Part shown: positions 1 to 64,000 of the stretch, piece by piece
Layout of the letters: each line of letters opens with the position of its first letter
Numbering within the stretch: the stretch's first letter is position 1
Assembly: GCF_009451885.1 (NCBI RefSeq)
Contig: NZ_WIAO01000007.1
Coordinates: 1 to 64,000, forward strand
Reading direction: 5' to 3'
DNA from: Glycomyces albidus
Lineage (GTDB): Bacteria > Actinomycetota > Actinomycetes > Mycobacteriales > Micromonosporaceae
Length of the DNA stretch: 64,000 nucleotides
Position numbers and translations under genes: made by a program
The notes under the pieces: generated by a model
Told to the model about the DNA's origin: nothing
What the model saw: the letters and a program-made list of their open reading frames with translations, nothing else
Databases searched by the model: none

Positions 1-132
1 ACCTCAGAAACCGAGCGCAGGCAAGCCCTGCCGGGCTGGCTCCACTTCTACAATCACCACCGAGCCCACTCCGCCATCGGAGGCCAGCCACCGATCACCC
101 GACTGAACAACCTCCCCGAACATCACATCTAG
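1..132 (+). mobile_element. IS481-family transposase, 3' end only
   Basis: The first 43 codons in frame 1, ending in TAG, encode the C-terminal tail of a DDE transposase. Residues around 13-24 read WLHFYNHHRAHS, followed by a GGQPPITRL stretch. This is the characteristic end of IS481-family integrase-core transposases. The 5' part lies outside the window, so it is unknown whether the element is intact. Its stop codon overlaps the stop of the convergent CotH gene by 4 nt (129-132), so no terminal inverted repeat or spacer is visible between them on this side. It may therefore be a remnant. Confidence 0.8.
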
Positions 133-1742
133 CCGGCGCCGAGTTCTGCCGCGAGGAACTCAGTGCGCTCCTGGATGACCGCCTTGAGCGACTCGGCGGC
201 CTCAGCGGTGCCCGCGGCACCGCTCAGGGCGGCCGCGGCCGCGGCTTCGTCGACCGCTTCGAGCGCGGTCCCGGAGGCGTACAGCTGCTCGTACAGCTCG
301 CTGTACGCCGTCGTGTACTCGTCATGGAACGCCTCGATGAACCGGGTCTTGAATTCCCCGGCTCCGCCGCTCATGCCGCCGAAGCCGCCCCCGCCCTCGG
401 GCATCTCCATGCCCTCGGGCATCTCCATGCCTTCAGGCATTTCCATGCCTTCAGGCATTTCCATGCCTTCAGGCATTTCCATGCCCTCGGGCATCTCGCC
501 GCCGCCGGGGAAGCCGCCTTCTCCTCCCATGCCGCCGCCCATCATCGAAGGCGTGTCGCCCGGGGCGAGCGTGGCGTCGGAGAGCGTCAAGTCCAGGTCC
601 CAGGTGATGACGCTGATCAAGCCGGTGTCGTAGTCGTACCAGAGGTAGTAGTTGCTGCCCGGCCCTGACATGTCGTCGCCGTTGGTGAGCAGGTTCTGCA
701 GCGCGGCGTAGTTGGCGAACGAGTCGACGTCGACCCACTCGCCCAGTTCCTCCTCGAAGGTCGCGTCGTCGGCTCCGTCGAGCCACTTGAGGAAGTCGAC
801 GAGGTACTGCAGTTCGTCGTTGCCCTCCATGTTGACCTGCTTGAAGTCGTCCTCGTAGTCGTCGGGGTCCTCGCCCTGGTAGGCGAATTGGCCGCCCGCG
901 CGGGCCTTGTAGAGGACGCCGGCGTTCGCGCCGTACTCCTCGGTGGCCCACGTGGTGTCCATGACGTCCACGACCCGGCGGGTGACGGCCTCGGAGCCGT
1001 TGACGGACATGGTCGAGTAGGTCCAGCCGTAGCTCGCCTCGCCGCTGGCCTCGACCAGTTCCATCGAGACCGCCTCGTGGAGCGTGGACCCGCTCAGCCC
1101 GGAGTCGACGCGGAAGCTGATCTGCTGGTTGCCCTGGTACACCTGCCCCTCCACGAACTTCGAGAAGTCGACCAGCCAGGGGAGCCCCTCGGGTTCGTCG
1201 AAGCTCAGGTCGGCCATGCCGCCCATGCCGCCGCCGCCGGGCATCTGCATCCCGCCGTCCTCGCCGGCACCCTCGGGCATCTCCATCCCTTCGGGTATCT
1301 CCATGCCTTCGCGACCTTCCATGCCCTCGCCCATGCCGCCCATCGAGATGCCGCCGCCGAGCGAGGAGAGCGTCGAGTTGCCCTTCAGCCGGATGCCGAC
1401 GTCGTGGATGGTGGTGCCGTCGATCGTGATGTCGGCCTTGATCCACTCCTTCTCGCCGGAGTCCTGGAAGATCGCGATCATCTCTTGGTAGTCGTCCTCG
1501 TCGTACTCCAGGCTGATCTCGTGCGCGACCGAGGTGTCGAACAGGTCCACGGTGCCCTCGATGTCGTAGCTCACTGCGAACCCCTCGTTGGAGTCGGAGT
1601 AGGCCAGGGCCGAGACCCGGACGGTGCCGATGACGAGGGCCAGCACCAGGAGGAGCCCGACCGAGCCGGCGATGAGCCTCCAGTAGTGCCGCAGACTCGC
1701 CGGGATCCGGTGGTGCAGCTTCCTCATGCCCTTGGCCCCCAC
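129..1742 (-). CDS. CotH-type kinase-like secreted/membrane protein with Met-Pro-Glu repeats
   Basis: This is a 537-residue protein from a GTG start; an ATG at 1727 would give 532. A basic N-terminus is followed by one hydrophobic helix at about residues 22-45, so it is membrane-anchored or secreted. The family signatures are GIRLKGNSTL near residue 116-125 and WDLDLTLSD near 383-391, typical of CotH, an atypical protein kinase first known from spore coats. Two low-complexity inserts are built from a GMEMPE hexapeptide, one near residues 140-170 and a purer array near 415-450. It is the last gene of the VTC-DUF4956-CotH operon, starting 2 nt after the DUF4956 stop. The same trio recurs in other bacteria, but its substrate is unknown. 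The Met/Glu/Pro repeats are absent from the catalytic core and may be a linker or metal-binding segment. Confidence 0.85.
   Translation of the reverse strand: MGAKGMRKLHHRIPASLRHYWRLIAGSVGLLLVLALVIGTVRVSALAYSDSNEGFAVSYDIEGTVDLFDTSVAHEISLEYDEDDYQEMIAIFQDSGEKEWIKADITIDGTTIHDVGIRLKGNSTLSSLGGGISMGGMGEGMEGREGMEIPEGMEMPEGAGEDGGMQMPGGGGMGGMADLSFDEPEGLPWLVDFSKFVEGQVYQGNQQISFRVDSGLSGSTLHEAVSMELVEASGEASYGWTYSTMSVNGSEAVTRRVVDVMDTTWATEEYGANAGVLYKARAGGQFAYQGEDPDDYEDDFKQVNMEGNDELQYLVDFLKWLDGADDATFEEELGEWVDVDSFANYAALQNLLTNGDDMSGPGSNYYLWYDYDTGLISVITWDLDLTLSDATLAPGDTPSMMGGGMGGEGGFPGGGEMPEGMEMPEGMEMPEGMEMPEGMEMPEGMEMPEGGGGFGGMSGGAGEFKTRFIEAFHDEYTTAYSELYEQLYASGTALEAVDEAAAAAALSGAAGTAEAAESLKAVIQERTEFLAAELGAG
394..498 (+). 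repeat. 18-bp tandem repeat inside the CotH gene
   Basis: Five consecutive 18-nt units run from 394 to 483, followed by a partial unit to about 498. Units 1-2 read ccctcgggcatctccatg. Units 3-5 read ccttcaggcatttccatg, identical to each other. On the coding (minus) strand each unit gives GMEMPE. The block of identical units suggests recent slippage expansion, so copy number may vary between strains. Confidence 0.9.
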
Positions 1743-1744
1743 CG

Positions 1745-2428
1745 CTACAGGTCCGTCTGGTCGTAGCCGGTCAGCACCGTGACCTGCTGGCCCTGCGTGA
1801 CGTCGCGCAGCGCCGCGAGCAGGTCGGCGGAGGTCTTGCCCCGCTTGAGCTTGACGGTGTAGGTCATCTCGGTCAGCGCCCCGCCCCGTATGGTCTCGAT
1901 GCTCACCTGCTCGTACTCGTCGGTGTGGCGGATGAGGACGTCGTCGATGTCGCCGGAGAGGTCCTCATGCGCCGGCACCTGGGCCTTGACGACCTGCCGC
2001 TGCACGTTGTGGTGGAACCAGTTGAAGCGGTGCATGATCAGCAGCGCCAGGCAGATGACGACGGTGGCGATGACTGCGAGGGTGTAGAAGCCGGTGCCGC
2101 AGGCCATGCCCACGCCCATGACCAGGAAGATGTACCCGACGTCGCGGGTCTCTTTGAGCGCGTTGCGGAAACGGATGATCGACAGGGCGCCGACGAGCGC
2201 GAACGCGCGGGCGACGTTGGAGCCGATGATGAGCATGATCATCGCGATGATCACGCCCATGACGATCATGGTCTGCACATAGGACTGGGAGTAGGAGACG
2301 TTGCGGTGGGTCTTGCGATAGACGATGCCGATGACGCAGCTCAGCAGGAACGACAGCGACAGTGCCAGCGCGATGTCCAGGTAGCTGAACTCGCCGGTGT
2401 TGTCGCTGAGGTTGGTCAGGAAATCCAT
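1745..2428 (-). CDS. DUF4956 membrane protein
   Basis: This protein has 227 residues with the chosen ATG at 2428, where GGAAAG lies about 12 nt upstream. An ATG at 2464 would add 12 residues of non-hydrophobic sequence. Several hydrophobic helices fill residues 15-125. The signature is the block ALVGALSIIRFRN followed by a DVGYIFLVMGVGMACG segment, typical of DUF4956. The C-terminal 90 residues are soluble. It lies between a VTC-domain gene and a CotH gene on the same strand, an arrangement seen in diverse bacteria. Its role is unknown; the soluble tail could contact the VTC or CotH partner at the membrane. Confidence 0.85.
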   Translation of the reverse strand: MDFLTNLSDNTGEFSYLDIALALSLSFLLSCVIGIVYRKTHRNVSYSQSYVQTMIVMGVIIAMIMLIIGSNVARAFALVGALSIIRFRNALKETRDVGYIFLVMGVGMACGTGFYTLAVIATVVICLALLIMHRFNWFHHNVQRQVVKAQVPAHEDLSGDIDDVLIRHTDEYEQVSIETIRGGALTEMTYTVKLKRGKTSADLLAALRDVTQGQQVTVLTGYDQTDL

Positions 2429-2513
2429 TGAAGCAGGTTGCTTTCCATTGAGGCGAGGGCGCATCGCCCTCGCGTTGGGCCGTTGAAGAAGAGAGGTCGG
2501 GCGCTCACCGGCG

Positions 2514-3350
2514 CTAGGGAACCCGGGCGGTCTCGCTGTGCTCGGGTTTGGAGTGCACGGCGTAGTCCTCCTCGACGGGCACGTGGAAGACCGAGCGCGG
2601 TGCCTTGCCGAACGCCTCGATGCTCTGGCAGTACTTGGACACCCGCACCACTCCCATTCCGAGCCGGGCGGCGGTGTCGGTGACCCAGTACGGGACCCGC
2701 TCGTTCGCCTTGACCTCGACGATCGCCTTCTGCGGCGGGATGATGAGCCGGTTCTCGACCTCGGCGCCCAGGTGGAAGTCGCGATCGCGCCCTCGCACCC
2801 GGTGGTCGATGGTGACCCGCAGACCGAGGTCGGCGTCCGAACCGAGGTACGCCTCCCTGCTGTAGGAGGTGATCGCGGTCGGCCGCAGGCCGTGCCCTTC
2901 GATCAGGCTGAGCACCTCCTCCAGGAACGGGCGCTGCTCCGGTGCGTGGTCGATGAGGACCGCCTCGTCGCAGAGCCTGCGCGCCAGCCGGTACGGCACC
3001 TTCACGCGCCGCTTCTGGGTGACACGGTTGACCCGCTGCTTGATCTCGATGAACACGGGCGACTCGTCCGTGAGCTCGTGCCGCTCGCCGTAGTTGCGGA
3101 TCCGCAGCTTGCGGCGGAACCGCAGGCCCTCGATCTTCTCCCAGTAGTACCGCAGCGAAGGCGAGTCGTAGTACAGGCTGCTCACCGGGTAGCCGCCCCT
3201 GACGGTGAACGGGTCGGCCTCCATGCGCGAGCGCAGGACCTCCCGCAGCCGGGGCACGTCTTGATAGGAGAGCAGGTACTTGATTTCGAACCGGTTGAAC
3301 GAGTGCAGTGCGCTCGCAGTGCGGCGCAGGTGGCCGGCGTCTTCACTCAT
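2514..3350 (-). CDS. VTC-domain (polyphosphate polymerase-like) protein
   Basis: This 278-residue protein starts at the ATG at 3350, which has AAGGAG 5 nt upstream. An in-frame upstream ATG at 3380 lacks such a site. The fold signature of the VTC triphosphate-tunnel domain is present: FNRFEIKYLLS near the N-terminus, YYDSPSLRYYWEK, RRKLRIRNYG, FIEIKQRVNRVTQKRR and, near the end, IVEVKANERVPYW with a final RVSKYCQSIEAF. These alternating basic and acidic tunnel residues match enzymes that polymerise phosphate from ATP in yeast VTC4, but bacterial members are uncharacterised. It is the first gene of the VTC-DUF4956-CotH operon. Confidence 0.85.
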   Translation of the reverse strand: MSEDAGHLRRTASALHSFNRFEIKYLLSYQDVPRLREVLRSRMEADPFTVRGGYPVSSLYYDSPSLRYYWEKIEGLRFRRKLRIRNYGERHELTDESPVFIEIKQRVNRVTQKRRVKVPYRLARRLCDEAVLIDHAPEQRPFLEEVLSLIEGHGLRPTAITSYSREAYLGSDADLGLRVTIDHRVRGRDRDFHLGAEVENRLIIPPQKAIVEVKANERVPYWVTDTAARLGMGVVRVSKYCQSIEAFGKAPRSVFHVPVEEDYAVHSKPEHSETARVP

Positions 3351-3676
3351 AGGCGCTCCTTGGTCGCTTGGGAACGACACGAGTGAAGCCCGAGTAGCTC
3401 TAACTGAACTTCCGGTGAACTCAAAGTTGCCTCAAAGAATCAGCCCAAATCAACCAAGGCGCACATACCATCACACTCCGTGATGATGCGCCGCAGGTCT
3501 GATCTGTTCCTTCCCGAATCACTGCACTGTGGACATCCGGCGGCAGGGCGTCGACCGTGCGATCGCACGTGGCGGTGTGACGACCGAGAGATTGGTCACT
3601 AACGGAGCTTGTCGGCTAAGCTCAACGCCGAGCACGGACATCGCGTCGCTTGGCGCATCGCCCGAACGGAGAGCTA
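3351..3676. promoter_or_regulatory. Divergent regulatory region between VTC operon and esterase
   Basis: This 326-nt gene-free region has locally lower GC at 3380-3480. It carries a nested inverted repeat at 3458-3492: GGCGCA and TGCGCC as outer arms, CATCAC and GTGATG as inner arms around ACTCC. It also carries a perfect 14-bp palindrome CGTGCGATCGCACG at 3556-3569, about 107 nt upstream of the esterase start. A TAAGCT hexamer at 3617-3622 could be a -10 box for the esterase. No regulator gene is adjacent, so the binding proteins are unknown. Confidence 0.45.
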
Positions 3677-4585
3677 ATGACCACGACCTCGGCCACCAGC
3701 GACGCGCCCGCGGCGACCGAGCAGCACGGGATGACGCCGATCGAGATCCCCGCCCAGCCCGACGCGATCGAGCTCGGAACGGGGCAGCTGCCGGAGGCTT
3801 CGGCACCAGAGGCATGGCACAGCGAGTACGGCAGCATGTTCGCTCGCAACGTCAGCACCGCCACGCTCACCCCTTTCCTGCCGGATCCGGCCAAGGCCAC
3901 GGGCACCGCCGTGATCGTGGCTCCTGGCGGAGGATTCATGTCCCTGTCCATGGAGAACGAGGGCTGGGACGTTGCGCGAGCGCTCGCGCACCGCGGCGTC
4001 GCCGCCTTCGTGCTGAAGTACCGGCTCAAGCCGACCCCGGAGGGTCTTGACGACTTCGCTGCGGCGATCAGGGTGATGCTGGCCGGACCGCGCCCATCGC
4101 ACAGGCATGACCCGGCCACCGCGCTCCGCGCCCTGGACCCTCAGATCGCCGACGCCCGCGCAGCGTTCGCGCTCGTGCGCAGCCGAGCGACCGAGTGGGC
4201 GATCGATCCCGAGCGCGTCGGCATGCTCGGCTTCTCCGCCGGTGCCATGCTCACCGTCGCCACCGCCCTTGTCGGTGAGGATGCGAACCCGGCGTTCATC
4301 GGCGATATCTACGGTCCGCTCGCGGCGTTCGAGGTACCCGAGGACGCGCCGCCGCTGTTCATCGCACTTGCCGCAGACGATGGGCTGATGGACCCGAGCG
4401 GGTTCCCCCTTGTCGAAAGCTGGCGCGCTGCCGGGCGGCCCGTGGAGCTCCACTTCTACGAGCAGGGCGGGCACGGGTTCGGTATGTATCCGAAGGAGAC
4501 GACCAGCACCGACTGGTTCGACTCCTTCGTGAGCTGGATGAGGATGCACGGTCTGCTCGAGCGCGCTGAGCCGACATCCCCCTGA
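3677..4585 (+). CDS. Alpha/beta-hydrolase (esterase/lipase, BD-FAE-like)
   Basis: This 302-residue protein starts at the ATG at 3677, with GGAG 5 nt upstream; an in-frame ATG at 3650 lacks a site. The alpha/beta-hydrolase core shows an oxyanion GGGF motif at residues 84-87, the nucleophile elbow GFSAG with Ser187, a likely acid Asp234 or Asp235 in AADDG, and His266 in GGHGFG. The arrangement resembles carbohydrate or short-chain esterases of the BD-FAE type. There is no signal peptide, so it is cytoplasmic. It stands alone, and the 3' end overlaps antisense with the long tail of the convergent MmyB-type regulator. The exact substrate cannot be read from sequence. Confidence 0.85.
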   Translation: MTTTSATSDAPAATEQHGMTPIEIPAQPDAIELGTGQLPEASAPEAWHSEYGSMFARNVSTATLTPFLPDPAKATGTAVIVAPGGGFMSLSMENEGWDVARALAHRGVAAFVLKYRLKPTPEGLDDFAAAIRVMLAGPRPSHRHDPATALRALDPQIADARAAFALVRSRATEWAIDPERVGMLGFSAGAMLTVATALVGEDANPAFIGDIYGPLAAFEVPEDAPPLFIALAADDGLMDPSGFPLVESWRAAGRPVELHFYEQGGHGFGMYPKETTSTDWFDSFVSWMRMHGLLERAEPTSP

Positions 4586-5559
4586 CGCCGCCTTCCTCGC
4601 ACCCATACTCGGCTGACCGCGAGCTGCGGACCCGGCAACCGGCCTCCTGCTTCCGAGACCGCTGGAGCCCGCACTCCCAGGTTGGTCGTGTGGCCTCCAT
4701 CTGGTGACGCTTCGGCAGCGGGCGGTAACGCCTCCTGCCCGAGGCGTCGGGTGGCTGCGAGGGTGCCCAGCAGGGCGAGCGCCTCAGCGCTCGCGGTATC
4801 GGGCTCGGCGTGGTAGACGATCAGTTCCTGGCCGGGCGCGGACTTCACGTCGAAGGCGTTGATGTCGAGCGTGATCGCGCCGACTTCGGGGTGCGTGAAG
4901 GTCTTGCGCTGCAGGCGCTCGCCGCGGGCGTCGTGACGTTCCCAGATCACTGCGAACTCCGGGCTCCGGGCCAGCATGAGCCGCAATACTTCGGCGATGC
5001 GCGGGTCGTCGGAGAACATCCCGTGCAGGACCCGGAATCCGGCGACGGTGTACGAGGCGACCTGCTCCCAGTCAGGGTAGAAGGACCGCGCGGCCGGGTC
5101 GAGGAATAGCTTCACCAGCAGGTTCGGGCCGTGCTGGAAGCCGTCGAACAGCGCATACGCCAATCGGTTGCCGGCGAGGACGTCGTAGGCGCGGCCGAGC
5201 ACGATCGCGGGGTTGTCCGGCCACATGTCCATGAGCCGCAGCAACTGCGGGTCGATCCGCTCGGGGCCCGGGCGGCGCGGGCGCGGGCTGAGCCCCGCGA
5301 TCCGGAACAGGTGCAGCCGGGCGTCGTCGTCCAGGTGCAGCGCCCGGCTCAGCGAGTCGAGGACGTTCGCTGAGGGATGCCGTTCGCGGCCCTGCTCCAG
5401 CCGGACGTAGTAGTCGACGCTGACCTTCGCGAGCACGGCGACCTCCTCGCGGCGCAGGCCGGGGACACGCCTGGCTCCGTAAACGGGAAGGCCCACTTGG
5501 TCGGGGCCGACCTGCCCGCGGCGGGCGCGCAGGTAGTCGCCGAGCCGGTTCTCAACCAT
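4456..5559 (-). CDS. MmyB-like XRE transcription regulator with unusual C-terminal extension
   Basis: This protein has 367 residues from the ATG at 5559; an ATG at 5568 would add three. Residues 1-85 form an XRE-type helix-turn-helix with the family block PGLRREEVAVLAK and the following YYVRLEQGR. Residues 110-275 match the MmyB-like ligand-binding domain, including YDVLAGNRLAYALFDGF and the closing SAEALALLGTLAATRR. Family members normally stop soon after this. Here the frame stays open for about 85 more residues and runs 130 nt into the convergent esterase gene. It is divergent from the SDR gene at 5758, which such regulators usually control, probably through the palindrome at 5701-5720. 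Confidence 0.85.
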   Translation of the reverse strand: MVENRLGDYLRARRGQVGPDQVGLPVYGARRVPGLRREEVAVLAKVSVDYYVRLEQGRERHPSANVLDSLSRALHLDDDARLHLFRIAGLSPRPRRPGPERIDPQLLRLMDMWPDNPAIVLGRAYDVLAGNRLAYALFDGFQHGPNLLVKLFLDPAARSFYPDWEQVASYTVAGFRVLHGMFSDDPRIAEVLRLMLARSPEFAVIWERHDARGERLQRKTFTHPEVGAITLDINAFDVKSAPGQELIVYHAEPDTASAEALALLGTLAATRRLGQEALPPAAEASPDGGHTTNLGVRAPAVSEAGGRLPGPQLAVSRVWVRGRRRQGDVGSARSSRPCILIQLTKESNQSVLVVSFGYIPNPCPPCS

Positions 5560-5700
5560 GCGACCCATGCTAGTGCCGTTCGGCCGCGCGAGCCTGGGTG
5601 CGGGACTCCCAGGGGAGCCGCTGCCTTCTCCGGTGGCGGGGACCGTGCGAAGTTTGACGCCACGGCCTGCGCCGTTCCGGCGAGCGCGCCTTCCCGCGCG

Positions 5701-5720
5701 GCCTGTCGAGTTCGACAGGC
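5701..5720. promoter_or_regulatory. Perfect 9-bp inverted repeat, probable operator
   Basis: GCCTGTCGA and TCGACAGGC flank a 2-bp GT centre. The site lies 37 nt before the SDR start and about 140 nt before the divergent MmyB-like regulator. Position and symmetry make it the best candidate binding site for that regulator. Confidence 0.6.
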
Positions 5721-5757
5721 GTCGCGCATTCCTCCCACCGCTGCAAGGAGCATCGAC

Positions 5758-6579
5758 ATGAAAACCTGGCTGATCACCGGCGCGTCGAAAGGACTCGGGC
5801 GCGCCTTCGCCGAGGCGGCCCTCGAACGCGGGGACCGCGTCGCCGCCGCCGTACGCGACATCTTGGCGCTCGAGGACCTCCGCGACCGGCATCCGGGCCT
5901 GCTCGTCCTGCCTCTCGACGTCACCGACGCCGCGTCCGTCCCGGAACGGGTCGCCGAGGCCGAAGCGCGCCTGGGCTCTATCGACATCTTGGTCAACAAC
6001 GCCGGATACGGCCACTTCGGCGCCGTGGAGGAACTCACCGACGCCGAGCTGCGCGACCAGTTGGAGACCAACGTCTTCGGCGCCCTCCGCGTCACCCGGG
6101 CCGCGCTGCCGGCGATGCGCGAGCGCCGATGCGGCCACATTGTGCAGATCTCCTCGATCGGCGGCGTCGGCGCCTTCGCGAATCTCGGCGCCTACCACGC
6201 GTCGAAGTGGGCGCTCGAAGCGCTCAGCGAGTCGCTGTCGGTCGAGGTCGAGCCGTTCGGCGTACACGTCACACTCGTCGAGCCCGGCGGCTTCGCCACC
6301 GACTGGGCCGGCCCCTCGGCCCGACGGAGTACGCCGCACCCGGCCTACGACCCGATGCGCGCCGCGGCCGCCGCCCGACGCGGCGGCCAGGCCCCCGGCG
6401 ACCCCGCAGCGGCAGCCCGCGCACTACTGGAGGTCGTCGACGCCCCCGAACCGCCGCTCCGCGTGCTCTTCGGTGCGCTCGCCGCCGGCATCGTCACCGG
6501 GATCTACGAACGCCGACTCCAGGAGTGGGCGGCATGGGAGGAGCTCGCCGTCCGCGCCCAGGGCGCCTCGGGGGACTGA
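5758..6579 (+). CDS. Short-chain dehydrogenase/reductase (SDR)
   Basis: This is a 273-residue classical SDR. The start is fixed by AAGGAG at 5745-5750, 7 nt before the ATG. The Rossmann motif TGASKGLG lies at residues 7-14, NNAG at about 81-84, the catalytic Ser in QISSIGG and the YHASK motif about 13 residues later. The C-terminal region is extended compared with the shortest SDRs, as in the oxidoreductase group usually partnered with MmyB-like regulators in actinomycetes. The substrate is unknown. Divergent transcription from the MmyB gene and the shared operator suggest ligand-dependent induction. Confidence 0.88.
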   Translation: MKTWLITGASKGLGRAFAEAALERGDRVAAAVRDILALEDLRDRHPGLLVLPLDVTDAASVPERVAEAEARLGSIDILVNNAGYGHFGAVEELTDAELRDQLETNVFGALRVTRAALPAMRERRCGHIVQISSIGGVGAFANLGAYHASKWALEALSESLSVEVEPFGVHVTLVEPGGFATDWAGPSARRSTPHPAYDPMRAAAAARRGGQAPGDPAAAARALLEVVDAPEPPLRVLFGALAAGIVTGIYERRLQEWAAWEELAVRAQGASGD

Positions 6580-6902
6580 GCGCCGAACCAGTAGTGCGAT
6601 CACCGAAAGTGCCGCCCGATCAGACGATGCGGACGTCCTCGCTTGTGTCCCATCGGTCGAGGATTACCTGTCCGGTGCTAGATGGATCGCCCGGCGAACC
6701 ACGGTAAACCTTGGAAAACGCGTATGAGGGCCGGACTTGTGTTTGACGCAGCGGAGTCGAGGGGTGGCCGTTGCGCCGCCGGGGTCCGGCCCGCCACGCA
6801 GTGGCCGCCGCCGTCGGGATGTTCCTGAGCTTTCTGTTGTCGAGGTGGGCCGGCTCCTCGGGTCCGACCCGCTCGGTGCGGCGGCTGCGGGCGATGCGGG
6901 CC
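6580..6902. other. Gene-free stretch upstream of the xylanase
   Basis: No reading frame here has coding character or a ribosome binding site, and no strong hairpin was seen. The regulatory elements of the xylanase begin at 6903. Confidence 0.6.
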
Positions 6903-6941
6903 GAAACTTCCGGAGAAAGTTCCGAAAGTTCTTCGAAACTT
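6903..6941 (+). promoter_or_regulatory. Four GAAA(C/G)TT boxes upstream of xylanase
   Basis: GAAACTT occurs at 6903-6909 and 6935-6941, and GAAAGTT at 6915-6921 and 6924-6930, spaced 12, 9 and 11 nt. Similar GAAAnTTTC-type elements precede xylanase genes of Streptomyces and act there in substrate-dependent repression. The array ends directly before the -35 box, fitting an operator region. Confidence 0.65.
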
Positions 6942-6942
6942 A

Positions 6943-6971
6943 TTGACGAGCCTCGATGCCATGCGCATACT
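6943..6971 (+). promoter_or_regulatory. Xylanase promoter
   Basis: TTGACG at 6943-6948 and CATACT at 6966-6971 are separated by 17 nt, a good vegetative -35/-10 pair. It rules out the ATG at 6956 as start, because that codon lies inside the promoter, and supports the ATG at 7010. Confidence 0.65.
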
Positions 6972-7009
6972 TCGTAAATCCATACTTTTCAATGCGATTT
7001 GGAGGACGC

Positions 7010-7711
7010 ATGTCTGAGGCACAGCCCCAGAAGGAACTCTCAAGCCCGTTCAGCCGCAGGGGACTCTTGCTCGGCGGCGGGGCGCTCGCCCTCGGTGCGG
7101 CGTCGGCGCTCGTCGTGCCGGGCGCCGCGAACGCGCAGACGCTGACGCAGAACGCGACCGGCACCCACAACGGCTACTACTACTCGTTCTGGACCGACAG
7201 CCCGGGCCGGGCCTCGATGACCCTCGGCTCGGGCGGGAACTACAGCTCCCAGTGGAACGGCGCCAACAACTGGGTCGGCGGCAAGGGCTGGGCCAACGGC
7301 GGGCGCCGGACGGTGAACTACAACGGCTGGGTTCTCCACGGCAGCAACGGCTACCTCGCCCTCTACGGTTGGACCTCCAACCCGCTCGTCGAGTACTACA
7401 TCGTCGAATCGCACGGCCCCTACAACCCCAGCAGCGGCGCCACGAACCGCGGCACCGCCTACATCGACGGCAGCAACTACACCCTCGGGCACTCCATGCG
7501 CTACAACGCGCCTTCGGTCGAGGGCACGAAGACGTTCGCGCAGTACTGGAGCGTCCGCCAGAACCTCCGCAGCAGCGGCACCATCAACACCGGTGCGCAC
7601 TTCGACGCGTGGGCGCGCGCCGGGATGAACCTGGGCGCTTTCAGCTACTACATGATCATGGCGACCGAGGGCTATCAGTCCACCGGCAGCTCCAACATCA
7701 CCGTCAGCTGA
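7010..7711 (+). CDS. Tat-exported GH11 endo-beta-1,4-xylanase
   Basis: This 233-residue protein starts at the ATG at 7010, which follows GGAGGA at 7001-7006. The N-terminus has a twin-arginine signal SRRGLLL (Arg16-Arg17), a hydrophobic core and a probable cleavage site after ANA near residue 42. The remaining 190 residues are a complete GH11 beta-jelly-roll: YYYSFWTD near 56-63, the nucleophile Glu128 in [18 protein letters not shown], the [12 protein letters not shown] block and the acid/base Glu220 in [12 protein letters not shown]. No carbohydrate-binding module is attached. The secreted enzyme should cut internal bonds of xylan. It is monocistronic, with its own promoter, operator-like boxes and terminator, consistent with induction by plant biomass. 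Confidence 0.95.
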
Positions 7712-7718
7712 CCCCAGT

Positions 7719-7747
7719 GGAGGGAGGCGCCCCGCGCGCCTCCCTTC
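7719..7747 (+). terminator. Hairpin after xylanase
   Basis: GGGAGGCGC at 7722-7730 pairs with GCGCCTCCC at 7736-7744 around a CCCGC loop, and the flanking bases extend the stem. There is no clear T-tract, as is common in actinomycetes. It lies 8 nt after the stop. Confidence 0.75.
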
Positions 7748-7861
7748 TCCATGTCTCGATTTGGAGCCGGACCCTACTCAGTCGGGGGCGGGTACCGGTC
7801 TGCCGCACCGGCCCCATCGCCGGCCACAAAAGCGTCTTGAGCCGGCCGAGTGCCTCGCCTG

Positions 7862-8872
7862 CTAGGGGCGTGGGAGGCCGGCGAGTTCGGCGAGGCGGCG
7901 GTGGGAGTCAAAAAGGGCCTTGCGGTCATAGGATGAGGTGCCGATGAGGAGTTCGTCCGCGCCGGTGGCCTCGACCAGGTCGGCCAGGCGCGGCGCCACC
8001 TCGTCGGCGGTGCCGTAGATCGCGCCCGCCAGCGCCTGCTCGAGGTGCTCGGACTCGCGGCCGGTCTTCTCGACCGCCCTGATCTCGTCGGCTGGTCGCA
8101 GCGGCCGGAACTCGCCTTTGGTGCGGGACAACGCGGTCGACCAGTACTCGGGCAGGAGCAGGTCCTCGGCCGCCTCGCGGGTTTCGGCGACGGCGACGCT
8201 CTGCGCCACCACGACGTACGGCTCGGACCGCCATGCGGAGGGCCGGAAGTCGTGCCGGTAGGCGTCGATCTTGGCGCGGGTCCCCTCGAGTCCGTTGGAC
8301 GGGGCGATGACCAGGCCTACACCGTGCCTCGCGGCGTACTCGCCGCCCGAGCCCACCGCGAGGACGAAGGGGTCGGGGCGCAGCCCTTCGCCGGGTCGGG
8401 CGTGCACGCCCGGGTGAGCATCCTGCTCGCCGGTGAAGTAGCCGAGGAGTTCGGTCAGGAGTTCGTCGAAGCGGTCTGCCTCGTCCAGGTCGTGGCCGAG
8501 CGCGGCTCGTACGGCCGGGACGAAGCCGAGGGTGCGTCCGAGGCCCATGTCGATGCGGCCTTCGAAGAGCGACTCGAGGACGCCGAACTGCTCGGCGACC
8601 ACCAGCGGGCGGTGGTTGGGCAGCATGACGCCGCCGGTGCCGACCCGGATCCGCGAGGTCGCTGCGGCGACGGCCGCCGCCAGGACGGTGGGCGCCGAAC
8701 CGGCGATGCCGGGCACGCTGTGGTGCTCGGCCACCCAGTAGCGGTGGAAGCCCAGTTCCTCGGCCTGCTCGGCATTGGCGACGACGTCGCGCAGGGTCTC
8801 GGCGGGCGTCTCGCCCTCGGCGATCACGGCGCGGTCGAGCAGTGAGAGCCGGAGGGGGTGCGGAGTCCTCAT
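7862..8872 (-). CDS. LLM-class flavin-dependent oxidoreductase
   Basis: This 336-residue protein has the luciferase-like monooxygenase (alpha/beta barrel) fold. Diagnostic stretches are RYWVAEHHSVPGIAGSAP near residues 44-61, the block SRIRVGTGGVMLPNHRPL, and GRIDMGLGRTLGF. These fit the MsnO8-type subgroup of FMN or F420-dependent oxidoreductases. No ribosome binding site is evident before the ATG, but the N-terminus is complete for the family. It is not obviously co-transcribed with anything. Substrate and cofactor choice remain open. Confidence 0.88.
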   Translation of the reverse strand: MRTPHPLRLSLLDRAVIAEGETPAETLRDVVANAEQAEELGFHRYWVAEHHSVPGIAGSAPTVLAAAVAAATSRIRVGTGGVMLPNHRPLVVAEQFGVLESLFEGRIDMGLGRTLGFVPAVRAALGHDLDEADRFDELLTELLGYFTGEQDAHPGVHARPGEGLRPDPFVLAVGSGGEYAARHGVGLVIAPSNGLEGTRAKIDAYRHDFRPSAWRSEPYVVVAQSVAVAETREAAEDLLLPEYWSTALSRTKGEFRPLRPADEIRAVEKTGRESEHLEQALAGAIYGTADEVAPRLADLVEATGADELLIGTSSYDRKALFDSHRRLAELAGLPRP

Positions 8873-9256
8873 ATGCCGCGCAACGCCCGCGCGGCCGCGA
8901 TTGTTTCGCGATCCGCGCCGATCGTGCCCGGCCTCACCGGCCCGTTCGAGGCCGAGGTCCGGTCGCGGTCACCGACCATGGTCGGTCCGCGCTTCCGGCC
9001 GCTCGTTGTCTTGCCATGGGTGTTCACACCCCGGGTCGAGTCGCGCGATCGAGGACTCGGAATGTCAGAACGCTTGCAGCTGAGGAGTGTTCGCCGCGGC
9101 GTCACTGGCGGCGGCCGTCGGTCTCGTGCAGGAATTCGATCCGCCTGCTCAATGACGCAGGTCTCATCAAGCTCTCGGCCGTCGGCGGTCACGTCTGCGA
9201 CGTCGGATCCGTCATGCGGGTGAATCACGACGACCACCACCCAGAGAGGGACCGAC
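8873..9256. other. Gene-free divergent region
   Basis: This 384-nt stretch lies between the divergent LLM oxidoreductase and CMD-like genes. Open frames here have no family signature or ribosome binding site. AGAGAGG just before 9257 is the ribosome binding site of the CMD-like gene. No convincing palindrome was found. Confidence 0.5.
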
Positions 9257-9736
9257 ATGAGCACCACTCCGCGTTTTCCGAACCCCGCCGTCCTCAATCC
9301 CGCCATCGTCGAGTCCGGTGCGGTGATGCGCGGCATCGCCGCGAACGGGTCGCTGCCGCGACCGACGGTCTCCATGGTGCAGCTGCGTGTCGGGCAGCTT
9401 TTCGGAAGCGACTACCTGACCGCGCTCCACACCGGCCTCCTCCGCGCCGCCGGTGAGACCGAGGAGCGCATCGCCGCAGTCGCGGACTGGAAGCACGCCA
9501 CGCAGCTCACCGATGCCGAGCGGGCGGCGCTCGCGCTCGTCGATGCCGTCTACGCCCCGGAAGTGTCCGACCGGCACGTCTCCGACGCCTTGTACGCCGA
9601 AGCCGCGAAGCACTACGACGAAGCGGCCCTGATGACCCTCGCCGGCGTCATCGGCCAGGTCGGCTTCTTCGTGCCCCTGGCCCTGATCGGCCTCCCCGCC
9701 CCCGGCCTGCCCCCGGAGCAGCAGTGGCGCGAGTGA
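9257..9736 (+). CDS. Carboxymuconolactone decarboxylase-like protein lacking the CxxC
   Basis: This 159-residue protein has the AhpD/CMD helical fold signature LHTGLLRAAGETEERI at about residues 54-69, followed by the paired helices ending in VGFFVPLALIGLP. Family members usually carry a redox CxxC and a nearby His. Here the equivalent segment reads GSDYLTALHTG, so both cysteines are replaced while the His is kept, and peroxidase activity is unlikely. It heads a plus-strand run with a serine hydrolase (80 nt downstream) and an MFS transporter, probably one transcript. Confidence 0.8.
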   Translation: MSTTPRFPNPAVLNPAIVESGAVMRGIAANGSLPRPTVSMVQLRVGQLFGSDYLTALHTGLLRAAGETEERIAAVADWKHATQLTDAERAALALVDAVYAPEVSDRHVSDALYAEAAKHYDEAALMTLAGVIGQVGFFVPLALIGLPAPGLPPEQQWRE

Positions 9737-9815
9737 ACCGGTGACATCCGCGGGGCCCGCCCTCCGAGCGGGCCCCTCGCCCGGCCGACATCAACAGCAC
9801 CCTGAAAGGAAACCC

Positions 9816-10985
9816 ATGAACACCACCCGCATCGAAGGAACCGTCGCGACCGGCTTCGAGTCCGTCCGCGACGAGTTCGCCGCCTTCGTCACCGAGACCG
9901 ACGGCCAGACGGGCTCGCAGCTCGCCGCCTACCACCATGGACGCCTGGTCGTCGACCTGTGGGCCGGCGACGGCACCGGCCCCGACACCCTCACCGGCGT
10001 CCACTCGGTCACCAAGGGCGCCACCACCCTGGTGACGGCGCTGCTGGTCCAAGACGGCCTGGTCGACCTCGACCTGCCCGTCGCCCGGTACTGGCCGGAG
10101 TTCGGCCGGGCCGGCAAGGCCGCCATCACCGTCCGCGACGTCATGAGCCACCGCAGCGGCGTCATCGGCATCCCCGGCGGCTTCACCGTCGAAGAGCTGG
10201 TCGACGAGCGCCTGGTCGCGGACCGCCTCGCTGCGGAAGCGCCGCTGTGGCGGCCGGGCACCGCCCACGGCTACGCCGGGTTCACCGTCGGCGCGCTGCT
10301 CAACGAGGTCGTCCGCCGCACGACCGGGCAGACCATCCAAGAGGTCTACGCCGAACGCGTCCGCGAGCCGTACGACCTCGACTTCCACCTCGGCCTCCCC
10401 GAGGAGCTCGAACCGCGCTACCGCGACATCCGGCCGTGGACGGCCACACCCGAGCAGGAGGCCGCCTTCGCCGCCTACTCGCCGAACCCGGACGGCATCG
10501 CCGGCATAGGGTACAACCTCGGGGAACGCGGCTTCACGCCCGAGACCGTGATGACCTTCCCGAACGCACGGATCGTCCGCGCCACGGGCCCGGCCTCCGC
10601 CGGCGGCGTCGCCTCGGCCCGAGGCATCGCCAAGCTGTACGCCGCGACGATCGGCGAGGTCGACGGCCGCGCCCCGCTGCTGAAGCCCGAAACGCTCACC
10701 GAGTTCACCACGATCCACTCCACCGGGACCAACCTCGTCACCGGCGACGGGTCCCCGTTCGCGCTCGGCTTCGAAGCCAAGGGCCTCATCCACCCGTTCC
10801 TGAGCGCGCGGGCCTTCGGCCACACCGGTTCGGCCGGTGCGGACGGCATCGCGGACCCGCTGCACGGCATCGCGATCGGCTACACCCGCAGCCTGGCGGC
10901 GTTCGCCTTCGACGCCCCCGAGCGCGGCCGCTTCGCCGCCGCCATCGCCGGCGCCGCCGCCGGCCTCGGGGGAGAGGAGTCCTGA
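9816..10985 (+). CDS. Serine hydrolase, beta-lactamase/EstB family
   Basis: This 389-residue protein starts at the ATG at 9816, preceded by AAAGGA. The class C beta-lactamase-like fold is marked by the SxxK motif Ser64-Val-Thr-Lys67 in HSVTKGAT, the DVMSHRSGV block, a Tyr-containing HGYAGFTVG stretch and a C-terminal GHTGSAGADG motif in place of the KTG box. These are typical of EstB-type esterases and of enzymes acting on D-amino-acid peptides. There is no signal peptide, so a cytoplasmic esterase role is more likely than drug resistance. The stop is 1 nt from the MFS start, implying coupled translation. Confidence 0.87.
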   Translation: MNTTRIEGTVATGFESVRDEFAAFVTETDGQTGSQLAAYHHGRLVVDLWAGDGTGPDTLTGVHSVTKGATTLVTALLVQDGLVDLDLPVARYWPEFGRAGKAAITVRDVMSHRSGVIGIPGGFTVEELVDERLVADRLAAEAPLWRPGTAHGYAGFTVGALLNEVVRRTTGQTIQEVYAERVREPYDLDFHLGLPEELEPRYRDIRPWTATPEQEAAFAAYSPNPDGIAGIGYNLGERGFTPETVMTFPNARIVRATGPASAGGVASARGIAKLYAATIGEVDGRAPLLKPETLTEFTTIHSTGTNLVTGDGSPFALGFEAKGLIHPFLSARAFGHTGSAGADGIADPLHGIAIGYTRSLAAFAFDAPERGRFAAAIAGAAAGLGGEES

Positions 10986-10986
10986 C

Positions 10987-12435
10987 ATGACCGCACTCGA
11001 CCGTCCACGCTCCCCCGAGCAGACCCGATACCGGCCCGGAACCGTGCTCGCCTTCGTCAGCGCGGCCCAGTTCATGGTCTTCCTCGCCGTCTCCGGGGTC
11101 AACCTCGCGCTCCCTTCGATCCAAACCGATCTGGGCATGTCCGATGTCAGCCTCGGCTACATCGTGACCGCCTATGCCACCGTCCTCGGCGGATTCCTGC
11201 TCCTGGGCGGCCGCCTGGCCGACCGGTCGGGCCGCCGCCGCGTCCTGCAAGCCGGCTTCTGGATCTTCGCCGCCGCCTCGATCGGCGCCGGCTTCGCGCC
11301 CGACGGGGCGACACTCATCGCCGCCCGGGCCGTCCAAGGGCTCGGGGCCGCACTCATCGCCCCGGCCGCCCTGGCGATCCTCACCAACGCCTTCCCCGAA
11401 GGGCCCGAGCGCAACAAGGCACTCGGTGTGTGGGGCTCGCTGGCCGGGATCGCCTCCATCGTCGGGGTCATCGTCGGCGGCGCGCTCACCGACGGACCCG
11501 GTTGGGCCTGGCTGTTCTGGCTCAACGCTCCCGTCGGCATCGCCGCCGCGGTCCTGGCGCCCCGGCTCGTTCCCGAGAGCCGCGCCGAAGGCGCACGGGT
11601 CCGCTTCGACTCCGCCGGAGCCGCGACCCTCACCGCCGGGCTCCTGCTGCTGATCTTCGTCCTCGGCGAGGCCACGCGCTGGGGCTGGAGCGATGCCCGC
11701 ACCATCGGCGGGCTCGCGGGTGCGGCGGTGCTGCTGGCCGCCTTCGTCGCGATCGAGGCGCGCGCCGCCGCACCGATCATGCCGCTGCGCGTCTTCCGCC
11801 TCGGCACCATGCGCACCGCCAACCTCGCCGCGGTCCTGGTCTTCGGCTGCTTCACCGCGATGTTCTTCTTCGTCGCCGTGTTCATGCAGAAGGTCTACGG
11901 CTACTCACCCATGGAAGCCGGATTCGCTTACGTCCCACTGGCCGTCATGGTCGGCGCCGGCGCCGGCATCGCCTCCGGCATGACCGCGAGGTTCAGCGCC
12001 CGAACGATCCTGGCCGCCGGACTCGCCACCACCACTGCGGGTCTGCTGCTGATGTGGCGGGCGCCGGTCGGCGGCACCTACTGGACCGACCTGCTCCCGG
12101 CGTTCCTGCTGCTGGGCCTCGGCTGCGGCCTGTGCTACGTGACGCTGCAGATCGCCGCGTTCACCGGCCTCGACGACGCCGACGCCGGGCTGGGGGCCGG
12201 GCTCATCAACACCAGTCAGGAAGCCGGTGGGGCACTCGGCCTCGCCGTCATCGCCACCATCGCCTACAACGGCATGACGGACGAACTCGCGGACGCCACC
12301 GGAACCGCCGGAATCCTAGCCGTCCAGGCGCAGGCCGGCCATGACGCCTTCCTCACCGCGGCGGGCTTCTGCATTGCGGCGCTTGCCATCGCGCTCGCAT
12401 TCATGCCCAAACCGGATCACACCGCCCGCACCTGA
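10987..12435 (+). CDS. MFS multidrug-type transporter (DHA2/14-TM)
   Basis: This 482-residue polytopic membrane protein starts at the ATG at 10987, with GAGGAG overlapping the upstream stop. Features include a first helix with NLALPSIQTDLG, the GGRLADRSGRRR loop between helices 2 and 3, and roughly fourteen hydrophobic segments, as in the proton-driven DHA2 efflux group. It closes the CMD-like/hydrolase/MFS operon, so it may export a compound processed by the hydrolase. A very strong terminator follows. Confidence 0.88.
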   Translation: MTALDRPRSPEQTRYRPGTVLAFVSAAQFMVFLAVSGVNLALPSIQTDLGMSDVSLGYIVTAYATVLGGFLLLGGRLADRSGRRRVLQAGFWIFAAASIGAGFAPDGATLIAARAVQGLGAALIAPAALAILTNAFPEGPERNKALGVWGSLAGIASIVGVIVGGALTDGPGWAWLFWLNAPVGIAAAVLAPRLVPESRAEGARVRFDSAGAATLTAGLLLLIFVLGEATRWGWSDARTIGGLAGAAVLLAAFVAIEARAAAPIMPLRVFRLGTMRTANLAAVLVFGCFTAMFFFVAVFMQKVYGYSPMEAGFAYVPLAVMVGAGAGIASGMTARFSARTILAAGLATTTAGLLLMWRAPVGGTYWTDLLPAFLLLGLGCGLCYVTLQIAAFTGLDDADAGLGAGLINTSQEAGGALGLAVIATIAYNGMTDELADATGTAGILAVQAQAGHDAFLTAAGFCIAALAIALAFMPKPDHTART

Positions 12436-12454
12436 GCAATCTCCGGCCACACAC

Positions 12455-12496
12455 CGCTGCATGCGGCCCTCGCCAGGGCGAGGGCCGCATGCAGCG
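12455..12496. terminator. Long perfect hairpin terminator
   Basis: Arms 12455-12474 and 12477-12496 are perfectly complementary over 19-20 bp (CGCTGCATGCGG... on the left). They follow the MFS stop by 20 nt and lie between the convergent MFS and TetR genes, so the hairpin can serve both directions. Confidence 0.9.
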
Positions 12497-12672
12497 TATT
12501 CACCGCTGAGCCGGCTCGGTGCCTCCGCGCCGTTCTCGCTGCAACGGGACGTGCGGCTGGAGTACCAGGCAGGCGATCCGCCAACTGGGATACCGCAAGT
12601 CGTGCGCGCGAATCGAAAGCCGATCGGCACGGTGCCGGCGGCGAGGCATTCCAGGGCTGCGTGCTCCATGCT

Positions 12673-13242
12673 TCACCTCGGCAGGTCGAGGGCGCGGCGG
12701 ACGCCTTCCTCGAGGTGGGCCGCCGAGAGGCCGCCGCGGGTGACGAAGTCGAACATGAGCCCGTCGACGAGGGCGGCGATGACCCGGGCGTCGAACGCGG
12801 GGTCGGCCGAGCCGGCCTGGACCGCGACGAGTTCGGCGAGGTCGCGGAACTCGGTGCCGCAGCGGGCCATGGCCTCGCGCACCGCCGGGTCGCGAGCGCC
12901 GGCGAGCTCGAGTTCGAAGCGGGCCAGCAGGAGTTGGCGGCTATCGGTCCACCACCCGCGCAGCATCGCGGCGATGCCGGCGGGGTCGGGCCGGTCGCGG
13001 TCGGCGGCGAGCGCGCGCACGGCGCGGTTCACGGCGGGGAGGGCGCGTTCGCGGTCGACTTCGGTGATGCGCTCGACGACGGCGAGGAGGAGCTCGTACC
13101 GGGTTCTGAAGTAGTAGGTGACCGAGCCGTGGGGCAGGCCGGCCGCGTCCTGGACCGCGCGGTGGGTGAGGCCGCGGAGGCCGTGCTCGGCGATGACCGC
13201 GATCGCGGTGTCGAGCAGCTGGGTGCGCCGGTCTGTGGGCAT
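12673..13242 (-). CDS. TetR-family repressor
   Basis: This 189-residue protein has an N-terminal TetR helix-turn-helix: LLDTAIAVIAEHGLRGLT, then HRAVQDAAGLPHGSVTYYF at about residues 27-45. The C-terminal domain has the TetR_C_6-like helical pattern and no recognisable ligand signature. It is transcribed away from the truncated hydrolase at 13351. The TCTACATTTGTAGA palindrome and extra half-sites in the 108-nt spacer are probably its operators, making it a local autoregulated repressor. Confidence 0.88.
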   Translation of the reverse strand: MPTDRRTQLLDTAIAVIAEHGLRGLTHRAVQDAAGLPHGSVTYYFRTRYELLLAVVERITEVDRERALPAVNRAVRALAADRDRPDPAGIAAMLRGWWTDSRQLLLARFELELAGARDPAVREAMARCGTEFRDLAELVAVQAGSADPAFDARVIAALVDGLMFDFVTRGGLSAAHLEEGVRRALDLPR

Positions 13243-13286
13243 GGCCGCAATTGTGCCATGGGGTCTGGACGCACGACGCGAGCTTA

Positions 13287-13341
13287 TCTACATTTGTAGA
13301 GAAGATCTCTCCAGTTGTAGAACATTGCTCCATCTGTAGAA
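13287..13341. promoter_or_regulatory. TetR operator region: TCTACATTTGTAGA plus two TGTAGAA half-sites
   Basis: A perfect palindrome TCTACA-TT-TGTAGA lies at 13287-13300. The half-site TGTAG recurs at 13316-13320 and 13335-13339, each followed by AA, giving three in-phase copies 19-21 nt apart (about two helical turns). The array fills the space between the TetR and hydrolase genes. Confidence 0.7.
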
Positions 13342-13350
13342 CGGAGTGCC

Positions 13351-13710
13351 ATGACCGCTCACCGCAGGTCCCCCCTGTCCGCTGCGACCGCGGCCGCGCT
13401 CGTGCTCCTCCTCGGCGCCACCGACTTCATCGCGGCCTGGTTCTCGCGCCCGGAGCAGCGGGACGCGTTCGTCGCGCTGGCCCGGGGCCTGGACTTCGAC
13501 GAGACGCACGAGCGACTGGCGGACGTGCAGGCGCCGACCTTGATCGTCTGGGGTGCAGCGGACTCGTGGATCCCGTCGACGCAGGCGCAGGGCCTGGCCG
13601 AGCGGATCCCCGAAGCCACCGCCGAGGTCTTGGAGGGGTGCGGACACAATGTGCACGAGGACTGCCCGGGCCCGGTCATACGGCTCCTCACCGATTTCCT
13701 TGCGGCGTAA
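13351..13710 (+). pseudogene. Alpha/beta-hydrolase with large internal deletion
   Basis: This 119-residue frame joins an N-terminal membrane-anchor-like segment (SAATAAALVLLLGAT, residues 10-24) directly to the C-terminal third of an alpha/beta-hydrolase. The tail keeps the acid Asp in LIVWGAADSW and the catalytic His in EGCGHNVHEDCPG. The oxyanion region, the GxSxG nucleophile elbow and the lid, about 150-200 residues, are missing. The join is in frame and the upstream operator array is intact, so a short protein may still be made, but it cannot be a catalytic hydrolase. I infer an in-frame deletion. Confidence 0.75.
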
Positions 13711-13724
13711 CGGATGCAGTATGG

Positions 13725-13758
13725 CAGTCACTGTCAGTTGACAGTCACTGCCTATGAT
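13725..13758 (+). promoter_or_regulatory. Repeat-rich promoter region of the LuxR regulator
   Basis: ACTGTCA-GT-TGACAGT forms a perfect inverted repeat at 13730-13745. CAGTCACTG is repeated at 13725-13733 and 13742-13750. TATGAT at 13753-13758 is a good -10 box; the best-spaced -35 is CTGTCA or ACTGTC at 13730-13736, inside the palindrome. A repressor or the downstream regulator itself could bind here. Confidence 0.5.
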
Positions 13759-13809
13759 GTCGACAGGGCGCGGACGGCGCCGGAGCGCTCGGATTCCTTG
13801 GAGTGGCAC

Positions 13810-16533
13810 ATGCTGTACGGCCGGCGGGCGGAGCAGACCGCGATCGACCAGACGCTTCGCGACGTGCTCGACGGACGGCCCGGCACGCTGGTCCTCCGCG
13901 GAGAGCCGGGCATCGGGAAGTCGGCGCTCCTGGACTACGCCGCCGAGCGCGCCGAATACGACGGGGCGCAGGTGCTCCGGACGACGGGTGTGGAGTCGGA
14001 GGCGGAGCTGCCGTTCGCGGCGCTGCACGCGCTCCTGCGTCCGATCATGGCCCACGCCGAGGCCCTTCCGCCTCAGCAGGTCGAAGCGTTGCGCGGCGCG
14101 CTCGGGGTCGGTGTGAGCGCCGGCGGCGACCGGTTTCTCGTCGGGCTCGCCACGCTGAACCTGCTCGTCGAGCTCGCGTCCCGGCGCCCGCTGGTCTGCC
14201 TCGTGGACGACGCGCAGTGGCTCGACGGCGAGTCGGCCGACGCGCTCTTGTTCGCCGCGCGGCGCCTCTACGCCGAGCCCGTTGCCGTGCTCTTCGCGGC
14301 CCGCAGCGGCAGTGCGTTCACCCCGCCGGGGCTGGACGAGCTGCCGGTGGCGAGGCTCGATCGGGCGGCGGCCGAAGGACTGCTCGCCGAGCACTCGGGG
14401 ACGCTGCCTCCGGCGGTCCGCGCCCAGCTGGCCGCCGAGGCGCAGGGCAATCCGCTCGCGCTCATCGAGCTCCCGCGGATGCTCTCTGCCGACCAGCGGT
14501 CGGGATCGCTTGCGCCACTGGCGTTCTCGATGTCGGCCGCGGAGCCGGTGACGAACCGGGTGCTCGCGGGCTTCAGCGAGCGGATCGCCGCGCTGCCCGA
14601 GGGCGCCCGCCTGTGGCTCCTGGCGGCCGCGCTCGACGACCGCGGCGACCTGGATGTCCTCGTCCAGGCCGGGGAGCGGCTCGGCGTCGCCCTCGCCGAA
14701 GCGGCGCCGGCCGAGCACGCGGGCCTCGTCCGCATCGGCGGCGACGGCGTCGTCTTCCGCCACCCGCTGGTGCGGGCCGCAGTCCCGTTGACGTGCGACA
14801 TCAGCGCGCGGCTGGCCGCACACCGCGCACTGGCCGAGGCTGTGGACGACGACCGGCGGGCGTGGCACCTGTCCGCAGTCGCGCTCGGCGCCGACGAGCA
14901 GGTGGCGACGGAGCTCGAGCGGCTCGCGCAGCGCGCGCGCCAGCGCGGCGGCCAGGCGGCGGTCTCGGCGGCGTACGCCAGGGCGGCGGAGCTCTCGCCG
15001 GGTCCCGCCGACGCCGCGCGGCGGTACACCGCCGCCGCCTTGAGCGCCGCCGAGGCGGGCCTGCGCGACCGGGCCGCGGAGCTGGTCGGCCGGGCGACGG
15101 GCGCCGCTGGTCCGGCGGGGCCGGACGACACGGTGGCCGCCGATCTCGCCCGGGTCCGGGCCCGCTTGGCGTTCGAGTCGGGGAAGCCGTTGGAGGCGGC
15201 GCGAATCCTCTTGAGCCACATCAAGATGAGCAAGACCGACCTGGAGCGGCTGTCGTTTCTCGGGCTCGCGGCGTACTACGCGTGGACCAGCGCCGCGCAT
15301 CCCGAGCAGGCCGAGACGGCCCGCCGCATCGAGGCGTTGACGCCCCGGGGGGCCGAGCCGATGGAGGCGCCCGAGGCGATCGTCCGCGACTTCTGCTCGA
15401 TCCTGGGCGGGGGCACGAGGGTCACGACGTCGTTCCCCGCGTCGTCGCAGCGGACGCCGGCCGATCTGCGGCCGCTGGTGGGGATGCACCTGCTGGTCCA
15501 GGCCGACTTCGACGCGATGGAGCGCGAAGCCGAAGCGCTCGTGGGCGAGTGCCGGACCGAGGGGCGGCTCGGCCGCATCCCAGAGGCCTTGACCACTCTC
15601 GCGATCGCGCGGCTCGCGGGCGGGCGGCATCCGGCCGCGCGCGCCGCGACGGCCGAAGGGCTCGACCTGGCGGCCGACATGGACCAGCCGGTGTGGCGCG
15701 GCTACCTCGCCGGAATCCACGCCTGGCTCGCGGCGGTCGCCGGCGACGAGGAATCGCATGCGGCGCTGTCGGCCGAGGCGATGCGCAGCGCGGACGACCT
15801 GGCGTGGATGCCGAGCCGCTGCTGGGCCGAGTACGCCGGCGCGATGCTCGATCTGGGCGCCGGCCGGTACGCGGGAGTGCTCGACCGCATCGACCGGGCG
15901 GTCGCCGGGCCGTGCCGCCACGCGTTCGTGTGGCGGTTCGCCTGGCCCGACTACATCGAGTCGGCGGTGAAGACCGGCGAGCCCGAGCGCGCGTCGTCCC
16001 TTGTGGATCGCTACGCGACGTGGGCGAAGTCGACCGGCAAGAGCGGGGCCCTCGCCGTCCTGCACCGGGTCCGCGCGCTGACCGGGGACGACGAGCGCGC
16101 CGAGGCGGAGTTCGCGCGGGCGCTGGAACTGCACCTGCTGCACGAGCAGCCGTTCGACCTGGCGCGGACCCGGCTGGCGTACGGCGAGTGGCTTCGCCGC
16201 GAGCGCCGCCGCGCCGAGGCCCGGCAGCAGCTGGAGGCCGCCGTCGAGGCGTTCGACCGACTGGGGGCCGCCCCATGGGCGGCGCGGGCCGCCGGCGAGC
16301 TGCGCGCCGCGGGGGTCGCCGTCCCCGGCCGGGCCGCAGGCGACCCGCTGGCCTCGCTCACGGCCCAGGAGCTTGCGGTGGTGCGCTTGGCGGTCACGGG
16401 CGCGACCAACCGCGACATCGGGGCGCAGCTGTTCCTCAGTCCGCGCACGGTCGCGCACCATCTCTACAAGGCGTTCCCGAAGCTCGGGGTGGCCTCTCGT
16501 GCCGAGCTGGGCGCGCTCGTGGCCGGCGAGTGA
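13810..16533 (+). CDS. LAL-type LuxR-family ATPase regulator
   Basis: This 907-residue protein starts at the ATG at 13810, preceded by TTGGAG; an in-frame ATG at 13714 lies upstream of the promoter repeats. It has the architecture of large ATP-binding LuxR regulators: Walker A GEPGIGKS at residues 31-38, Walker B LVDDAQW near 131-137, a long helical TPR-like middle and a C-terminal LuxR helix-turn-helix, LTAQELAVVRLAVTGATNRD followed by LSPRTVAHHL. Such MalT/LAL proteins are positive regulators triggered by ligand and ATP. It may control the monooxygenase at 17013, but there is no direct evidence. Confidence 0.92.
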   Translation: MLYGRRAEQTAIDQTLRDVLDGRPGTLVLRGEPGIGKSALLDYAAERAEYDGAQVLRTTGVESEAELPFAALHALLRPIMAHAEALPPQQVEALRGALGVGVSAGGDRFLVGLATLNLLVELASRRPLVCLVDDAQWLDGESADALLFAARRLYAEPVAVLFAARSGSAFTPPGLDELPVARLDRAAAEGLLAEHSGTLPPAVRAQLAAEAQGNPLALIELPRMLSADQRSGSLAPLAFSMSAAEPVTNRVLAGFSERIAALPEGARLWLLAAALDDRGDLDVLVQAGERLGVALAEAAPAEHAGLVRIGGDGVVFRHPLVRAAVPLTCDISARLAAHRALAEAVDDDRRAWHLSAVALGADEQVATELERLAQRARQRGGQAAVSAAYARAAELSPGPADAARRYTAAALSAAEAGLRDRAAELVGRATGAAGPAGPDDTVAADLARVRARLAFESGKPLEAARILLSHIKMSKTDLERLSFLGLAAYYAWTSAAHPEQAETARRIEALTPRGAEPMEAPEAIVRDFCSILGGGTRVTTSFPASSQRTPADLRPLVGMHLLVQADFDAMEREAEALVGECRTEGRLGRIPEALTTLAIARLAGGRHPAARAATAEGLDLAADMDQPVWRGYLAGIHAWLAAVAGDEESHAALSAEAMRSADDLAWMPSRCWAEYAGAMLDLGAGRYAGVLDRIDRAVAGPCRHAFVWRFAWPDYIESAVKTGEPERASSLVDRYATWAKSTGKSGALAVLHRVRALTGDDERAEAEFARALELHLLHEQPFDLARTRLAYGEWLRRERRRAEARQQLEAAVEAFDRLGAAPWAARAAGELRAAGVAVPGRAAGDPLASLTAQELAVVRLAVTGATNRDIGAQLFLSPRTVAHHLYKAFPKLGVASRAELGALVAGE

Positions 16534-17012
16534 GGCCGGCTCGTCCTCTCGCCTGAGCCGCGGCGCTCCTGGGTGAGGAGGACGAGTCGCCTGCGGCCGA
16601 AGGCGATCCAGCCGGTCCGGCCGAGCACCTGTGCAAGGGCCGGAATGCCGCGCCCTGGAGGGGCGGGGTGAGCGGCGCCCCGCGGCGAACGCGGCCGCCA
16701 GGACGCCCGCCTGATCGCCGAGTACGGACGCGCCGTCGAGGGATGATTTCGGTTGCCACGGCGCCGAACTCAAGGAGCACGGGGGCCGATCCGCTTCGGC
16801 AGCATGACCGGTGTTCGCGGCTCCCGCATAGGTCGACCGACCCAACGCCGGGCCGCACGCGCCCGCTCCGCCGGGCCGGCCGACGCCCTCTGTGCTCGGA
16901 GTTTGCGGACCAGTCGACCGAAACTTATTGCGTCCCTTGGGAAACGGAGGCGCCGTCACTACGCTCGGGTGGCATGCGGACCATCCGCTCGAACACTGCT
17001 AAGGAGCTCCCC
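16534..17012. other. 479-nt intergenic region with a hairpin and a promoter candidate
   Basis: CTCGTCCTC at 16540-16548 and GAGGACGAG at 16578-16586 form a 9-bp stem just after the LuxR stop, a possible terminator. TTGGGA at 16937-16942 and TACGCT at 16960-16965 are 17 nt apart and could drive the monooxygenase. The 12-mer CGAAACTTATTG at 16919-16930 also occurs in the xylanase promoter at 6934-6945. No gene was found. Confidence 0.5.
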
Positions 17013-18434
17013 ATGTCCGAACACCAGCAAGCGGACGTCATCGTCGTCGGAGCGGGTCCGACCGGGCTGCTCTTGGCCGGCGACCTCGCCGAAGCCGGCG
17101 TCGACGTCCTCGTCCTCGAAGGCCGGAGCGCCGACCTCTCGAACCTCTCCCGGGCCTTCGGCGTCCACGCTCGCACCATGGAGGAGTTCGACGCGCGCGG
17201 CATCGCCGACGCGCTCCTCGCGTACGGCGGTGCGAAGCTGCCCGGCATCCGTCTGTTCAACCGGGTCACCCTCAACCTCGCCGACCTGGAGACGCGTTTT
17301 CCGTACCTCCTGATGACCCCGCAGTACACCGTGGAGGAGGTCCTGCGGCGGCGCGCGCTCGAGGCGGGGGCCGAGATCCGGTACGACCACAGGGTGACCG
17401 GACTCGAGCGCGGCGACGGGCGGGTCACGCTCAGCACCGCCGCCGGGGAGTACACCGCCACGTACGTCGTCGGCGCGGACGGCGTGAAGTCCGCAGTGCG
17501 CGAGGCGATCGGCATGCCCTACCCGGGCGAGGCGGTCCTGAAGTCGATCATGCTCGCCGACGTGAAACTGGCCGAACCGCCCGCCGAAAGCCCTGCGATC
17601 CACGGCATCAACGGCGCGTTCTGCTTCATCGCGTCGTTCGGCGACGACTACTGGCGGATCTTCGCCTGGAACTCCGCCGAGCAGAGGAACGACGACGATC
17701 CGATCGACCTCGACGAGATCAAGCAGGCCACCCGCCTGGTCTTCGGCTCCGACTTCGGCATGTACGAGCCGCGCTGGGTCTCGCGCTTCCACTCCGACGA
17801 GCGCCAGGTCCCCTCATACCGCGACGGCGACGTGTTCCTCGCCGGCGACGCCGCGCACTGCCACTCGCCCGCCGGCGGCCAGGGCATGAACACGGGCCTC
17901 CAGGACGCGGCCAACCTCGCGTGGAAGCTCGCGGCCGTCCTCAGAGGAGCCGACCCGGCCCTGCTCGACACCTATCACGCCGAGCGCCACCCCGTCGGCA
18001 AGATGGTGCTGCGCTCCAGCGGCACCATGATCCGCCTCGCCGCCGAGCGCTCGAAGATCAAGGCCGCCATCGGCGGGCTCGCGTTCGGCGCGGCCATGCA
18101 CATCAAGCCCATCGAGGCCAGGGCCATGGGCGTCATCTCCGGGGTCGGGTTCCACTACGGGCACGACAAGAACGAGGACGCCCTCGTCGGCCACCGCGCC
18201 AACGACATCGCGCTCGCCGACGGCGGCCGCCTCTACGAGGCCCTGCGGGGCGGCCGATTCGTCGTCCTCGACAGCGCTGAGCCCTTCGCGGACCGCTTCG
18301 TCGCCGACGCCGCGTCGGCCGCCCCTGACGGCACCGCGAAGGTGATCCGCCCCGACGCCTACATCGGCTGGGCCGGCGCCGACGATCCCGCCGCCATCCG
18401 CGCCTACCTGGAATCCCACGCGGGCAAGCGCTGA
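17013..18434 (+). CDS. FAD-dependent aromatic monooxygenase (PHBH/RdmE-type)
   Basis: This 473-residue protein starts at the ATG at 17013, with AAGGAG 6 nt upstream. The class A flavoprotein monooxygenase motifs are complete: GAGPTG at residues 12-17, GADGVKSAVREAIG in the middle, and GDAAHCHSPAGGQGMNTGLQ as the second FAD motif. The C-terminal thioredoxin-like tail of polyketide hydroxylases is short but present. These enzymes use NAD(P)H and oxygen to hydroxylate phenolic or polyketide substrates. The gene is alone, so it is not clearly part of a biosynthetic cluster here. Confidence 0.9.
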   Translation: MSEHQQADVIVVGAGPTGLLLAGDLAEAGVDVLVLEGRSADLSNLSRAFGVHARTMEEFDARGIADALLAYGGAKLPGIRLFNRVTLNLADLETRFPYLLMTPQYTVEEVLRRRALEAGAEIRYDHRVTGLERGDGRVTLSTAAGEYTATYVVGADGVKSAVREAIGMPYPGEAVLKSIMLADVKLAEPPAESPAIHGINGAFCFIASFGDDYWRIFAWNSAEQRNDDDPIDLDEIKQATRLVFGSDFGMYEPRWVSRFHSDERQVPSYRDGDVFLAGDAAHCHSPAGGQGMNTGLQDAANLAWKLAAVLRGADPALLDTYHAERHPVGKMVLRSSGTMIRLAAERSKIKAAIGGLAFGAAMHIKPIEARAMGVISGVGFHYGHDKNEDALVGHRANDIALADGGRLYEALRGGRFVVLDSAEPFADRFVADAASAAPDGTAKVIRPDAYIGWAGADDPAAIRAYLESHAGKR

Positions 18435-18636
18435 GCGGTGGCCGCCCCCGGAAGCCGTTGAGCCGTCATGAGTTCGCGGACTGCGGGGGTCGGCGCCGGC
18501 TGCTCGCCCGCAGCCGGACGGGCGGCCCCGGTCGGTACGGTCGCGGGCAGTGCCGCGCGCAATGAACGCGCGGAGGCCCGGCTGCCCTGGGTGAGCGCAT
18601 ACGGCAAGCTCGCCGAACCCGGTATCGTCGGCGGTC

Positions 18637-19212
18637 ATGGACATCCCGGTTGAGGAATCGTGGCGGCGGATCGCCGACTGGACGGCGCGGCACGCGCCGT
18701 CGACCGCGGCGGCGATCCGTCCGAGCGCGGGGAAGGCCGAGATCGGCCGCACCCGAGACGCGGTGGACCGTCCTTTGCCGGCCGATCTGCTCGACTGGTG
18801 GAGGCTCATGGACGGCATAGCCGACGCCGACTACCGCGTCTGGTCCCCGATTCCCCCGTTCTACCGGCCGTTGCCGGTAGCCGAAGTCCGCGAGCAGTTC
18901 GCAAGTCTCTCGCGGTTCGCCGACGAATCATGCTGCGGCGCAGCAGGTGCGCATGCCGCGGTGGCCGGGGAGCCGACGTTCGGGTTCTGCACCGCCACTG
19001 TCCCGATCTGTCGGGACAGTGGCGGAGACGTGCTCGTGGTCGACCTCCGCGACGGTGATCGGCGCGGCTGCATCATGGAATGGCTCGCCGAGGACGGCTA
19101 CATTCCGACGGCTTGGGCCGGAACCGGGCCCATGCTCGCCGATGTCGCCGAGCGCCTCGACGACCCGGCGCAGACCGGGACCGGCGAATTCGGGATGCTG
19201 GAATGGGCCTGA
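18637..19212 (+). CDS. SMI1/KNR4 (SUKH-type) domain protein
   Basis: This 191-residue protein has LPADLLDWWRLMDGIAD near residues 47-63, a proline-rich WSPIPPFYRPL loop, and a C-terminal acidic WLAEDGYIPTAWAG segment. This pattern is typical of SMI1/KNR4 proteins, a superfamily that includes many toxin-immunity proteins and also housekeeping members. No toxin gene is adjacent, so the role is open. The start has no ribosome binding site. TATCGT at 18623-18628 lies 8 nt before the ATG, so the transcript is probably leaderless. Confidence 0.75.
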   Translation: MDIPVEESWRRIADWTARHAPSTAAAIRPSAGKAEIGRTRDAVDRPLPADLLDWWRLMDGIADADYRVWSPIPPFYRPLPVAEVREQFASLSRFADESCCGAAGAHAAVAGEPTFGFCTATVPICRDSGGDVLVVDLRDGDRRGCIMEWLAEDGYIPTAWAGTGPMLADVAERLDDPAQTGTGEFGMLEWA

Positions 19213-19420
19213 AGCGGCGGTAGCACCGAACCGGGCGTCGATCCGGTGCGCAGCGCCGCCGCGCGGAACGTCAGGAACTCGGGCGTCCCCGGGCCAGCGA
19301 CACCGTGGACGGCGGCGCGCTGCGGCGGGCGGTCGAGGGGCCGCATTCGGCGTCGCCGACCTGCCGGGCGTGAAAACCGGGCCGACAGGTCAGCGACGGC
19401 CCGGCCTGCGACCGGGGCCG

Positions 19421-20083
19421 TCAGCGCACGATCTTGAAGTTGAACGCGGCGGTGCCGAGCGCGCCCATGATCCGGAGCCAGACGGGCAGGAGCATCTCGG
19501 CGCCGCGGGCGGTGGTGATGTCGCCGAGGTCGATGACGTCGGTGTGGCCGAGTTCGTGGAGCAGGCCGGTCACGGTGGTCTTGGCTCCGGCGTCGTCGCC
19601 GGAGAGGAACACGGTGCCGGGCTCGGGCAGTGTTCCGGGGCGGGCCATGAGGTCGGCGGTGAGCGTGTTCAGGGTCTTGACCACAAGGGTCTCGGGGAAG
19701 GTGCGCTGGATGCGTTCGCCGAGCGAGTCGGTGTTGCAGTAGCGCAGCGTGGGCAGTTCGCCGTCGGGGAAGTCGAGCGGGTTGGCGATGTCGATCAGGA
19801 CCTTGCCGGCGAGGTTGTCCGCGCCCGCCTGGGTCAGCACGCCGAGGCTGGACGCGCCGCTGGTGGCGTTCAGGGCGATCTCGGCCGCGGCCGCGGCGTC
19901 GGCGAAGGTCGCCGTTCGGACGCCCGCCCCTTCGGCCCAGTCGCGGTAGGAACCGCTGCCGGTGGCGCGGGCCGCCGTGGCGTCGGGGTCGCGGGTGCCG
20001 ACCGTGACCTGGTGGCCGAGGGCGGCGAGGCGGGCGGCCATGGTCCGGCCGACCATGCCGGTGCCGAGGACTGCGATCTTCAT
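19421..20083 (-). CDS. NAD(P)-binding protein, F420-dependent NADP reductase-like
   Basis: This 220-residue protein opens with a Rossmann motif AVLGTGMVGRTMA at residues 4-16 and the NADP-preferring GTRDPDA block after strand 2. It continues with KVLIDIANPLDF and VVKTLNTL, all typical of the family of NADPH:F420 oxidoreductases and related actinobacterial reductases. The partner F420 enzyme is not next door, though the LLM oxidoreductase at 7862 could use the same cofactor. A ribosome binding site AAGGAG lies upstream of the ATG at 20083. Confidence 0.85.
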   Translation of the reverse strand: MKIAVLGTGMVGRTMAARLAALGHQVTVGTRDPDATAARATGSGSYRDWAEGAGVRTATFADAAAAAEIALNATSGASSLGVLTQAGADNLAGKVLIDIANPLDFPDGELPTLRYCNTDSLGERIQRTFPETLVVKTLNTLTADLMARPGTLPEPGTVFLSGDDAGAKTTVTGLLHELGHTDVIDLGDITTARGAEMLLPVWLRIMGALGTAAFNFKIVR

Positions 20084-20287
20084 GTGGGGCTCCTTGACAG
20101 TGAGAGGTTGCGGACCCGGTTCGCGGCGCGGGCGGCACCGCGAACCGGCTGCGGGCGTGAACGAGTGGACGGTCCTATTCGGCCACAGCGAGGGCCGGCC
20201 GTTGCCGGTGGCCCGCGCAGACGGTCTCGGCGGGCGAGCGGATCCGGTGCCGCTCAGGCATACGGAATCCCGACGAGCGCCCGGCGC

Positions 20288-20767
20288 TCACCGGCGATGC
20301 GAACGCCGCGGGGGACGTGAACGGCACCAGGCGCGCATGGCGGGGGTCAGCAGCAGCCACACCATGATCGCACCGAGCGCCAGGTCCCGGAAGTTCGATC
20401 CGCTCAGGTCCTCCGCGATCATCGAAGCAGACGACCTCGCCACCATCAGCGCGTAGTAGACCGCGAGCGTGATCCGAACCCAGTTCTTCCCCCAGAACAG
20501 GGCGAACGACAGCGCGAAGACGAAGGCGCCGCCCAGCACCGTCCACGCCCCGGCGAGCAGCGACAGCGCGAGGTCGTCCGGCAGCGCCATCTCCGCCGGT
20601 GCGGCGCCCGACCTGCCGAGCGCCAGCAACAGGACCAGCAGGCCGGTCTGGGACCAGATCAGGACCACGGCGGCCTTCCCGGGCGCCGGCATCGCCTGGA
20701 ACCCGCGATCGGGGCCCTCCCCGGCGCCCCTGTGCACGCCACCGGATTCGACGACATCGGCGTCCAT
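20288..20767 (-). CDS. Hypothetical four-helix membrane protein
   Basis: This 159-residue protein starts at the ATG at 20767, with AAGGAGG 6 nt upstream. After about 30 hydrophilic residues it has hydrophobic segments near 33-50, 65-88, 95-112 and 125-145, and ends in a short basic tail. I do not recognise a family. It is divergent from the AfsR-like regulator at 20939 with a 171-nt spacer, so the two could be co-controlled. Confidence 0.7.
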   Translation of the reverse strand: MDADVVESGGVHRGAGEGPDRGFQAMPAPGKAAVVLIWSQTGLLVLLLALGRSGAAPAEMALPDDLALSLLAGAWTVLGGAFVFALSFALFWGKNWVRITLAVYYALMVARSSASMIAEDLSGSNFRDLALGAIMVWLLLTPAMRAWCRSRPPRRSHRR

Positions 20768-20938
20768 GCGGTCCCTCCTTCTCGATCGACGCGCTGCGGT
20801 CTTCCCGCTCACCTTGGCGGCGCCCGGTACGGAACCCGCACGGAAACGGCACGAGCGACCCGTGCGCAGCGGGTCGTCGCAGCCGCGATGGCGACGAGTC
20901 CTCGCCTTATAGAATCGGATCGCTAAGGAGGTCGGACC

Positions 20939-23900
20939 ATGTTGGATTTCCGAATACTCGGTCCGCTCGAAGTCCGCACATCGCTCGGCCCGACGGCGAT
21001 CAGCGGCCGCCACCACCCCAGACTCCTCGCCGTCCTGCTCGACGAGGCGAACCGGACCGTCCCGGTCGACCGGCTCGTCGAGGCCCTCTGGGGCACCCGG
21101 CCGCCGACCACCGCCGTCAGGCAGGTGCAGAACATCGCAGTCGCGCTGCGCCGCCAGCTCGGACCCGCCGGCGCCCGGCTCGAGAAGACCGACTCGGGCT
21201 ACCTCATGCGCATCGGGACGGACGAACTCGACGCGCTCCGCTGCGAGCGCAGCGCGTCCGAAGCGCGCCGCCATCGCGCCGCCGGGCTGCTGGTCGAAGC
21301 CGAAGCGGCATACGGCGACGCGCTCGCCGAATGGCGCGGGCCCTCGCTCGCCGGACTCGCCGGCAGGGCGCTGGAGCAGGCGGCCCGGCGCCTCGACGAC
21401 CTCCGGCTCACCCTCACCGAAGAACGCGTCGACATCGGACTGGAACTCGGACGGCACGAGTCGCTCGTGAGCGAACTCCAGCGGCTGCGGACCGAGCACC
21501 CCTACCGCCAGCGCCTGGCCGAGCAGCACATGCTCGCGCTGTACCGGAGCGGACGCGGGCCCGAGGCGCTCCGCGTGTTCGCGGAGGTCTGCGACCGCCT
21601 TGCCGACGAGCTCGGCACGGACCCCGGCAAGTCCCTGCGCGACCTGCACACCGCCATCCTCAGGGAGGACCCCGCGCTCGACGCCGCCGCGGCACCGGGA
21701 CCGTCCGCGCCGGTCACCCTCCCCACCGGGACCGCCGCCTTCACCGGCCGCGGCGACGCGCTCGCGGCCCTCGACGAGTCGGTGCAGGCCGCCACGCCGT
21801 TCGTCGTCCTCGCCGGGCCGGGCGGGATCGGGAAGACGGTGCTCGCCCTCCACTGGGCGCATCGGGCCGCGGACCGGTTCCCCGGCGGCAGGCTCTACAT
21901 CGACCTGCGGGGGTTCGCCCCGAACGCCGCGGCCGTGACACCGACCGAAGCGGTCCGGCAGCTCCTCGGCGCACTCGGGGTCGAATCGCGCCGGATCCCG
22001 GCCGACGCCGCCGCCCAGATCGGCTTCTACCACAACGTCATCGGTAGTGAACGCCGGCTGCTGATCCTCGACAACGCCCGGGACGCGGCCCAGATCCGCC
22101 CGCTCCTGCCGAACTCGCCGCTGGTCCACACGGTGGTGATCAGCCGCAGCAGGCTCGTGGGGCTCGCCGCCTCCCACGGCGCGCGCATCGTCGAACTCGG
22201 CACGTTCACCCCGTCCGAGGCCGCCGACCTGCTCCGCCGCCAGCTCGGCGACGAGCGGCCCGGTGCCGAACCCGAAGCGGTGGAGAGCATCCTCGCCGCG
22301 TGCGCCGGACTGGCGCTGGCGCTGGCGATCACCGCCGCCCGTGCGGCGACCCGTCCCGACCATCCGCTCGCCGCCATCGCCGACGAGCTGGAGACCTCCC
22401 GCCTCGACGCGCTCACGGGGGACGAGGCCGCCGCGGACCTCCGCGCGGTGTTCTCGTGGTCGTACCGCGCCCTCGACTCGGACGCCGCGCGGCTCTTCCG
22501 CCGCCTCGCGCTGACTCCGGGCCCGGACTTCACCTTGGACAGCGTCATCCCGCTCAACGGCGGCGCGCGCGGTGAGACCCTCCAGGCGCTGCGCCGGCTC
22601 GTCGACGCCCACCTGGTCGAACACGGGCGCCCGGGCCGGTACCGGCTGCACGACCTCGTCCGCCTCTACGCCGCCGAGCTGCTGTACTTCGAAGAGCCGC
22701 AGCCGGATCGGGACGCCGCCGCGACGCGGCTCCTCGACTGGTACCTCAGCGGCGCTCGCGCGTGCAGGTCGCTCCTGTGCCCCGAGGAGGTCAGCCTTCC
22801 CGGGCCCGGCGGCACCGGCGAGGCGCCGTTCACGACCGCCGCCGAGGCCGCCGACTGGCTCAGAGCCGAATGGGGCAACCTCGTCGCGGCCGTCGAGTTC
22901 GCCGCCCGGGACGGGAAGCACGCGACCGCCTGGCGGCTCGCCGACATGCTCCGCGGGCATGTGTGGCTCGGCATGCTGGGCGGTGACGGGCTGCGCCTGG
23001 GGCGGGCGGCCCTCGCCGCGGCCGAAGCGGCCGGCGACGTGTCCGGTCTCGCCGCCGCCGAGCTCGTCATGGCCTGCGCCCTGATCCGGTCGAACCGCAC
23101 CGGCGAGTCCACTGCGCACGGTCTCGCCGCCGCCGCGCACGCCCGGCGGAGCGGCTGGACCGCAGGCGCCGCGGCCGCCGAGTTCAACCTCGGCGCCGGG
23201 GCGTTCTACCGGGGACGCATGCGCGAAGGACTGCGCCACCTCGACGCCGCGCTCCGCGACAACCGGGCCGTCGGCGAGCGGCACGCCGAATGCACGAATC
23301 TGCACTGGCTCGGCATCCTGCACGCCCTCCTCGGGGACCTCGACGTCGGCGTCTCCTTCTTCCACCAGGCGCTGGAGGTCGCCGGCGACATCGGCGCCGA
23401 CTCGGCGAAACCCGTGCTGCTCATCCACATGGCCGAGATCGAGCTCTTCCGCGGCAGGCCCGAGGAGGCCGCCGCCCGCCTCGCCGCGGCCGCCGAACTC
23501 GAACGCGCGGGACCCGGCTACGACAAATCCGGCGACCTTCACGGGGCCACCGCGCGGCTGCGGCTCGCCGAAGGCGATGTCGCAGCCGCCCTGGACCTGT
23601 CGAGACGCGTGGTGGAGACCAGGACCGACGCGGCCGACCACCGGATCCGGACCCACGCGACGGTCACCCTGGCGGCCGCGAACGACGCCGCAGGCGAACA
23701 CGAGGCGGCGATCGCGCTGTACGACCAGGCACTCGCGATGACCGAACAGGACGCCACCGGCTTCCATCGCGTCGAGGCCCTCGTCGGGCGCGCGGGCGCG
23801 CTGCTGCGGAGCGGCCGCACCGAGCGCGCCCGCGATGCGGCGGCGCAGGCGCTCGAAGCGGCCGAGGCGGGGGAGTACCGGTTCCTGGAAGCACAGGCGC

Positions 23901-24052
23901 ACACCCGGATCGGAGAAGCCGAGCTCGCGATGGGACGACCGGAGGCCGCCACGGCGTCGGCTTGGCGGGCCCTGGAACTGTGCAAGGAGACCGGCCACCG
24001 GCCGGGCGAACCGCCGGCACGGCGCCTCCTCGCCGCGGCGGAACCGCGCTGA
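20939..24052 (+). CDS. AfsR/SARP-type regulator with NB-ARC and TPR domains
   Basis: This 1037-residue protein has AAGGAGG 7 nt before the ATG. Residues 1-95 are the OmpR-like SARP DNA-binding domain (starting DFRILGPLEV), 100-245 the BTAD helical domain, about 265-560 an NB-ARC/STAND ATPase with Walker A GPGGIGKT at 293-300 and a ISRSRL motif, and 600-1037 TPR-like repeats. This is the AfsR layout known to integrate signals into secondary metabolism in Streptomyces. SARP proteins bind direct heptamer repeats and recruit RNA polymerase. The target may be the glycoconjugate locus that follows, but this is inference from position only. Confidence 0.92.
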   Translation: MLDFRILGPLEVRTSLGPTAISGRHHPRLLAVLLDEANRTVPVDRLVEALWGTRPPTTAVRQVQNIAVALRRQLGPAGARLEKTDSGYLMRIGTDELDALRCERSASEARRHRAAGLLVEAEAAYGDALAEWRGPSLAGLAGRALEQAARRLDDLRLTLTEERVDIGLELGRHESLVSELQRLRTEHPYRQRLAEQHMLALYRSGRGPEALRVFAEVCDRLADELGTDPGKSLRDLHTAILREDPALDAAAAPGPSAPVTLPTGTAAFTGRGDALAALDESVQAATPFVVLAGPGGIGKTVLALHWAHRAADRFPGGRLYIDLRGFAPNAAAVTPTEAVRQLLGALGVESRRIPADAAAQIGFYHNVIGSERRLLILDNARDAAQIRPLLPNSPLVHTVVISRSRLVGLAASHGARIVELGTFTPSEAADLLRRQLGDERPGAEPEAVESILAACAGLALALAITAARAATRPDHPLAAIADELETSRLDALTGDEAAADLRAVFSWSYRALDSDAARLFRRLALTPGPDFTLDSVIPLNGGARGETLQALRRLVDAHLVEHGRPGRYRLHDLVRLYAAELLYFEEPQPDRDAAATRLLDWYLSGARACRSLLCPEEVSLPGPGGTGEAPFTTAAEAADWLRAEWGNLVAAVEFAARDGKHATAWRLADMLRGHVWLGMLGGDGLRLGRAALAAAEAAGDVSGLAAAELVMACALIRSNRTGESTAHGLAAAAHARRSGWTAGAAAAEFNLGAGAFYRGRMREGLRHLDAALRDNRAVGERHAECTNLHWLGILHALLGDLDVGVSFFHQALEVAGDIGADSAKPVLLIHMAEIELFRGRPEEAAARLAAAAELERAGPGYDKSGDLHGATARLRLAEGDVAAALDLSRRVVETRTDAADHRIRTHATVTLAAANDAAGEHEAAIALYDQALAMTEQDATGFHRVEALVGRAGALLRSGRTERARDAAAQALEAAEAGEYRFLEAQAHTRIGEAELAMGRPEAATASAWRALELCKETGHRPGEPPARRLLAAAEPR

Positions 24053-24073
24053 CGACGGGCGGCGCCGCCGCCG

Positions 24074-24601
24074 CTATCCGAGGACGGGGTAGCGCTGGAC
24101 GAGCCGGAGGCGCCGCCACCGGCGGGTCAGGCCCCACCGGGCGCCCGCGTCGGTGAACACGAACGCGACCAGCATCGTCGCGTACACGAAGTGCGGATCG
24201 ACGACGGGATTGTTCTCGATCGGCAGCATCGAGAACCACAGGGCCGCCATGAGCGCCGCCCCGCAGCACGCCGCGATCCGCATCATGACGCCGAGCACCA
24301 GCCCGAAGCCGAGCCCCGCCTGCGCGGCCATGAACAGCCAGTCGGCCCAGGCCGCTCCCGAAGCGCCGCTGTACATCCCGCCGGCGCCGCCGGAGAAGAA
24401 CTCCGCGGTCGGGCTGCCGCCGTCGATCCACCCCTGGTCCGCCGGGGTGTCGAAGCCGAGGCCGAAGGTCTTGTCGAGGAACGCCCACAGGAAGACCCAG
24501 CCAAGGGCGATCCGCACCACCGCGAGACTGCGCGGCGGCGGCGCCGCGGTCGCCGGGGGCTCGAGTTCGACGGGTTCGTTCACGGAAGCGTGCGTGGTCA
24601 T
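24074..24601 (-). CDS. DoxX-family membrane protein
   Basis: This 175-residue protein starts at the ATG at 24601, with GAGGA about 7 nt upstream. Four hydrophobic helices carry the DoxX-type motifs RIALGWVFLWAFLDKTFGLG near residues 30-49 and a glycine-rich second helix GLGFGLVLGVMMR. Actinobacterial DoxX members act in redox balance or remain unassigned. It converges with the AfsR-like gene, 21 nt apart, and is divergent from the GT2 gene at 24836. Confidence 0.8.
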   Translation of the reverse strand: MTTHASVNEPVELEPPATAAPPPRSLAVVRIALGWVFLWAFLDKTFGLGFDTPADQGWIDGGSPTAEFFSGGAGGMYSGASGAAWADWLFMAAQAGLGFGLVLGVMMRIAACCGAALMAALWFSMLPIENNPVVDPHFVYATMLVAFVFTDAGARWGLTRRWRRLRLVQRYPVLG

Positions 24602-24835
24602 TCGCAATCCTCGGGGTGAGCACGGAGAAGGTCCACTGAAACTAACATGTGGACGAACACGCGACAATGCTCGAAAGCGCGTCCATTCGCCATTCAAGAA
24701 TTCAGAACGATGCATTCCATCGCGATTCAAGACCCATTCCAGACCCCGTACAGCAACCCCTCGAACGACCATTCGTCCACTGCCTGTCCAGACCGAATAT
24801 CGGCCCGCTCCAGCACGGCGCGACACGCTTTCCCA

Positions 24836-25822
24836 ATGACGACGCAGCTTCCCTGGTCGGTGGTCGTCCCCTGCCACAACGCGGCCAAGACCCTCGACCG
24901 GTGCCTCGCGGCACTCGCCGCGCAGACCGCGGCCCCGGCCGAGGTCATCGTGGTCGACGACGCCAGCACCGACGACACCGCCGCGATCGCCGAGCGGTTC
25001 CCCTGCCGCACCGTGAACATCCGCCCGAACCGCGGACCGGCGGCCGCGCGCAACACCGGAGCGGCAATCGCGACCGGACGCGTGCTCTTCTTCCTCGACG
25101 CCGACATCGAATTGCGCCCCGACGCGCTCGAAAACGCCGCCGCCGCGATCGCGGCCCCCGGAACGGGCATGGTCCAAGGCGTCTACGACGCCGATCCGAT
25201 GATCGACGACGGACCGGTCGAACGCTACAAGACCCTCTTCGAGCACCAATGGCGCACCGGATCGGCGGGCGCCACCGACGTCACCCTGTTCGCGCTCACC
25301 GCCATCCGCGCCGAGGTCTTCACCGCCGCCGGCGGCTTCGACGAGACGCTCCGCTCCGGTGAAGACGTCGAGTTCGGCTCCCGCCTTCCCGCCGGGTGGA
25401 CCGTCATCACCGACCCGACCGTCGTCGGCCGCCACGACGACGTCGACCGGCTCGGCCCGCTCCTCATCGAACAGTGGCGCCGCTCCCTCCGATTCGCCGA
25501 ACTCCTCGCCCGCGCCCGCCGCGCCCCCGCCGCCGGCAACACCGTCCGGACCGGCGCCTACGGACCGGCCGCCGTCCTCGCCGCCGGCGCGATCGCCGCC
25601 AGCGCCCCCCTCGCGCTCTGGCAGCCCTGGCTCGCGGCCGTCCCGGCCCTCTTCGCGATCGCGTTCGGCATCGCCAGCGCCCCGCTCGTCGCCGCCGCGG
25701 CGGCCCGCAGCCTCCGGTGGGCCGCCGCGGTCTACGCCCTGCACCTGCTCTACGTCGGCACCGCCGGCCTCGCGAGCCTCGTCGGCGCCCTGCGCCCCGC
25801 GGTCTGGAGGCCCCGGCCGTGA
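24836..25822 (+). CDS. Family 2 glycosyltransferase with C-terminal membrane helices
   Basis: This 328-residue protein starts at the ATG at 24836; no ribosome binding site is evident. The GT-A nucleotide-binding domain shows SVVVPCHNAAKTL near residues 8-20, VVDDASTDDT and the metal-binding FFLDADIE, then SGEDVEFG. The last about 90 residues hold three or four hydrophobic helices, so it is membrane-bound and probably uses a polyprenyl-linked or lipid acceptor. Its stop overlaps the next gene by GTGA, giving a coupled pair with the flippase-like protein. It resembles the minus-strand GT2 at 32421, perhaps a paralogue in the same pathway. Confidence 0.87.
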   Translation: MTTQLPWSVVVPCHNAAKTLDRCLAALAAQTAAPAEVIVVDDASTDDTAAIAERFPCRTVNIRPNRGPAAARNTGAAIATGRVLFFLDADIELRPDALENAAAAIAAPGTGMVQGVYDADPMIDDGPVERYKTLFEHQWRTGSAGATDVTLFALTAIRAEVFTAAGGFDETLRSGEDVEFGSRLPAGWTVITDPTVVGRHDDVDRLGPLLIEQWRRSLRFAELLARARRAPAAGNTVRTGAYGPAAVLAAGAIAASAPLALWQPWLAAVPALFAIAFGIASAPLVAAAAARSLRWAAAVYALHLLYVGTAGLASLVGALRPAVWRPRP

Positions 25823-26775
25823 AGCGGATCCTCTGGCGGCTCTCCGGCATCGCCGTCGTCATCGCCGTCGCGATCGCCGTCGCCGCGGCCATGCGCGGCC
25901 AGGACTGGAGCCAGGCCCTCGACTTCGCCACCGGCGAGCACCTGCCGCAGATCGCGCTCGCCGCCCTCGTCAACCTCGCCGGACTCGTCCTCGGCATGCT
26001 CGCCTGGCGCGCCCTCGTGAACGGCACCGGAGCACCGGTCCCCCTGCGCGACAGCGCGAACATCTACTTCACCGGGATGCTCGTCAAATACCTTCCCGGG
26101 CGCCTGTGGACCCTCCTGGTCAACGTGCGCATGGGCGCCGGCGTCGGCGTCGGCACCGCCCGCATGGCCGGCGTGTACGTCATCAACATCGCCGTCATGC
26201 TCAGCACCGGGATGCTCGCGGGCCTCCTCGCCGCCCCGGCCGCCCTCGGGAACCGCGGCTGGTGGGTGCTCCTCGCCGCCCTGCCCGCGCTCGTGCTCTT
26301 CGCCCGTCCGGCACTGGTGAACACCGCCGCGGCCCTCATGATGCGCCTCTTCCGCAGGGCCGCACCGCGACTGGCCTACACGGACCGGGCGATCCGGGCT
26401 TCCCTCGCCTACCAGGCGGTCTCGTGGCTCGTCGCCGGGCACCACCTGTGGCTGCTCGCGGTCGCCGCCGGAGCGCCCCCGGCCCGCTCCTACCTGTTGT
26501 GCGTGGGACTGTTCGGCCTGGCCCTCGTGATCGGCTCGCTCGTGGTCGTCGTGCCGGACGGCCTCGGCGTCCGGGAGGGGATCCTCGTGGCGGCCCTGGC
26601 GCTGGTGCTGCCCCTGCCCATGGCCGGCGCCGTGGCGGTGACGAGCCGCGCGGTGGCCACACTCGGGGAGGTCGGCGCCGCGCTGGCGGTCTACGCGCTG
26701 GCGGCCCGGGCCCGCCGCAAGCGGGCCCGGGCCGGCGTTCAGGAGCCGGCGGCCTCGGCGAGCACCGCCGCGTAG
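25819..26775 (+). CDS. Lysylphosphatidylglycerol synthetase TM-region/flippase-like membrane protein
   Basis: This 318-residue protein starts at the GTG at 25819, with GGAGG 8 nt upstream and a 4-nt overlap with the GT2 gene. It has about eight hydrophobic helices. The signature YFTGMLVKYLPGRLWTLL near residues 77-94 and the VVVPDGLGVREGIL motif match the AglD/MprF-flippase superfamily (formerly UPF0104), which lacks the synthase domain. Such proteins are thought to move lipid-linked sugars or phospholipids across the membrane. The last 37 nt overlap the convergent GT4 gene. Confidence 0.85.
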   Translation: MKRILWRLSGIAVVIAVAIAVAAAMRGQDWSQALDFATGEHLPQIALAALVNLAGLVLGMLAWRALVNGTGAPVPLRDSANIYFTGMLVKYLPGRLWTLLVNVRMGAGVGVGTARMAGVYVINIAVMLSTGMLAGLLAAPAALGNRGWWVLLAALPALVLFARPALVNTAAALMMRLFRRAAPRLAYTDRAIRASLAYQAVSWLVAGHHLWLLAVAAGAPPARSYLLCVGLFGLALVIGSLVVVVPDGLGVREGILVAALALVLPLPMAGAVAVTSRAVATLGEVGAALAVYALAARARRKRARAGVQEPAASASTAA

Positions 26776-27860
26776 GACGCCAGTGTGGACTCCCGGCCGA
26801 ACGAGGCCGACGCGCTCGCCGCTCCGGCCGCCCGCCGCCCGGCCGGGTACCCGCACACGCGCCGCAGGGCCTCCCGGATCCCGTCGGCGTCTCCGGCCTC
26901 GACGAGTTCGCCGAATCCGGTGGTCTGCAAGGGCACCCGCATGCCGGGCAGGTCCGAGGCGACGACCGGCACCCCGGACATCATCGCCTCGGTCTGGGTG
27001 ATCCCGAAGGACTCCTCGGCGACCGACGGGAGCGCGAAGGCGTCGAGCGACGCGTGGAAGTCCGCGATGTCGGGCTCGTCGAGCCGGCCGAGGAACCGGA
27101 TGCGGTCGTCGCCCGCGGCGAGGCGCCGCAACCGGGCGACCACGTCGCCTCCCGCGACGCCCTCGTCTCCGGCGAGGAGCAGCCGCGCCGACGGATCGTC
27201 CCAGCCCCGGAACGCCTGCACGAGGTGGTGCAGGCCCTTCTCGGGGGCCATGCGGCCGAGGAACCCGACGTGCGGTCCGGGGCCGTCGCGGAACGCCGGC
27301 GTCCCGGGTTCGCGGCGCTCGCACGGCGGCGGGATGGCGCACACCCGCCGCTGCTCCATGATGGGCCAGTGCCGGGACGCCTTGGCGTGGTCGGTGTTCG
27401 CCACGACCACGGCCGTCGAGCGGCGCAGCGCGGCGGCCACGGAGTACTCCACGACGGCGATCTGCGCCCCGGCCGTGACGCCTCCGGAGAGCCACACGTC
27501 GTCGTGGTGGTGCGCCACGATCGGAGTGCCGCGCGCACCGCGCGCGACGAGCCCCGCCTCGAGCATCGGCAGGTGCAGGTTGACCACTTCAGACCGGCGC
27601 GCGATGCGGCCGGCGAGGGCCGCGAACCCGGGGCTGACGACGCCGCGGCCGATGCGCGCGGCCACGGGCGCCCGGTAGACGTCGACGCCGCCGCGCCGCT
27701 CGAACCGCGGGAGCGAGCGGTCGTGCCTGGAGGCGACGGCCGCCACGCGCATCCCCCGGGCGGCCAGGGACTCGGCGACCTCGACCGCGACCTTGGTGAG
27801 TCCGCTCGTGTAGGGGGCGTAGTAGTTGAGCACGACGCACGCGTCGTATCGGCGGTTCAC
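26739..27860 (-). CDS. Family 4 glycosyltransferase (GT-B)
   Basis: This 373-residue protein has a two-Rossmann GT-B fold. The N-terminal half has NYYAPYTSGLTKVAVEVAES, and the C-terminal half has VGFLGRMAPEKGLHHLVQAF and the retaining-enzyme motif ALPSVAEESFGITQTEAMMSG with the conserved E-x7-E acidic pair. No membrane helix is present, so it acts at the cytoplasmic face. It is the last gene of the six-gene operon, 9 nt after the EEP gene. Confidence 0.9.
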   Translation of the reverse strand: MNRRYDACVVLNYYAPYTSGLTKVAVEVAESLAARGMRVAAVASRHDRSLPRFERRGGVDVYRAPVAARIGRGVVSPGFAALAGRIARRSEVVNLHLPMLEAGLVARGARGTPIVAHHHDDVWLSGGVTAGAQIAVVEYSVAAALRRSTAVVVANTDHAKASRHWPIMEQRRVCAIPPPCERREPGTPAFRDGPGPHVGFLGRMAPEKGLHHLVQAFRGWDDPSARLLLAGDEGVAGGDVVARLRRLAAGDDRIRFLGRLDEPDIADFHASLDAFALPSVAEESFGITQTEAMMSGVPVVASDLPGMRVPLQTTGFGELVEAGDADGIREALRRVCGYPAGRRAAGAASASASFGRESTLASYAAVLAEAAGS

Positions 27861-27869
27861 CGCGGCCTC

Positions 27870-29009
27870 CTAGCGGATGTCGAGTCCGACGGTCTGGGCG
27901 TCGTGGTCCGACAGCCCTTCGCCGGAGACGATCTCGTAGTGGGTGACCTCCAGGCCCTCGCTGGTGCAGACCCAGTCGAGCCGCCACCATTTGGGGAACG
28001 GGAACCGGATCGCGGGCCAGCTCACCGGCATCGCCGAGTCGGGGTCGGGGCATTCGAGACGGTCCCTCATGGACGCGATCCCGGCGCTGAGGATGGTCGA
28101 GTTGAAGTCGCCGCCGACGAACACGGGATTGGGGTTGGCGTCGATGTCCTCGTTGAGGATCGTGAACTGGGAGCTGCGCCGCTGGTACTGGGCGCGCACG
28201 TACTCGTAGAACTCGCCGCTGAGCGGTGACGCCTCGCCGGTGGGGACCGGCACCGAGAGGTGCAGGTTGTACATGGAGACGATCTGTCCGTCGACGTCGA
28301 GGTCGGTGCGGAGGATCTTGGTGGTCCAGTACTCGCGCCACGGGTCGTCGGCGGGAGGAGCGCCGGGGTCGTCCTCGTCGATGAGGGCTTCGGTGTCGAG
28401 GGCCTTGGACTCCACGACCGGGTACCTGGAGAGGGTGACCATCTCGCTGGCGATGACGAGCTCGTAGTCGGGGAAGTGCTCGCGCAGGGCCGCCTCGTCG
28501 TCGATGATCTCGACCCGGTCGGTGCGGGTGAGGTACTCGGTGAGCAGGTAGACGTCGGCGTCCTGCTCGAGCAGGTAGTCGTAGAACGCGTCGGCGTCGT
28601 CCCAGCGGTAGTGCCAGTAGTCGGCGTTCCAGGTGAACACTTCGAGGTCGGCGGCGCCGTCGTCGCCGCCGCCGGTGACCAGGGCCGAGAGGTTCAGGCC
28701 GGCGATCGGGTAGGCGATGGCGAGGAGCGCCGCGTGGACGGTCCACAGCCGCCACCGGATCCCGCGCCGGATCCGGACGGCGCACAGGCCGAGCAGGAGG
28801 GGCGGCACCAGGAGCGCGAACGGCGGGACCATCTCGATGAGCGACCACCACCAGACCCGTCCGCTGAGGACCAGGTGCGCCAGCAGGAAGAGCGCCCAGA
28901 AGGCGGTGGTGCCGACGGCGAGGCGGACGCCGAGGCGCCGGCGCCGCGGCTCGGTCGCCGCGTCCGGTTCCGGATTCGTCTCCGGCTCGCGGTTCTCGGT
29001 GAGGCTCAT
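27870..29009 (-). CDS. Membrane-anchored EEP phosphatase (VanJ-like)
   Basis: This 379-residue protein starts at the ATG at 29009, preceded by AAGGAG. Three hydrophobic helices lie at about residues 29-50, 57-77 and 88-108. An endonuclease/exonuclease/phosphatase domain follows: LEVFTWNADYWHY near 122-134, VYLLTEYL, VSMYNLHL, FVGGDFNST and the terminal SDHDAQTV motif carrying the catalytic Asp-His. This topology matches VanJ-type proteins, which dephosphorylate polyprenyl diphosphates outside the membrane. Next to a polyprenyl-phosphate transferase it could remove a phosphate from a lipid-linked intermediate, but DNA-type substrates cannot be excluded. Confidence 0.8.
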   Translation of the reverse strand: MSLTENREPETNPEPDAATEPRRRRLGVRLAVGTTAFWALFLLAHLVLSGRVWWWSLIEMVPPFALLVPPLLLGLCAVRIRRGIRWRLWTVHAALLAIAYPIAGLNLSALVTGGGDDGAADLEVFTWNADYWHYRWDDADAFYDYLLEQDADVYLLTEYLTRTDRVEIIDDEAALREHFPDYELVIASEMVTLSRYPVVESKALDTEALIDEDDPGAPPADDPWREYWTTKILRTDLDVDGQIVSMYNLHLSVPVPTGEASPLSGEFYEYVRAQYQRRSSQFTILNEDIDANPNPVFVGGDFNSTILSAGIASMRDRLECPDPDSAMPVSWPAIRFPFPKWWRLDWVCTSEGLEVTHYEIVSGEGLSDHDAQTVGLDIR

Positions 29010-29017
29010 GGTCTCCT

Positions 29018-29962
29018 TCAATCGTTGGGGTAGAGGACGGAAAGGTCGAGCAGCGTGGTGGCGGCGATGCACGCGAGGCAGGCCGCGCCGATGGCGAGGA
29101 GCACGGGGTCGCGGACGAGGAGCCGCGTGGGGTCGCCGTCGCCGCCGCGCAGCTCGAGCCGCTGGAGGTAGCGGAACAGGGCCATGAGCAGCAGCGGCAC
29201 CACCAGCATCGCCAGCGGCCCCTTGGACTCGGCCGCCTGCGGCCCGCCGAGGGCGAACAGCAGGAACGTGGCGGTGGCGAGGCCGCCGGCGATGGAGGTG
29301 AACTGCTCGAGGAGGGGCGCGGTGTAGCCCTTGAGGGCCGCCCGGTGGGCGGCGCCGGCCACCACGATCTCTCTGCGGCGCTTGCCGAGCACGAGCAGCA
29401 GCGACAGGAACAGGACCGAGAGCACGACCAGGTTCGCCGGCGCGGTGTCGAGCACGACGTATCCGGCGAGCGCCCGCAGGGGGAACCCGGCCGCGACGGC
29501 GAACAGCTCCAGCACCGGGACCTCCCTGAGCCCCCGGCTGTAGGCGAGGTTGAGTCCGATGTAGGCGGTGATCGGGACGAGCAGCAGCGGGTCGGCGGCG
29601 GCCGCGAGGGCGGCCGAGCCGGCGCCGCAGGCGACGGCGACGAGCACCGCTCCCCGCACGCTGACGGCCCCGGAGGCGAGCGGCCGGAACCGCTTGACCG
29701 GGTGGTGCCGGTCGCGGAACCGGTCGGCGATGTCGTTGACGGCGTACACGAGCGAGGACGCGAGCATGAACGCCGCCACCGCGAGCGCGGGGCCGGCGAG
29801 CGTGGCGCGGTCCCACACCTGCGGGTCGAGGAACGGCAGCAGGACCGCGACGTTCTTGACCCACTGGCGCGGCCGCGCCAGTGCGACCGCGGCCGCCGCG
29901 GTGCGGAGGTTAGGCGTCCGAGGGTCGGCCGGGGACAGCTCCCCGGTCTTGAGGCTGGTCAT
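29018..29962 (-). CDS. UbiA-family polyprenyl-phosphate phosphoribosyltransferase-like protein
   Basis: This 314-residue protein starts at the ATG at 29962, inside the upstream epimerase gene (53-nt overlap). About nine hydrophobic helices carry the UbiA catalytic motif NDIADRFRD at residues 76-84, followed by HHPVKRFRPLASG, and an N-terminal ARPRQWVKNVAVLLP. These match the branch containing decaprenyl-phosphate phosphoribosyltransferase, which moves phosphoribose from PRPP to a polyprenyl phosphate on the way to arabinogalactan precursors. DprE1 and the classical phosphatase are not in this operon, so this copy probably serves a different glycolipid. Confidence 0.87.
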   Translation of the reverse strand: MTSLKTGELSPADPRTPNLRTAAAAVALARPRQWVKNVAVLLPFLDPQVWDRATLAGPALAVAAFMLASSLVYAVNDIADRFRDRHHPVKRFRPLASGAVSVRGAVLVAVACGAGSAALAAAADPLLLVPITAYIGLNLAYSRGLREVPVLELFAVAAGFPLRALAGYVVLDTAPANLVVLSVLFLSLLLVLGKRRREIVVAGAAHRAALKGYTAPLLEQFTSIAGGLATATFLLFALGGPQAAESKGPLAMLVVPLLLMALFRYLQRLELRGGDGDPTRLLVRDPVLLAIGAACLACIAATTLLDLSVLYPND

Positions 29963-31025
29963 GGCGGCGCTCCTGCGGTCGTGCGGGCGGGAAGAGGATC
30001 TTGGCGCCGGCGAGCATGCCCTGGCGCCACCGGTCCGAGCTGGTGGCGCCGGCGGCGCCGCGCGGGGCCTGGGGCCGTTCCCGCCACCAGCGGAACGTGC
30101 GCAGGATCGCGTCACGGTTGCTGTGCTCGGGATGGAACCCGAGCCGCTCGGCGGCCTTGCTGATGTCCACATAGGAATCTGCTTTGAGCTTGCGCACCAG
30201 CCGGTCGTAGACGGGGGAGAGCCCGAGCGCCGAGGCCGCGCGTAGCAGCGCGATCGCGGGCGCGGCGGGGACGGACCGGATCCGCCGGCCGCGGCCGACC
30301 TCGTCGAGGACGACCTGGAAGTCCTCGCGGAGCGTCCCGAACTCGGCCGCGCCGATGTTGTAGGTGTCGGCCGCCGCGTCCTCGGGTGCGGCGAGCACCA
30401 TGCGCACGGCCCGGGCGAGGTCGTCGAGATCGAGCATCTGGACGCGCACGTCGCCTTTGCCGATGACCGGGAAGTCGCGGCCCTCCTCGGCCCACTCGAA
30501 CAGCATCCCGAACAGCCCCAGGCGGCCGGGCCCGAGGAAGGTCTTGGGCCGCACCACGGTCACGCACCGGTCGGCCCGGTGGGGGACCACCAGCGCCTCG
30601 GCCTCGGCCTTGGCGGCGCTGTAGGCGTCGACCGGCTCGTGCGGGTGGTCCTCGGGGGTGGGCACGAGCGACGGCAGCCCGTACACGGCGGTGGAGGAGA
30701 TGTGGACGACGCGGCCGACTCCGGACTTCGCGGCTGCGGCGGTCATCGACCGGGCGCCGTCGACGATGATCGACCGGATGTCGGCCTTCGGGTACGACGG
30801 CAGCGCCGACGCGCAGTGGACGACGGCGTCGCAGCCGTCGGCCGCCTCGCTCAGCGCGGTCTCGTCGCGCACGTCGCCGGTGACGACCGTGAGGCCCGCG
30901 GCGGGCGGGAGCTCGCGCAGGTCGTAGCCGACCACGTGAGTGCCGTCCGCGAGGAGGTCGGCGGTCACGCGCGAGCCGAGGACCCCGGCGGCGCCGGTGA
31001 CGAGGACGCGGGAAGGCGCGGTCAC
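29910..31025 (-). CDS. Extended SDR: NAD-dependent epimerase/dehydratase
   Basis: This 371-residue protein starts at the GTG at 31025, overlapping the aminotransferase stop by GTGA. The Rossmann motif TGAAGVLGSR lies near residues 9-18, the catalytic HISSTAVYGLP block near 115-125, and YSAAKAEAE supplies the Tyr-x3-Lys pair. Sugar-nucleotide epimerases and oxidoreductases of this class oxidise a hydroxyl to a keto group, which would create the substrate for the neighbouring aminotransferase. The C-terminal 70 residues beyond the usual fold are basic and overlap the UbiA start. Confidence 0.87.
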   Translation of the reverse strand: MTAPSRVLVTGAAGVLGSRVTADLLADGTHVVGYDLRELPPAAGLTVVTGDVRDETALSEAADGCDAVVHCASALPSYPKADIRSIIVDGARSMTAAAAKSGVGRVVHISSTAVYGLPSLVPTPEDHPHEPVDAYSAAKAEAEALVVPHRADRCVTVVRPKTFLGPGRLGLFGMLFEWAEEGRDFPVIGKGDVRVQMLDLDDLARAVRMVLAAPEDAAADTYNIGAAEFGTLREDFQVVLDEVGRGRRIRSVPAAPAIALLRAASALGLSPVYDRLVRKLKADSYVDISKAAERLGFHPEHSNRDAILRTFRWWRERPQAPRGAAGATSSDRWRQGMLAGAKILFPPARPQERRHDQPQDRGAVPGRPSDA

Positions 31026-32434
31026 CACAGGCTGCTCACCTTCTGGGCCACGAAGCGGCGCACGAGCCGCCCGAGCCCGGCCGAGAGGGTCTCCTCGATC
31101 GCGGCCAGGCAGCGGTGCACCTCGTCGAGCGGTGTCACCAGGGGCGGCCCGATCACGACCGGATGCTCCCCGTTGAGCGTGTAGTACAGGTAGATCCCGT
31201 GGTCCTCGTACATGGCCTGGAGGAACGCCGACGACAGCAGCTTCTGCCGGAAGCCGGGGTCCTTGGCGAGCCCGCCGGGCACCAGTTTCACCAGCGTCTC
31301 TACAAGGGACGGACGACCTTGGAGGAACAGCCCCCACAGGGCGCCCGCGCCGCGCACGTCCGCGACCTCGTCCGGGAAGGCCTTCGCGATCCGGTCGAGC
31401 CCCGGGGAGAGCACCGCCTCGATCGCACGGGCCCTCGCCGGGTAGTCGTCCTCGATCGCGATCTTCACGGCCTCGATCGCGGTCGCGCACTCCTCGCCGA
31501 ACCCGTAGTACGTGGTGCTCGTGGTCTGGAGCAGCGCGTCGCCGAGGTTGTCGTACGCCCGGCGGTAGATCCGGTTGCGCACCACGAACCCGGAGATCGA
31601 GGACTTGCCGCCCCCGAGCGCCTTCGAGGTGCACAGGATGTCGGGGACCGCGCCCTCGTGGCGCATGAAGTGGAACAGGCTGCCGGTCTTGCCCCACCCG
31701 GTGTAGATCTCGTCGTAGATCAGGACGATGTCCTCGCGGTCGCACAGCGCGCGCAGCCCCTGCAGGAACTCCTCGGAGCACTGGCCCATCGTGGAGGCGC
31801 TGAACGGCTCGACCAGCAGCGCGTACACGTCGCCGGGGTGCGCGGCCACGGCCCGTTCGACCGATTCGAGGTCGTCGTAGACGAAGTCGTCGATGCCCGG
31901 GATCGTCGGGAACCGGAACCCGTGGCCCTGGGCCGCGGTGAGCCCGCCCGAGCCGAGCAGCTTCCCGTGGAACGCCGAGGTGGCGCGCAGGACCGTGTTC
32001 CGCTTGCCGCCGTGGTACTTGTAGGCGCACTTGACCGCGCCTTCGATCGCCTCCGCCCCCGAGTTCGGGAAGAACGAGTGGTCGAGGTCTTCGGGCAGGA
32101 CCTCGGCGAGGTTGTGGCTCAGCGCGGCGAGGTACGGGGAGAAGAAGGTCTTGTGGACCTCCATGCGGCCCCGCTCGGCGAAGCGGCGCCGCGCCTCGAG
32201 GATCCGCGGGTGGTTGTGGCCGTGGTTGAGCACCCCGACGCCGCCGGTGAGGTCGGTGATCCGGCGTCCGTCCTTGAGGTGCAGGTAGCAGCCCTCGGCG
32301 CGCGCCACGAGGTCGCGGCCGAAGCCGAACGAGGTCATGAGCGAGACCTGGCTGCTGTTGATGTATCGCCGGTAGAGCTTTTGGACCTCCTTGAGGTCCA
32401 TCGCCTCGGCTTCGTCGATGTCAATGAGTCGCAT
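31022..32434 (-). CDS. Class III (PLP) aminotransferase
   Basis: This 470-residue fold-type I enzyme has PNSGAEAIEGAVK at about residues 123-135, the Asp of YDEIYTGWGKTG (241) that contacts the pyridine nitrogen, and the PLP lysine Lys271 in TSKALGGGKSS. N-terminal and C-terminal family blocks are complete, including LNHGHNHP. Family members aminate omega-amino acids, sugars or aldehydes. Its 4-nt overlap with the epimerase argues for a shared pathway, in which the epimerase would make a keto group and this enzyme would aminate it. It overlaps the GT2 gene end by 14 nt. Confidence 0.9.
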   Translation of the reverse strand: MRLIDIDEAEAMDLKEVQKLYRRYINSSQVSLMTSFGFGRDLVARAEGCYLHLKDGRRITDLTGGVGVLNHGHNHPRILEARRRFAERGRMEVHKTFFSPYLAALSHNLAEVLPEDLDHSFFPNSGAEAIEGAVKCAYKYHGGKRNTVLRATSAFHGKLLGSGGLTAAQGHGFRFPTIPGIDDFVYDDLESVERAVAAHPGDVYALLVEPFSASTMGQCSEEFLQGLRALCDREDIVLIYDEIYTGWGKTGSLFHFMRHEGAVPDILCTSKALGGGKSSISGFVVRNRIYRRAYDNLGDALLQTTSTTYYGFGEECATAIEAVKIAIEDDYPARARAIEAVLSPGLDRIAKAFPDEVADVRGAGALWGLFLQGRPSLVETLVKLVPGGLAKDPGFRQKLLSSAFLQAMYEDHGIYLYYTLNGEHPVVIGPPLVTPLDEVHRCLAAIEETLSAGLGRLVRRFVAQKVSSLW

Positions 32435-33455
32435 GGGATTCGCTCCTGAAGAGAGGAATGGGGGAAGGCGCGCGGCGGCGCGCCAGGGGGATGCCGGCCG
32501 CGATGCCGCAGACCAGGACCGCCGTGAAGCACAGGTGCACCGCGGCCAGCGGCACGGTCCGCGCGGGGCCGAGGTGGCGGCCCGCGTAGCCGAGCATCCG
32601 CGCGTCGGCGGCCAGCACCGCCAGGACCGCCGCGGCGGTGACGAGCAGCGCCTCCGGCGCGACGGCCGCGACCGGCAGCGACGCGAGTGCGACCGCGGCC
32701 GCGACGAGCGACCGCATCCGGTTGATGCGTTCCAGCCGCACTCCCCGCGGATGCAGCGCCGGCAGCGGCAGCGACCGCTTCCACTGGGTCCGCAGGGCCC
32801 GCAGCAGGGTCGAGCCCGCGTCGTGGCTACCCGCCACGGACTCGGTGATGAGGATCGAGGACCGGCCGGCCATCCGCGCCGAGTACTCCACGTCCTCGCA
32901 GTCGCGCAGCCGCTCGTCCAACGGCCCGAACCGGTCGAGCACCGAGCGGCGCACGGCCGCGACCGCGAACACGACCACGTTGGCCGGGCCGGCGAAGCGG
33001 TGGCGCCAGAACGCCTCCCGCAGCACGAGGTAGCACTCCACAGTGCTCCGGCCGCGCATCGGCAGCGGCTCGTACGTGCCGTGCACGATGTCCAGGCCCG
33101 GGTCCGCCGCGAGCAGCGCCACCGCCCGCTCGACCGCGTCGGGGCGCAACGCCACGTCGGAGTCGACGAAGAACAGGATCTCCCCGCGCGCCGCGGCGAT
33201 GCCGGCGTTGCGGGCCCCTGACGGACCGAGATTGCGCTCCAGCCGGATCACGGTGCAGCCGTGCTCGGCGGCGATGTCCGCCGAGCCGTCGGTGCCGGCG
33301 TCGTCGACGACGATGATCTCGTCGGGCGCTCTGGTCTGCGCCCGCAGCGCTGCGAGGCACTCGCGGAGCGTCGCGGCCGCGTCGTGGCAGGGGATGACCA
33401 CGCTGACGAGCGGTGGCGCGCCTCCGGGAGGCGGATCGGGGCGGTCTCGGTCCAT
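32421..33455 (-). CDS. Family 2 glycosyltransferase, first gene of glycoconjugate operon
   Basis: This 344-residue protein has a GT-A domain with VSVVIPCHDAAATL near residues 17-30, IIVVDDAGTDGS, FFVDSDVALRP and the CEDVEYS motif. The C-terminal 100 residues include several hydrophobic helices. It is closely related in layout to the plus-strand GT2 at 24836. The gene opens a six-cistron minus-strand operon with every junction overlapping or within 10 nt. A TTGGTAC-rich stretch lies upstream, but no clear promoter was identified. Confidence 0.88.
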   Translation of the reverse strand: MDRDRPDPPPGGAPPLVSVVIPCHDAAATLRECLAALRAQTRAPDEIIVVDDAGTDGSADIAAEHGCTVIRLERNLGPSGARNAGIAAARGEILFFVDSDVALRPDAVERAVALLAADPGLDIVHGTYEPLPMRGRSTVECYLVLREAFWRHRFAGPANVVVFAVAAVRRSVLDRFGPLDERLRDCEDVEYSARMAGRSSILITESVAGSHDAGSTLLRALRTQWKRSLPLPALHPRGVRLERINRMRSLVAAAVALASLPVAAVAPEALLVTAAAVLAVLAADARMLGYAGRHLGPARTVPLAAVHLCFTAVLVCGIAAGIPLARRRAPSPIPLFRSESHATH

Positions 33456-33643
33456 GGCTCACACTCGCTCGGTTCCGTAGCACCAATGGTGAATTCCTTG
33501 GTACCGAACGTAATCAGTGCGGCTGGACCGCCACCAGATCTCGTCTCGACGGGGACTCGACCGCGCCCCAACGCCTCCTCGACGCCGCCTGAAGCGAACC
33601 TGGACGGCGCCCGCGCCCCCACCGGCACGGGCGCCGCCCCGGT

Positions 33644-34624
33644 TCACGCCGCCGCGAGCCGCTCGTACACCTCGGCGTCGAGCCCGATCGACGCCGCCCC
33701 GAGCGCCTCCTCCAGCTGGCCCGTGCTGCTCACCCCGAGGATCGGCACGACGTCGGCCGGACCCGACGCCAGCCACGCCAGCGCGAGCTGGTTCGCCGTG
33801 ACGCCGAGCGCCGCGGCCTCCTCGCGCAGCACTGTGATCCGGCGCTGCGAGCCCTCGTGGTCGTAGTCCACAGGCGCACCGGGCGGCCTGCGGTCCGGTC
33901 GCGAGAACGCCCCGCCCGACAGCGGCGAGTACGCGAACAGCGGCAGGCCCTCGCTCACGGCGTAGTCGAGCATCTCGTCGCCCGCCGCGAGCTGGATCGA
34001 CTCGGGCACCGGCACGCGCAGCGGTCGCGGGAACAGATACGTGTGCCGCTGCTGCACCGCCTGGTACGCCGCCCGTCCGGCGCCGGCGGCCGCCGCCCGG
34101 GCCCGCTCCAGCCGCCACACCGCGTGGTTGCTGGCGCCGAGCACCCGGACCGAGCCGTCCTCGACCAGGCGCCCGAACGCGTCGACCGTCTCGTCCAGCG
34201 GCACCGACCGGTCGTCGGCGTGCGCGTAGTACAGGTCGACGACGTCGACCCCGAGCCGTTCGCGGCTGCGCGCGAACTGCTCCTCGATCACCTTCGGCGC
34301 CAAGCCCTCCCGGTTCCCCCCGTGGTACGGCTCGCCTGGGCGCGCCGGCGCGGCCCCGACCTTCGTGGCCACCCGCATCCGGCCGGACATGCCGCGCGAG
34401 GCGAGCCAGCGCCCGATGAGCGCCTCGCTCTCCTCACCGATGCCGCCTTCGGCCCAGAACGCGTAGCAGTTCGCGGTGTCGAGCAGGTCCCCGCCCGCCT
34501 CCGCGTACCGGTCGAGGATCGCGAACGCCTCGCGCTCCGCCACCGCGGTCCCGAAGTACATGGTGCCCAGGCAGAATCCGGCGGTCGTGAAACCCGCCTC
34601 ACCGCCGATCAGATACTGTCGCAT
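33644..34624 (-). CDS. Aldo/keto reductase
   Basis: This 326-residue TIM-barrel enzyme has the AKR tetrad visible: Asp and Tyr in LLDTANCYAFW near residues 47-57, Lys in VATKVG and His in LYYAHADD. The C-terminal NADPH-binding segment IPILGVSS-type reads VVPILGVSSTGQLEEAL. It probably reduces an aldehyde or ketone, or acts on a sugar. It starts 19 nt after the BTAD regulator on the same strand and is probably co-transcribed, suggesting regulation by that neighbour. Confidence 0.9.
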   Translation of the reverse strand: MRQYLIGGEAGFTTAGFCLGTMYFGTAVAEREAFAILDRYAEAGGDLLDTANCYAFWAEGGIGEESEALIGRWLASRGMSGRMRVATKVGAAPARPGEPYHGGNREGLAPKVIEEQFARSRERLGVDVVDLYYAHADDRSVPLDETVDAFGRLVEDGSVRVLGASNHAVWRLERARAAAAGAGRAAYQAVQQRHTYLFPRPLRVPVPESIQLAAGDEMLDYAVSEGLPLFAYSPLSGGAFSRPDRRPPGAPVDYDHEGSQRRITVLREEAAALGVTANQLALAWLASGPADVVPILGVSSTGQLEEALGAASIGLDAEVYERLAAA

Positions 34625-34643
34625 GGTCCTCCTCTTGTTCGGT

Positions 34644-35450
34644 TCACCGCGGTTGCGCGGTGAGGGTGAGATGCTCGGTCCAGAGCTCGTCGCTGGGGCG
34701 GTCGGCCAGCAGGTCGGAGAACAGCTCCTGCGCCCGCTGCGACGGACCGATCCCCAAGTCCTCCTTGAGGAGCGACCGCAGGTCGTGGTAGGCCACGAGC
34801 GCCTCGCCGCGCCGGTCCTCCCGGGCGAGGCCCAGCATGAGGAGGATCCACAGCCGCTCGCGGAACGGATGCCTCCTGACCAGTGTGGACAGATCGGCGA
34901 GCGTGTCGCCGCCGGTGCCGGTGCGCAGTTGCAGCGCGAGCGAGGTCTCGAGCGCGTCGAGGCGCAGCTCGTCGAGGCGGCGCCGCTCCTGGGTCGCCAG
35001 GGGACCGGTCGCGCCGTGCAGCGCCTCGGAGCCCGACCAGTGCTCGAGGGCCCGGTCGAGGGCTTCCGCGGCCTGGTCGAGCCGTCCGGCCCAGAGCGCG
35101 GCCATCCCGGTGCGCCGGTCGGACTCGAACGCCTCCGTGTCGAGGGTGATGGCGGCCGGGTCGATGGAGTATCCGGGCCGCAGGGAGCGGAGCAGGCCGT
35201 GCTCCTCGGTGCTGCCGGTGCGGCGCCGCAGCCGGCTGATGTAGGTGTGGACGACGTTGACGGCGCTGGCGGGGGCGCCGTCGCCCCACAGGTCGGCGAT
35301 CAACTGGTCCACGAGGACGGGGGACCCGCGGCGGATGACGAGGATGCCGAAGCATTCCCGTTCTCGGGCGGGGCCGAGGTGGATCTGTTCGCCGTCGCGC
35401 GTCATGCCGATGGCGCCGAACAGGCGTACGGCGGTTTCAGGGGTTCTCAT
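34644..35450 (-). CDS. BTAD/SARP-type transcriptional regulator
   Basis: This 268-residue protein has the compact SARP layout without an ATPase. Residues 5-95 form an OmpR-like winged helix (RLFGAIGMTRDGE to VVHTYISRLRRR). Residues 100-250 form the bacterial transcriptional activation domain with HPFRERLWILLMLGL and EALVAYHDLRSLLKEDLG. It lies just upstream of the aldo/keto reductase in one transcript. An overlapping set of palindromes at 35634-35658 and a TAGGAT hexamer at 35669-35674 (minus strand) lie upstream and could form its promoter. Confidence 0.87.
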   Translation of the reverse strand: MRTPETAVRLFGAIGMTRDGEQIHLGPARERECFGILVIRRGSPVLVDQLIADLWGDGAPASAVNVVHTYISRLRRRTGSTEEHGLLRSLRPGYSIDPAAITLDTEAFESDRRTGMAALWAGRLDQAAEALDRALEHWSGSEALHGATGPLATQERRRLDELRLDALETSLALQLRTGTGGDTLADLSTLVRRHPFRERLWILLMLGLAREDRRGEALVAYHDLRSLLKEDLGIGPSQRAQELFSDLLADRPSDELWTEHLTLTAQPR

Positions 35451-35866
35451 GACTCACCTTCGGGTAGGGGAATCGCGCCGGTCTGCGCAGTGGGGCGCAG
35501 GGGTCATGGATCGGCGCGGAAGGGGAGACGATCCACGGCCTCGTTGGCGCAGCGCTCCCACGATGGTCAAGACATGGGATCTGGATCTCGGCCGGATGGT
35601 GGGCCGGGTGTTCGAGAGGGTTGTCGACCCGTTGACACGAGGGTGACGTGTCCGTCACGGGTTTGGCCATCCTAACAAGAGGGTTCGATGGATGGCATCC
35701 CATGCGGTCACCGAACGTCAGTCACGCGTCACGAATCGGCGGGCGGGCAGAGCGCAGCCGCACGCATGTCGGTGCAGGTGTTCCTCCGGTCGAACTGCGA
35801 ACGGACCGTCCGGACGGCTTCCTCGATGGAGGCGCCCGCTCGAACAGCCGTGTTAGCTTTCATCGC
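35451..35866. promoter_or_regulatory. Divergent 416-nt region with palindromes
   Basis: GTGACG-TGTC-CGTCAC lies at 35643-35658. A second, overlapping pair, GACACG (35634-35639) and CGTGTC (35647-35652), shares bases with it. TAGGAT (minus strand, 35674-35669) with TGCCAT 17 nt upstream is a possible BTAD promoter with a leader of about 210 nt. TAGCTT at 35854-35859 is the likely -10 of the GNAT gene. No gene was recognised. Confidence 0.45.
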
Positions 35867-36445
35867 ATGAACACCGAACCCGAGGGAGTCGCCGAGGCGC
35901 CGGCCGCCGTCGCGTTCAAGTCGATGAGCGGCGCGGCCGCGATCGAGGAGGCCCCGGCCTTCCGGCGCATCTACGCCGAAGTCTTCGCCGAGCCGCCGTA
36001 CAACGAGACGGATTCGGATGCGGCCGAGGCGTTCGAGCGGTTCCCGAAGCAGACCCGGCAGCCCGGCTTCGCCGCCGTCTTGGCCCGGACCGATGCCGGG
36101 GAACCGGTCGCCATGGCGTTCGGGTACCTGGTGACCCCGGAGAACTCCTGGTGGGATGAGGTGACCGCGGCGGTGCCGCCGGAGATGAGCCGCGAGGACG
36201 GGAAGCGCACGTTCGCGCTCGCGGAGTTCGCGGTGCGCCGGGCCTGGCGCGGGAGGGGCGTCGCGCGCCGACTGCACCGATGCCTGCTCGAACGCGTCGG
36301 TGCGGAACGCGTCATGCTCTTCGTCCAGCAGGAGGCCGAGTCCGCCAGGCGGGCGTACCGGTCCTGGGGCTACACGAAGGTCGCCGAAGCGCGGGCCTGG
36401 GGCGTCGGCGACCTGCACGACGTCATGATCCTGCCGCTGCACTGA
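35867..36445 (+). CDS. GNAT-family N-acetyltransferase
   Basis: This 192-residue protein has the acetyl-CoA binding motif A in RRAWRGRGVARRLH at about residues 122-135, preceded by the strand LAEFAV, and motif B in RAYRSWGYTKVAEA. There is no ribosome binding site. The -10-like TAGCTT ends 7 nt before the ATG, so translation is probably leaderless. The acceptor is unknown. The gene is monocistronic. Confidence 0.85.
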   Translation: MNTEPEGVAEAPAAVAFKSMSGAAAIEEAPAFRRIYAEVFAEPPYNETDSDAAEAFERFPKQTRQPGFAAVLARTDAGEPVAMAFGYLVTPENSWWDEVTAAVPPEMSREDGKRTFALAEFAVRRAWRGRGVARRLHRCLLERVGAERVMLFVQQEAESARRAYRSWGYTKVAEARAWGVGDLHDVMILPLH

Positions 36446-36813
36446 ACGACCGGTCACCGGGTTCGACCGCGGCCATCGTGTCCTTCCGTCTCCAGAACAC
36501 AAGACCCAAGTTCGCGCAGACCGGGCTCGACCTGTCGATCGGGCGATGCGCAGAGCTGGACTCGACCCGCGCCCGGCACCTGGTGGAGGCGGTCCCATAC
36601 CCGGATGCGGGCGACAGCCGGGCAACAGTGATGCTCGTTCCCGCAGGTTTGACCTGCGTCACTGTCGGCGAGCCCCAGACCCCCCGCGGCCATTTTTCGA
36701 ACCTCGAAGTAAGTAGCCCCACCTGGAAGTGCGGTCTTGCCGAGCCTGCCCGGGACGACCACCATTGAGTTCACAAGCGAACCAATGAACCATCACTTAC
36801 CAAGGGGCACAAC
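36446..36813. other. 368-nt gene-free region with a lower-GC end
   Basis: The part from about 36700 to 36800 is noticeably less GC-rich and contains GAACC direct repeats near 36777-36790. AAGGGG precedes the ATG at 36814. Translation near 36690-36740 gives a short GHFSNLEVSSPTWKCGL string that resembles the ends of some actinobacterial insertion sequences, but this is too short to call. No gene was seen. Confidence 0.4.
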
Positions 36814-37689
36814 ATGTCTGCTAAGAAATCCGTCTCCGTCCTCGGCCTGGGCCCGATGGGGCGGGCCACCGTCAAGGTCCTGCTGGAGGCCGGCTACGAC
36901 GTCACCGTCTGGAACCGGTCCAGGCCCAAGCTCGACGCCATCGCCGCACTCGGCGCGAAGCCGGCCGACACCGTCGCCGAGGCCGTCGCCGCCAACGACG
37001 TCGTCCTCCTCTCCCTGATCCACTACGACGCCATGTACGGCGTGCTGGAGCAGGGCCCAGCCGACCTCACCGGCAAGACCATCGTGAACCTGTCCTCGGA
37101 CTCGCCCGAGAACACCCGCAAGGGCGCCGAATGGGTCACCGGGCGCGGCGGCGAATTCCTCACCGGCGCCTTCATGACCCAAAGCGACGACCTCCACCAC
37201 GCCGCCTCCCGCCTCTACGTCAGCGGCCCGCGGCCGCTCTACGAGGCGCACCGCGGGCTGCTCGAGACGATCGTCCCCGGTCTCGAGTACTTCGGCGACG
37301 ACTACGGACTGGCCCAGCTGTACTACCAGGCCGCACTCGCGCAGTTCCACGCGTTCCTGACGTCGCTCGAACAGGCCGTGGCGATCGTCGACGCGGCGGG
37401 CGGCGACGTCGACCGGTTCATCTCGCTCGCGATCGGGACCGCGCAGGGCAACGGCGACTTCATCGCCTACTTCGGGCCGTTGACCAAGCAGGGCGGCTGG
37501 GGCGACATCGCGAACCTGAAGATGATGCACGCCGGCGCCCAGCACGTCATCGACGCCGCCGAAGAGGTCGGCGTCAACGCCGACCTCACCCGCACCATCC
37601 AGTCCTTCTACCAGCGCGCGCTGGACGCCAGCGAGCAGGCGGGGACCCCCGTCCCCGTCTACCGCATCCTGCGCGGCCAGAACGCCTAG
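36814..37689 (+). CDS. NADPH-dependent imine reductase-like dehydrogenase
   Basis: This 291-residue protein has the 6-phosphogluconate dehydrogenase-type N-terminal domain: VLGLGPMGRA at residues 9-18 and VWNRSRPK, the arginine/serine pair favouring NADPH. The C-terminal helical domain with YYQAALAQFHAFLTSLEQA and the following GGDVDRFI block resembles bacterial imine reductases, which dimerise through this part. It probably reduces a cyclic imine or a beta-hydroxyacid-like substrate. It is monocistronic and is followed by a hairpin. Confidence 0.85.
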   Translation: MSAKKSVSVLGLGPMGRATVKVLLEAGYDVTVWNRSRPKLDAIAALGAKPADTVAEAVAANDVVLLSLIHYDAMYGVLEQGPADLTGKTIVNLSSDSPENTRKGAEWVTGRGGEFLTGAFMTQSDDLHHAASRLYVSGPRPLYEAHRGLLETIVPGLEYFGDDYGLAQLYYQAALAQFHAFLTSLEQAVAIVDAAGGDVDRFISLAIGTAQGNGDFIAYFGPLTKQGGWGDIANLKMMHAGAQHVIDAAEEVGVNADLTRTIQSFYQRALDASEQAGTPVPVYRILRGQNA

Positions 37690-37700
37690 GAGTGATGCGC

Positions 37701-37738
37701 GCGGAGGCCGGCCGGTCACCCGACCGGTCGCCCTCCGC
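37701..37738 (+). terminator. Two-part hairpin after the imine reductase gene
   Basis: GCGGAGG (37701-37707) pairs with CCTCCGC (37732-37738). Inside, CCGGTC (37712-37717) pairs with GACCGG (37722-37727) around a 4-nt loop. It starts 12 nt after the stop. Confidence 0.7.
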
Positions 37739-37963
37739 CTACAGGGCCCATTGCCGGTCGGCGTCGGCCCGGCAGGTGGACTGCTGTCGGCGGGCACTGT
37801 CGGCGGTCGAGGCGCCGATGACCTCGATGCACTTGCCCCCGAGCGGCGGGCGACGAGCCACCCCGCGCACGCGATGACGAGGTGATGATCCACCTGAGAC
37901 CGACCGGGGATGTGCGGCGCGACGCTGGCGGCCACTGACGTCGAACCTCCGGAGGACCACACC

Positions 37964-40570
37964 ATGTACGCGCCATCACCACCGGTCCGTCCCCCTCGCC
38001 CGCGCTGGTACGAGAACCCGAACATCATCATCCCCGTCGGCATGACCGCCGCGCTGGCGGCGCTGTTCGCCGCCGTCACCGTCGTCATAGCGATCAACGA
38101 CTCCCGCACCGGCACACTCGGCAACGACCCCGCCGCGAGCTTCGCCGAGGCCGACGCCGTCGACTTCGGCTACACCTACACCGCCCCTGACGGCACCCGA
38201 TCCGGCGGGCAGTTCACCGTCACCGCCGACGGGTACGCGGCCGGGTCGGTCACCGACTCCACCGCCGGGTCCGCGACCGTCCACACCACGCCGGACGGAT
38301 CGGCCGTATGGGGGGACGAGAACTGGTGGGCACGCCGCCAGCCGGCCCTCGCCAGCCATGTCAAGGACCAGTGGGTGCAGGCCGAGCACGGGACCGCGCT
38401 CCCGATCGACCCGGCCGCCGAGTTCACCCCGGCCGCCCTTGCCGACCTCGTCCGGACCATCGACGACCACGGCACGGCCGAGCCCGACGTCACCGTGCAC
38501 CAGGGGACGGCGGTGACCGCGAAGACGTGGCAGGACTGGACCCTCGTCCGCACCAGGACCCTGCCCGCCGACGTCGTGTCCCTCTCCGGTCCGATCGATC
38601 CGGGCATGTTCCACACGGCCGCGGCGCCGCATGCCACCGTCGAGGCGGTACCGGCCGTATGGGACGGCGACCCGGATACGTTCCATCCGCAGACCGGCGG
38701 CAGTGCCGGGGTCCTCGTTCTCGAAACGCCGGCACCGGCGCCGCCGGGGGCCGCGGCCACCACGAAGGACACGACCAGGACGACGCTCGGCGGCGACACC
38801 GACGCTGCGACCACGACCCCGCCTCGCGGCGAAGCCGACATCGAGCTGCCTCCGGACCTCGCCTCGTTCGTCACTCCGCTCCCGGCCTTCACCGGAACGA
38901 TCAACGCGAGCACCTGCTCCACGCCGACCTGCACCTGGTCGGCGACCGTCCAGAACATCGGAGACGGACCGGGCGAGGCGACCGCGACGGTTTCCGCCAC
39001 TCCCGGGATGGGCTCGCAGACGATCCCGCTCGGCACCGTCCAACCGGGAAGCTCCGCGTCCACCGGGTCGTTGAGCTTCGCGAACCCCGCCCCCACCCCG
39101 CAGCCCGGCCAGACCACATCGGTCATGGTCACCTACTCGCTCGTGATCTACTCGCCGCAGATCGCCGGCCAGAACGCACCCCGCTATCGCGAACTGGTCG
39201 ACCGCCTCGGCGGTTACACGATCCAGCCGCTTCTGGACCAGATCATGCAGCAGCTCGACACCGGTCTGAAGGACGCCGCGGTAGAAGCGATGCACTCGAT
39301 GCTCGATGCGGAGGTGGCGCCCGAAGAAGTGCTCTCGGCGCTCGACCAGGCCGGGCAAGCCGACCCCGCCCGAGGCGAATACTCCGAGGCGCCCCTGCTG
39401 CGGCAGCTCGCCGCGGCAGGAGACCGGTTCGCCTCGTGGGCCCCGATCGCCGACCAGTTGACCACCGTCAGCCCGATCGAGCTGCCGTACTACCTCCCGG
39501 GTCTGGAAGCCGCCGCGCAGGAGCTGGCCCACCCCGCCTCGCCGACCGTCGCACTCACCTACACTCCAGGGTCCGACGGCGCACCCGCGGAGGCGGTCGT
39601 CGTCAGTGAATACCCTGATCAGGTGCGATGCACCGGCATCATCACCGCCGGAAGCGGCGGACTCGGCGCCGCCGTCGACCGGGGGGCCGCGATCACCGAG
39701 GACGCCGTCGACGACTGTCCCGCCACGGTCCGCATCACGATCCCCGAGACCGAACCGCTGACGACCGCGACGCCGCGGGAACTGCTCGAGCGTCTGCATG
39801 TCGACGCACCGGATCTCGCCGTCTGCCGAGGCGGAGGCGGATTCGAAGGCGCCACCGTCGTCAATCAGACCGGTGAATGGTCCTGGACGGCGCCGGAGAT
39901 CTGCACAGCGAGCCTCGACGAGGTGAACAGGGAAGCCCTCGAGAGCTTGAACGAGCTTCCCCAGTCAGTGCGCGACGAGTTGAAGAACGCGAGCATCGTC
40001 ACCCTCGACGCGGCGGGTGCCGTCACCGCGATCAACTGGGACGACCCCGACCGGCCCTGCAAGTCCGAGATCGTCAACCCCGACGCAGAGGACGTGCCCT
40101 TCGGCAGCGGAAACGACCGGAAAGGCGGGCCGCGGGCGGTCGGCGGATACGCGTACCTCTGCGCGCCGCTGAACGCCGGCCAAGGGCCGCAAGTGGACCC
40201 GTGGGACTACCCGGCGACCGAGAGGCGCACCCCGGGGAACGGCTGGGTGTTCGCACGCTGCCATCTCGTGGCCGACATCCTCGGAGGACAGGGGAACGGC
40301 GACAACCTGGTCACCTGCTACCACGGCGGCACCAACCTGCGCATGGAATGGTTCGAGCGGAAGGCGAGGGACTCGGTGACGGCCGAGAGCCACATGCTCT
40401 ACATCGCCAGACCCGTCTACTACGGACACTCGGACGACCCGAACTATCCGCCGCTGGGGGCGATCCAACTCATCGCGATCTCGAAATGGGTGGTCATGGA
40501 GTACGTCTACATCAATTCGCCCGAAGGACTCTATTGGAGCGACAGGTTCGTGGAAGCCGACGTGCCGTAG
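37964..40570 (+). CDS. Membrane-anchored protein with C-terminal DNA/RNA non-specific endonuclease domain
   Basis: This 868-residue protein starts at the ATG at 37964, with GGAGG 8 nt upstream. A short proline-rich N-terminus precedes one hydrophobic helix at about residues 22-43, so the rest is predicted outside the cytoplasm. A threonine/proline-rich linker lies near 285-320, a CARDB-like beta segment near 325-400 and a helical region near 410-530. The last 110 residues fit the NucA-like Endonuclease_NS_2 family: Arg765, His767 and Asp771 in ARCHLVAD, then GGQGNGDNLV (Asn781) and Asn791 ten residues later. This matches R-x-H-L-x-A-D...N-L-V...N. The layout is that of a surface or secreted toxin, but no export-system gene or immunity gene lies beside it. 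Confidence 0.78.
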   Translation: MYAPSPPVRPPRPRWYENPNIIIPVGMTAALAALFAAVTVVIAINDSRTGTLGNDPAASFAEADAVDFGYTYTAPDGTRSGGQFTVTADGYAAGSVTDSTAGSATVHTTPDGSAVWGDENWWARRQPALASHVKDQWVQAEHGTALPIDPAAEFTPAALADLVRTIDDHGTAEPDVTVHQGTAVTAKTWQDWTLVRTRTLPADVVSLSGPIDPGMFHTAAAPHATVEAVPAVWDGDPDTFHPQTGGSAGVLVLETPAPAPPGAAATTKDTTRTTLGGDTDAATTTPPRGEADIELPPDLASFVTPLPAFTGTINASTCSTPTCTWSATVQNIGDGPGEATATVSATPGMGSQTIPLGTVQPGSSASTGSLSFANPAPTPQPGQTTSVMVTYSLVIYSPQIAGQNAPRYRELVDRLGGYTIQPLLDQIMQQLDTGLKDAAVEAMHSMLDAEVAPEEVLSALDQAGQADPARGEYSEAPLLRQLAAAGDRFASWAPIADQLTTVSPIELPYYLPGLEAAAQELAHPASPTVALTYTPGSDGAPAEAVVVSEYPDQVRCTGIITAGSGGLGAAVDRGAAITEDAVDDCPATVRITIPETEPLTTATPRELLERLHVDAPDLAVCRGGGGFEGATVVNQTGEWSWTAPEICTASLDEVNREALESLNELPQSVRDELKNASIVTLDAAGAVTAINWDDPDRPCKSEIVNPDAEDVPFGSGNDRKGGPRAVGGYAYLCAPLNAGQGPQVDPWDYPATERRTPGNGWVFARCHLVADILGGQGNGDNLVTCYHGGTNLRMEWFERKARDSVTAESHMLYIARPVYYGHSDDPNYPPLGAIQLIAISKWVVMEYVYINSPEGLYWSDRFVEADVP

Positions 40571-40694
40571 CGCTTCGGTCCAGCAGTAGCGGGCAGTGAA
40601 GCGGCTCGGCACCGTCGGCCGGGCCGCGCTCGGCACGTTCCCCGAGGGCGCGCGGGCCGTCCCGGACCGTTCGCCGGAGGAATTCGGGGGCAAG
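40571..40694. other. Gene-free tail region after the nuclease gene
   Basis: No small reading frame with a ribosome binding site was found here on either strand, so there is no candidate immunity gene directly downstream of the nuclease protein. Confidence 0.5.
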
Positions 40695-40733
40695 GGGCTC
40701 GCTTCCCGGCCGGCCCGGCCGGGAAGCGAGCCC
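40695..40733. terminator. 19-bp perfect hairpin between convergent genes
   Basis: GGGCTCGCTTCCCGGCCGG (40695-40713) is perfectly complementary to 40715-40733 around a single central C. It lies between the plus-strand nuclease gene and the minus-strand sigma-factor gene, so it can end both transcripts. Confidence 0.88.
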
Positions 40734-40845
40734 TGTGAGCCCGTTTCGCGCCGCGATCACCACCGTGGTCCGCGCGTCGAGCATCGGGCCGCGGTGCCCC
40801 GACCCCCGGACACGCACTTGGGGGAGCGTGATCCCCGCTCCCAGG

Positions 40846-41370
40846 TCACCCGGTGGACGCGTCGGGTCGGTCGGACTGTGGTCCGACGGGGCCTCGTGCT
40901 TCGTTCCATGAGGCGAGTACCTCGGATACGTGGGCGCGACTGACGCCCAGGCGCGATGCGACCTCGGCTCGGATCACCGCACAGGACCGGGGCCGGTCGC
41001 TCTCGGCATCGGTCGCGCCCGGTGCGGTGTGCTTCGCAGCGCTGTGGGCGTACCGGCTGAGTTCGCCCACGATGATCGGGACGGCGCAGATCAAGAAGTC
41101 GCCGCCGGAGTCCCGGTCGAACCGGTCGATCGCGTGGACGAGGGCGATGGCACCGACTTCCATCAGGTCCCCGTGGTCGGCGCCCCGGAGGCCCGCATAC
41201 CGGTCTACGGCGTGCTCGACGATCGGCATATAGCCCGTGATCAGGCGTTCACGGCAGCGCCGCCACTCGGGATCGTCCTCGTCGAGTCGGGCGAGCTCGC
41301 CGAAGAGGGGACGAAGCCGGTCGAACTCGTCCGGGGCACGATCGCGGTGCCGATCGCCGCGCTCTGGCAT
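40846..41370 (-). CDS. Shortened SigB/SigF-type sigma factor
   Basis: This 174-residue protein matches region 2 of SigF-like sigma factors at residues 40-108: RERLITGYMPIVEHAVDRY, then DLMEVGAIALVHAIDRFDR and AVPIIVGELSRY. Full-length relatives then carry regions 3 and 4 for about 150 more residues. Here only a short linker leads to a region-4.2-like helix-turn-helix at about 134-156 (AEVASRLGVSRAHVSEVLAS). Region 3 and most of region 4 are missing while the frame is open. It could be a decayed gene or a working minimal sigma/anti-sigma decoy. It is monocistronic. Confidence 0.7.
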   Translation of the reverse strand: MPERGDRHRDRAPDEFDRLRPLFGELARLDEDDPEWRRCRERLITGYMPIVEHAVDRYAGLRGADHGDLMEVGAIALVHAIDRFDRDSGGDFLICAVPIIVGELSRYAHSAAKHTAPGATDAESDRPRSCAVIRAEVASRLGVSRAHVSEVLASWNEARGPVGPQSDRPDASTG

Positions 41371-41679
41371 GAAGGGATCCTCGTCCGCACCGCCAGCGGC
41401 CTCGAACTCCGTCTCCGCCGGCGCCCGACTCCGGCACCGCGTGAGCGGCGGCCGGCGGGTCGGGCGGGCGATTCGAGAGGGAGATGCCGTGACGGTGAAC
41501 CGGAACGAATGAACCGGCTCCCTTGCGCCTGGAAATCCTCTGACGCGCTTCGTGTATTGCAGTTGCCTGGGAAAACTAGCGTACGGGCGAGGTCAATGGA
41601 CTTGCCACGTTCTCAAGCGTGAGTGTCGCCTCGCACAACCCGGCGACCGTCCGCGGACCGCCGGTGGCGGTCTCGCGAC
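41371..41679. other. 309-nt gene-free region
   Basis: It lies upstream of the short sigma factor and downstream of the MerR gene. A lower-GC patch occurs at about 41505-41620. No GTTT-N(14-16)-GGGTA SigB-type promoter could be read in the expected place on the minus strand, and no strong hairpin was seen. Confidence 0.4.
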
Positions 41680-42168
41680 TCACTCCGACGACTCCGCGTC
41701 GACCGCGTCCGGTGCCGCCCTGCCCCCGTAGGTGGCGATCTTGAACTCGGTGGCGGCGAGGGACAAGGTGAGCTCGCGGATGCGGCGGCGGAGGGTGTCG
41801 CGGTGCTCGATGAGCATGTCGAGGCGTTCGGGGACGGTGTCGTCGCCGGCGTCGGCGAGGGCGATGTAGTGCTGGAGGTCGCGCATCGGCATGCCCGACA
41901 GGCGCATCCGGGTGAGGAACACGAGCCGGCGGACGGCGGCGGGGTCGTAGACGCGGTGGCCGAGGGCGTCGCGGGAGACCTCGACGAGGCCGGCGCGCTC
42001 GTAGTAGCGGAGCGTGTGCGCCGAGACGTCGAGGAGCTCGGCGACTTCGGCGATGGTCATCGACTCGGCGAGCGCGCCGGGATCGGTGACGCGCTGGATC
42101 GCCTCGACCGAGAGCGGGTCGTCGCCGAGGAGTTCGAGCGCGCGGTGCAGGAGTTCATCGGTGGCCAT
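41680..42168 (-). CDS. MerR-family regulator
   Basis: This 162-residue protein has an N-terminal extension of about 35 residues before the MerR winged helix: MTIAEVAELLDVSAHTLRYY at about residues 37-56, followed by ERAGLVEVSR. A dimerisation coiled coil fills about 110-150. No metal-binding cysteines are present, so an organic ligand is more likely. It is the second gene of a two-gene operon, 9 nt after the SDR, and the operon promoter carries a 19-bp spacer with a palindrome, exactly what MerR activators untwist. Autoregulation is therefore likely. Confidence 0.9.
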   Translation of the reverse strand: MATDELLHRALELLGDDPLSVEAIQRVTDPGALAESMTIAEVAELLDVSAHTLRYYERAGLVEVSRDALGHRVYDPAAVRRLVFLTRMRLSGMPMRDLQHYIALADAGDDTVPERLDMLIEHRDTLRRRIRELTLSLAATEFKIATYGGRAAPDAVDAESSE

Positions 42169-42177
42169 GGTTCGAAC

Positions 42178-43029
42178 CTAGACGGGCCGGACCGAGGGCG
42201 CGACGCCTTCGAAGTCGGCACTGCGGGCGAGGTCCGCGAGGCGGACGACGCCGTCGAGGTCGCGCTGGTAGGCGGCGTAGAGGCGCTGGACGGCCTCGGC
42301 GCCGAGCGGGAGGCGCAGCGGCAGGTCGTCGGTGGCGACGAGGTCGGTGATGATGCGGGCGGCCCGGTCGGGGTCGCCTTCCTGGCGGCCGGCGACGTCG
42401 GCCATGTCGGAGCGGATCGGCGCGAGGGCCCCGTAGGCGTCCGCGGTGTCGGTGAACTCGAGCGCGGAGTGGAAGCCGGTGCGGAAGCGGCTCGGTTCGA
42501 CGATCATGACGCGGATCCCGAACGGGGCGACCTCGCCCGCGAGGGACTCCGACCAGCCTTCGAGGGCGAATTTCGAGGCGGAGTAGGCGGAGACGCCCGG
42601 GAAGGAGGTCCGCCCGCCCTGGCTCGACATCTGGACGATCGTGCCCGAGCCCTGGGCGCGCATCGCCGGGAGCACGGCGCGCGCGAGTGCGGCGGGCCCG
42701 AACAGGTGGAGGTCCATGAGGTCGCGAAGCTGCCGGTCGCCGACCTCTTCGACGGCGCCGACGACGGCGCGGCCGGCGTTGTTCACAAGGACGTCGACGC
42801 GGCCGAACCGGTCGAGCGCGGTCTGGACGAGGCCGGGTGCGGCGGCGGTGTCGGTGACGTCGTAGTCGACCGGGAGGAGGCGGCCCGGATGTGCGGCGGC
42901 GAGGCCGGCCATCCGGTCGGGGTTCCGAAGCGCGGCGACGACGTTGTGGCCGTTCGCGAGCGCGGCGTTCGCGAGGGACCGGCCGAGGCCGCTTGCGGTG
43001 CCGGTGATGATCCAGGTCGTTGCTGTCAT
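42178..43029 (-). CDS. SDR oxidoreductase, MerR-controlled
   Basis: This 283-residue classical SDR has TGTASGLGRSLA at residues 10-21, NNAG near 87-90, the Ser of QMSSQGG and the YSASK motif. The sequence is similar in layout to the SDR at 5758. Its ATG lies only 7 nt after the TAGCGT -10 box, with no ribosome binding site, so the operon mRNA is probably leaderless. The substrate could be the inducer sensed by the MerR partner, as in stress-response pairs. Confidence 0.88.
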   Translation of the reverse strand: MTATTWIITGTASGLGRSLANAALANGHNVVAALRNPDRMAGLAAAHPGRLLPVDYDVTDTAAAPGLVQTALDRFGRVDVLVNNAGRAVVGAVEEVGDRQLRDLMDLHLFGPAALARAVLPAMRAQGSGTIVQMSSQGGRTSFPGVSAYSASKFALEGWSESLAGEVAPFGIRVMIVEPSRFRTGFHSALEFTDTADAYGALAPIRSDMADVAGRQEGDPDRAARIITDLVATDDLPLRLPLGAEAVQRLYAAYQRDLDGVVRLADLARSADFEGVAPSVRPV

Positions 43030-43036
43030 GGCGACG

Positions 43037-43067
43037 ACGCTACGGGTTCGAGCGCGCTCGAACGCAA
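43037..43067 (-). promoter_or_regulatory. MerR-type promoter with 19-bp spacer and 18-bp palindrome
   Basis: On the minus strand TTGCGT (43067-43062) and TAGCGT (43042-43037) are separated by exactly 19 nt. The spacer region contains the perfect palindrome GTTCGAGCGCGCTCGAAC (43046-43063). Long-spacer promoters with central dyads are the hallmark of MerR activators, which shorten the effective distance when induced. Confidence 0.82.
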
Positions 43068-43460
43068 ACCCGAGTGAGCGGCGACACGGGCACCGCCGGT
43101 GGAACCGCTCCTGAGCCTGCGCCTCGACCCGGTCGGTCCGCGATGCGTGGGCGGCTCGGGGCGGACGGTCGTCGAGCGGTCGCCCGACGATGCCCGGCCG
43201 TCGACCCCGCCCTCGTCATCACCTCAGTACCGGTGTTCGAACTGCTCCTGCGATCGGCGACAAGGTTGCGAGACCCCCGTCGTTCATCGCAGTCGCTCCG
43301 GCGGCTCGGTCGTCCGGCGGCGGGCGCCGCGGGCGAGGGTGTCGCCCGGGGGCGACGGGGTATCCGGCACCGGACCTCGCCGCGCATCGACGGACGCTCG
43401 GCCCGCCGCCGCCGCGGGCGGCGCGGTGACGGCTCGAGACGGATGAAGGAGGCGTGAGCC
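43068..43460. other. Gene-free divergent region
   Basis: This 393-nt stretch lies between the SDR-MerR promoter and the DUF4383 gene. Open frames here show no family signature. AAGGAGG before 43461 is the DUF4383 ribosome binding site. Confidence 0.5.
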
Positions 43461-43967
43461 ATGGACATCGGATCGAAGTCCCCGCCCGGGTATTTCTGGT
43501 ACGAAGTGGAACGGCGGCGCACCACCGCCGTCCAGGACGGCGCCGCCGGGACCGGTTGGATGCTCCTGCTGTTCGGTGTGATGGGCTTCGTCCCGCTCTC
43601 CACACCGGGCCTGTCCGGGATCAGCTTCGCCGGGACCGAGACCTCCGCCGAGCTCTTCGGCGTCTTCGCGGTCACGGTGCTCTCCAACCTCGTCCACCTC
43701 TCGGGCGGGGTGGTCGGGCTCGTGGCGTCCTTGTCGGTCGGGTCGTCGCGCTGGTACCTGCTAATCGGCGGCGCCTGCATCGTCGTGCTGGGCGTGTACG
43801 GGCTCTTCGCGGACGCGGTCGGCGCCGCCCGATTCCTGCCGGCCGACGTGTGGACCGGCGTCCTGCACCTGGGCCTGGGCTTCCTCATGATCGTGCTCGG
43901 CCTCGCATTGACCGCCAGGTTCCCCGGAGAGAGCGAATCGCGCGGCGACGGTGAGCGGCCGAGGTAG
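43461..43967 (+). CDS. DUF4383 membrane protein
   Basis: This 168-residue protein has four hydrophobic helices. The family pattern is clear: GWMLLLFGVMGFVP, then a short extracellular loop ending in SAELFGVFAVTVLSNLVHLSGGVVGL and a final YLLIGGACIVVLGVYGLF. DUF4383 proteins are frequent in actinobacteria, often in stress regulons, with no known activity. The strong ribosome binding site fixes the ATG. A possible terminator hairpin (44002-44011 with 44035-44044) follows. Confidence 0.85.
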   Translation: MDIGSKSPPGYFWYEVERRRTTAVQDGAAGTGWMLLLFGVMGFVPLSTPGLSGISFAGTETSAELFGVFAVTVLSNLVHLSGGVVGLVASLSVGSSRWYLLIGGACIVVLGVYGLFADAVGAARFLPADVWTGVLHLGLGFLMIVLGLALTARFPGESESRGDGERPR

Positions 43968-44001
43968 TGGAGCGCGAAGGACCGCTCGCCTGAGCGACCC
44001 G

Positions 44002-44044
44002 CGCGGCTCCGGGCGCTCCGAACGCATCGAACGGCGGAGCCGCG
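44002..44044 (+). terminator. Possible terminator after DUF4383
   Basis: CGCGGCTCCG (44002-44011) pairs with CGGAGCCGCG (44035-44044) over 10 bp around a 23-nt loop, 35 nt after the stop. Confidence 0.5.
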
Positions 44045-44070
44045 ACCGACCCGGCTCACCCGGGTGCGGC

Positions 44071-44104
44071 ACGGCCACTGGCCGTGGCGGTGACGCGGCA
44101 GAAT
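44071..44104 (+). promoter_or_regulatory. Palindrome and -10 box upstream of the L7/L12-domain gene
   Basis: ACGGCCA-C-TGGCCGT is a perfect dyad at 44071-44085. CAGAAT at 44099-44104 lies 7 nt before the ATG at 44112. The dyad covers the -35 region, suggesting an operator. Confidence 0.45.
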
Positions 44105-44111
44105 GGCCGTC

Positions 44112-44717
44112 ATGAATCGTGACCCCTCCTTCGCGCTGGTGGCATTGGCGCTGATCCTGGTAGCCGGTACGGCGGCGGCGATCGTGGCCGGGATGCGGGC
44201 CGACCGCCGGAATGCGCGCGGCGGCGGCACCGCCTCGTTCAGCGCCGGGTCGGTCCGTGAAGGCACGTGGTCGCTCGTCCTCGACGCCGTCGGCGCCAAG
44301 CCGATTCAGGTCATCAAGGAGATCAGGGTGATCACAGGTCTGGGCCTTGCCGAAGCGAAGCACCTGGCCGACCGTGCCCCGTCGACCGTCCTGGACGGCG
44401 TCGACCACGCGTCCGCCGGTGCCGCTCACCGGTTGCTCGCCGAAGCGGGTGCCACGGTGCGGATCACCGAGGCCACCGCCTCCGCGAGCGCCGCCCCTGA
44501 GGAGACCTTTGCCGTCGTCATGGACGCTTCGGGCGGCAGGCGAATCCAGGTGATCAAGGAGATCCGGGCGCTCAGCGGCTCGGGCCTCGCCGAAGCCAAG
44601 GCGCTGACCGACCGGATGCCGTCGACGGTCCTCTCCGGGGTGGACCATGCGACCGCGACCGCCGCGCGGCACAGGCTCACCGAGGCGGGTGCGTCCGTGC
44701 GCATCGTGGAGGCATGA
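44112..44717 (+). CDS. Membrane-anchored protein with two tandem ribosomal L7/L12 C-terminal domains
   Basis: This 201-residue protein starts at the ATG at 44112; an ATG at 44103 overlaps the -10 box. One hydrophobic helix (about residues 7-27) is followed by two copies of the L7/L12 C-terminal fold at about 52-119 and 132-199. The copies share IQVIKEIR at 65-72 and 145-152, GLAEAK at 78-83 and 158-163, PSTVL-GVDHA and the closing EAGA-VRI. The period is exactly 80 residues. Ribosomal L7/L12 uses this domain to recruit translation factors. Here the ribosome-binding N-terminal domain is replaced by a membrane anchor, so a ribosomal role is unlikely. The domain may hold a GTPase or other partner at the membrane. 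Confidence 0.85.
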   Translation: MNRDPSFALVALALILVAGTAAAIVAGMRADRRNARGGGTASFSAGSVREGTWSLVLDAVGAKPIQVIKEIRVITGLGLAEAKHLADRAPSTVLDGVDHASAGAAHRLLAEAGATVRITEATASASAAPEETFAVVMDASGGRRIQVIKEIRALSGSGLAEAKALTDRMPSTVLSGVDHATATAARHRLTEAGASVRIVEA

Positions 44718-44909
44718 GCCGGTGCGGTACCCGCGAACGCGCCGGCACGGCGGTCGCGTTCGCGAGTGGAGGGTCCGGGCGGAGTCCCGCAGACCTTCGC
44801 GGGCCGCACTGGCCAGGCCCTGCGCGGTCTTCCCGATGCGGTTGGCGGAACCCTTCGAATTCCTTGGTGCGCATGCTCTTCGACGGACTCGCCATGCCAG
44901 GATGGACCG

Positions 44910-45650
44910 ATGTCCATCGATCGAGTGCATGCATCCGGATCAAGCGACCGGACTCCGACCACCGACTATGACGGCTTCGCCGAGGCGTACGCCGCCGAGA
45001 CGGAGTCGAGCCTCCTCAACGGCTACTACGCGCGGCCCGCGATCCTGGATCTGGCCGGGGACGTGGCCGGGAGGCGGGTCCTCGACGTCGGCTGCGGTGC
45101 CGGGCCGCTCTTCGAGGCCCTCCGCGACCGGGGCGCCGACGTGACCGGCATCGACCCCAGCGCGAAGATGCTGGAGCTGGCCGGCAGGCGGCTCGGCGAC
45201 GGCGCGGCGCTCCTGCAAGCGGACCTCAACGATCCGCTGCCCTTCCCCGACGACGCGTTCGACGACGCCGTCGCATGCCTGGTCCTGCACTACCTGGAGG
45301 ACTGGACGGCGCCGCTCGCCGAGCTGCGGCGCGTGCTGGTGCCCGGCGGCCGGCTCATCGCGGCCGTCAACCACCCCTTCATTTACAAGGTCGCTTACCC
45401 CGACCGCGACTACTTCGCGACCCACGAGTACGCCGAGGAGTACACGTTCAGCGGCCAGAGCGCCGTGCTGAAGCTCTGGCACCGGCCGCTGCCCGCGATC
45501 ACCGGCGCGTTCACAGAGGCAGGGTTCCGGATCGCGGTCGTCAGCGAGCCGCGTCCGGCCCCCGGCGCCCACGAGCGGTTCCCCGACGAGGTCAAGACTC
45601 CCGACTCGGCGTTCCTGTGCTTCCTGTTCTTCGTCCTCGAAGCCGCCTGA
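44910..45650 (+). CDS. Class I SAM-dependent methyltransferase
   Basis: This 246-residue protein has motif I VLDVGCGAGPLFEAL near residues 58-72, an acidic post-I residue in VTGIDPS, motif II DDAVACLVLHYLEDW and motif III LVPGGRLIAAV. It resembles the UbiE/Coq5-like small-molecule methyltransferases. There is no ribosome binding site. CAGGAT at 44898-44903 lies 6 nt before the ATG, so expression is probably leaderless. The substrate is unknown. Confidence 0.87.
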   Translation: MSIDRVHASGSSDRTPTTDYDGFAEAYAAETESSLLNGYYARPAILDLAGDVAGRRVLDVGCGAGPLFEALRDRGADVTGIDPSAKMLELAGRRLGDGAALLQADLNDPLPFPDDAFDDAVACLVLHYLEDWTAPLAELRRVLVPGGRLIAAVNHPFIYKVAYPDRDYFATHEYAEEYTFSGQSAVLKLWHRPLPAITGAFTEAGFRIAVVSEPRPAPGAHERFPDEVKTPDSAFLCFLFFVLEAA

Positions 45651-45702
45651 AGGCCGTCCGAGCCGGGGTCGATCGCCGGGCCGCGGGTGAACGCGTCCTG
45701 CG

Positions 45703-46130
45703 CTAGGTGCGGTCGATCATGCGGCGAACCAGCGCTTCGAGCGGGCCCCGGTGGCCGGCGCGGCGCATCCATTCGGCCAGGAGCACCGAGACCGCCCATA
45801 TCGCTGCGGCCACGGCGAAGCTCGCGGCGAAGCCGATCGCGTCGTGCAGGCCGAGGGCGAACGGGTAGAACAGCACCACGAAGACGACCGACTGGAGCAC
45901 GTAGAACGTCAGCGAGCGCTGTCCGAGCGCGGCGGTCGCGGCGGCCAGGGGGCCGGCGCCGCGCCCGGAGCGTTCGATGCGGATCGCGACCAGGGCGACG
46001 ACGGCGGTGAGGCCGAGGCCGCCCGCGTAGCCGCCGAGCGTGTGCACGACCGAGGTCGCATCGCCAGACCGGTGGCGTCGGTCGTCCACACGTCGGCGAG
46101 CAGGAGCGTGAACGGCAGCCGGGTCGCGAG
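45703..46130 (-). pseudogene. DUF418 membrane protein remnant, N-terminus lost and frameshifted
   Basis: The last about 105 codons (minus strand) encode the C-terminal part of a DUF418 protein: GGYAGGLGLTAVVAL, ALGQRSLTFYVLQSVV with following hydrophobic helices, and the typical ending GPLEALVRRMI. Upstream the frame turns into non-membrane sequence, while the neighbouring frame continues with LATRLPFTLLLADVWTTDATG before the join near 46070. This indicates a frameshift. The remaining about 250 residues of a normal DUF418 protein are absent. The gene is therefore broken. Confidence 0.75.
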
Positions 46131-46317
46131 TGAGCATCCCGGCTCATGCCAAGCGGCCCAACGGCCTCCGGTTCCGAACCGCGCCCAGACGGCCCGATTT
46201 GCGGTTCCGGCAAGAAAACTTGCCGCGATCGGAGTGCGGCGGCGATGATGGCGGACGACGCCGCAGCCGCCCGGCCGGCGGACCACAGTGGAGATCTCGG
46301 CAAGGAGAGCAGAACGC

Positions 46318-46920
46318 ATGGACGCACACGACTGGGACGAGCGCTACCGCAGCCGCGACCGCCTCTTCAGCGGCCGACCGAACGGCGTGCTCGTCGCCGA
46401 GGCCACCGGTCTCCGCCCGGGGCGGGCCCTCGACGTCGGCTGCGGCGAAGGCGCCGACGCGATCTGGCTGGCGCGCCGGGGCTGGCAGGTGACCGGCATC
46501 GACATCTCCGCAGTGGCGCTCGAACGCGCTGCCGCCGCCGGCGCGGACCTGGACGGACGTGTCACCTGGACCCAGGGCGACCTCACCGTCGCGCCGCCCG
46601 CGAAGGCCGCGTTCGACCTCGTGTCAGCCCAGTACTTCCCGCTCCCGAAACAGCCGGGCCACACGGCGCTGCACGGCCTGCTGGAAGCCGTGGCCCCCGG
46701 CGGCACGCTCCTGGTCGCCGGTCACGACCTCGCCGACCTCGGGCACCTGCGCGGCGAAGGCATCGACCCCACCGCCTTCTACCAGCCGTCCGAGATCGCC
46801 GGACTCCTCAACGGCGAGTGGGTCGTCGAGGCCGACGAGACCCGCGCCCGAACCGCGCCGGCCCCGCCCGGCACGCACCACCGGCACGACACCGTCCTGC
46901 GGGCCCGGCGCCTCGGCTGA
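46318..46920 (+). CDS. SAM-dependent methyltransferase (TehB/thiopurine-type)
   Basis: This 200-residue protein starts at the ATG at 46318, after AAGGAG; an ATG at 46288 lacks a site. The N-terminal DWDERYRSRDRLFSGRPN is typical of the TehB-like/thiopurine methyltransferase group. Motif I ALDVGCGEGADAIWLA lies near residues 36-51, then VTGIDISAVALERA. Actinobacterial members methylate small electrophiles. It is monocistronic and converges with the membrane-anchored hypothetical gene, 21 nt away. Confidence 0.87.
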   Translation: MDAHDWDERYRSRDRLFSGRPNGVLVAEATGLRPGRALDVGCGEGADAIWLARRGWQVTGIDISAVALERAAAAGADLDGRVTWTQGDLTVAPPAKAAFDLVSAQYFPLPKQPGHTALHGLLEAVAPGGTLLVAGHDLADLGHLRGEGIDPTAFYQPSEIAGLLNGEWVVEADETRARTAPAPPGTHHRHDTVLRARRLG

Positions 46921-46941
46921 CGATCCGCGGCCGGAAGCACC

Positions 46942-47520
46942 TCAGCACAGCTCAACGCTCGCGAAGACGTCGCCGATCTCGCCTCGCGCGTCATCGAGGT
47001 CCAGGTAGTCGAATCCGTACAGCACTCCCGCACGGCCGGCGTCCACGGCGACGACGAGCAAGCGGACATAGGCGCCGCCGTGCACCGGGTCGGCGGCGGT
47101 CAACTCGATCTCGTGCGCGGCGCGCCCTCCGATGTCCACGGACTCCGACCGAAGGACCGTGAACGCCGTCGAAGCGGACAGCATGTCTCGCGGCAGCTCG
47201 ACGGCCATCGACTCCGCCAGCGCTCCGAGGTCCCCGCCGGGCGCGAACTCCTCGCCGAACCCGCCCACGAACGGCCCGAGCAGCCCCGCGTCCGCAGCGG
47301 ACGTGAACCGCTCGGCGCGGTCGTAATCGGGAAGCTCCTCCCAGCCCGCCGGCAGCTCGTAGGAGAGCCCGGCGGCATCGTCCTCGACCCGTTCGGCCTC
47401 CGGCAGCAGCCACCGGACCGCCGCCACCGCGAGCAGCGCCACCGCGGCGACGAGCGCCGCCCAGACGATGATCCTGCGCCGCGATCGAAACGCGCCCGTG
47501 CGAGTACTGGTGTCGGCCAT
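46942..47520 (-). CDS. Hypothetical single-pass membrane protein
   Basis: This 192-residue protein has a basic N-terminus and one hydrophobic helix at about residues 17-39. The remaining about 150 residues are predicted outside, with LSYELPAGWEELPDYDRAE and a beta-rich GGRAAHEIELTAADP block that resembles small secreted lipoprotein-type folds. There is no lipobox Cys. I do not recognise a family. It is divergent from the DinB gene. Confidence 0.7.
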   Translation of the reverse strand: MADTSTRTGAFRSRRRIIVWAALVAAVALLAVAAVRWLLPEAERVEDDAAGLSYELPAGWEELPDYDRAERFTSAADAGLLGPFVGGFGEEFAPGGDLGALAESMAVELPRDMLSASTAFTVLRSESVDIGGRAAHEIELTAADPVHGGAYVRLLVVAVDAGRAGVLYGFDYLDLDDARGEIGDVFASVELC

Positions 47521-47716
47521 GGCGTCGGCTTTCGTTCAGGGCGGATGCTGGTGCCAACATAGCAGCGCGCCAGACGATCGAGCCCATGCCGGCGGCGGCC
47601 CCCGGGGACGCCGGTGCAGAAGTCGCGGTCGGCGGTGCCGGAGCGCATCCGGTCCCCGGTCGTTCCGAGCGGGCGACTCCGTTGCCGCGCGGCAGGCGGT
47701 GGTGCAGGATCGGGCC

Positions 47717-48256
47717 ATGACACCCGAGCAGTTCCCCGATCCCGGCGTCCGCCCGCGTACCGAACCGCCCGGGCAGGCCGGGGAGCGCGAGACGCTCCTG
47801 GGCTTCCTGCGCTGGCAGCGGGAGACCTTCGCCTGGAAATGCGCCGGTCTCAGTCCCGAGCGGCTGGCTTCGCGCTCGGTCGCCCCTTCCGGCCTGTCGC
47901 TGCTGGGCCTGGTGCGGCACCTGGCGGACGTCGAGCGCGGGTGGGTCCGGGGCCGGATCGCCGGGGACGTGAGCGAACCGCTCTACTGGCGCGTCGACGA
48001 CAACGACGCCGACTTCAACGAGGCCGTGGGCACGCCCGAGTGCGTGGAGCAGGCATGGGCGGCGTTCTGGGAGGCGGCGGCCTTCACCGACCGGTTCGTG
48101 CCGGCGGCTCCGAGCCTCGACGTCACGTGCGACGACAGCCGGCGCGGCACGCTGTCGCTGCGCTGGGTCCTGCTCCACCTGATCGACGAGTACGCCCGCC
48201 ACAACGGCCACGCCGATCTGCTCCGCGAGCGCATTGACGGCGCGGTCGGCCGATGA
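47717..48256 (+). CDS. DinB-family (DUF664) protein
   Basis: This 179-residue protein has a four-helix DinB fold: ETLLGFLRWQRETFAWKCAG at about residues 25-44, SLLGLVRHLADVERGWVR with the metal-binding His, and RWVLLHLIDEYARHNGHADLL near the C-terminus with two further His residues. These three His form the usual metal site of the mycothiol-dependent-transferase-like group. There is no ribosome binding site. CAGGAT at 47705-47710 lies 6 nt before the ATG, so it is probably leaderless. Confidence 0.87.
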   Translation: MTPEQFPDPGVRPRTEPPGQAGERETLLGFLRWQRETFAWKCAGLSPERLASRSVAPSGLSLLGLVRHLADVERGWVRGRIAGDVSEPLYWRVDDNDADFNEAVGTPECVEQAWAAFWEAAAFTDRFVPAAPSLDVTCDDSRRGTLSLRWVLLHLIDEYARHNGHADLLRERIDGAVGR

Positions 48257-48383
48257 CGCCGCGGACGACTTCCCAAGCGGCGCATATCAGGCGGGCCGAG
48301 GTGTCACCGCTCGCGCGAACGGCGTCGGGATGACCGTATCGCCGGCAGGGCGCAAGCCGAGCCGAACGAATGTCTCTTGTGGA

Positions 48384-50963
48384 TCACCGCGCCGGTGGAC
48401 GGTGTTCCGGAGCCGGGGCTGAAGCGACCGCGCCCGGGGCGTTCCGGAGCCCGCCGTGCGACCGCAGGTACGCTTCGGCCCGCTCGATCGTCCGGCGGTC
48501 CACCGAGGCGTGCACCTCGTTCGGCGGCCCGCCATCGGAGGCGGAGTCCAGCTCCGTGGCCGTCAAGTGAAGATGCTTATTGGCGTCGATGTCGACGCTC
48601 ACCTCGATCAGCGGGACGCCTTGGGGTCTCGGGACCAGGCCGGTGAGCTCCAGCAGCGCGAGCGGCCGTGCGTTCTCGGCCGGGCCCTTCAGATCGCCTT
48701 CCACGAAGAGCAGCGCCGCCGTCGGCTGGCCGTCCTCGATCGTGGTGACATAGGACGACACCTTGGTGGGCACGATGGTGTGCTCCGCCAGAACCGGCTT
48801 CAGGACGCCGTAGTGCAGCAGGACGCCGACCCCCGCCAGGTTCGTGTCGAGGAGCAGGCCGTCCTTGTACGAGCCGAGGAGGGTGCCGGCGACGAGCGCG
48901 GCCCCAGTGGCGATGCCTTCGGGGATCAGGCCCCGGTACACCTTCGGGCTGCCCGTCACCGACCTGACCATCGGCTCCAGCGCGGGCATCCGCGACGCCC
49001 CGCCGGTGAGGATGACCTGATCGATCACGCCCGGCTCGATTCCGGCGTCGTCCAGCGCCCTCTGGACGGGACGGCGGCACCGGTCGAGCAGCCCGAGCGT
49101 GCCCCGCTCGAACTCGCTCCGGGTCACGGTGCGATCGAAGTGGTAGGGCCCGGCAGGACCGGTCGCGAGGTACGGCAGCAGCACTCTTGCGCTCGCGGCC
49201 GAGGAGAGTTCGATCTTCGCCTTCTCCGCGGCCTCCCAAAGCCGTTGCGCGACTTCGGCATTGGCCGGGAGGTCGACCCCCTCCGAGCGGGCGAGGCCCC
49301 TGAAGTGCGCGACGAGCCACCGGTCCCAGTCGTCGCCGCCGAGGCCGCCGTCGCCGGTGGTCGCCTTGACCTCCACCACCCCGTCCCCGATCTCGGCCAA
49401 GGTCACGTCGAGCGTGCCGCCTCCGAGGTCGAAGACCAGGACGGTCCGCTCGAGGTCCTGGCGCATCCCGAGCGCCATGACCGCCGCCGTGGGCTCGTTG
49501 TAGAGCCGCATCACCTCCCATCCGGCTTCGGACGCGGCCTCGACCAGCTCGAGCTGCTGCACCCGGTCGAAATCGGTCGGCACGGTCACGATCGCGTTCT
49601 TCACCTCGTGCCCGAAGTAGTCCTCCGTGTCGCGGTGGAGTTGCGCCAGGATGAGCTCGGTCGCCTTGCGGGCGTTCAATTCGACGCCGCCGCGCTCGAT
49701 GCTCCAGCCGGTGCCGAGCTTGAGCTTGACCGATCGGGCCGTGTAGTCGGGATTGGCGATCATCTGGCGCAGTGCGGGGTTGCCGACCAGCACCGAGCCG
49801 TCGCCGGCGATCGCCACCAGGCTCGGCGTCGACCGGTATCCCTCCCGGTTGGGGATGATCCGGGCGTCCTCGCCGTCGTAATAGGCGACGGACGAGTTGG
49901 TCGTGCCGAAGTCGATGCCGACCGCGATCTTGTCGGCCGCACGCTGCCGGGACCCGTGACCGCCCTGCGCCCGTCGCGGACCGGGGATCTCGCCCAGGCC
50001 GCGCTCGTGCCAGAGGGCGCGGGCCCGGTCGGCGATCTGCGGGTCGGGGTCCTCCATGAAGCGCAGCAGGGCCGCCTCCGCCCGCTCCCGCTTGTCCTCG
50101 TGGACGCTGCCGAGCTCGGTCTCCAGTGCGAAGAGCGCACCGACGCGCCTCCATACGTTCGCGTCGTGCGCCGCCCCGGCGTCCGCTTCCGAGCGGCGCC
50201 TCCCCTGACGAGGATTGCGGGCGAGGTAGAGCACCCCTTGGATGTTGTCGACGCTCAGCGTCGGCGTCTGCCCCTCGACCGCTTCCTTGACCTGCTCGTG
50301 AATGTGCTGGAAGAGTTCGTGGACGGAGATTCGGCCGTCGCCGTCCCGGTCGGCGGAGCCGTCGCCCAGTCCGTTCACGAACGCCTTCGTGAACACCGAG
50401 GGGCTGGCGGCGTTCCGGCTGGACCTGATCTGCTCATCGGACTCGTGCGCGTACTGCAGCGATGTCGAGGCGGTGATCACCGCCCTGCCGCTGCCGTTCA
50501 TCGGCTCGGTGACGTCGACTTCCGGGGTCGTGGTGGAGCGGCGCGCCCCGCCGACGACGAACGCCCCGCTGTAGCAGCAGTCGAGCGTGACCACGATGCG
50601 CTTCGAGCGGCTGCGGGTCATCCAGTCGCTGACCATCTCGGCCGCGATGGCGGTCGCCCCTGGATATGCGCGCTCGGTGTCGCGCATGACGAAGTGGAGC
50701 CGGTTGTAGAGGTCCTTCCAGCCGTGCACGGACAGATGGAGCAGCAGCAGGTCGTCGGGTCCCGCGCTCGCGAAGAAGCCCTCCAGCGACCGCATCGCCG
50801 CCCGCTGCGAGACGTCCACCAGGGACGTGACCTCGAATCCTCCGATCGCGGGATCGGCGAGCACCGCCTCCAGGGCCGCGGCGTCGGCGGCGGCCGCGGG
50901 CAGCGTCGAGAAGTGCTCGTCGTCGTAGGTCCCGTTCGCGATGATGAGCGCGCGCTTGGCCAC
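48384..50963 (-). CDS. Caspase-like protease fused to Hsp70
   Basis: This 859-residue protein starts at the GTG at 50963, 6 nt after the EACC1-like gene. Residues 1-250 are a C14 caspase-like domain: KRALIIANGTYDD, the catalytic His80 in LLHLSVHGW and Cys130 in LDCCYSGAF. A full EF-hand-type loop DRDGDGRISVHE lies at 205-216. A helical spacer of HEAT-like character (about 270-325) follows. Residues 345-850 are a complete Hsp70: GIDFGTTNSSVAYYDG at 349-364, a VPTDFDRVQQ-NEPTAAV connect region, VFDLGGGTLDVTLAEIGDG and VILTGGASRMPAL, then a short beta substrate domain with PTKVSSYVTTIEDGQ. All ATPase and protease residues look intact. I infer that the chaperone part senses unfolded or foreign protein and gates the protease. 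Confidence 0.9.
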   Translation of the reverse strand: MAKRALIIANGTYDDEHFSTLPAAAADAAALEAVLADPAIGGFEVTSLVDVSQRAAMRSLEGFFASAGPDDLLLLHLSVHGWKDLYNRLHFVMRDTERAYPGATAIAAEMVSDWMTRSRSKRIVVTLDCCYSGAFVVGGARRSTTTPEVDVTEPMNGSGRAVITASTSLQYAHESDEQIRSSRNAASPSVFTKAFVNGLGDGSADRDGDGRISVHELFQHIHEQVKEAVEGQTPTLSVDNIQGVLYLARNPRQGRRRSEADAGAAHDANVWRRVGALFALETELGSVHEDKRERAEAALLRFMEDPDPQIADRARALWHERGLGEIPGPRRAQGGHGSRQRAADKIAVGIDFGTTNSSVAYYDGEDARIIPNREGYRSTPSLVAIAGDGSVLVGNPALRQMIANPDYTARSVKLKLGTGWSIERGGVELNARKATELILAQLHRDTEDYFGHEVKNAIVTVPTDFDRVQQLELVEAASEAGWEVMRLYNEPTAAVMALGMRQDLERTVLVFDLGGGTLDVTLAEIGDGVVEVKATTGDGGLGGDDWDRWLVAHFRGLARSEGVDLPANAEVAQRLWEAAEKAKIELSSAASARVLLPYLATGPAGPYHFDRTVTRSEFERGTLGLLDRCRRPVQRALDDAGIEPGVIDQVILTGGASRMPALEPMVRSVTGSPKVYRGLIPEGIATGAALVAGTLLGSYKDGLLLDTNLAGVGVLLHYGVLKPVLAEHTIVPTKVSSYVTTIEDGQPTAALLFVEGDLKGPAENARPLALLELTGLVPRPQGVPLIEVSVDIDANKHLHLTATELDSASDGGPPNEVHASVDRRTIERAEAYLRSHGGLRNAPGAVASAPAPEHRPPAR

Positions 50964-50969
50964 GGGCGC

Positions 50970-51344
50970 TCACTCGCTGTGGCGCGCGAGGAACGCTTCG
51001 ACCAGCCGCTCCTGCTGCTTCGGCGATACGCCGGTCAGCTCGATCTCGTCGTCGCCGAGCTTCACCCGGACGGCGCCGGAGCGCCGGCGCCGCAGCCAGT
51101 CCTGCAGCAGGCCGATCAGCGCCGGGACGGTCGCGCCCGCCCCGCCCACCGCGACGAGGAGCGTGCCCAGCTCGAACCCGCCGACGCCGCGGACCCCGTC
51201 CGGAGCGGACCGGGCGGGACGCTGGAGGTCCTCCAGGTCGAGCTCGTGCAGCTCCGCGATGAGCGACTGGAGATCGGCTTCGAGCTGCTCGGCGTCGTCG
51301 CCGGTCTCGAGTACGAGTTCGACCATGGGACGGGCGGGCTGCAT
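50970..51344 (-). CDS. EACC1-like effector-associated small protein
   Basis: This 124-residue protein starts at the ATG at 51344, with GGAG 5 nt upstream. The first 45 residues are acidic and helical (LEADLQSLIAELHELDLEDL). A glycine-rich hydrophobic segment at about 57-82 (GTLLVAVGGAGATVPALIGLL) leads to QDWLRRRRSGAVRVKLGDDE and a short C-terminal helix. This pattern fits effector-associated constant component 1, a protein found beside caspase, STAND and other effectors in bacterial NTP-dependent conflict systems. It is the first gene of the operon and its stop is 6 nt before the caspase-Hsp70 GTG. Possible -10: TAATGT at 51403-51398. It may tether or hold the effector inactive. Confidence 0.72.
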   Translation of the reverse strand: MQPARPMVELVLETGDDAEQLEADLQSLIAELHELDLEDLQRPARSAPDGVRGVGGFELGTLLVAVGGAGATVPALIGLLQDWLRRRRSGAVRVKLGDDEIELTGVSPKQQERLVEAFLARHSE

Positions 51345-51531
51345 GGCATCTCCGAATGACCGTGTGCGTTCGGTGAGGAGGGAATCCGGTTCCGTACACA
51401 TTACCGTCTCCACCGCCGGTGAGGGGACCTGCGCCATGCGGGCGACAGGGACTCGCACGCCGGAGGCCGATCGTGGACGATCCACGGCGGCCGGGTGCCG
51501 CCGCAGCGTGCTCGACGGTTCCCGGAGGCGC

Positions 51532-52998
51532 CTAATCTCGGGGCAGGCGCGAGGTCATGGCCGCGACCAGGAGGCACAGTGCCGCCGCGATCACCGCCAC
51601 GACGTGCAGTCCGTTCGTGAACGCCTCGCGCGCGGCCTGGAGCAGCGCGCCGCCCTCCGGCAGTGCCGCGTTCGCGCCGGCGATCGTCTCGCGGACCGCG
51701 CCGTCGGCTCCGGGCGGCAGGCCGATGCGGTACACGACGGCCGCGACCGTCCCCAGCAGTGCGATGCCCAGGTTGCCGCCGGTGTGGTTGCTTGATTCCG
51801 CCAGTGACGCGGCGGCGCCGGCGTGCTCGGGCGGGACCGACCCGATCACGAGGTCGGTTCCGAGCGCGAACAGCGGCCCGAACCCCAACGCCAGCACGCT
51901 GATGCCGACGAGCACCCCGGGCAGCCCGGTGTCCACGGCCAGGACGGCGGCGCCGGCGCCGGAGAGCAGCATGCCGCCGGAGACCAGCCGTGTGCGCCCC
52001 GCCCGGCGCGCCAGCCGCGGCGCGAGCAGCGTGCCCGTCGCCATCGCCAGTCCCATGGGCGTGAACAGCGATGCCGCCGCGATGGGGGAGTACCCGAGGA
52101 CGCTCTGCAGGTACTGGGTGACGAGCAGCCCGACCCCTGCGAGCAGGATCCCGCCCAAGAGCAGGCTCGAGAGGACGACGGCGATCGCGGGCCGCCGCAG
52201 CAGCGCCAGGTCCATCAGCGGATCGTCCAGACGCGACTGGCGCCGGACGAACCACACCCCGAGCGCTCCGCCGACGGCGAGCGCCAGGGTCGGCACCGTC
52301 GCCGCCTCGCCGACCGCGAGGTTCTTGATGCCGTAGACCAGCGGCAGGATCGCTCCGAGCGAGAGCGCCACGCTGGGCAGGTCCATCGGGCGCGGCGTCG
52401 GGGAGCGGAACTCCGGCAGGACGAACGGCCCGAACACCAGCAGCACGAGCATGACCGGCACCGCCGGCAGGAACACCGATCCCCACCAGAAGTGCTCCAG
52501 GAGCAGCCCGCCGAAGACCGGCCCGAGGGCCGCGCCCGCGAACTGGCAGGTCGCCCACAGCGAGACGGCCTTGCCGCGCTGCCGGGCGTCGGTGAACATC
52601 GTGGAGATCAATGCCAGCGTGGACGGCATGAGGGTGGCGCCGGCGACGCCCAGCAGCGCCCGGGAGGCGATCAGCATGGCGGGCCCGGTCGCGAACGCCG
52701 CGAGCAGCGACGCCAGCAGGAAGCCCGCGGCGCCGGCGAACAGCAGCCGGCGGCGGCCCCACCGGTCGCCGAGCGTGCCCGCGGTGATGGTCAGGCCGGC
52801 GACCATGAACCCGTAGACGTCGCTGATCCACAGCTGCTCGACGCCGTCGGCGCCGAGGTCCGCCGACAGCCGCGGCAGGGCCAGGAAGAGGACGTTGACG
52901 TCGATCGCGACCAGCAGGGTCGGCAGGATGAGGACCGCGAGTCCGATCCATTCCCGTGCTCCGGCGCGGGTCGGTGGTGGCGAGATGTCGGTGGTCAT
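51532..52998 (-). CDS. MFS drug-efflux transporter (QacA/LfrA-like, 14 TM)
   Basis: This 488-residue protein has about fourteen hydrophobic helices. Motifs of the DHA2 group are present: AIDVNVLFLALPRLSADLG near residues 31-49, DVYGFMVAGLTITAGTLGDR with the following WGRRR loop, and the motif C-like RALLGVAGATLMPSTLALI. Quinolone and disinfectant exporters such as LfrA belong here. It is divergent from the ECF42/DGPF operon across a 119-nt region. A local TetR partner is not present. Confidence 0.88.
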   Translation of the reverse strand: MTTDISPPPTRAGAREWIGLAVLILPTLLVAIDVNVLFLALPRLSADLGADGVEQLWISDVYGFMVAGLTITAGTLGDRWGRRRLLFAGAAGFLLASLLAAFATGPAMLIASRALLGVAGATLMPSTLALISTMFTDARQRGKAVSLWATCQFAGAALGPVFGGLLLEHFWWGSVFLPAVPVMLVLLVFGPFVLPEFRSPTPRPMDLPSVALSLGAILPLVYGIKNLAVGEAATVPTLALAVGGALGVWFVRRQSRLDDPLMDLALLRRPAIAVVLSSLLLGGILLAGVGLLVTQYLQSVLGYSPIAAASLFTPMGLAMATGTLLAPRLARRAGRTRLVSGGMLLSGAGAAVLAVDTGLPGVLVGISVLALGFGPLFALGTDLVIGSVPPEHAGAAASLAESSNHTGGNLGIALLGTVAAVVYRIGLPPGADGAVRETIAGANAALPEGGALLQAAREAFTNGLHVVAVIAAALCLLVAAMTSRLPRD

Positions 52999-53063
52999 GA
53001 TGCTCCGTTCTGCGGTCGACGTGGCGCAGTCGGAGCCGAAGTCGAAATCTTGCGCCCCGCGGA

Positions 53064-53092
53064 TGTCAAAATCGCGGCGGCGGCTCCGACTC
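53064..53092 (+). promoter_or_regulatory. Candidate ECF42 promoter
   Basis: TGTCAA at 53064-53069 and CGACTC at 53087-53092 are separated by 17 nt, about 25 nt before the YciI start. They resemble the TGTCGA (-35) and CGA(C) (-10) elements that I recall being reported for ECF42 sigma factors. One -35 base differs. Confidence 0.5.
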
Positions 53093-53117
53093 GGGGGCGA
53101 CCGACAAGGAGGACATC

Positions 53118-53486
53118 ATGAAATTCCTGCTCATCATGAACATCAACCCGAAGGTGCTCGAATCGCTGACCGAGGAGGAGCAGGCCGCGATCGGCGCCGG
53201 GCACGGCGACTTCATCAAGGAGATCAGCGCCTCCGGCGAGATGATCAGCACGCAGGCGCTCGCCGATCCGTCCGCCAGCGTCACGGTCCGGGCCGTCGAC
53301 GGGGTGCCGACCGCGACCGACGGCCCGTACGTGGAGGCCAAGGAGTTCATCGGCGGGTACTACCTCGTCGACGTCGATAGTAAGGAGCGCGCCGTCGAGC
53401 TGGCGAAGAAGATCCCGGACGCGGGGATCCCCGGTCTCGGGATCGAGGTGCGCCAGGTGATGTTCGAGGCCGGGTCGGAGATGTGA
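53118..53486 (+). CDS. YciI/DGPF-domain protein
   Basis: This 122-residue protein has AAGGAGG before the ATG. The family motif ATDGPYVEAKEFIGGYYLVD lies near residues 74-93, after an N-terminal MKFLLIMNINP strand. DGPF proteins are ferredoxin-like dimers of unknown chemistry that are genetically tied to ECF42 sigma factors. The stop overlaps the sigma gene start by GTGA, so both are co-translated. A probable ECF42-type promoter upstream would give positive autoregulation. Confidence 0.9.
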   Translation: MKFLLIMNINPKVLESLTEEEQAAIGAGHGDFIKEISASGEMISTQALADPSASVTVRAVDGVPTATDGPYVEAKEFIGGYYLVDVDSKERAVELAKKIPDAGIPGLGIEVRQVMFEAGSEM

Positions 53487-54673
53487 GCGACGTGGAGGAC
53501 GCGCTGCGCGCGGCCGTGCCGCGCGTCCTCGGCGCGCTGACCCGCCGGTACGGCGACTTCGCGGCCTGCGAGGACGCGGTGCAGGACGCCGTGCTGGAGG
53601 CGAGCCTGGCGTGGCCGCAGGAAGGGCTGCCGGACAATCCGGGCGGCTGGCTCTACCGGGTCGCCTCGCGCCGCATGGTCGACCGCATCCGCGGCGACGA
53701 GGCCCGGCGGCGCCGGGAGGCGCTCGCCGCGGCGCGGGAGCTGCCCGTCGAGGCGATCGAGCACGACGACACGCTGGCACTGCTCTTCCTGTGCTGCCAC
53801 CCGGCGCTGACGCCGGCCTCGCAGGTGGCGCTGACGCTGCGGGCGGTCGGCGGCCTGACCACGGGTGAGATCGCGCGCGCCTTCCTGGTGCCCGAAGCGA
53901 CGATGGGCCCGCGCATCAGCCGCGCGAAGAGCAAGCTCGTCGGGGCGCGTTTCGCCCCGCCCCCGGAGGAGGAGCGGCCGCAGCGGATGCGCACGGTGCT
54001 GCGGGTGCTGTACCTGATCTTCAACGAGGGGTACACGGCCAGCGCCGGGGAGCGGCTGCAGCGCCGCGACCTGGCCGCGGAGGCGATCCGGTTGGCCCGC
54101 ATGCTGTGCGAGGCCGCGCCCGGCGACGGCGAGGCGGCCGGCCTGCTGGCGCTGATGCTGCTCACCGAATCCCGTACGGCCGCCCGGGAATCCCCGGACG
54201 GGACGCTGATCCCGCTGGCGGAGCAGGACCGGTCGCTGTGGGACCGCGACTTGATCGCGGAGGGCACGCGGCTGGTCGAGGACGCGATGCTGTCCTCCGC
54301 GCTCGGCCCGTACCAGCTTCAGGCGGCCATCGCGGCCCTGCATGTGGAGGCGGAGGACGCCGCCGACACCGATTGGGCGCAGATCGCGGTGCTGTACCGG
54401 ATCCTGAACCGGCTCGACCCGGCGCCGATCGTCACCTTGAACCGCGCGGTCGCGGTCGGCATGAGCGAAGGCCCGCAGGCGGGCCTCGATCTGTTGCGGC
54501 AGTTGGAGCCGGCGCTGGAACGGCATCACCGCTTCCATGCGGTGCGCGGCTTCCTGCTCGACCGCGCGGGCGACCGCGAGGCGGCACGGGAGGCGTTCCT
54601 CGATGCGGCGCGCATGACCGCGAGCCTCCCCGAACAGCGCTACCTGCGTCGGCGCGCCGAAGGCACCGGCTGA
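53483..54673 (+). CDS. ECF42-type sigma factor with C-terminal TPR-like extension
   Basis: This 396-residue protein starts at the GTG at 53483. Residues 1-75 are sigma region 2 (RRYGDFAACEDAVQDAVLEA, then NPGGWLYRVASRRMVDR). About 100-160 is region 4 with PASQVALTLRAVGGLTTGEI and PEATMGPRISRAKSKL. The remaining 220 residues form the helical extension of this group, including VLYLIFNEGYTASAGE and NRAVAVGMSEGP. ECF42 has no classical anti-sigma factor; the extension is thought to control activity. The linked YciI gene is the usual partner. Confidence 0.92.
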   Translation: MSDVEDALRAAVPRVLGALTRRYGDFAACEDAVQDAVLEASLAWPQEGLPDNPGGWLYRVASRRMVDRIRGDEARRRREALAAARELPVEAIEHDDTLALLFLCCHPALTPASQVALTLRAVGGLTTGEIARAFLVPEATMGPRISRAKSKLVGARFAPPPEEERPQRMRTVLRVLYLIFNEGYTASAGERLQRRDLAAEAIRLARMLCEAAPGDGEAAGLLALMLLTESRTAARESPDGTLIPLAEQDRSLWDRDLIAEGTRLVEDAMLSSALGPYQLQAAIAALHVEAEDAADTDWAQIAVLYRILNRLDPAPIVTLNRAVAVGMSEGPQAGLDLLRQLEPALERHHRFHAVRGFLLDRAGDREAAREAFLDAARMTASLPEQRYLRRRAEGTG

Positions 54674-54894
54674 GGGAACCCGCCCGCACCCACCGCGTCC
54701 GCCGCCGCGCGGGCGTTCGGGCGTGATGCCGCCGACGACGGCGTCCTGCACGAGGCCGAGCCTCGCCGGCGACTCGTGCTCATGCACGCGCCCGGAACGC
54801 CGGCGCTGCGGCCACCGGGGTTCTTGCGGGAAACCGGTCGGCGGATCGCGGTGGGAGACTGGGAGTTCCAGGGAACCCGACGTTTGGAGACGCG

Positions 54895-56268
54895 ATGCTC
54901 TCGATGGACGACGTGCGCGATCGATTGGGGCCCGACCTGGCCCGCCTGGCCGAGGAGCACGGCGTGCCCGGCGCGGCGGTCGCGGTCGGCATCGGCGATG
55001 CGACGGCCGAGGCCGCGACCGGCGTGGTCAACCGCAGGACGGGCGTCCCCGCGACCCCGGACGCGGTGTTCCAGATCCAGTCGATCACGAAGGTCTGGAC
55101 CGCGACGCTGGTCATGCAACTGGTCGACGAAGGCCAGGTCGCCCTCGGCGACCCGGTCCGGGCGCACCTCCCGCGGTTCCGCACCGCCGACCCCGAGGCG
55201 AGCGCGCGCATCACCGTGGAGCACCTGCTCACCCACACCGGCGGCTTCGACGGCGACCTGTGGAAGGCCACGACCGGCGGTGACGATGCGCTCCAGCGCC
55301 TGGTCGAGGACGAGGTCCCGCGGCTGCCGCAGCGCCAGGCCCCGGGCGCGCGGTACTCGTACTGCAGCGCGGGCATGGCCGTCCTGGGGCGGCTCGTCGA
55401 GGTCGTGCGCGGCATGACGTTCGCGCAGGCGCTGCGCACGCATCTGGCCGGACCGCTGGGGATCGAGGAGCTGGCGTTCGACGCGAACGACGCGCTCGGC
55501 TTCAACACCGCCATCGGGCATGTCCCGCAAGGCGACCGGGGCATGTGGCCGCTGCCGGTGTGGGCGACCATGCCCGAGTCGAACCCCGCCGCCGGGAACC
55601 GCCTCGCCATGTCGGCGCGGGCGCTGCTCGCGTTCGGGATGATGCACGCCGCCGACGGCAGGGCGCCGGGCGGCGGGCAGGTCCTGTCCGAGGCGTCGGC
55701 CAAGGCCATGCGGACCGGGAGGGCCGCGATCCCCGCGTCCCCGGTGGTGCCGAAAGCGGTCGGGCTCGCCTGGGAGGTGTTCGGCGGCGGTGCCCTCGTC
55801 GGCCACGGCGGCGGCGCGATCGGGTTCGGGTCCATGCTGTACGTCGTGCCGGGACGGCGCGTCGCGATCGCACTGCTCACCAACGGCGGCGACGACAAGG
55901 CGCTGATCCGCGACCTCGTGGAACCCCTCGCCGAGGCGGCCTCCGGAGTGCCGCTGACCGGCCCGGACCTGCGGCCGAGACCGGTGGCCGATCCCGGCAG
56001 GTACACCGGCGTCTACGCCGACGGCACACAGCACCTCGCGGTGACGTCCGAAAGGGACGGTCTCAGCGCGGTCATCACACCGATCGGCGACGCCGCCGAG
56101 ATGATCGAACGGGCCGGCCTCCCGGTCGCTCCGACCGCCTTCGGGCTGCGCGAGGTCGGCCCCGGGACGTTCGCGACCGACGGAGGCCGGTACGCCCAGT
56201 TCCTCGACGCCGACGAGGGTCCGGCGCGCTTCGTCCACCTCGGCGGCCGCTCGGTCCCGCGCGCATGA
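54895..56268 (+). CDS. Serine hydrolase (beta-lactamase-related)
   Basis: This 457-residue protein has the SxxK motif Ser63-Ile-Thr-Lys66 in QSITKVWTA, the HLLTHTGGFDGD block, a Tyr motif ARYSYCSAGMAVLG and a C-terminal VGHGGGAIGF. The Tyr motif is normally Y-x-N; here the third position is Ser, an unusual change that may alter activity. A C-terminal about 90-residue beta domain follows, as in many EstB-type and D-aminopeptidase-like proteins. No signal peptide is seen. The ATG is preceded by GGAGACGCG, a weak ribosome binding site. A hairpin terminator lies at 56387. Confidence 0.87.
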   Translation: MLSMDDVRDRLGPDLARLAEEHGVPGAAVAVGIGDATAEAATGVVNRRTGVPATPDAVFQIQSITKVWTATLVMQLVDEGQVALGDPVRAHLPRFRTADPEASARITVEHLLTHTGGFDGDLWKATTGGDDALQRLVEDEVPRLPQRQAPGARYSYCSAGMAVLGRLVEVVRGMTFAQALRTHLAGPLGIEELAFDANDALGFNTAIGHVPQGDRGMWPLPVWATMPESNPAAGNRLAMSARALLAFGMMHAADGRAPGGGQVLSEASAKAMRTGRAAIPASPVVPKAVGLAWEVFGGGALVGHGGGAIGFGSMLYVVPGRRVAIALLTNGGDDKALIRDLVEPLAEAASGVPLTGPDLRPRPVADPGRYTGVYADGTQHLAVTSERDGLSAVITPIGDAAEMIERAGLPVAPTAFGLREVGPGTFATDGGRYAQFLDADEGPARFVHLGGRSVPRA

Positions 56269-56386
56269 GACGGCCTGCCTGATTCGCGGCTCCCGGCCGA
56301 CGATCCGCGCCGCCGCGCACCTCACGGGCTTGAACCGACCGGGCACCGGCGTCCCGCGCCGAATCAGCGCAGGCGGGAGCCGCGAA

Positions 56387-56409
56387 GGGCTGCCGCAGAG
56401 CGGCAGCCC
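56387..56409. terminator. Bidirectional hairpin terminator
   Basis: GGGCTGCCGC (56387-56396) is perfectly complementary to GCGGCAGCCC (56400-56409) around AGA. It lies between the convergent serine hydrolase and SnoaL-like genes. Confidence 0.85.
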
Positions 56410-56421
56410 CTCACGGCGCGG

Positions 56422-56823
56422 CTACCCCTCCTGCGCCGCCTCGTCGGCGGGGAGCGGGAGGTCGCCCGGGGTCTTGCTGTAGCCCAGCGCTTCGACGATG
56501 AGGCCGTCCCGCAAGCGCATGAGGTTGACGCCGCGCACCGAATCGGCGAGGCCCTCGCCGTAGCGCAGGCGCCAGCGGATCGTGGCGCGGTCGCCGGCGA
56601 CGACGATCTCCTCGGCTTCGAACTGGGTCGTGCGGTCCGCGGCGAGTGCCAGCCAGAACGACAGGCACGCGTCGCGCCCCACGTACCGAGCGCCCTCGGG
56701 GGCGGGCTGGACCGCCTCCATGACGCAGTCCTCTGCGACGAGGTCTTCGAGGACCCCGGGGTCGTGGTCGACGAACGCGTCGTTGAAGCGGTTGATCACT
56801 TCGGCGGTGGACAGAGGGGCCAT
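56422..56823 (-). CDS. SnoaL/NTF2-like protein
   Basis: This 133-residue protein is best started at the ATG at 56823, where AGGAG sits 5 nt upstream; upstream ATG and GTG codons at 56826 and 56829 are too close. The NTF2 fold signature is VINRFNDAFVDHDPGVLEDL at about residues 9-28, RYVGRDACLSFW and RATIRWRLRYGEG, with a C-terminal GVNLMRLRDGLIVEALGY. Such proteins may be enzymes or ligand binders. It is divergent from the TetR gene and carries one of two matched operators right at its promoter. Confidence 0.85.
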   Translation of the reverse strand: MAPLSTAEVINRFNDAFVDHDPGVLEDLVAEDCVMEAVQPAPEGARYVGRDACLSFWLALAADRTTQFEAEEIVVAGDRATIRWRLRYGEGLADSVRGVNLMRLRDGLIVEALGYSKTPGDLPLPADEAAQEG

Positions 56824-56838
56824 CATCACTCCTGTAGA

Positions 56839-56883
56839 TAGAACAGTCGGTCTATTCCCAGAATATATAGACCGGTTGATCTA
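56839..56883. promoter_or_regulatory. Two TetR operators of the form TAGAnC-n4-GnTCTA and the TetR promoter
   Basis: TAGAACAGTCGGTCTA (56839-56854) and TAGACCGGTTGATCTA (56868-56883) are imperfect dyads sharing TAGA-n-C-n4-G-n-TCTA with centres 29 bp apart. The second overlaps TTGATC at 56876-56881, the -35 box of the TetR gene, whose AAGAAT -10 (56899-56904) is 17 nt away and 6 nt before the ATG. Confidence 0.78.
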
Positions 56884-56910
56884 CCTGTCAAGGGATGGAA
56901 GAATGCCCCC

Positions 56911-57477
56911 ATGGCCACCCGCACCGCGGCCGGACCGCGCCAGCGCCTCCTCGAAGCCGCCGAAGAGCTCACCTACAGCCGTGGCATGAACGTCGGCGTC
57001 GACGCGATCCTCAAGCGCGCCAACGTCGCCCGCCGCTCACTCTACGAGCATTTCGGCGGCAAGGACGGCCTCGTCACCGCCGTCCTGGAGCGCACGACCG
57101 AGGCCGACGAGCGCCACTACCGCGAGACCATGGACGCCGCCGGCGACGACCCCCGGAAGCGCCTGCTCGCCGTCTTCGACGGCCTGGAGGCGGTCATCGC
57201 CGAACCGACGTTCCGCGGCTGCCGCTACCTCTCCGCCGACCTGGCACTGGCCGACCCCGACCACCCCGCGCACGCCGTCACCCGCGAGTACCGGCGCCGG
57301 ATCACCGCGCTCCTCGAACACGAACTGACCCGGCTGCGGCACCGCGCGGCCGGCCGCGCCGCCGCGCAGCTCTTCGTGCTCATCGACGGCGCACTGGCCG
57401 CCGGAGCCACCCGGCGCGCGGAGGCGGCCACCGGCGTGGGCGAGGTCGCCGAGCTGATCATCGACGCCGGGCTCTGA
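56911..57477 (+). CDS. TetR-family repressor
   Basis: This 188-residue protein has an N-terminal helix-turn-helix LLEAAEELTYSRGMNVGVDA, then ILKRANVARRSLYEHFGGKD near residues 34-53. The C-terminal domain matches the TetR group with FRGCRYLSADLALADPDHP, common in regulators of efflux or SnoaL-like genes. It is leaderless in appearance, with no ribosome binding site. Both operators lie between it and the divergent SnoaL gene, predicting control of both. Confidence 0.9.
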   Translation: MATRTAAGPRQRLLEAAEELTYSRGMNVGVDAILKRANVARRSLYEHFGGKDGLVTAVLERTTEADERHYRETMDAAGDDPRKRLLAVFDGLEAVIAEPTFRGCRYLSADLALADPDHPAHAVTREYRRRITALLEHELTRLRHRAAGRAAAQLFVLIDGALAAGATRRAEAATGVGEVAELIIDAGL

Positions 57478-57717
57478 CATCCGCTGCGGCGGAACCGCTC
57501 TCAGCGGCAGCGGCGGCCGATCCGGCAACAGCGGTTGGTACCCAAGGCATTCCGTGTCTTCGTCATCAGCAGTCGGACAGGCCACGGACCACCGCCGACC
57601 CCGACACCCCAGCGCACGGTGCCTTGATCCCCTGGGGCACAACGGGAGTCGCGAGGCACGCCGTCGGACACCTGCGGCAGTCCTGAGCGGGTTGGAACCC
57701 GCGCTTAGGGTTGCGGT

Positions 57718-58542
57718 ATGCCAATGCACTTCGTCACCCACGGGACGGGAACCCCCGTCCTCGCGATCCACGGCTGGACCCCCGACCACCGCCTCATGAC
57801 CGGTTTCCTGGAGCCGTTCTTCGCCCGCCGCGCCGCCGCGCGCCCCGACGGGCGCTCCTACCGCCGCCTCTACCCCGACCTCCCCGGCATGGGGCAGACG
57901 GAGATCACGGAGAAGTACCAGGGCTCGGACGACATGCTCGAGGCCGTCCAGGGCTTCGTGGACCACATGATCGGCGGCGCGCCGTTCATCGTCGTCGGCG
58001 AATCCTACGGCGGCTACCTCGCCCGCGCCGTCGCCAATTCCCGCCCCGAGCAGGTGCTCGGCCTCGGCCTCGTGTGCCCGATCGGGAAGGAGGCCCGCCG
58101 CTCCAGGCGGACCCTGCCGCCCCACACCGTGATCGCCGCCGACCCCGAGTTCATGGCCGGGCTGCCCCCGGCTGACGCCGCCTCGTACGGCGAGCTCGCG
58201 GTCGTGCAGTCTCCGGAGACGTTCCGCCGCTTCCGCGAGGAGATCGCGCCGGGCCTGGCGCTGGCCGACGACGAAGGGCTGGTGCGGGTGGCGCGGCGGT
58301 ACGAGCTGAGCACGGCCCCCGAATCCGGGGCGCCGTTCGAGCGGCCCGCGCTGATCGTGACCGGGCGGCAGGACGACAACACCGGTTACGCCGATGTCTA
58401 TGCGCTGCTCGAGCACTACCCGCGGGCGACCTTCGCCGTCCTCGACCGGGCCGGGCACAACCTCCAGCTCGAGCAGCCGGTGCTGCTCGACGCGTTCCTG
58501 GACGAGTGGCTCGACCGCGTCGAGGAGGCCGCGGCCGACTGA
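57718..58542 (+). CDS. Alpha/beta-hydrolase
   Basis: This 274-residue protein has the HGWTPDHRLM oxyanion region near residues 18-27, the nucleophile Ser96 in VGESYGGY, the acid Asp in TGRQDDNTG and the His in AGHNLQLEQP. A 5' -10-like TAGGGT at 57706-57711 lies 6 nt before the ATG and no ribosome binding site is present. It is a cytoplasmic enzyme of the lipase/esterase branch with unknown substrate, monocistronic and convergent with the BBE-type gene. Confidence 0.88.
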   Translation: MPMHFVTHGTGTPVLAIHGWTPDHRLMTGFLEPFFARRAAARPDGRSYRRLYPDLPGMGQTEITEKYQGSDDMLEAVQGFVDHMIGGAPFIVVGESYGGYLARAVANSRPEQVLGLGLVCPIGKEARRSRRTLPPHTVIAADPEFMAGLPPADAASYGELAVVQSPETFRRFREEIAPGLALADDEGLVRVARRYELSTAPESGAPFERPALIVTGRQDDNTGYADVYALLEHYPRATFAVLDRAGHNLQLEQPVLLDAFLDEWLDRVEEAAAD

Positions 58543-58586
58543 TCGGGCCCGCGGACGGGCCTGAGCGCGGCGGGCCCCGCGGGCCT

Positions 58587-59984
58587 TCAGCCGGCCGCCG
58601 GCGGGATGTTCTGGTTGGCGCGGAAGAAGTTCTCTGGATCGTAGGTGCGCTTGACCGATGCGAGCCGGTCGTAGTTGCCGCGGTACGTCGACTGCACGCG
58701 CTCCGGTCCCTCCTTCGAACCGAGGAAGTTGACGTAGGAGCCGCCCATGGAGTGCGGGTGCAGGTCGGTCGAGTAGTCGACGCACCACTGGCGGATCAGG
58801 TCGGCGCCGGCGGGGTCGGTGTCGATCCCGGCCACCACCCCGGACCACATGGCGTCCCGGTACGCCCACGCCGTGTCGTCCGCGCCGACGCGATGTGCCG
58901 CCCCGTCGACGGGGTAGAGGTGCATGGTCGACAACTCGGTGGGCAGGGCGCCGCCGTACCGCTCGTGCACGTCGATCGCCGCGTCGGAGATCGCGTCGAA
59001 GAAGGCGCCGCGCCAGTACCAGTGCAGCCCTTTCGGAATCTGCTCGTCGAACATGCCCTGCAGCGCGGGGTACGGCATCGGCGCGGCGAAGTGGAAGGCG
59101 GGCGGCGCCGGATCGTTCGCGACGGCCAGGACCGCCTCGAGGCGGCCTTCTGCCAGATCGCCGGTGTAGCACCAGACCACGGCGCACATCTTCTGGCCGT
59201 GGATCGGTTCGGGGAACGGCGGTCCGGGCGGCACCGTCAGGACGGCGAAGAACCCGTTGAGGTCCTCCGGCGCGCTGGGGAGGAACTCGCGGTACCACCG
59301 GAGCACCTCCTGGATGCGGTCGATCGGCCAGACGGTCAGGCCGACACCGACGTCCTCGACCTCGTGCAGTCGGAAGGTGAACGACGTGACGACCCCGAAG
59401 TTCCCGCCGCCGCCGCGCAGCGCCCAGAACAGGTCGGGGTGGTCGTCCTGTGAAGCGGTGACGAAGGCGCCGTCGGCGAGGACGACGTCGGCCGAGAGGA
59501 GGCTGTCTATCGTCAGGCCGTACTTGCGGGTCAGGTGGCCGTGCCCGCCGCCGAGCGTGAGACCGCCGACGCCCGTCGTCGACATGATGCCGGAGGGCAT
59601 GCCGAGGCCGAACGTGTGCGCCGCATGGTCGATGGAGCCCAGTTCGGCGCCGCCGCCCACCTGCGCGGTGCCCGCGCCGGGGTCCACGCGCACCCCGCCC
59701 ATGAGGGAGAGGTCAAGCGTGAGGCCGTCGTCGATCAGGCACAGTCCCGGGCCGCTGTGGCCGCCGCCGCGCACCGCGAGTTCGATGCCGGCATCCTGTG
59801 CGAAGGCGAGTACGGCCCGCACGTCGGCGACGTCGGCGCACCGCGCGATCGCGGCCGGCCGCCGGTCGATCATGGCGTTGTAGATGCTGCGGGCTTCGTC
59901 GTAACCGGGCTCTCCGGGGGCGAGGACGGGCCCGCGGAGCTCCTCTCGCAGCCTGTCGAGGTTCGTTCCGCTGTCGCTGCCCAT
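58587..59984 (-). CDS. FAD-linked oxidoreductase, berberine-bridge type
   Basis: This 465-residue protein starts at the ATG at 59984, with GGAGG upstream; a further in-frame start at 60020 lacks a site. The PCMH FAD domain has AVRGGGHSGPGLCLIDDGL, where the His attaches FAD covalently, and GGGHGHLTRKYGLTIDSLLS. The C-terminal BBE motif YRGNYDRLASVKRTYDPENF holds the conserved Tyr-Asn-Asp. Such enzymes oxidise alcohols or sugars with oxygen. No leader peptide was found, so it may be cytoplasmic, unlike secreted family members. Confidence 0.92.
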   Translation of the reverse strand: MGSDSGTNLDRLREELRGPVLAPGEPGYDEARSIYNAMIDRRPAAIARCADVADVRAVLAFAQDAGIELAVRGGGHSGPGLCLIDDGLTLDLSLMGGVRVDPGAGTAQVGGGAELGSIDHAAHTFGLGMPSGIMSTTGVGGLTLGGGHGHLTRKYGLTIDSLLSADVVLADGAFVTASQDDHPDLFWALRGGGGNFGVVTSFTFRLHEVEDVGVGLTVWPIDRIQEVLRWYREFLPSAPEDLNGFFAVLTVPPGPPFPEPIHGQKMCAVVWCYTGDLAEGRLEAVLAVANDPAPPAFHFAAPMPYPALQGMFDEQIPKGLHWYWRGAFFDAISDAAIDVHERYGGALPTELSTMHLYPVDGAAHRVGADDTAWAYRDAMWSGVVAGIDTDPAGADLIRQWCVDYSTDLHPHSMGGSYVNFLGSKEGPERVQSTYRGNYDRLASVKRTYDPENFFRANQNIPPAAG

Positions 59985-60345
59985 GATCGAGCGCCTCCAA
60001 TGGGAATGTGGAAGGCCCACGCGGTCCGGTCGAGCCGCACGGGCCCTGGCTCAGGGCGGCGAGCACCGGTTCGCACCTCGAATAGGAGACCTGAACGGGC
60101 CTCGACTTTCCGGCCCTGCAATGTCGACGTTACTCACGTTCGCGGACCCGGTCTCGCAATCCGCGCAATGCACAGCGGTGCCGGGCCCGACCGCGAGGCG
60201 GCTCACGGACGCCGGGATCGAACGGCTCGGCAGCGCCGAGGGGCACCGGGACCTCGCAGATCACTCAGTAAGGCATATATATCGAACGCGAGACATTCGG
60301 CTTTGTGCTCGACAGGGCAGACCGGCAGCACCTACGATTGCGGCG

Positions 60346-60825
60346 ATGAACCGCATCGAATTCGCGCTCGTGCCGGCGAAGGCCGCGGATGTTCCCACCC
60401 TGAGCGAGGACGGCCAGTCGCTCGCGATCGCGGTCGACGGCACCCCGTTGATCGACCTCGCCCGCCGTGCGGAACTCGACGACGCCAGGGCGGACGGTCA
60501 GCCCCAACTCGCGGGCGGATATGCGAACCTGCTCTACCTCGACCGGATCTGCTGGCCGAGCCGGCACTTCCTCGATCAGCCGGCCCTGGTGTGGTTCGGG
60601 GACGGCGACACCGTGGTCGCCGGATGCACCTGCGGTGACTACGGCTGCTGGCCGCTGTGCGTCCAGATCGAGGTCACTCACGAACACGTCGTCTGGCGGG
60701 ACTTCCGGAACGGCCACCGCACGAACTGGGACCTGAGCGCCTTGGGGCCCTTCGTCTTCGATCGCACCGAGTACGAGGCCGCGCTGCGACGTGCTACGCC
60801 TGCAAGGGAAACCGCGTCGAGCTGA
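60346..60825 (+). CDS. Hypothetical protein with Cys cluster C-x-C-x4-C-x3-C
   Basis: This 159-residue protein has a strand-rich first half and the short cluster GCTCGDYGCWPLC near residues 89-101, giving C-x-C-x4-C-x3-C, which could bind zinc or form disulphides. C-terminal aromatic residues WRDFRNGHRTNWDL follow. Similar actinobacterial proteins exist but have no assigned role. It is leaderless in appearance: TACGAT at 60333-60338 is 7 nt before the ATG. Confidence 0.75.
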   Translation: MNRIEFALVPAKAADVPTLSEDGQSLAIAVDGTPLIDLARRAELDDARADGQPQLAGGYANLLYLDRICWPSRHFLDQPALVWFGDGDTVVAGCTCGDYGCWPLCVQIEVTHEHVVWRDFRNGHRTNWDLSALGPFVFDRTEYEAALRRATPARETASS

Positions 60826-61001
60826 CGCGCACCGCCGAAGCAGTCGCAGTCGGCTGTGGCGGCCTCCTGCGACTGCCGGTCGATTTGCGGTCCGAGGCCG
60901 CAGGGCCGGCCCTGCGGCGATCCTGGTGGGCCTCTACCGGAACACTGACGGCGTGCGCACCGGTTCACGTTGAGCTGCATGGGATCTCGGCACTCCGCTG
61001 G

Positions 61002-61961
61002 TCAGTCCGGCACGCGTCGGTAGCCGTCGACGGGCAGGTATTCGAGTGAGGCGACCTTTACGGTGTCACCAGGTTTGGTGGCGTGCACCACCTGATTCCC
61101 GCCGACGTAGATCGCGACGTGGCCCAACCCGTGCGAGAACACCAGGTCGCCTGGAGCCAGCTCATCGCGGCCGATCGGGTCGGTCTGGTTCCACTGTGCT
61201 TGGGACGAGCGGGGCAGGTCCGCTCCCGACTGCGAGTAGGCGGCCACGACCAGCCCCGAGCAGTCGTAGGAGTTCGGGCCGGTCATGCCTGCGCCGTACG
61301 GCTTTCCGACTTGGGCGTAGGCGAACTGGACGACCGAGCCGGCGGATTCCGGGGGTGGTCCGGACGCCGTCGAGGCGCCGCTCGAGCGAACGGCCGTCTG
61401 TTCGCGTTCGCGTGCCTCTGCCCGTTCGAGGGCTTGCCGGGCCGTTTCGAGGTCGGCGGAGAGCGCTTCGGACCGGTCGGTGAGCCGGGCGATCATCGGG
61501 GCGAGGACTTCGAGGCGCTCGCCGGCGCGCTCGGCCGCCTCGTAGCGGACGGCTTGCTCGGTTCGCAGGTCCGCCAGTGACTCGATCTTGCTCGAGAGGT
61601 CGTCGCCCGCGGTCTCGATCGCCGTGGTGGCCCGCGCGAGCTGCGCTTCGACGGTGCCGAACTCCCGGTCGGCCTGCTCGACCAGAGCGTCCAGTTCGGA
61701 CCGTTCGGTTTCGAGCCGTTCCAGTTCGTGCTCGACGGACGTGCGATCGCGAGCGAGATCGTCGACGTGTGCCCGAATCTCTGAGCTGTCCGCCTGCGCG
61801 AGGTCGATCTCTTCGGCTTGCGCCGGGGTCGCGGCGACCATCGCCGCGGCGAGGTGCGCCAGCGCGAGTGCGGTCACCTTGCGGGCCGCTGTGGGGCGCG
61901 CGAGGCGCCCACTATGCGAATCGTGTTCGGGGTCGATGTGGTTCGACATGCACATCAGCAT
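61002..61961 (-). CDS. NlpC/P60 peptidoglycan endopeptidase (RipA-like)
   Basis: This 319-residue protein starts at the ATG at 61961, three bases after a short leader ORF; an ATG at 61949 is also possible. A signal peptide ending TPAQA lies at about residues 28-49. Residues 60-190 are a predicted coiled coil rich in Glu and Arg. The NlpC/P60 domain (about 205-319) shows catalytic Cys234 in SYDCSGLV and His281 in GHVAIYVGG. Such secreted enzymes cut peptide cross-links during cell separation. The coiled coil probably keeps it inactive or positions it. Confidence 0.92.
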   Translation of the reverse strand: MLMCMSNHIDPEHDSHSGRLARPTAARKVTALALAHLAAAMVAATPAQAEEIDLAQADSSEIRAHVDDLARDRTSVEHELERLETERSELDALVEQADREFGTVEAQLARATTAIETAGDDLSSKIESLADLRTEQAVRYEAAERAGERLEVLAPMIARLTDRSEALSADLETARQALERAEAREREQTAVRSSGASTASGPPPESAGSVVQFAYAQVGKPYGAGMTGPNSYDCSGLVVAAYSQSGADLPRSSQAQWNQTDPIGRDELAPGDLVFSHGLGHVAIYVGGNQVVHATKPGDTVKVASLEYLPVDGYRRVPD

Positions 61962-61964
61962 CGG

Positions 61965-62048
61965 TCATTCGCCTCGCCTGCGACCGTCGGCAGTTCCCGC
62001 TGATGCGCGTCGTGTGCGGGTTGCGTGTGCTGTTGCGTTGGTGTGCAT
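61965..62048 (-). CDS. Leader peptide ORF upstream of NlpC/P60 gene
   Basis: A 27-codon ORF starts at the ATG at 62048, with an ideal AAGGAGG 6 nt upstream. It encodes a basic, threonine- and arginine-rich peptide (begins MHTNATAHATRTRR). Its TGA ends 3 nt before the NlpC/P60 ATG (TGA-CCG-ATG), whose own ribosome binding site is weak. A hairpin with the complementary arms CCCTC and GAGGG lies just upstream of the Shine-Dalgarno sequence. This suggests translation of the peptide couples to, and may control, the endopeptidase. The peptide itself is not known to be stable. Confidence 0.5.
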   Translation of the reverse strand: MHTNATAHATRTRRASAGTADGRRRGE

Positions 62049-62508
62049 GGATTTCCTCCTTGCTCCTGTCCGGCGGCCCTCTCATGAGGGGGCGCCGCTT
62101 TCCACCTACGCTGGCGCGGGCACAAGGCGTTCGGACGAGTTCTTGGAAGATCGATACATTGGACTCCGGCCGACGTATGGTGATCCGGTTTGCCCCCTTC
62201 GCCATTCGCACGTCCGCTTCGCACGCCGTTGCGATCGGTAAGCGCCTCTTGCGCTTCTGGCCCGGCGTTCGCGAGGATCCCTTGTAGTACGAGTGAGTAG
62301 TCGCGACTGAATCTCTCATTCAGCCGGCGACAGCGGCGGTGGGACACGCAGCCGCGGCGCCGGTACGGTACCGGCGCGCTCGCGGCACGGATCAGCGGTG
62401 CAGCGACCGGCCGAAGCGTCAACGCGCTGGGGCGCAACGCAACAGCGCCGCCGCAGCGGGTGCTGCGACGGCATCGTCAGTGTCCTCGAACGTCACCGCA
62501 TCGCGCGG

Positions 62509-63120
62509 TCACCGGCGGACCTTGTACCGCAGGTGCAGGACCCGTTCGCCCTGAACGACTTCGTGCGGGTCCTCGAGGAAGTGCTGTCCGTCGATGCCGC
62601 CGAAGTAGCGCTTGCCCGAGCCGAACACGACCGGCACCACGTCGATCGCCACCTCGTCGATGAGTCCCGCGGCGAGCATCTGCCCGCCGACTTCGCCCGC
62701 GGCGACGCTGACGACCCGGTCGCCGGCGAGGTGCTGCGCCTTGTCGACGGCGGCGGACAGGCCGTCGACGAAGTGGTACGACGCTTCGGGGTGCCAGCCT
62801 TCGGGCTTGGGCCGGTGCGACACGACGACCACGTGGTCGCCGACCGGCGGGCGGCCCTCCCAGCCGTTGACCAGGTCGAAGAAGCGGCGGCCCATCACGA
62901 TCACGCCGATCGAGTCCCACATCGGCCGGACGTACGCCGCCGACGCCTTCGAGACCCGGAACCCGCTCCCGCTCCCCGAGTGGTCGAACTCGGGGTCGTC
63001 GCCGCCGGTGATCGGGGTGTCCCCGCTGAAGTACCAGTCGTGAAGCGGTCCGACGTCGTCCTGCTCGTCGGCGATGAAGCCGTCAACCGACATCACGTTG
63101 TGCATGATCACTGCGCCCAC
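62509..63120 (-). CDS. Dihydrofolate reductase/RibD C-terminal-like protein
   Basis: This 203-residue protein starts at the GTG at 63120, with GAGGAG 6 nt upstream. The fold signature is MSVDGFIADEQDDVGPLHDW near residues 10-29, IGVIVMGRRFFDLVNGW and VSVAAGEVGGQMLAAGLIDEV, ending with a VPVVFGSGKRYF strand. This subgroup of the DHFR-like superfamily in actinobacteria has broad reductase roles and is not the folate enzyme. It is the last gene on the minus strand before a partial AraC gene that lies upstream and may share its promoter. Confidence 0.88.
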   Translation of the reverse strand: MGAVIMHNVMSVDGFIADEQDDVGPLHDWYFSGDTPITGGDDPEFDHSGSGSGFRVSKASAAYVRPMWDSIGVIVMGRRFFDLVNGWEGRPPVGDHVVVVSHRPKPEGWHPEASYHFVDGLSAAVDKAQHLAGDRVVSVAAGEVGGQMLAAGLIDEVAIDVVPVVFGSGKRYFGGIDGQHFLEDPHEVVQGERVLHLRYKVRR

Positions 63121-63192
63121 GGTCGCTCCTCGATGCTCGTGTTTGATTCGAGCCGACGGTATCGGCTCCCGGGCGGCCGGTCTTGTAGAAAA

Positions 63193-64000
63193 TCACTCGG
63201 CGGGCATCGGGCCGGCGTCGGGCGGGAAGTCCCGCGCCGCCGGCAGTCGGCGCCGCAGGGCGAGGTACTCGGACGGCGTGTGGCCGGTGAAGTCCTTGAA
63301 CTCCCTGCTGAAGTGCGCCTGGTCGTAGAATCCGGCCAGGTTCGCGAGGCCGGCCCAGTCCGCCGGGCGCAGCGCGTCGACGGAGAGGATCAGCCGCGCG
63401 AACCGGTAGATCCGGGCCACCCGCTTCGGCGTGACCCCGACATGGCGCCTGAACTGCGCGGTCAGGTGGTTGGGGCTGACTCCCGCCGCCTCGGCGAGCC
63501 CGGCGATCGGGAGCGCGCCGAACTCGGTCTCGAGGCGGAGGCCGGTGTGTCGGACCAGGTCGAGCCCTTGCGGCGGCGCTTCGGCGAGCCGTGCCCGCAG
63601 TTCCTCCTCCAGCGCCCGCAGCGCGTCGTCGGGGGACGCGGCGCCGCCGACCCGGTTGCGGATGCGGTCCAGCGAGCGCCGCCAGACGGCGTCGACCGGC
63701 ACCCAGCGGTCCCGCAGCTCGTCCGCGGGCAGGCCGGCGAACGGCGACATCCCCCACGGCTTGAAGTGGACGCCGACCAGGTGTACGAACGCGGGGTATT
63801 CGACGGTGAAGCGCCTGGTCCACAATCCCATGAACCAGCCGTCGGCCATCGTCGCCGGCGGGACCGCCGGGTCGGAGTCGCACAGCCTGGCCGGTCCGCC
63901 CAGGTTGAGGAACAGGTGCGCCGAGGGCATCGGCGGGACGTTCACGCGGTGGTGCCGCGGCGTGCCGATGAGGCAGTAGAGGTCGTCGATGTACCGGTCG
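63193..64000 (-). CDS. AraC-family regulator, 5' end beyond window
   Basis: The frame is open to the right end, so the start is missing. At least 269 codons are present. The N-terminal part (DUF6597-like) has DDLYCLIGTPRH and MPSAHLFLNLGGPARL. The C-terminal 90 residues hold two helix-turn-helices with LAEAAGVSPNHLTAQFRRHV and FYDQAHFSREFKDFTGHTP. It is separated by 72 nt from the DHFR-like gene downstream on the same strand and could regulate it. Confidence 0.88.
   Translation of the reverse strand, partial: DRYIDDLYCLIGTPRHHRVNVPPMPSAHLFLNLGGPARLCDSDPAVPPATMADGWFMGLWTRRFTVEYPAFVHLVGVHFKPWGMSPFAGLPADELRDRWVPVDAVWRRSLDRIRNRVGGAASPDDALRALEEELRARLAEAPPQGLDLVRHTGLRLETEFGALPIAGLAEAAGVSPNHLTAQFRRHVGVTPKRVARIYRFARLILSVDALRPADWAGLANLAGFYDQAHFSREFKDFTGHTPSEYLALRRRLPAARDFPPDAGPMPAE

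Follow-up and report, generated by a model that had tools for sequence, protein, structure and literature searches.

The window, a 64,000-nucleotide stretch of Glycomyces albidus DNA, was confirmed to hold the eight-gene block described in the earlier note, with every ORF open and each protein in its claimed Pfam family (GT2, LPG_synthase_TM, GT4, Exo_endo_phos, UbiA, Epimerase, Aminotran_3 and GT2); the block ends given there, 24836 and 33455, also agreed. Two genes lie on the plus strand and overlap by 4 bp: a family 2 glycosyltransferase whose C-terminal part carries membrane helices (GT2a, 24836–25822; PF00535, 4.1e-33), which is kept in 6/6 Glycomyces-type loci, and a flippase-like membrane protein (LPG_synthase_TM, 25819–26775; PF03706, 41.1 bits with a cut-off of 33.4). 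The 3′ end of the latter overlaps the end of the first of six minus-strand genes, a GT4 glycosyltransferase (26739–27860; PF13692, PF00534), by 37 bp. The remaining minus-strand genes encode an EEP-fold enzyme that has three membrane helices at its N-terminus and a catalytic domain predicted to be extracellular (EEP, 27870–29009; PF03372, 52.6 bits), a UbiA-family protein assigned as a putative polyprenyl-phosphate phosphoribosyltransferase of the DPPR-synthase type (29018–29962; PF01040, 69.2 bits with a cut-off of 34.2), an NAD-dependent SDR epimerase/oxidoreductase (EPI, 29910–31025; PF01370, 8.8e-34), a class III PLP aminotransferase (AT3, 31022–32434; PF00202, 215.5 bits), and a second family 2 glycosyltransferase, likewise with membrane helices at its C-terminus (GT2b, 32421–33455; PF00535, 5.7e-33). 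Start codons of EEP, UbiA, and EPI were chosen by us. A hydropathy script called three membrane helices in GT2a, two in GT2b, and none in GT4.

The minus-strand genes had been described as overlapping, which holds for three of the five junctions (GT2b/AT3 by 14 bp, AT3/EPI by 4 bp, and EPI/UbiA by 53 bp), whereas the other two are gaps of 8 bp (UbiA/EEP) and 9 bp (EEP/GT4). The extent had also been drawn too small. An aldo/keto reductase (33644–34624, minus strand; PF00248, 3.1e-53) and a SARP-type regulator with Trans_reg_C and BTAD domains (34644–35450, minus strand; PF03704, 6.9e-34) adjoin the block and are kept beside it in 6/6 other Glycomyces-type loci; with both counted, it reaches 35450.

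Conservation of the block, whose absence had been named beforehand as one of two findings that would refute the pathway reading, was strong in both Glycomyces-type and family-level loci. In a search of 101 family-level genomes, EPI was found at 35 places, well outside Glycomyces, where it was accompanied by UbiA (35), the flippase-like gene (33), EEP (32), AT3 (28), a SARP match (24), GT4 (16), and an aldo/keto reductase match (7). Four further loci were left out of these 35 places, two because EPI does not adjoin (L120 and L122, both second-copy AT3 places) and two because they came from the phylum-level search (L125 and L126). In a set of 40 loci that was also compared, L116 and L120 overlap and the L044 aminotransferase is just 32% identical; L046 and L097 were left out, as their contigs have the lengths of those of L008 and L007. 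At eight ordinary DPPR-synthase loci, our own pick from an order-level search, EPI, AT3, EEP, and the flippase-like gene were all absent. Chance clustering was rejected on the presence of UbiA at 35/35 EPI places and of the other core genes at 28–33, with none of EPI, AT3, EEP, or the flippase-like gene at the control loci.

The UbiA protein was strongly supported, from sequence comparison, as a member of the polyprenyl-phosphate phosphoribosyltransferases of the DPPR-synthase type, and the placement proposed earlier was upheld by PDB matches, PRPP-site residues, and a tree. Its sole PDB matches were 8j8j and 8j8k, both Rv3806c (best E 3.3e-33). When compared with the PRPP- and Mg-binding residues of Rv3806c (list taken from excerpts of PMC10994848), 8/11 positions were identical and the other three conservative (Q135N, K143R, and Y157F). 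Y70, N73, D77, R90, and Y138 were present in all 40 aligned cluster UbiAs. The best NCBIfam model was NF008978, on which the protein scored 187.7 bits and missed the cut-off of 207, so it was put in the wider DPPR-type group and not named as that equivalog. In the UbiA tree the cluster UbiAs did not form one resolved clade (support 11/0); three other UbiAs of the same genome sat on branches of 8.8–10, one attaching weakly inside the cluster group, and because these branches are long their attachment is unreliable. The hydropathy script called six helices in the window UbiA, where nine are expected for the family. The idea of an ordinary prenyltransferase was rejected on the sole PDB match to Rv3806c, the PRPP-site residues, and the tree, the long branches notwithstanding.

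EPI shows the signature of an extended SDR, with GxxGxxG and YxxxK invariant (G11, G14, G17, S110, Y135, and K139 in 25 aligned sequences). AT3 has an Aminotran_3 domain and the PLP lysine (K271) in 40/40 sequences, and its AlphaFold model had a pLDDT of 35.7. Both proteins scored below the cut-off of every one of the 25 best NCBIfam families listed. In class III aminotransferases an Arg before the 'PPL' motif is a carboxylate contact, although it is not universal. At this position (427) AT3 has Arg in 0/40 sequences and V, I, or M in 40/40; five other class III proteins of the same genome have Arg (two), V (one), or K (one), with one unaligned, and YgjG has Arg at the matching position, but the alignment scores poorly there.

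Two observations support the reading that EPI takes the product of UbiA as its substrate: relatives of EPI lie near DPPR-type UbiAs in haloarchaea and rhizobia, and there is a precedent in Citrobacter youngae O2, where deletion of the SDR gene ORF13 changed the side chain from xylose to ribose and the authors infer that the SDR works on a lipid-linked sugar (PMC11127046, as excerpted). That AT3 would then aminate the keto-sugar is suggested by gene linkage. The two genes were on the same strand at all 28 AT3-EPI places, −6 to 68 bp apart, and EPI adjoined AT3 at 28/30 AT3 places, whereas AT3 was missing at 7/35 EPI places; AT3 places thus have EPI more often than EPI places have AT3. The same linkage bears on a rival reading in which EPI performs plain epimerisation to a lipid-linked xylofuranose or arabinofuranose while the same product is decorated with an amine or amino acid that AT3 makes separately. 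The Citrobacter deletion favours this reading, which also draws on the 7/35 family-level EPI places that lack AT3, on the haloarchaeal loci, where AT3 is likewise missing (there EPI relatives occur with DPPR-type UbiA and PHP-domain, flippase-like, and GT-C-like genes), and on the nearest named relatives of AT3, PigE and putrescine aminotransferase, neither of which is a sugar enzyme. The close adjacency of AT3 and EPI argues against it, as does a Neorhizobium plasmid on which genes for a HAD-UbiA, a DprE1-like oxidase, and an SDR are followed directly by one for a class III aminotransferase that shares 32.5% identity with AT3. On balance we regard plain epimerisation as somewhat unlikely.

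Some occurrences of the two genes speak against the preferred pathway. In Streptomyces SAT1, EPI, UbiA, EEP, and the flippase-like gene are present, but the AT3 match nearby is only partial, at 32%. Within 12 kb of an Embleya orthologue of AT3 (54.5%), neither UbiA nor EPI was matched; the same type of aminotransferase adjoins an ArnC/PgfS-like lipid-sugar synthase in Embleya. No AT3 relatives were found in the viral contigs searched.

The EEP residues N128, E158, H250, D301, N303, and D345 were invariant in 21 sequences. The charge distribution, with helices called by our own hydropathy script, placed the catalytic domain outside in 25/25 scorable orthologues (of 43; the 18 sequences without exactly three called helices were left out). 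The domain is therefore probably extracellular, and an enzyme so placed would act after the flippase and would be unlikely to dephosphorylate the lipid ahead of two cytoplasmic enzymes. The earlier note had placed EEP as a 5-phosphatase before the epimerase. A cytoplasmic enzyme acting at that point would be compatible with the other steps of the pathway preferred here, and it is favoured by phosphatase-like genes or domains (PHP, HAD) beside such UbiAs elsewhere and by the presence of EEP at 32/35 EPI places; given the outward charge pattern, 18/43 sequences being unscorable, we consider it unlikely, and the step was probably misplaced. The fold was consulted as well. The AlphaFold model of EEP (pLDDT 65.9) matched neutral sphingomyelinase best (8j2f), then mainly Tdp2 and APE1, with query-length TM-scores of about 0.40–0.47. 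Since these scores are modest in themselves and the fold is common to phosphatases, the substrate was not read from the match. A PDB search with the single EEP sequence gave no match up to E 0.1, and a profile search gave weak EEP-family matches only.

Taken together, these observations suggest that the SARP-linked cluster directs the synthesis of an amino-pentose glycan on polyprenyl phosphate, a proposal that we hold about as probable as its negation. UbiA would first move 5-phosphoribose from PRPP to polyprenyl phosphate at the cytoplasmic face. EPI, judged from its family and linkage, would then convert the hydroxyl at C2 or C3 of the ring into a keto group, the state through which an epimerase passes en route to the epimer. 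AT3, encoded by the adjoining gene, may aminate this keto group (judged from linkage), and a polyprenyl-phosphate amino-pentose would result. The GT4 and GT2 enzymes would attach more sugars, one of which the aldo/keto reductase may adjust, and the LPG_synthase_TM protein would flip the product outward. Outside, EEP would remove the 5-phosphate or, alternatively, cut the lipid phosphate and release the sugar, as its predicted topology allows. With EEP outside, C5 may keep its phosphate during oxidation and amination, which favours amination at C2 or C3. Gene linkage leaves the order UbiA, SDR, aminotransferase on polyprenyl phosphate well supported as a prediction. Of the pathway first put forward for this locus, the UbiA type and an SDR acting on its product were thus retained, amination was retained on the strength of linkage, and the action of EEP before the epimerase was not.

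No GT-C transferase was found by Pfam among the ten proteins of the block, which makes an extended lipid-linked glycan the likelier product than a simple sugar donor. A GT-C encoded elsewhere in the genome might nevertheless use a flipped lipid-linked pentose for envelope decoration of the three-component type; two GT87 genes on other contigs of the same genome and GT87 matches at 10/28 AT3-EPI places are in keeping with this. Against it stand the ten block proteins without a GT-C, the SARP matches at 24/35 EPI places, and the patchy occurrence of AT3, which was found in 26/101 family-level and 3/396 phylum-level genomes (the source genome included). These searches scored part of the first-look candidates (four per genome at the phylum level, at most 16 and 19 at the family level), so the number of genomes that lack a match is given as a maximum. 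The SARP matches and the patchiness of AT3 point to specialised metabolism, and envelope decoration was judged quite unlikely. Very unlikely is a reading in which UbiA phosphoribosylates or prenylates a small molecule and the product is an ordinary glycosylated metabolite with no lipid carrier: the diversity of UbiA enzymes speaks for it, as does the frequent role of SARP regulators as markers of secondary metabolism, but the PRPP-site residues match those of Rv3806c and a flippase-like gene is present at 33/35 EPI places.

The preferred reading remains a lipid-linked amino-pentose glycan. In its fuller form, which we put forward tentatively and with a little less than even confidence, a lipid-linked pentose from PRPP would be oxidised, aminated by a class III subfamily dedicated to lipid-linked keto-sugars, extended, flipped, and released outside by EEP, giving an undescribed class of actinobacterial metabolite. 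If this is true, the chemistry of the mycobacterial arabinose donor and of O-antigen pentofuranoses has been reused in specialised metabolism for an amino-sugar glycan, with AT3 present in roughly one in four of the family-level genomes. Class III aminotransferases would gain a lipid-linked sugar substrate, and a specific intermediate is predicted, with clusters marked whose products could be searched for by mass.

Among the papers listed from the open-licence literature, no described cluster or product of this kind was found, and the only close UbiA-SDR pairing was in the available portion of PMC11127046. The three-component pentofuranose pathway of Citrobacter youngae O1/O2 described there is the nearest known system. 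Shared with it are a UbiA-type polyprenyl phosphoribose synthase (here by sequence), a phosphatase function, an SDR epimerase (in O2), and a flippase. The Citrobacter systems use a fused HAD domain and a MATE flippase, whereas a membrane EEP protein and an LPG_synthase_TM protein are found here; they have a GT-C transferase, which the present block lacks, and an aminotransferase is not reported in that portion of PMC11127046. Unlike the Citrobacter system, the Glycomyces block has a class III aminotransferase, a GT4, and a SARP regulator. For farnesyl-phosphate-ribose-5-phosphate, PMC11127046 gives m/z 513. The EEP protein, earlier described as VanJ-like, may be related to the VanJ/StaP membrane proteins; VanJ, a membrane protein, is described as increasing resistance to teicoplanin (PMC4790382, as excerpted), whereas the EEP gene here sits in a biosynthetic block. 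The mycobacterial decaprenyl-phosphoryl-arabinose pathway begins with Rv3806c, a homologue of the window UbiA, but continues with DprE1/DprE2, where the present block has a single SDR and an aminotransferase. For DprE1, noted earlier as absent, no convincing counterpart was found: a distant DprE1, used as the sole query in one search of the genome, gave a partial match of 37 bits and no better. The Arn pathway, which makes undecaprenyl-phosphate aminoarabinose, also places an amino-pentose on polyprenyl phosphate. In Arn a nucleotide sugar is aminated by a DegT-family enzyme, whereas in the pathway proposed here a class III enzyme would carry out the amination, with the sugar already attached to the lipid.

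The contig that holds the window is 191 kb long and belongs to a 5.76-Mb genome. All eight genes that the earlier note had placed at 24836-33455 were found there and matched the stated families: two GT2 genes, a flippase-like gene (LPG_synthase_TM membrane protein), a GT4 gene, an Exo_endo_phos membrane protein (EEP), a UbiA enzyme (putative DPPR-synthase-type polyprenyl-phosphate phosphoribosyltransferase), an SDR epimerase (EPI) and a class III aminotransferase (AT3). The minus-strand run continues to 35450 through genes for an aldo/keto reductase and a SARP regulator, which adjoin the block in kept order in all six other Glycomyces-type loci; the second GT2 was inverted in one of these six (L009). 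A large regulator with BTAD, NB-ARC and TPR regions is encoded near the block (20939-24052, plus strand). Elsewhere in the window are an 886-aa protein whose C-terminal domain is a DNA/RNA non-specific endonuclease (PF13930; 37910-40570, plus strand) and an 859-aa protein in which a caspase domain (PF00656) is combined with an HSP70 domain (PF00012; 48384-50963, minus strand).

The sole PDB matches of the window UbiA at E up to 0.001 were 8j8j and 8j8k, both Rv3806c, and in a 79-row tree it fell among DPPR-synthase-type enzymes, in agreement with the type first proposed. Compared with the 11 PRPP contacts of Rv3806c named in the available portion of PMC10994848, eight residues were identical and three conservative; Y70, N73, D77, R90 and Y138 were identical in all 40 cluster UbiA rows. 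The window protein scored below the NCBIfam equivalog cut-off, and support for the cluster UbiAs as one clade was 11/0. The genome's three other UbiAs sat on branches of 8.8-10, two of them outside the DPPR-type group and the third attached weakly inside it, a placement flagged as unsafe by the tree program. A search of the genome with the window UbiA gave no second such enzyme. Phosphoribosyl transfer by UbiA would very likely be the first step.

Searching genome contigs with UbiA yielded nine loci, and the nearest six (five from Glycomyces and one from an actinomycete bin) held all ten genes of the block with its two adjoining genes. Conservation of the block was also seen with EPI (E up to 1e-70), which was present in at least 32 of 101 family-level genomes at no fewer than 35 places. 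Its neighbours there were UbiA (35 of 35), flippase-like (33), GT2 (33), EEP (32), AT3 (28), SARP (24) and GT4 (16). Contigs end inside the compared stretch at L114 (EEP, flippase-like and GT2 missing), L123 (EEP missing) and L165 (flippase-like missing), and do not at L166 (no EEP) and L115 (no GT2). Among the part of the candidates that was scored, AT3 (E up to 1e-100) occurred in at least 26 of 101 family-level genomes (at least 30 places, 57-100% identity) and at least 3 of 396 phylum-level genomes, the own genome counted, and its distribution is therefore patchy. Across 40 AT3-type loci and near relatives, two of which overlap and one of which has an aminotransferase just 32% identical, the counts were AT3 40, UbiA 39, flippase-like 39, EPI 38, EEP 38, GT2 38, SARP 24, GT4 15, aldo/keto reductase 15, deacetylase 13, GT87 12 and methyltransferase 12. 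Seven EPI-UbiA loci without AT3 (L162-L168) form a sister type, all with GT4 and SARP; an SDR gene is common to six of the seven. At eight ordinary UbiA loci, of which four contained DprE1 and DprE2, there was no match to EPI, AT3, EEP or the flippase-like gene.

The SDR motifs of EPI were invariant in 25 rows, including three haloarchaeal proteins and one rhizobial protein at 41% identity. For the best 10 of 611 records from the plasmid collection, a DPPR-type UbiA lay within the fetched stretch in nine; the tenth, from Mesorhizobium AR07, had transposons and no UbiA within its stretch. In rhizobia some 5 kb separate UbiA from the nearer EPI relative, whose neighbours are an SMR transporter and a GMC oxidoreductase; the SDR adjoining UbiA is more distant (27%). 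In PMC11127046, deleting one SDR gave a side chain with ribose in place of xylose, and the authors infer action on a lipid-linked sugar. Given these neighbourhoods and that deletion, the substrate of EPI is probably the UbiA product, a lipid-linked sugar, and this portion of the order UbiA, EEP, epimerase, aminotransferase set out in the earlier note is supported.

Three annotated haloarchaeal loci carry UbiA, an EPI relative, a PHP-domain protein, a flippase-like protein and a protein annotated as DolP-mannose mannosyltransferase. Four haloarchaeal plasmids (L058, L060, L062 and L159) encode a DPPR-type UbiA, an EPI-like SDR, a PHP-domain protein and a GT-C-like transferase, with the flippase-like gene annotated in three; this set is a possible pentofuranose system in archaea. 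On symbiotic plasmid pNGR234a (L059, 7845-15910), near nodU and nodS, are a HAD-UbiA, two SDRs, an SMR transporter and a GMC oxidoreductase.

AT3 is nearest to PigE and putrescine aminotransferase. Its PLP lysine was kept in all 40 rows, and 163 of 470 positions were uniform with at most one exception. At the position of the YgjG Arg that precedes the PPL motif, where the alignment scores low, all 40 rows have V, I or M; of five further class III proteins in the genome, two have Arg, one V and one Lys, and one was not aligned there. This difference hints at an unusual donor or substrate. EPI adjoins AT3 at 28 of 30 AT3 places, always on the same strand with a gap of -6 to 68 bp, and AT3 is absent at 7 of 35 EPI places. 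Both AT3 places that lack an adjoining EPI (L120, L122) hold a second copy, in genomes whose other AT3 adjoins EPI and UbiA. It is mainly this linkage that argues for a role of AT3 in keto-sugar amination.

Further contexts bear on this linkage. A Neorhizobium plasmid (L176, 5635-11380) encodes, one after another, a HAD-UbiA, a DprE1-like oxidase that reaches 348.8 bits where the model cut-off is 500, an SDR with 25% identity to EPI and a class III aminotransferase with 32.5% identity to AT3. Counting against the linkage, an Embleya AT3 orthologue (54.5%) lacks any match to UbiA or EPI within 12 kb. The neighbours of this orthologue (L175, 8371-16906) are a DegT aminotransferase, a GMC oxidoreductase and an ArnC/PgfS-like GT2 below the cut-offs of both models. 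This setting differs from that of the block but is consistent with an enzyme acting on lipid-linked sugars. In Thioclava and Streptomyces BHT-5-2, relatives (34-36%) of the Neorhizobium enzyme had no UbiA match nearby, and the one in Thioclava is surrounded by genes for acyl carrier proteins and ketosynthases. The wider AT3 subfamily therefore has other uses.

The EEP domain is preceded by three helices, and positive charge predicts it outside in each of the 25 orthologues (of 43) for which three helices were called, according to a purpose-written hydropathy and charge script that calls too few helices (6 for the window UbiA). We consider it fairly likely that the domain lies outside the cell. 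No helix was called in EPI or AT3, and both depend on cytoplasmic cofactors; removal of the phosphate by EEP before the epimerase, as had been proposed, is therefore unlikely. With EEP outside, the sugar may still carry its 5-phosphate when it is oxidised and aminated, which would exclude C5 as the predicted amination site and favour C2 or C3. EEP would either take off the 5-phosphate or cut the lipid phosphate; the nearest folds of its model, phosphodiesterases and nucleases, are an unspecific match.

We give even chances to the predicted amination of the keto-sugar by AT3 on the lipid, and a secreted glycan as product is predicted more tentatively still. No described cluster or product was found in searches of open-licence literature, where the cluster is apparently undescribed. 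Set against three-component pentofuranose systems as defined, the block has no MATE flippase and no GT-C in the locus and is therefore not a member, but it is proposed to work alike.
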